DNA of 14,915 bases, from contig JAMOQH010000060.1 in the NCBI GenBank assembly GCA_027064085.1, positions 1-14,915 of the forward strand. Reading direction: 5' to 3'. Shown piece by piece: positions 1-14,915 of this stretch. Under the pieces are notes generated by a model. The model did not search any database. It was not told where the DNA came from and worked only from the letters and a program-made list of their open reading frames with translations. The first letter of the stretch is position 1. Every line of letters starts with the position of its first letter. This DNA comes from a bacterium (GTDB lineage Bacteria; UBP6; JAFGXH01). A program made the position numbers and the translations under genes.

Positions 1-2486
1 AAAAAATAGAAATATCACCTAAAATATATATTTATATAATCCCTGATGAAAAGAGTAGAAAAGGTTTATTAAAAATTGGTTTTACAACAAGATCTGTACA
101 AAAAAGAATTGATGAACAACTTAAAACAAGTGGTGTAAGGTATGAAATACTATTAGTTGAACCTGCTATGAAAAATGATGGTAGCTCTTTTACAGATCAT
201 GATATCCATAGATATTTAAGAAAAAAAGGATTTAAAAACCCTGATGGTGAATGGTTTAAGTGTACTGTAAATGATGTAAAATCTGCAATTGTTGCAATTA
301 AAGAAAATAAATTAAATGAAGAAAACAGATTTTTAGATTTTAAAATGCGTCCTGAACAAGAAAATGCTGTTAATAAAACCATTCAATACTTTAAAAGCTT
401 TAAAGAAGATGAAGAAAATAAAGAAAAAACTCCAAGATTTTTATGGAATGCCAAAATGCGTTTTGGTAAAACTTTTGCAACTTATAAATTAGCAAAAAAA
501 ATGAATTGGAATAAAATTTTAGTATTGACATTTAAACCAGCCGTTCAAAGTGCATGGAAAGAAGATCTAATGACTCATGTTGATTTTGAAGGATGGCAAT
601 TTATTTCAAAAAAAGACTTATCATATGAAGATTCTAATAAAGATAAACCTATAGTTTGCTTTGGATCATTTCAGGATTACTTAGGAAAAAATAAAGCTGG
701 TGGAATAAAGCCAAAAAATGAATGGGTTCATACTATTAACTGGGATTGTGTAATTTTTGATGAATATCATTATGGAGCCTGGAGAGAAAATGCAAAAGAG
801 CTTTTTGAAGGTGAAGATGATAAAAAAGAAATAGATTTTGCAACAGGAAAACAAGAAGGTCGTGATTATTTTGATGAAGAAGTTATGCCTATAACAACAG
901 ATGGATTTTTATATCTTTCGGGTACACCTTTTAGAGCTATTACTTCAGGTGAATTTATTGAAGAACAAATCTTTAATTGGACTTATTCAGATGAACAAAA
1001 AGCAAAAGAAAACTGGAAAGAAAAAGATAATCCTTATTCTGCTTTACCTAAAATGATAATGCTTACTTATCAAATGCCTGATACAATAAGAGAAATTGCA
1101 CTTGATGGAGAATATAATGAATTTGATCTAAATGTTTTTTTTAAAGCAGAAACCATCAATGATGATAATGAAACGGCAAAATTTAAACTTGAAACGGAAG
1201 TTCAAAAGTGGTTAGATTTAATAAGAGGTGGATTTAAAGAAACAACTTTAGATAATCTTAAACTTGGTGCTAAAAAACCACCAATGCCATTTTCAGATTC
1301 AAGACTACTTGATATACTAAATCATACTTTTTGGTTTTTACCATCAGTTGCTTCATGTTATGCTATGAGAAATTTAATATCTCAAAAACAAAATATATTT
1401 TATCATGATTATAAAGTTATAGTTGCTGCAGGAAAAAAAGCTGGTATTGGTGTTGAAGCTTTACCTCCTGTTTTAAATGCAATGGATAACCCACTTGAAA
1501 GTAAAACAATCACCTTATCTTGTGGTAAATTAACAACTGGTGTTTCTGTTAAACCGTGGGCTGGTATTTTCATGCTTAGAAATTTATCAAGCCCTGAAAC
1601 TTATTTTCAGGCTGCATTTAGAGTTCAAACACCATGGATAATTAAAAACCCTGATGATAAATCACCAAATAAAACTGAAATTGTTAAAAGTACATGTTAT
1701 GTTTTCGATTTTGCACCAAATAGAGCCTTAGGACAAATTGCAGATTATGCCTGTCGTTTAAATATTAAAGAATCAAACCCTGAAAAAAATGTTGAGGAAT
1801 TTATACATTTTTTACCAATTCTTGCCTATGATGGTAGTAGCATGAAACAAATTGATGCTGCTGGTGTTTTAGATATTGCAATGAGTGGAACAACAGCAAC
1901 TTTATTGGCCAGACGCTGGGAAAGTGCTTTACTTGTTAATGTTGATAATGCAACACTTGCAAAACTAATAAGTAATAAAGATGCTTTGAATGCCTTAATG
2001 AGTATTGAAGGATTTAGAAACTTAAATCAAGATATTGAAACAATAATAAATAAATCAAATTCAGTTAAAAAAGCTAAAAAAGAAGCAAATGATACTCCTA
2101 TTACTCCAAAAGAAAAAAAAGAACTTACTAAAGAAGAAAAAGAATATAAAAGTTTAAGAAAGAAGATTCAAGAAAAATTAATTAAATTTGCAACAAGAAT
2201 CCCTGTTTTCATGTATTTAACTGATTTTAGAGAACATAGTTTAAAAGATGTTATCACAGTACTTGAACCAGGCTTATTTAAAAAAGTAACAGGCTTAAAG
2301 ATTAAAGACTTTGAATTATTAGTTAGTTTAGGGGTTTTTAATAGTGGTTTAATGAATGATGCTGTTTATAAGTTTAAAAGGTATGAGGATGCAAGTTTGG
2401 CATATACAGGTATTAATAAACATGCTGGTGAAGATGTTGGTGGGTATGATACTAGTATTACTAGTGATGAATATAGGAGGTTGTAA
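1..2486 (+). CDS. GIY-YIG nuclease / superfamily 2 helicase fusion, 5' partial
   Basis: The reading frame is open from position 3 to the TAA at 2484-2486 (827 visible residues), so the true start lies left of the window; the ATG at 168 is internal. Visible residues 7-90 look like a T5orf172/MUG113-type GIY-YIG nuclease: KIYIYII as first strand, LLKIGFT as the YIG equivalent, R35 as candidate catalytic Arg, then a DHxxH stretch and EWF near residue 83. A helicase follows: motif I MRFGKT (152-157), DEYH box (253-256), SGTPF (306-310), TTGVSV motif V (511-516) and a motif-VI-like YFQAAFRVQTPW (534-545) that departs from the usual QxxGR. A Lys/Glu-rich linker (about 685-727) precedes a C-terminal domain I do not recognise. 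In known families such fusions act in restriction or phage defence, cutting DNA with ATP-driven translocation, often beside a DNA methyltransferase. A methyltransferase partner is inferred; none is visible here. Confidence 0.9.
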   Translation, partial: KIEISPKIYIYIIPDEKSRKGLLKIGFTTRSVQKRIDEQLKTSGVRYEILLVEPAMKNDGSSFTDHDIHRYLRKKGFKNPDGEWFKCTVNDVKSAIVAIKENKLNEENRFLDFKMRPEQENAVNKTIQYFKSFKEDEENKEKTPRFLWNAKMRFGKTFATYKLAKKMNWNKILVLTFKPAVQSAWKEDLMTHVDFEGWQFISKKDLSYEDSNKDKPIVCFGSFQDYLGKNKAGGIKPKNEWVHTINWDCVIFDEYHYGAWRENAKELFEGEDDKKEIDFATGKQEGRDYFDEEVMPITTDGFLYLSGTPFRAITSGEFIEEQIFNWTYSDEQKAKENWKEKDNPYSALPKMIMLTYQMPDTIREIALDGEYNEFDLNVFFKAETINDDNETAKFKLETEVQKWLDLIRGGFKETTLDNLKLGAKKPPMPFSDSRLLDILNHTFWFLPSVASCYAMRNLISQKQNIFYHDYKVIVAAGKKAGIGVEALPPVLNAMDNPLESKTITLSCGKLTTGVSVKPWAGIFMLRNLSSPETYFQAAFRVQTPWIIKNPDDKSPNKTEIVKSTCYVFDFAPNRALGQIADYACRLNIKESNPEKNVEEFIHFLPILAYDGSSMKQIDAAGVLDIAMSGTTATLLARRWESALLVNVDNATLAKLISNKDALNALMSIEGFRNLNQDIETIINKSNSVKKAKKEANDTPITPKEKKELTKEEKEYKSLRKKIQEKLIKFATRIPVFMYLTDFREHSLKDVITVLEPGLFKKVTGLKIKDFELLVSLGVFNSGLMNDAVYKFKRYEDASLAYTGINKHAGEDVGGYDTSITSDEYRRL

Positions 2487-2533
2487 GGAAATATAGTAAT
2501 AGTAAGATAATATTATTTAGTTGGAGGTAAGTT

Positions 2534-2650
2534 ATGACTTATTATGTATATGAAAATTGGGTTGCTGAAAAGAAAGCAAGGGTACACAAAGGTAGTTGTT
2601 CTCATTGTATCATTTTTTATAAGTCTATTAATAAAAAAGTAAATGAATAA
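2534..2650 (+). pseudogene. Truncated small Cys-motif protein (YYVYENW family)
   Basis: A good Shine-Dalgarno (GGAGG, 2523-2527) precedes ATG 2534. The first 25 residues begin MTYYVYENW and end GSCSHC (C22, C25). From memory this matches the start of a family of roughly 70-80 residue proteins of unknown function found in accessory islands. Those begin TYYVYENW, continue with CSxC followed by an Asn/Gly-rich stretch, and end with a second CxxC. Here the similarity stops right after C25 (2608). The remaining 13 residues to the TAA are an antisense reading of the opposing gene. The second half, including the expected second Cys pair, is missing. It follows the helicase on the same strand by 47 bp and may once have been in its operon. 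The family match is recall, not a search. Confidence 0.6.
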
Positions 2651-3781
2651 ATCATACAAACTTTTAATAGTTTTTTCAGAAAGTTCAGATACAGAATATA
2701 CAACTTGCCTATTTAGATTATAACTAGAAGATACTGAATTACTCAAATTTATTTCAAGAATATTTTTATACATCCATGCAATAATATCAGCATATTTCTC
2801 ATAAAACTGACTAATTACATAAAGATAATCCCTTTCTGATTTTTTAGGATTAGTAAGCTTAAATTTATTATCTGATTCAAATACTTTTTTATAAAACTTC
2901 TTAAACTTTAAATACTCTGAGTTTTTATATTCACTAGTTGATTTTAATGGCTTTTTATATATACTTTTTTAAAAAAATACTTTTTCATTAAGTAGCAACT
3001 CCAATTCTGATTTTCCATATTTACTAAGCATACCATTTATAAAATATGGTCTTACTGATGTTAACCCCAAAACAAAAATAGGTATATGACGAAGTATAAC
3101 ATAATTTCCTTTATATTTTTTAGGAGAAACAACTTCAAATTCAGCAAGTCTGTCATCTATTATAATAGGCTTTAATTTAAATTCCTCTTTCTCTGTATTA
3201 ATAGTATAAATGCTTTTACTTGATAATTCGATATATGAATTAATACTTCCTTCCTCTGTTTTCTTAATAAACATTTTGCTAGTTAAATTGTGGTAATATT
3301 TTGATACATCCTTCATAAAATTATATTTTATAATAAGCTCATTTGATGTTTTTACATACTTTTTATTTATTATCTCTCCAAAATTGTTTAATTTATTTAC
3401 TTCTTCTTCAAAGTTTTTATCAAAATCTTCAATTTCAAGAAATCATTTCTTTACTTCATTTTTAATTTTTTCATATATTTTTAGATATTTTTCTTCATCT
3501 CTCTTAAATTTTTTATTTAAAAAATCAATATGAGCAATCATAACTATAAGATTGTTTCTCATATTATCATCAAATGGATTAAAACTATCTGTTTTTATAT
3601 ATTCAAAAGGGTCGCCTACTTCTTTTTCAATATAGGATAAAAGATTATCATTTTTATTTATTGAAAACTGAATACCTTTTAATTCATCAGGGCTTAGTAT
3701 TTCAAAATATGTATTATCAATATTAGAATCATAATTCATAAACTTATGTATGATATTGGCTTGCATTGTCGGAAATATCAA
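2609..3781 (-). pseudogene. Broken gene of unknown function with two in-frame stops and lost 3' end
   Basis: Read on the minus strand, one frame gives about 390 residues of protein-like sequence interrupted only by TGA at 3443-3445 and TAA at 2969-2971. The stretches between the ORF pieces are fully open in the same frame: the 42 codons at 3317-3442 begin FLEIEDFDKNFEEEV, and the 65 codons at 2774-2968 begin KSIYKKPLK. The pieces are therefore one gene hit by two nonsense mutations. The 5' end is also unclear. Position 3781 is a TTG with a stop 12 bp upstream, whereas an ATG at 3813 is out of frame by one base across an 8-A run (3785-3792); a one-base change there would join MRFFRFKKKY to LIFPTM. 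The 3' end runs into the truncated plus-strand gene at about 2608. The product looks soluble, charged and largely helical. I do not recognise the family. Confidence 0.7.
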
Positions 3782-3936
3782 GTATTTTTTTTCTTAAATC
3801 TAAAAAATCTCATATTAAATTAATAAAATCACAGAAGGAGTGAAAAATATAAAAAATTTATTAAAATATAGATGAAATATAAGTTTTAACTTTAAGTAGA
3901 AATTAGTATTTTAGCTTTTTTAATCTTTTAAGTACA
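3782..3936. other. AT-rich gap without a gene
   Basis: This 155-bp stretch lies between the broken gene and the 3' end of the pentapeptide-repeat gene. I see no convincing start codon with a ribosome site and no hairpin followed by a T-run. Its right part would be downstream of the pentapeptide gene. Its left part holds the possible original start (ATG at 3813) of the broken gene. Confidence 0.5.
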
Positions 3937-4494
3937 TCACCCTAACACAATATCATATTTATCCAAAAGCCCAGGCAGTCCAAGTACTGAAAACTTAGTC
4001 TTTTTTAATGAGTTTATTTCAGGGTTAATACTAAAATTATAAGAACTAGTGAAGTCAGCTTTATCTAAGATTGTATCTTTAAAAATGGCTCCATTTAAAT
4101 CGCAATTTTCAAATACTGAATTTGTTAAAATTGTTTTGGTAAAATCAACATCCAATAGTTTACAGTTCAAAAAGTTAATAGATCTTAATTCAAGCTTAAA
4201 AAACGAGGAGAAGGATAAAATACAATTCTCAAAATTAAATGATAGTAAAAAATCATTGCATTCATCAAAGCGTAGTCCTAAAATTTTACAATCTTTAAAA
4301 CTAACCTCCTTAAAAGAAATATTTGCTACTTCTGCCATGCTTAAGTCACAAGAATCAAAAATACATTCGCTGAAATTACTATTAATTAAAGCATCTTTTT
4401 TAAATGAACAGTTGGTAAAAGAACAATTTTCATACTCTCCATTTGTTAGTTTATTAATTTGATTTATCTCAAGGTCATAAAACTCTTCTCTCAT
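3937..4494 (-). CDS. Pentapeptide-repeat protein
   Basis: This encodes 185 residues from ATG at 4494. A TTG twelve bases further upstream is possible but less likely. The protein is built of degenerate five-residue units of the A(D/N)(L/F)XX type, for example CSFTN CSFKK, SNFSE CIFDS CDLSM, SVFEN CDLNG AIFKD and ADFTS. These predict a right-handed quadrilateral beta-helix. After the repeats comes a tail that includes FSVLGLPGLLDKYDIVLG, a type of ending I associate with free-standing cytoplasmic pentapeptide proteins. Qnr/MfpA-type relatives mimic DNA and shield gyrase or topoisomerase IV. Many other members have no known role, so gyrase protection is only a possibility. The Cys-rich repeats and single-domain form resemble Qnr-like proteins more than transporter-associated ones. 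The gene diverges from the AlkD-type gene with 132 bp between starts. Confidence 0.85.
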   Translation of the reverse strand: MREEFYDLEINQINKLTNGEYENCSFTNCSFKKDALINSNFSECIFDSCDLSMAEVANISFKEVSFKDCKILGLRFDECNDFLLSFNFENCILSFSSFFKLELRSINFLNCKLLDVDFTKTILTNSVFENCDLNGAIFKDTILDKADFTSSYNFSINPEINSLKKTKFSVLGLPGLLDKYDIVLG

Positions 4495-4522
4495 GTTTTT
4501 TCCCAATAAAAGTTAGAAAGGA

Positions 4523-4552
4523 ACTGTATCATAGTCATATTAAACAAGTCAA
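4523..4552 (-). promoter_or_regulatory. Possible sigma70-type promoter for the pentapeptide-repeat gene
   Basis: On the minus strand TTGACT (4547-4552) is followed 18 bp later by TACAGT (4523-4528), about 30 bp ahead of ATG 4494. The -35 element is good and the -10 is mediocre. It sits back to back with the plus-strand promoter at 4563-4591. Confidence 0.4.
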
Positions 4553-4562
4553 ATTTTACAAC

Positions 4563-4591
4563 TTGACATCTATTTTTAATATTAGTAACAT
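4563..4591 (+). promoter_or_regulatory. Sigma70-type promoter for the AlkD-type gene
   Basis: TTGACA at 4563-4568, a 17-bp spacer, and TAACAT at 4586-4591. The expected transcript start near 4598 leaves a leader of about 30 nt that contains the GAGG ribosome site at 4618-4621. Confidence 0.7.
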
Positions 4592-4626
4592 GAAGTTTGT
4601 AAAGTTTGATTAGACATGAGGTAAAT

Positions 4627-5337
4627 ATGTTAAACCTAGATGATGATTTTAAAAGCTTAGAAAATACTCAAATTGCTTCTCATTCTCAAAGATTTTTTAA
4701 AACAGGAAAAGGAGAATATGGAGAAGGAGATGTTTTTTTAGGGATTAGAGTTCCTGAATTAAGAAAACTTGTAAAAAAGTATAAGGATTTATCTTTTAAA
4801 GAAATTGAAAGTTTACTTTACTCTAAATATCACGAAAAAAGGCTTTTTGGGGCATTATATTTAGTGAAATTATTTAAACAATCCAAGAAAAATGATGAAA
4901 AGCAAAAAAAGATATATGATTTTTATTTAAAACATAAGTCACAAATGAATAATTGGGATATTATTGATACAACAACTCCACATATAATTGGAGCATACTT
5001 ATTTAATAAAAAGAACAAAGAAATTCTTTATAAATTAGCTGTTTCTGAAAGCTTATGGGATAGAAGAATTGCAATTATCTCAACTTGGTTTTTTGTTAGA
5101 AATAATCAATATGATGATTTATTAAAACTTTCTAAAATACTACTTAACGATAAAGAAGATTTAATACACAAAGCGGTTGGCTGGATGCTTAGAGAAGTTG
5201 GTAAAAGAGATTTAGAATTAGAAGAGAATTTTCTAATTTTAAATGATTATAATAATATGCCAAGAACAATGCTTAGATATGCTATTGAAAAATTTGAAGA
5301 AATTAGAAGAAAACAGTATTTAAGGGGTGAAATTTGA
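4627..5337 (+). CDS. DNA alkylation repair protein, AlkD-type HEAT-like DNA glycosylase
   Basis: The product is 236 residues, the normal size for the AlkD/AlkC superfamily. ATG 4627 is preferred over the upstream TTG 4606 because GAGG (4618-4621) lies 5 bp before it. The protein is all-helical HEAT-like. Family signatures are visible in order: the N-terminal Y/FLGIRVPELR (about 37-46), HEKRLFGAL (69-76), NNWDIID (108-114), SLWDRRIAI (142-150), HKAVGWMLREVGK (181-193) and MPRTMLRYAIEKF (211-223). In Bacillus AlkD the residues W109, D113 and W187 contact and excise alkylated bases; W110, D114 and W186 here occupy the same places, so the enzyme looks complete. It should remove N3- and N7-alkylpurines from DNA in the cytoplasm. 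It is monocistronic, with its own promoter, and ends 34 bp from an opposing gene. Confidence 0.92.
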   Translation: MLNLDDDFKSLENTQIASHSQRFFKTGKGEYGEGDVFLGIRVPELRKLVKKYKDLSFKEIESLLYSKYHEKRLFGALYLVKLFKQSKKNDEKQKKIYDFYLKHKSQMNNWDIIDTTTPHIIGAYLFNKKNKEILYKLAVSESLWDRRIAIISTWFFVRNNQYDDLLKLSKILLNDKEDLIHKAVGWMLREVGKRDLELEENFLILNDYNNMPRTMLRYAIEKFEEIRRKQYLRGEI

Positions 5338-5371
5338 GAATTACCACAACAAAATCACAATCAAAATATAT

Positions 5372-6604
5372 TTAAAAAGAGATAGAAACACCTGCATAGG
5401 CTGTGAATATAGTATCTGTATTTAATTCAAGACTTTCAGAGTCATCAACATCATCATCTTTATTGCTATCAGGTTTTGATAATGAAAATTTTCTATATTC
5501 AAGTTTTGCCATTGCTTCGAGTTTAAGATAATCGGTTATATTGTAATGTATTCCTAAATCTCCATTAAATTGAAAATACACCGTATTATAATCTTTAGAA
5601 ACTAAATCTTTTACTGTTGTATCTATTGCTACAAATTTAATTTCTCCACTTCCTATTTTAAAGCCTAATCTTGTATCAATATATTTAAGATTAAAAATAA
5701 AATTTGTGTAAAGGCCTATTGCTGAAAAATCAGTATCGTGTATTTCTTCATCAAACTGAGCTCCATCTATTGTTAACGAATATGGTTTGTTGTAAAGCAT
5801 TAAGAAAAAACCAGCATTATATTTAAGAAATGGATTGAAATCGTTTTTTAAACCTAAAAAGTAGTCTTTAAATAGGGTTGATGTTACAATTTTATCACCT
5901 TTATTAATTTCAACAAGTTCTTGATTATTTCCTTTGTTTTTATCTTCTCTTGGCGAATAATATTTTTTTTCTAATGAGGTAATTGTTGAGATAAAAACTT
6001 GTTCATCGTAGCCAAAATATATTTTAGCAAGTGGTGTGTGCTTACCCATAATTATTGTAAAAGGTAGCGTAACTTCTGCTAAATATCTTTCCCAGCCATG
6101 ATGTAAATTCTTCCTAATTTTAAGTAACTCTCTTTGAGATTCTAAATTAGCTCCGTAAAATGATGTTTCATAATCAAAATATATTAAATTATATAGCAAT
6201 GATATCTCAAACTTTGCAAAATTTAATTCTGTTGTATCTGTTTTAGCATTATTAATTCCTGTTGGAGTCCAATGTTGAAAGTTATAAGATGAAGCAGTAT
6301 AAAATAATTTATTTTGTTTTTGAGAATTTGATGTTTCTGAGGTGTATATCTTTTCCCAAAACCATACTGTTCTAAAATTTATTGCAGTTTTACTATCACG
6401 ATATGAATAAGTACTATAATTACTGCTTGAATTGTTATCATCATCGTCATCATCGTCATCATCGTCATCATCTTTCTTCTTTGAAGAACTTGAGTGTGAT
6501 GTATGTGAACTTGCAAAAGAGCTTAGTTTTTTTCTTGATTCTGCTTGTGTTCTTGCTGTTAATGTGATGGATATAAATGTTAATAATAAAATTATATACT
6601 TCAA
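5372..6604 (-). CDS. Secreted beta-barrel-like protein with poly-Asp tract
   Basis: The product is 410 residues starting at TTG 6604, chosen because a strong ribosome site sits just before it and because this start gives a clean signal peptide (MKYIILLLTFISITLTARTQA, predicted cleavage near residue 16-21). After the signal comes a Ser/Lys-rich segment, twelve consecutive Asp (45-56) and a Ser/Asn/Tyr linker. The remaining ~340 residues have alternating hydrophobic and polar beta-strands with many Tyr/Phe, ending in an aromatic-terminated strand (AYAGVSISF) typical of proteins inserted by BAM. An outer-membrane barrel with an acidic, possibly calcium-binding, periplasmic or surface stalk is inferred. 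No family is recognised. The 58-residue zinc protein lies 66 bp upstream on the same strand and could share its transcript. Confidence 0.7.
   Translation of the reverse strand: MKYIILLLTFISITLTARTQAESRKKLSSFASSHTSHSSSSKKKDDDDDDDDDDDDNNSSSNYSTYSYRDSKTAINFRTVWFWEKIYTSETSNSQKQNKLFYTASSYNFQHWTPTGINNAKTDTTELNFAKFEISLLYNLIYFDYETSFYGANLESQRELLKIRKNLHHGWERYLAEVTLPFTIIMGKHTPLAKIYFGYDEQVFISTITSLEKKYYSPREDKNKGNNQELVEINKGDKIVTSTLFKDYFLGLKNDFNPFLKYNAGFFLMLYNKPYSLTIDGAQFDEEIHDTDFSAIGLYTNFIFNLKYIDTRLGFKIGSGEIKFVAIDTTVKDLVSKDYNTVYFQFNGDLGIHYNITDYLKLEAMAKLEYRKFSLSKPDSNKDDDVDDSESLELNTDTIFTAYAGVSISF
6437..6472 (-). repeat. Trinucleotide/9-bp microsatellite encoding 12 Asp
   Basis: On the minus strand twelve GAT/GAC codons follow one another, mostly as a nine-base unit GATGATGAC repeated three times and then GAT GAT GAT. 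Because the unit is a multiple of three, slippage would change the number of Asp residues but not the frame. Confidence 0.9.
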
Positions 6605-6607
6605 AAT

Positions 6608-6616
6608 CCCTCCCCT
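6608..6616 (-). promoter_or_regulatory. Strong ribosome binding site that fixes a TTG start
   Basis: The minus strand reads AGGGGAGGG ending 3 bp before the TTG at 6604, with GGAGG four bases from it. This is the best ribosome site near the gene and lies downstream of the longer reading-frame start at 6655, so the shorter protein beginning MKYIILL is the supported one. Confidence 0.65.
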
Positions 6617-6670
6617 AGAATAATTATTAGACAAGGATTTTTTAATATTATTCAAAATTAATTAAAAATT

Positions 6671-6847
6671 TTAACCTGCAATAAAATTTTCTGCACCTTC
6701 AATAATTCCAACCAGTTTTTGTGGGTCATGTATTAAAATAGGTAAATGTGATGGGCACATATGAATTTCTTTTCCTTTAAAATTCATTGTAACTAAAATA
6801 GTTTTATTTTCTGTTTCTTGGCATAATAAACACTTCTTTTCTACCAT
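6671..6847 (-). CDS. Small zinc-finger-type protein, 58 residues
   Basis: An ATG at 6847 is preceded by GGAG (in TAGGAGATTATC) and a near-consensus promoter. It opens a 58-codon frame ending in TAA at 6671-6673. The protein has CLLC at residues 6-9, a beta-rich middle, and HMCPSH at 29-34, which supplies a C/H pair for a second half-site. The layout CxxC...CxxH predicts one bound zinc. It continues LPILIHDPQKLVGIIEGAE. From memory, similar small deltaproteobacterial proteins carry an LIHDP...L...GAE ending after the CPxHL motif; their function is unknown. Its good translation signals and non-random Cys/His spacing mark it as real despite its length. It is 66 bp upstream of the beta-barrel gene. 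Confidence 0.8.
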   Translation of the reverse strand: MVEKKCLLCQETENKTILVTMNFKGKEIHMCPSHLPILIHDPQKLVGIIEGAENFIAG

Positions 6848-6867
6848 GATAATCTCCTAAAAATATT

Positions 6868-6896
6868 ATTATACTTTAATTTAAAGAATAATTCAA
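6868..6896 (-). promoter_or_regulatory. Sigma70-type promoter for the small zinc protein
   Basis: Minus strand TTGAAT (6891-6896), a 17-bp spacer, then a perfect TATAAT (6868-6873), about 20 bp ahead of the ATG at 6847. A short inverted repeat TCCTAT...ATAGGA (6902-6920) lies directly upstream, between this and the plus-strand promoter region, and could bind a regulator. Confidence 0.7.
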
Positions 6897-6967
6897 GTCT
6901 TTCCTATATTCTTGATAGGATATGCTTGTTTTATAAAATTTGCAATTATTTTAAAATTCTGCTATTA

Positions 6968-6973
6968 TATAAT
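6968..6973 (+). promoter_or_regulatory. -10 element for the large lipoprotein gene
   Basis: A perfect TATAAT lies 19 bp before the ATG at 6993, with GGAGG (6983-6987) between. No good -35 is found at 16-18 bp; TTGCAA at 6940-6945 is too far (22 bp). The promoter may therefore need an activator or rely on the AT-rich upstream region. Confidence 0.45.
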
Positions 6974-6992
6974 GTTTATTTCGGAGGAAAGT

Positions 6993-8936
6993 ATGAAGAA
7001 TGTGATTTATGTTCTATTTTTAACTATTACACTTATCATGGCAGCTTGTTCTGATCCACCCATTGAAAATGTTCCTATTCCTAAAATAACTAATGGTAAT
7101 GAAATAGTATTTCCTTCAACAATAATTGGAGAATTCTCAGAAAGTGAAACTATTGAATTGAAAAATATAGGTAATGGTACATTAGAAATAAAATCAGCTA
7201 GCTTAAAATTAGAAAATGGAGAGTACGATATTTCTGATGTAAAGTCTAAAGTTCCCACTTCTTTATCTGAAGGACAATCTATAAAATTTACAATAAAGTT
7301 TACGCCTACTCAAATTGGAAAAAAACATAAAAATATACTTAAGTTTAAAATTGATGGACTGGAAGATAATTTAGAACTTGGAATTGATGCTCCTGTTAAT
7401 GCTCCAAGAATTAAATTATCACCCAGAACTTTAATGTTCTCAAATAGTAATGTTCAGTCATTTGAAATTTCTAATTCAGGTAATGCAATATTAACAATAA
7501 CGAAAGATGTTACTATCAATAGTGATAAATTTAACTTTGATGATAATTTTTCAATTCCTGCCAATACTAAATTGTGTCCTAAAGATGCAAAAACTGATAA
7601 TCCTACATGTGTAGATGGTAATACTGTTTTACCAAGAAGTATTGTTGCAAAAGTTAATTATACTGGTACTCCTGGAAGCAGTGATACAGGAAGTGTTAAA
7701 ATCTTTAATGATGGGGAACCTGGAGCAACAGTATCATTTGTTGGTTTAACTGCAGCAACTAATGTTTGCCATTTATTTATTACAAATATTGAAGATGATG
7801 TATTAGATTTTGGTTCTGTTTATATTGAAGGGGCAGGGGCTACAAAAAATATTGCTCTTATAAACACAGGTGGTGCTGATTGTACTCTTGATAGTGTTAA
7901 CTTAGTATCCGACCAAGCAGATATTTTTAATTTACAGTATTTAGATAATTATCCAGAGTTTACTACACCAATAACAATTCCTTCAAGGGCTAACTCATCA
8001 ACTGAAAATCCAAATCAATATATATTCAAAGTATTATTTAAGCCTACTGCCGAAACTTCTTATACTGGTAAACTAACTTTAAGAGGTTCAGACCCATTAT
8101 GGATAGATGCAAAAAAAGAGATTCCATTACTGGGTCAAGGTTCAAAGGCAACTCTTCCTGTTGCAAAATGTAACCCCGATTATTTTGAAGTTGAGCCTGC
8201 AATTGATAATCCTAATAATCCTATTAGTGTTATTACTCTAAATGGTTCAGAATCTTTTGATCCTAGTGGAGAAGCTTTAAGTTATAAATGGGAGAAGCTT
8301 TCTGCTCCTACAGGCTCTGTTTCTCAACCAAGAACTCCAACATCAGCAAATAGTACTTATTTTGTTGATTTAGCAGGTGAACATAAATTAAAATTAACTG
8401 TAACTAATGAATCAGGTTTATCTGCTAGCTGTGAAGTAACTGCCGTTGGAGCAACTTCTAATGCTTTACATATAGAATTATTTTGGGATAAAAATGGAGA
8501 TGTTGATTTACACTTAAAAAAACCAGGGACAGGTGATGGTGCTTGGGGTAGTAATACTGATGATTGTTTCTGGGGAAACGCTTGTAAAGGTGGATCTCTT
8601 AATTGGGGACAACCAGGTGAAGGAGATAATCCTAAACTAGATAGAGATGATATAACAGCAAAAGGTCCTGAAAATATCAATATGGATGCTCCAGAAATTA
8701 CTGCAGTAAATAATTCCTATATGGTTGGAGTTAAGAATTATAGTCACAGAGGAAATCCAACAGCAACTGTTAGAATTTATTGTAATGGTGGAGCTCAGTT
8801 TGAATACAGTATGAGTTTACCGGATGCAGGAAAATCCTTTTGGTGGGTTGCAGGAATAGAATGGACAGTAAATGGTTGTAATATTAATCCTATAAATACT
8901 GTTGGTAATTATCCAGGTGCTTCAGGAACTAGATAA
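6993..8936 (+). CDS. Large surface or periplasmic lipoprotein with anchor-D-type repeats, PKD-like and YfaP/DUF2135-like domains
   Basis: The start is ATG 6993 behind GGAGG, giving 647 residues; the longer upstream frame has no ribosome site. The signal LFLTITLIMAAC gives a lipidated C19. Residues ~30-135, 137-255 and 265-385 are three immunoglobulin-like beta repeats of the ASPM/SPD-2/Hydin (choice-of-anchor D) kind, with FxSTIIGEFSES, IKNxGNGxLxI, DFGSVYIEG and FKPTxxTxYxGxLxL. Residues ~390-485 resemble a PKD domain (LNGSESFDPSGEALSYKWEKL). Residues ~492-635 resemble the YfaP/DUF2135 domain (ELFWDKNGDVDLHLKKPG), with Cys pairs (525/531, 597/629) that could form disulfides. Such architectures are frequent in Myxococcota and Bradymonadales, mostly with unknown roles. 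It should sit on the outer membrane and bind or present something. Adhesion or sugar binding is a guess. It ends 9 bp from the opposing fxsA gene. Confidence 0.85.
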   Translation: MKNVIYVLFLTITLIMAACSDPPIENVPIPKITNGNEIVFPSTIIGEFSESETIELKNIGNGTLEIKSASLKLENGEYDISDVKSKVPTSLSEGQSIKFTIKFTPTQIGKKHKNILKFKIDGLEDNLELGIDAPVNAPRIKLSPRTLMFSNSNVQSFEISNSGNAILTITKDVTINSDKFNFDDNFSIPANTKLCPKDAKTDNPTCVDGNTVLPRSIVAKVNYTGTPGSSDTGSVKIFNDGEPGATVSFVGLTAATNVCHLFITNIEDDVLDFGSVYIEGAGATKNIALINTGGADCTLDSVNLVSDQADIFNLQYLDNYPEFTTPITIPSRANSSTENPNQYIFKVLFKPTAETSYTGKLTLRGSDPLWIDAKKEIPLLGQGSKATLPVAKCNPDYFEVEPAIDNPNNPISVITLNGSESFDPSGEALSYKWEKLSAPTGSVSQPRTPTSANSTYFVDLAGEHKLKLTVTNESGLSASCEVTAVGATSNALHIELFWDKNGDVDLHLKKPGTGDGAWGSNTDDCFWGNACKGGSLNWGQPGEGDNPKLDRDDITAKGPENINMDAPEITAVNNSYMVGVKNYSHRGNPTATVRIYCNGGAQFEYSMSLPDAGKSFWWVAGIEWTVNGCNINPINTVGNYPGASGTR

Positions 8937-8945
8937 TAACTTCTT

Positions 8946-9443
8946 TTACAAATAATAATCATCTTGACTTTCTTTAACTTCTATGGTTTGCCCATTGAAG
9001 TTATTATTTGTATTTTCGTTAAAATCCGTATCAAATTCGTTAAAACCACCAAAACCACTATTAATATCTACTTCTTGCATTTTTTCTTTAAATTTCTTTA
9101 CTAAAATCTTTTTAATGATATTTTTAAATACAGGAATATGTATTAATAATCCAAAAATATCAGTAAAAAAACCAGGTGTGATTAATAATACTCCTGAAAC
9201 AATTAAAATAGCTCCATCTAAAATAGCATCAGATAAGCTTCCCTGCATTCTCATTGCTTTTTGAAGATTTTCCATTACTTCTTTTCCTGATTTTTTTACC
9301 AAAATAGTTCCTATAATTGCAGTTACAATTACTATAGCTACAGTTAAAGGAGTACCAATTATATTAGACATATAGATTAATATAAATAACTCTGTGAGTG
9401 GTATTATTGTGAATGCTAAAAAATATTTATTTAAAAAAAACAT
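8946..9443 (-). CDS. fxsA: FxsA family inner-membrane protein
   Basis: The product is 165 residues from ATG 9443, with GAGG six bases upstream. Hydrophobic segments at about 6-26, 33-48 and 78-105 match the FxsA family, including the conserved GVLLITPGFFTDIFGLLIHIP region and a basic loop with KKSGKEVMENL. The C-terminal third is a polar, Asn/Gly-rich cytoplasmic tail (GGFNEFDTDFNENTNNNF). Escherichia FxsA is a small membrane protein known for relieving phage T7 exclusion by the F plasmid. Its normal job is unclear, and most genomes have it as a housekeeping gene. Here it is the last gene of the six-gene operon, 15 bp after the preceding one. Confidence 0.9.
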   Translation of the reverse strand: MFFLNKYFLAFTIIPLTELFILIYMSNIIGTPLTVAIVIVTAIIGTILVKKSGKEVMENLQKAMRMQGSLSDAILDGAILIVSGVLLITPGFFTDIFGLLIHIPVFKNIIKKILVKKFKEKMQEVDINSGFGGFNEFDTDFNENTNNNFNGQTIEVKESQDDYYL

Positions 9444-9458
9444 GTAAACCTCAAAACA

Positions 9459-10184
9459 TTACTCATTTAATATAAGTACTCTTCTAAGATTTATCAAGTA
9501 AGGATTTTTGATTAGTATTTTTTTATATAATTTTTTAGCCCAAGAATAATTATTTTTAGTGATAATCTTTTCTAGATAATATAGCCTTTCTAGTTGATTT
9601 AAATTAATAGCTTCAAAATCTATTAGCGATATTTTTAGATTATTACTATAGGATAAATATTGCTCAAATAATTCTTTTTTTACTAAATTTGTTCGAGTTT
9701 GTATACTTTTATCTTTTAATAGGGTAGAGTAGTAAAAGTTAATTAAATATGGTTCTATCTCTATAGCTTTTCTAATGATTTTAGAAAAATTTTTTATTTT
9801 TTTATTTTTTTTATATTTTAAGTTTTGCAATTTGTAAAAAGCTGACTGCGAATTATAATCAAATAGAGCTATTTTCAATAATTTGATAGCGTTATCATCT
9901 TTTTTTAATTTTAAAAAAAGCTCAGAATTAATAATAAAACTAAATTCCATTGTTAAGTTTTTGAGTTTTTTTGAATAGTATAGTGCTAATTTTAATTTAT
10001 CTTTATCTAAGTAATATTCTATAAGTTTACTATTTACTAATTCATTGCCTTCTAGGTTGTTTATAAGTATGCCGTCAATTGTTTTTTCGTTAGGTTTATA
10101 CATGAAATTTAAAAATGCTCCCCGTTTTTTAGGAGAAGAGAATAATGATATACTTATGAGTAATATACTAAAAAAAATCTTCAA
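9459..10184 (-). CDS. Exported protein of unknown function, possible helical repeats
   Basis: The product is 241 residues. The start is TTG 10184, inside the last codons of the MoxR gene (17-bp overlap), and is supported by the signal peptide MKIFFSILLISISLFSS that it creates; the next Met (residue 28) would remove it. An AAGG lies about 10 bp upstream. The mature part is strongly basic and helical, with paired helices such as LALYYSKKLKNL and AIKLLKIALFDYNSQSAFYKLQ, and IIRKAIEIEPYLINFYYSTLL, which look like degenerate TPR units. No catalytic motif is visible. In many MoxR operons the following genes encode VWA and TPR membrane proteins. This gene could be a TPR-type partner, but no VWA domain is present. 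Confidence 0.7.
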   Translation of the reverse strand: MKIFFSILLISISLFSSPKKRGAFLNFMYKPNEKTIDGILINNLEGNELVNSKLIEYYLDKDKLKLALYYSKKLKNLTMEFSFIINSELFLKLKKDDNAIKLLKIALFDYNSQSAFYKLQNLKYKKNKKIKNFSKIIRKAIEIEPYLINFYYSTLLKDKSIQTRTNLVKKELFEQYLSYSNNLKISLIDFEAINLNQLERLYYLEKIITKNNYSWAKKLYKKILIKNPYLINLRRVLILNE

Positions 10185-11064
10185 TTCTTGCCTTTATATA
10201 TTCTATATCAGTTGGATATTTAGATATAATACTAATTGTTGATTCTAAGTTCTTCTTGCTAAATCCTCCCATAAATAACAGAGACTTTGCCCATTCTATT
10301 GCTTCTGAAGTTCCTGGAGCTTTTTTTAATGGATAATTTCTTATTTTTGCAATTATTTCTATAATTTTATTTAAGTTCAATTCGTTTAGCTCAGGGATAT
10401 TTCTTTTTATAATTTTAGTTTCTAATTCTTTATTAGGGTAGTCAATATATAAAAATAAGGCTCTTCTTCTTAAGGCATCAGAAAGAGTTCTTTCTCCATT
10501 AGATGTAAGTATAATTAAGGGTATTTGGTTGTTCTTAATAGTTCCTATTTCGGGGATAGTAACTTCAAACTCTGAAAGTATTTCAAGTAAAAATGCTTCA
10601 AATTCTGGTTCAGATTTATCTATTTCATCTATTAGTAATAGTGTTTTTTCCTTATTTTTAATTGCTTTTAAAAGAGGTCTTTCTATTAAAAAATTTTCTG
10701 AAAAAAATAATGAATCTAGGTTATTTATAGCTTCTATCATTTGATGAATTGTTTTATCTTTAAAATTTTCATTTAATTTCTCTTTTAGTACTTGAGTATA
10801 TAGTAATTGCTTACTATATTCCCAATCATACAAGGCTTTAGATTCATCTATTCCTTCATAACATTGTAGTTTTAAAAATTCATAATTAAATGCTTTGGAC
10901 AATGCTTTTGCTATACTAGTTTTTCCAACTCCAGCAGGTCCTTCTATTAAAATGGGTCTTTTTAGTTTTATTGCTAAAAATATTATTGTTGCTGTTTGAG
11001 TATTAACAAAGTAATCTACTTTATTTAATTCTTCCATTATTATCTTAGAACTTAACTCTTTCAT
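10168..11064 (-). CDS. MoxR-family AAA+ ATPase
   Basis: The product is 298 residues, typical of single-domain MoxR/CoxD-type ATPases. Seen in order: Walker A GPAGVGKT (42-49), Walker B LLLIDEID (142-149), an EFEAFLLEILSEFEVTIPEIG segment as in the MoxR insert, sensor 1 LTSN (186-189), the arginine finger region ALRRRALF (197-204), and a lid domain with PGTSEAIEWAKSL. MoxR ATPases act as chaperones that insert cofactors or assemble and remodel complexes, usually with a VWA-domain protein encoded next to them. The start ATG overlaps the stop of the peptidase gene as ATGA, which suggests coupled translation. No VWA gene follows in this window, so its client is unknown. The neighbours suggest an envelope protein. 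Confidence 0.92.
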   Translation of the reverse strand: MKELSSKIIMEELNKVDYFVNTQTATIIFLAIKLKRPILIEGPAGVGKTSIAKALSKAFNYEFLKLQCYEGIDESKALYDWEYSKQLLYTQVLKEKLNENFKDKTIHQMIEAINNLDSLFFSENFLIERPLLKAIKNKEKTLLLIDEIDKSEPEFEAFLLEILSEFEVTIPEIGTIKNNQIPLIILTSNGERTLSDALRRRALFLYIDYPNKELETKIIKRNIPELNELNLNKIIEIIAKIRNYPLKKAPGTSEAIEWAKSLLFMGGFSKKNLESTISIISKYPTDIEYIKARIEDFF

Positions 11065-11891
11065 TTGATTCCTTGAGATTCTATAAAAAATATTGGGTCT
11101 ATTGACCTATTATTTTTCCTTATTTCAAAGTGTAAATGAGGTCCTGTGGAACGACCAGTTGAACCAATTTCTCCAATAACCTCGCCTCTTTTAACAAACT
11201 GCTTTCTTTTTACTAATATTTTACTTAAATGTCCATAAATACTCAATATATTATTAGCATGTGAAATTATAATCATTAAGCCATAGCCTCCATTTTTGCC
11301 AGTAAAAACTACTCTCCCATAGTTTGATGACATTATATAATCCCCTAAATTACCTGCTAAGTCAATTCCATGATGAAACTTTATTTTATCTTTCTCGAAA
11401 GGGTCTCCTCTAAAGCCATAAGGAGATGTAATATAAATATTTTTTAATGGCCAGTAAAATGAACTTTTTAAATCTTTTTCTGTAAAGATAGTATTAGAGC
11501 CATCATCTAAAGCACCCAAAAAATTGTCATTATTTATTTTATTTGCGACTATGTCAATAGATTTGAATCTATTATTTTTTTTTAGTATTTTAGTATGAAT
11601 TTTTTTATCTATTTTTTCTGATACTCTTGATATTTCTATAGAGATATCATCAGGAAAGTTACTGTATTCATCTATGCCTTCAATATATAAGGAAATCATG
11701 TTAGATTTTATTTTTAATAAAACTTTTTTATTATTTGTTGCTTTAATTGTTTTTTTTATATTTTCTAAGTATTTATTCCATTGTTGAATCGTTTCATGAT
11801 TAAGTTTTAAATCATTTTTTTGAATATTTTTATTTGTTGTACATGAGATTATATTTATTATTAGTGAAGCTACTATTAGATATGTTTTCAA
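11061..11891 (-). CDS. M23 (LytM-type) peptidase lipoprotein
   Basis: The product is 276 residues. The start is TTG 11891, directly after the previous gene's TAA (TAATTG). It gives a lipoprotein signal MKTYLIVASLIINIISC with lipidated C17, while the next ATG is residue 65. An N-terminal helical segment (about 30-105) with little homology precedes the peptidase domain (150-270). That domain has SPYGFRGDPF, H173-x3-D177 (HHGIDLAG), a YGHLS loop with H221, and PHLHFE (H252, H254). The Zn ligands H173, D177 and H254 and the catalytic H252 and H221 are all present, so an active D,D-endopeptidase is expected. Members cut peptide crosslinks of peptidoglycan or act as LytM activators of amidases. A periplasmic, membrane-anchored location is inferred. 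Confidence 0.92.
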   Translation of the reverse strand: MKTYLIVASLIINIISCTTNKNIQKNDLKLNHETIQQWNKYLENIKKTIKATNNKKVLLKIKSNMISLYIEGIDEYSNFPDDISIEISRVSEKIDKKIHTKILKKNNRFKSIDIVANKINNDNFLGALDDGSNTIFTEKDLKSSFYWPLKNIYITSPYGFRGDPFEKDKIKFHHGIDLAGNLGDYIMSSNYGRVVFTGKNGGYGLMIIISHANNILSIYGHLSKILVKRKQFVKRGEVIGEIGSTGRSTGPHLHFEIRKNNRSIDPIFFIESQGIK

Positions 11892-12935
11892 TTATTTTTT
11901 ATCTTCTTTTTTTATTTCTTTTTTATTATTTTCTCCATTTTTAGGTTGAACCTTTGGTTCAACTTTAGCACTTTTTTTATCATTAGGTTTATTTACTTCT
12001 TTTTTCCCTTCGTCCCTAACAGAAAAGAATGCTTTTCCTAAGTCTAGTATATTGGCAGTACAAGTTAATTGTAATGCTTTTTTATCTTTTGATAAAACAA
12101 CTCCATCACAGTGGAAATCTTCCTTTGGAAATGGTAATTCGTTAAATTCTTTACCAACAGGAGGTCTTGTTCCATGTTCTAATGCATATTTTAGAATTGT
12201 AAAATTTTCTAAGTTAATATTATATGCAATGTTTTTAGTTTTAGCATAGTTATTTTTATCACTATCTTTTTTTGCTACACGACTAACAGCCTTGATAATA
12301 AAATCTCCTTTAGATTTATCATAAGTAACATTTTTTTTAGGAAAAACTTTACTTAAAAGACCTGCTGTTTTTGACTCTTTTTCTTTTTTAAATGGTCCAT
12401 AGAATTTATCAAAAACTGCTTTATTCTTTAAAAAGTCAAGTTTTGAATTAACGGTCATTCTCATTTTTGAATCAAGAGGTAATTTTTTTGTTTTTTCTAA
12501 AAAGGATTTTAAGTCTTTATCATTATTATTCTTTTCAAAAGCTTTAATTTTTTCACCTACTAAGTCTGTAAGCTCTGTTGTTAGTACACTACTTGTATAA
12601 CCAAAATTAACAGCTTTAATAAGATAAGTTAATTTTTTCTCGCCTTTTTCTTTATTTGATAGTTCGGCATAAGCTTTACCTATATCTTGTTTGATATATT
12701 TATCCTTAGGATAGGCTTTATAATATAGTTCCGATATTTCCAGTATGGATTTTGTATCTTTTTTACTTTTATAATACTTTCTTAAAACAGATAAATACTT
12801 AGGTGTTGGTTTTTGATTATATTCCTTTCTAATTTCTTCAATAGTTTTCTTTTTCTTTTTTCCACAGCTACTTAAGCCAATCATTGTTAATGTTAAAACA
12901 AGTATTGTAAAAAATTTAAATTTGTTGTTAGGCAT
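11892..12935 (-). CDS. Lipoprotein with helical repeats and Lys-rich tail, unknown function
   Basis: The product is 347 residues from ATG 12935, with AGGGGG just upstream. A lipobox GLSSC places the lipidated Cys at 24, followed by a run of Lys. Residues ~40-150 are helical and TPR-like (YLSVLRKYYKSKKDTKSILEISELYYKAYP is the clearest pair). Residues ~165-305 look like a mixed domain (FIIKAVSRVAKK, LENFTILKYALEHG, FHCDGVVLSKDKKALQLTCTANILDLG) with one Cys pair. The last ~35 residues are Lys/Glu/Pro/Asn low-complexity sequence. It begins 8 bp after the beta-barrel gene and touches the peptidase gene. I do not recognise the family. A structural or adaptor role at the envelope fits its neighbours. 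Confidence 0.75.
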   Translation of the reverse strand: MPNNKFKFFTILVLTLTMIGLSSCGKKKKKTIEEIRKEYNQKPTPKYLSVLRKYYKSKKDTKSILEISELYYKAYPKDKYIKQDIGKAYAELSNKEKGEKKLTYLIKAVNFGYTSSVLTTELTDLVGEKIKAFEKNNNDKDLKSFLEKTKKLPLDSKMRMTVNSKLDFLKNKAVFDKFYGPFKKEKESKTAGLLSKVFPKKNVTYDKSKGDFIIKAVSRVAKKDSDKNNYAKTKNIAYNINLENFTILKYALEHGTRPPVGKEFNELPFPKEDFHCDGVVLSKDKKALQLTCTANILDLGKAFFSVRDEGKKEVNKPNDKKSAKVEPKVQPKNGENNKKEIKKEDKK

Positions 12936-12943
12936 TTATCCCC

Positions 12944-13639
12944 CTAAAAAATATAGTTTAATCCTACTCTTATTGCGAAATTTTGATTTAATATCCCACT
13001 TGCACTACCTTTTTCAAAAATTTGTCCAATTGTCATATTATTTATTAGTTCTATGTTGAAAGCTAGTGATTTTGTTAAAAAATAATTTTGTCCTAATGTA
13101 AACATAACAGAAGGCATAAATTTATTTTTATCATCTAATAAATTAGTATCTTTATTTCTTTCTCTTACTATATTATATGTTCCTCCAGCTAATACACTCA
13201 TATAGAGGTCAAAATGTATTACTTTTTCTGAAAAGAATGAGATTTTACCATATATAGGCTTAAATATTAATCCCATATTAAAATGAGCTCTATTAAAAGA
13301 GTATTCTGGTAATAGAACTTTTGATGTAGCATGTTTAAAAGCATCATCAATACTATCTTTTAATGCTGAATTTGTATCAAAAGAATATGATATATCAACA
13401 ATAAAACCAAAAAATTTTGAAAATTTATAGTTATAAACTATTGCTATTGGAAAAGTTGATGCATAGGTATCATTAATGCTTGTTCCAAATTTTAATGAAA
13501 TAGCTGATTTTTCAATTATTTTAGGTGTTGATATGATAGGTATTCTTCTTGATAATTTATCTGCAGATTGGTATTTTTCTGCGAAAAGATTACCATTAAA
13601 CATAAAAAGAAATATCGATAGTAATAATATAAACTTCAT
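12944..13639 (-). CDS. Outer-membrane beta-barrel protein
   Basis: The product is 231 residues from ATG 13639 behind GAGGTGA. A signal peptide (MKFILLLSIFLFMFNGNLFA, cleavage near 20) is followed by ~50 residues and then alternating beta-strands, such as AISLKFGTSI, ASTFPIAIVYNYKFSKFFGFIVDISYSF and RAHFNMGLIFKP. It ends in RVGLNYIF, with the terminal Phe expected of BAM substrates. The size suggests an 8-stranded barrel. It resembles the 'outer membrane beta-barrel domain' proteins common in Myxococcota; that comparison is recall. As first gene of the six-gene operon it has its own promoter (13666-13694). Confidence 0.75.
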   Translation of the reverse strand: MKFILLLSIFLFMFNGNLFAEKYQSADKLSRRIPIISTPKIIEKSAISLKFGTSINDTYASTFPIAIVYNYKFSKFFGFIVDISYSFDTNSALKDSIDDAFKHATSKVLLPEYSFNRAHFNMGLIFKPIYGKISFFSEKVIHFDLYMSVLAGGTYNIVRERNKDTNLLDDKNKFMPSVMFTLGQNYFLTKSLAFNIELINNMTIGQIFEKGSASGILNQNFAIRVGLNYIF

Positions 13640-13665
13640 AAGTAATCACCTCAAATAAACATTTG

Positions 13666-13694
13666 ATAATATAATATTAAAGTTGATATGTCAA
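13666..13694 (-). promoter_or_regulatory. Sigma70-type promoter of the six-gene envelope operon
   Basis: Minus strand TTGACA (13689-13694), a 17-bp spacer, and TATTAT (13666-13671). The expected transcript start near 13659 gives a ~20-nt leader with GAGGTGA before the ATG at 13639. This is the best promoter in the window. It separates the operon from the kinase gene upstream. Confidence 0.75.
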
Positions 13695-13719
13695 ACTTTT
13701 AGAATTTTTTTAGTAATTA

Positions 13720-14427
13720 CTAAAAAATATTTTTTTTACCGTCTTTAAATCTTTTTATTATTTGAGTTATTGTAGGTGGTGATTCTGATATCATATCCAT
13801 AAAAAGTTCTTGATTTTTTTTATTTTCTATTAAATTTGGGTCTAAATTATTAAAAGCAGGGTCTTTAAGAGTATATAGTTCAAAAAGCATTACTCCTAAT
13901 GAATATATATCTCCTTCTTTATTAGAAGTTTGATTATTATCTTTTTTGTTTAATGAAAATGTTCCCTTAAATATATAACTTGGTAACTTCTCAAAAAACT
14001 TGCTTCCTTCTATACAAGATAAACCAAAATCTCCAATTTTTACTTTATCATTTTTGGTAATAAATATGTTAGATAATTTTAAATCATTATGTATAACATT
14101 CCTAGTATGCATATATTGGATGCCTTCAAGTATTCTAGATAAATAGTACTCTCGTTTAGAAATGACTCTATCTGTTTTAGTTTTTAGTAGCTCTTTTAAG
14201 TCTCCAAGGTCACCGTATTCCATAGTAAAATAATTATCTTGAACTTCTTTTATCGAAATTATATTTTTATGATTAAGTGATTTAGTCATTTTTATTTCTT
14301 GATTAAACAATTCCCTAAACGGATATTTATCTATAGTAAGTTCTTTTTTTATATAAAAATTACCCTTATCTCTAATAATAGAAACTTTTGTTGAACCATG
14401 ATTTTTTATTTCTTTAACTACATACAT
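13720..14427 (-). CDS. Compact Ser/Thr protein kinase (Hanks type) with HND catalytic loop
   Basis: The product is 235 residues, little more than a bare kinase domain with no membrane segment. Visible: a weak glycine loop around 9-16, VAxK-like FYIKKEL (K27 or K28), helix-C Glu in FNQEIKM (E44), hinge MEYGDLGDL, catalytic loop HNDLKLSN (113-120, D115 and N120), DFG (133-135), a GT.S element after it, and GDIYSLGVMLFEL (172-184). The usual HRD is HND, making it a non-RD kinase. No APE motif is seen and the C-lobe is short, though all catalytic residues are present. It begins 3 bp after the roadblock stop, so the two are co-transcribed. Cytoplasmic signalling is likely; targets are unknown. Confidence 0.88.
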   Translation of the reverse strand: MYVVKEIKNHGSTKVSIIRDKGNFYIKKELTIDKYPFRELFNQEIKMTKSLNHKNIISIKEVQDNYFTMEYGDLGDLKELLKTKTDRVISKREYYLSRILEGIQYMHTRNVIHNDLKLSNIFITKNDKVKIGDFGLSCIEGSKFFEKLPSYIFKGTFSLNKKDNNQTSNKEGDIYSLGVMLFELYTLKDPAFNNLDPNLIENKKNQELFMDMISESPPTITQIIKRFKDGKKNIF

Positions 14428-14430
14428 TAA

Positions 14431-14793
14431 TTAAAATTCCTGAGCTAAACCTTCAATAGCTTTTTTTAGTAATAGTTTACCCATAGCAATATTGCCATCC
14501 TTTTTAAGATATAATACTGTATGAAAATGAACATCTCCACGACTGTAACACCTTGTAATTACTATACCCATATCAGAATCAATTTGTAAAAAATCAGCTC
14601 TACCCATTCCTATGTCTTCAGTCATGTCTTGTGCATGTAAAAGAGTGTCGTTTATTGCTGCTCCTGCTAATTCTTGATGAATACCAGAAATCATTGAAGT
14701 TCCTTCAAGCAGTTCTCCAGTTGATGTAAATACTCCACTTCCTAAGTAACCTTTGATTCCATTAAGTGTTTCTAAATGTTTTTTTAAGTTCAT
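14431..14793 (-). CDS. Roadblock/LC7 domain protein
   Basis: The product is 120 residues, one roadblock/LC7 domain from end to end. It starts at ATG 14793 behind an excellent AGGAGGG ribosome site. Helix 1 (KKHLETLNGIKGYLGSG) is followed by the strand pair GVFTSTGELLEG, then a long helix (ELAGAAINDTLLHAQDM) and closing strands (FLQIDSDMGIVITRC, HFHTVLYLKKDG), with the C-terminal helix LLLKKAIEGLAQEF. Bacterial members dimerise and often regulate small Ras-like GTPases (MglB with MglA) or sit in signalling operons. No GTPase gene is visible in this window. The gene is followed directly by the Ser/Thr kinase, suggesting that the two act in one pathway. Confidence 0.88.
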   Translation of the reverse strand: MNLKKHLETLNGIKGYLGSGVFTSTGELLEGTSMISGIHQELAGAAINDTLLHAQDMTEDIGMGRADFLQIDSDMGIVITRCYSRGDVHFHTVLYLKKDGNIAMGKLLLKKAIEGLAQEF

Positions 14794-14811
14794 AAAGCCC
14801 TCCTAAGCTAT

Positions 14812-14915
14812 TTAAATTTTAAGCATTATCTTTTTTATAATAACTTTTGATAATGCCACATTAGAATCCTTTTCTAAGAAAAGGATTATGTCTAGTTTAT
14901 CTTCTTGATTATGAT
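14812..14915 (-). CDS. C-terminal end of an unidentified upstream gene, 5' partial
   Basis: On the minus strand the frame from 14913 to the TAA at 14812-14814 is open and reads like a protein end (LDIILFLEKDSNVALSKVIIKK). It stops 18 bp before the roadblock start, with the AGGAGGG ribosome site in the gap, as in a tightly spaced operon. Only 33 codons are visible, so it could also be chance in AT-rich DNA. No family can be named. Confidence 0.45.
   Translation of the reverse strand, partial: HNQEDKLDIILFLEKDSNVALSKVIIKKIMLKI
14823..14856. repeat. Inverted repeat upstream of the roadblock gene
   Basis: GCATTATC (14823-14830) and its exact complement GATAATGC (14849-14856), separated by 18 bp of A/T. 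It lies 30-63 bp upstream of the ATG and could be an operator. It also falls inside the possible C-terminal coding tail. Confidence 0.4.
14865..14887. repeat. Perfect 10-bp hairpin
   Basis: AATCCTTTTC, loop TAA, GAAAAGGATT. There is no T-run on either side, so a classical rho-independent terminator is unlikely. It overlaps the possible coding tail. Confidence 0.5.

What the first reader, a model, noticed from the sequence alone, without database searches (positions are those of the whole stretch)
1..2486. GIY-YIG nuclease fused to an SF2 helicase with a divergent motif VI
The sequence shows a T5orf172-like nuclease (KIYIYII...LLKIGFT...R35...EWF) directly followed by helicase motifs MRFGKT, DEYH, SGTPF and TTGVSV. 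Motif VI is FQAAFRVQTPW, not the usual QxxGRxxR. A single chain that both translocates and cuts suggests a restriction or phage-defence effector. The C-terminal third matches nothing I recognise and could be a target-recognition or regulatory module.
Basis: partly seen in the sequence, partly recalled or inferred. Interest (0 to 1): 0.65.

Follow-up and report, generated by a model that had tools for sequence, protein, structure and literature searches.

The report
Nuclease-motor subunit of restriction system
The gene encodes the DNA-cutting motor subunit of a three-gene restriction-modification (anti-phage) system of an already named type (DrdVI-like) that has spread across many bacterial phyla, so it is a good but ordinary new member of a known kind.

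Summary
Window 3-2486 (+) encodes a T5orf172/GIY-YIG nuclease fused to an SF2 helicase. The window is a whole contig that cuts off the gene's first seven codons. Another contig of the same genome (C73) ends in the same 127 bp, found nowhere else in the assembly. Joining them gives an 834-aa protein directly downstream of two methyltransferase genes, M1 and M2, with a Fic gene further upstream.

This matches, gene for gene, the DrdVI system of Deinococcus wulumuqiensis plasmid pDrdVI (R 57% identical). Published work records M1-2.DrdVI as methylating GCAGCC after cloning in E. [quoted passage not shown] At least 574 genomic stretches encode relatives, and 96 of 104 loci with room upstream carry M1-M2-R.

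The "divergent" motif VI is the family signature: Q, F, R and Q of FQxxFRxQ are identical in all 85 sequences. The C-terminal third is the most conserved part of the protein, whereas a specificity domain should vary; the variable region lies in M2. The C-terminal third is therefore most likely a coupling domain. Its predicted helical fold has no PDB match. Cleavage mechanism, recognition site and activity are inferred, not tested.

The parts
3..2486 (+). R gene: GIY-YIG nuclease + SF2 helicase-like motor + conserved C-terminal domain (827 of 834 aa; the first 7 codons, MNEFFPE, lie on contig C73)
1..127 (.). 127-bp contig-end overlap with the end of contig C73 (G000:C73:48452-48578); unique in the assembly; joins R to M1-M2 upstream
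27..293 (+). T5orf172/GIY-YIG nuclease domain, residues 9-97; Y9, K24, G26, R35, E83 identical in 84-85 of 85 homologues
339..1748 (+). SF2 helicase-like motor, about residues 113-582 (Walker A MRFGKT, DEYH, SGTPF, TTGVSV, motif VI)
1602..1637 (+). motif VI YFQAAFRVQTPW, residues 534-545, family signature
1749..2483 (+). C-terminal domain, residues 583-827, predicted mostly helical, most conserved part of R; probable coupling/M-binding domain

Best explanation
It is the restriction subunit (R) of a DrdVI-type split, Type IIG-like restriction-modification system, encoded M1-M2-R. Shown: the gene order and the intact reading frames; the conserved nuclease and ATPase residues; M1 has a canonical SAM-binding motif I but no NPPY; M2 is an Eco57I-type methylase with an invariant NPPYQ, an altered motif I (DPxxKSG) and a variable C-terminal specificity region; homologous M1-M2 pairs make m6A in E. 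coli (published). Inferred: M1 and M2 together methylate one strand of a short asymmetric site to mark self. R docks on M1-M2, probably through its conserved C-terminal helical domain. On an unmethylated site the SF2 motor uses ATP to move along duplex DNA, and the N-terminal GIY-YIG domain cuts, probably after two complexes meet or stall, in the manner of Type ISP or Type III enzymes. The effect would be restriction of phage and plasmid DNA.
For: R is 57% identical to DrdVI R over its whole length and M1-M2-R order is the same as in pDrdVI. DrdVI methylates GCAGCC, 6mA, IIG, cloned in E. coli (PMC6430315); DrdVI is described as 'a fused translocase and REase' whose relative carries a GIY-YIG domain (PMC4996451); [quoted passage not shown] 96 of 104 loci with room upstream have M1-M2-R. 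Catalytic positions of the nuclease, motif VI, NPPYQ and motif I are invariant or nearly so. The variable region is in M2, not R. Fused R-M2 chains exist in Enterococcus and in same-phylum genomes, which argues that R and M2 work as one complex. The motor model matches SF2 dsDNA motors, including Type ISP LlaBIII (Z 16.8, rmsd 4.7, 391 aligned, residues 99-627).
Against: No activity has been measured for this locus, and I found no biochemistry of DrdVI cleavage in the papers held. The helicase Z to LlaBIII is no better than to RadD, SNF2 or INO80 motors, so translocation is inferred from the general fold. The related DnmA-YeeB-YeeC cluster of B. subtilis showed no restriction (PMC9973331), so an intact-looking locus may still be inactive. 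The junction to M1-M2 rests on a 127-bp contig-end overlap.
Confidence: 0.87

Rival explanations
1. The locus is a restriction-dead relic in which M1-M2 act as an orphan epigenetic methylase and R is a passenger, as proposed for B. subtilis DnmA-YeeB-YeeC.
For: The DnmA cluster has intact-looking helicase and nuclease genes but gave no restriction. DrdVI-like genes are fragmented in Bibersteinia. Some loci here have decayed M genes or an R split by a stop codon.
Against: In this genome all three genes are full length with every conserved catalytic residue, and R shows strong conservation across phyla.
Confidence: 0.1
2. R is a stand-alone nuclease-helicase defence effector that cuts without M1-M2.
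For: R contains both nuclease and motor in one chain.
Against: R travels with M1-M2 in 96 of 104 testable loci and is fused to M2 in some genomes. The apparent orphan on pCRULAC2 turned out to have its M2 on the same plasmid behind a transposon. R has no variable specificity region of its own.
Confidence: 0.03
3. BREX-like exclusion: the methylase marks self and the GIY-YIG-helicase blocks phage replication without cutting DNA.
For: M2's nearest solved relatives by sequence are BrxX/PglX-type methylases.
Against: None of the other genes within the stretch examined looks like a BREX component, and the nuclease residues are under strong constraint.
Confidence: 0.03

Closest known systems
DrdVI R-M system (M1.DrdVI, M2.DrdVI, DrdVI), Deinococcus wulumuqiensis NEB 479 plasmid pDrdVI
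   Same: Same gene order and orientation; R 57%, M1 43%, M2 47% identical; same fused GIY-YIG/translocase; same split methylase
   Different: M2 residues 281-500 only 33% identical, so the recognition site probably differs; chromosomal-type contig here, with Fic upstream
MaeIV (M1-M2.MaeIV), Methanococcus aeolicus
   Different: Archaeal; sequence not compared here
Single-chain GIY-YIG-helicase-Eco57I methylase of Enterococcus, Lactobacillus and Pediococcus plasmids
   Same: Same domains, preceded by an M1 gene in the Enterococcus plasmid examined; R part aligned by hhalign over 574 columns, E 4e-91
   Different: R and M2 are one polypeptide of about 1445 aa
OspHL35III / DnmA-YeeB-YeeC type systems
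   Same: m6A methylase plus helicase plus T5orf172/GIY-YIG nuclease
   Different: Three separate proteins with a single MmeI-like methylase; no fusion and no split methylase
Type ISP enzymes LlaBIII and LlaGI
   Same: Nuclease, SF2 motor, coupler, MTase, TRD in that order; helicase fold match Z 16.8
   Different: One polypeptide with an Mrr-type nuclease; whether the C-terminal domain of R resembles their coupler is undecided

Membership tests
DrdVI-type split Type IIG-like R-M system | R is a fused GIY-YIG nuclease and translocase homologous to DrdVI over full length | tested here: met
   57% identity in the alignment; tblastn residues 15-819, 55.7%
DrdVI-type split Type IIG-like R-M system | M1, M2 and R genes in tandem on one strand | tested here: met
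   M1 L003:16284-16934, M2 16924-18432, R from 18434, across a unique 127-bp contig overlap; same order in 96 of 104 loci
DrdVI-type split Type IIG-like R-M system | Split methylase: M1 with motif I, M2 with NPPY and TRD | tested here: met
   M1 glutamate and both glycines of EPxxGxG 70/70, no NPPY; M2 DPxxKSG with K 70/70 and NPPYQ 70/70; Pfam Eco57I 4.5e-39
DrdVI-type split Type IIG-like R-M system | m6A at a short asymmetric site | not testable with these tools
   needs SMRT or nanopore methylome data
DrdVI-type split Type IIG-like R-M system | restriction of unmodified DNA | not testable with these tools
   needs a plating or cleavage assay
T5orf172 / GIY-YIG nuclease | conserved catalytic Tyr, Arg and Glu | tested here: met
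   Pfam 4.7e-11; Y9 84/85, R35 85/85, E83 85/85
Type ISP | single polypeptide nuclease-helicase-coupler-MTase-TRD | tested here: not met
   functions divided over three genes
Type ISP | Mrr-family nuclease | tested here: not met
   N-terminal domain is T5orf172/GIY-YIG
Type ISP | coupler domain between motor and MTase | tested here: inconclusive
   C-terminal helical domain sits in that position, but the fold search gave no credible match to anything
MmeI/DnmA-YeeB-YeeC (OspHL35III) | one MmeI-like MTase with separate helicase and GIY-YIG proteins | tested here: not met
   helicase and GIY-YIG are one chain; two methylase genes

The most novel reading that the evidence does not exclude
The family is a mechanistically separate class of ATP-dependent restriction enzyme: SAM binding (M1, intact motif I, no NPPY) and methyl transfer (M2, invariant Lys in motif I, intact NPPY) are divided between two paralogous subunits that form one composite active site, and a GIY-YIG motor subunit is recruited through a helical C-terminal domain whose fold has no match in solved structures.
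Probability: 0.3. Interest if true: 0.5.

Novelty: new member of a known kind. Interest (0 to 1): 0.22.

Why it matters
For this genome it identifies an apparently intact three-gene restriction system that is split over two contigs and would be missed in the window alone. For the family, the alignments show where to look for mechanism: an invariant C-terminal domain without a known fold, an invariant Lys in motif I of M2, and an invariant motif VI. The family is abundant (at least 574 related genomic stretches), yet I found no cleavage biochemistry in the papers held.

Tried and rejected
Motif VI as an anomaly: rejected, since it is invariant in the family. C-terminal third as a target-recognition domain: rejected on conservation. 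An orphan R on Corynebacterium pCRULAC2 as evidence that R needs M: withdrawn, because its M2 is on the same plasmid and a Tn3-type element with streptomycin-resistance genes sits between the two. Fold search of the C-terminal domain alone gave no Foldseek match below E 0.7 and no VIA Z above 6.5; the model is of moderate confidence (mean pLDDT 74.6), so this is not proof of a new fold, and LlaBIII/LlaGI do not appear in the list. An empty-site comparison was not conclusive: in the same-family genome G001 valS is followed by an ORF that looks like ribosomal protein L19, while here it is followed by Fic, but this is another genus and a short contig. No search aimed at LlaI-type or other named systems beyond the libraries cited.

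Full report
The observation. Pfam places T5orf172 at residues 9-97 and ResIII at 113-278, both above the curated cut-offs. PADLOC's REase_MTase_IIG model matches residues 109-755 at 2.3e-35. Homologues cover the chain from about residue 5 to 825, so the reading is not chance.

The missing left side. The window is a complete contig, C60, of genome G000. Contig C73 of the same genome ends with the same 127 bp with which C60 begins. That 127-mer occurs at no other place in the assembly, which is what an assembler leaves at a broken graph edge. Across the join the R gene gains an ATG and seven codons (MNEFFPE), giving 834 aa. Directly upstream on C73 (locus L003) are M2 (16924-18432, 502 aa), whose stop lies one base before the R start, and M1 (16284-16934, 216 aa), overlapping M2 by 11 bp. 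Further upstream are a Fic gene (14511-15845) and, on the other strand, valyl-tRNA synthetase. C73's ValS is 70% identical to that of the same-family genome G001, so C73 is not obviously a contaminant.

What the partners are. M2 is an Eco57I-type methylase (Pfam 4.5e-39), and M1 resembles N6-adenine methylases weakly (MmeI_Mtase 8.4e-7, N6_Mtase 7.4e-6). In 70 homologues of each, the glutamate and both glycines of EPxxGxG in M1 are identical in all, and M1 has no NPPY; an [IV]FSEW-like stretch with a 69/70 Trp is conserved further on. In M2 the NPPYQ is 70/70, and motif I reads DPxxKSG with the lysine 70/70 in place of the usual glycine. The N-terminal parts of M1 and M2 are paralogous (hhalign 55 columns, E 4.8e-10). 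SAM-binding and catalytic signatures are thus complementary between the two subunits. This fits the printed term 'split methylase' (PMC10113651). That they share one active site is my inference.

Closest characterised system. On plasmid pDrdVI of Deinococcus wulumuqiensis NEB 479 the same three genes occur in the same order. R is 57%, M1 43% and M2 47% identical to those here. Fomenkov et al. 2019 list M1-2.DrdVI as GCAGCC, 6mA, IIG, cloned and expressed in E. coli (PMC6430315). [quoted passage not shown] The archaeal MaeIV is a further active member, GCACY. The sister arrangement with three separate proteins, OspHL35III and DnmA-YeeB-YeeC, is also described. So the kind is known, and this is a new member.

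Distribution. At least 574 genomic stretches encode relatives. The best 80 lie at 66-80% identity in Bacteroidota, Cyanobacteria, Chloroflexota, Patescibacteria, Proteobacteria and others, and 45 viral contigs carry one. Only 4 of 61 taxonomically chosen relatives, the genome itself included, have a match, and neither same-family genome does. This patchiness at high identity is the pattern of horizontal spread. Of 104 loci with enough sequence upstream, 96 have M1, M2 and R in this order on one strand; four of the eight exceptions (L015, L036, L067, L092) have R starting within 3 kb of the locus end. In Enterococcus and in genomes G007 and G009 of the same phylum, R and M2 are one chain with an M1-like gene before it.

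Motif VI and the nuclease. Q536, F539, R540, Q542 and W545 are identical in all 85 R sequences. FQxxFRxQ persists in relatives near 30-34% identity. The arginine of QxxGRxxR is kept as R540, while the glycine and last arginine are replaced. This is a family hallmark, not damage. Y9, K24, G26, R35 and E83 of the nuclease are conserved in 84-85 of 85 sequences.

The C-terminal third. Mean pairwise identity by region in R is 55% (GIY-YIG), 70% (first RecA lobe), 74% (second lobe) and 77% (583-820). In M2 it is 71% (10-110), 67% (179-280), then 37%, 32% and 45% across 281-500. A specificity module should be the variable part, so recognition lies most likely in M2's C-terminal half and not in R. 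R loci were chosen by closeness to this R, so the absolute values are inflated; the contrast within each protein is not affected by that. Predicted alone, the R C-terminal domain is mostly helical with two long central helices (mean pLDDT 74.6), and neither Foldseek nor VIA-align gives a credible PDB match. In the single-chain relatives the motor is followed by this region and then by M2, which is the place of the Type ISP coupler. I call it a coupling or docking domain; this is inference.

Mechanism. The motor model resembles RadD, SNF2-type remodellers and Type ISP LlaBIII at Z 15-19.5, which says 'duplex nucleic acid motor of SF2' but does not single out Type ISP. Type ISP enzymes recognise an asymmetric site through MTase and TRD, translocate in one direction and cut on collision (PMC5737866; PMC7049714). 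By analogy, I think it most likely that M1-M2 finds an unmethylated asymmetric site, R translocates with ATP, and the GIY-YIG domain cuts on encounter with a second complex. The assignment to a DrdVI-type R-M system is well supported; the translocation-and-collision step I would put at about 0.5.

Verdict. Observation confirmed; interpretation right in kind but wrong about motif VI and about a target-recognition tail. It is an ordinary, apparently intact member of a known but little-studied restriction family.

Noticed in passing
L003:14511-15845 (contig C73, upstream of M1): Fic/DOC protein with intact HPFGDGNGR motif and a C-terminal HTH; PADLOC SoFic 3.3e-44. Possibly a second defence gene next to the R-M operon.
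   Followed up: partly
L018, L019, L020, L025, L033, L041, L050, L064, L074, L076 and others, between M2 and R: About 30 loci carry extra sequence inside the operon, often with genes such as YhcG PDDEXK/DUF1016, BRO-N, and by eye RhuM-like and GxxExxY-like ORFs, resembling cargo found in Type I R-M operons.
   Followed up: partly
L106, L107, L109, L117, L118, about 5500-5970: Viral contigs carry a short ORF between M2 and R (MVEKWIIPCNIKRFNVIEHF...) that looks EVE-like by eye; Pfam gave no hit.
   Followed up: partly
L143, L144, L146: Distant variant at about 30% identity with a short R (about 700 aa) followed by an M2-like gene and, in L144 and L146, then an M1-like gene: the reverse gene order.
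   Followed up: no
L068:2677-5211 and L072:5965-8451: R is interrupted by a single in-frame stop codon between the nuclease and helicase parts.
   Followed up: no
L005 (Corynebacterium crudilactis pCRULAC2): A Tn3-family element with aph(3'')-Ib and aph(6)-Id sits between M2 and R of this system.
   Followed up: partly
window 5372-6655 (-): Putative outer-membrane beta-barrel protein with a run of about 12 aspartates encoded by a low-complexity stretch.
   Followed up: no
window 6912-8936 (+): 674-aa protein with ASH/HYDIN-like Ig repeats and a PKD domain.
   Followed up: no
window 13720-14793 (-): Small protein kinase (Pfam Pkinase 2.5e-31) directly next to a 120-aa ORF that looks roadblock-like by eye (no Pfam hit for the latter).
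   Followed up: no
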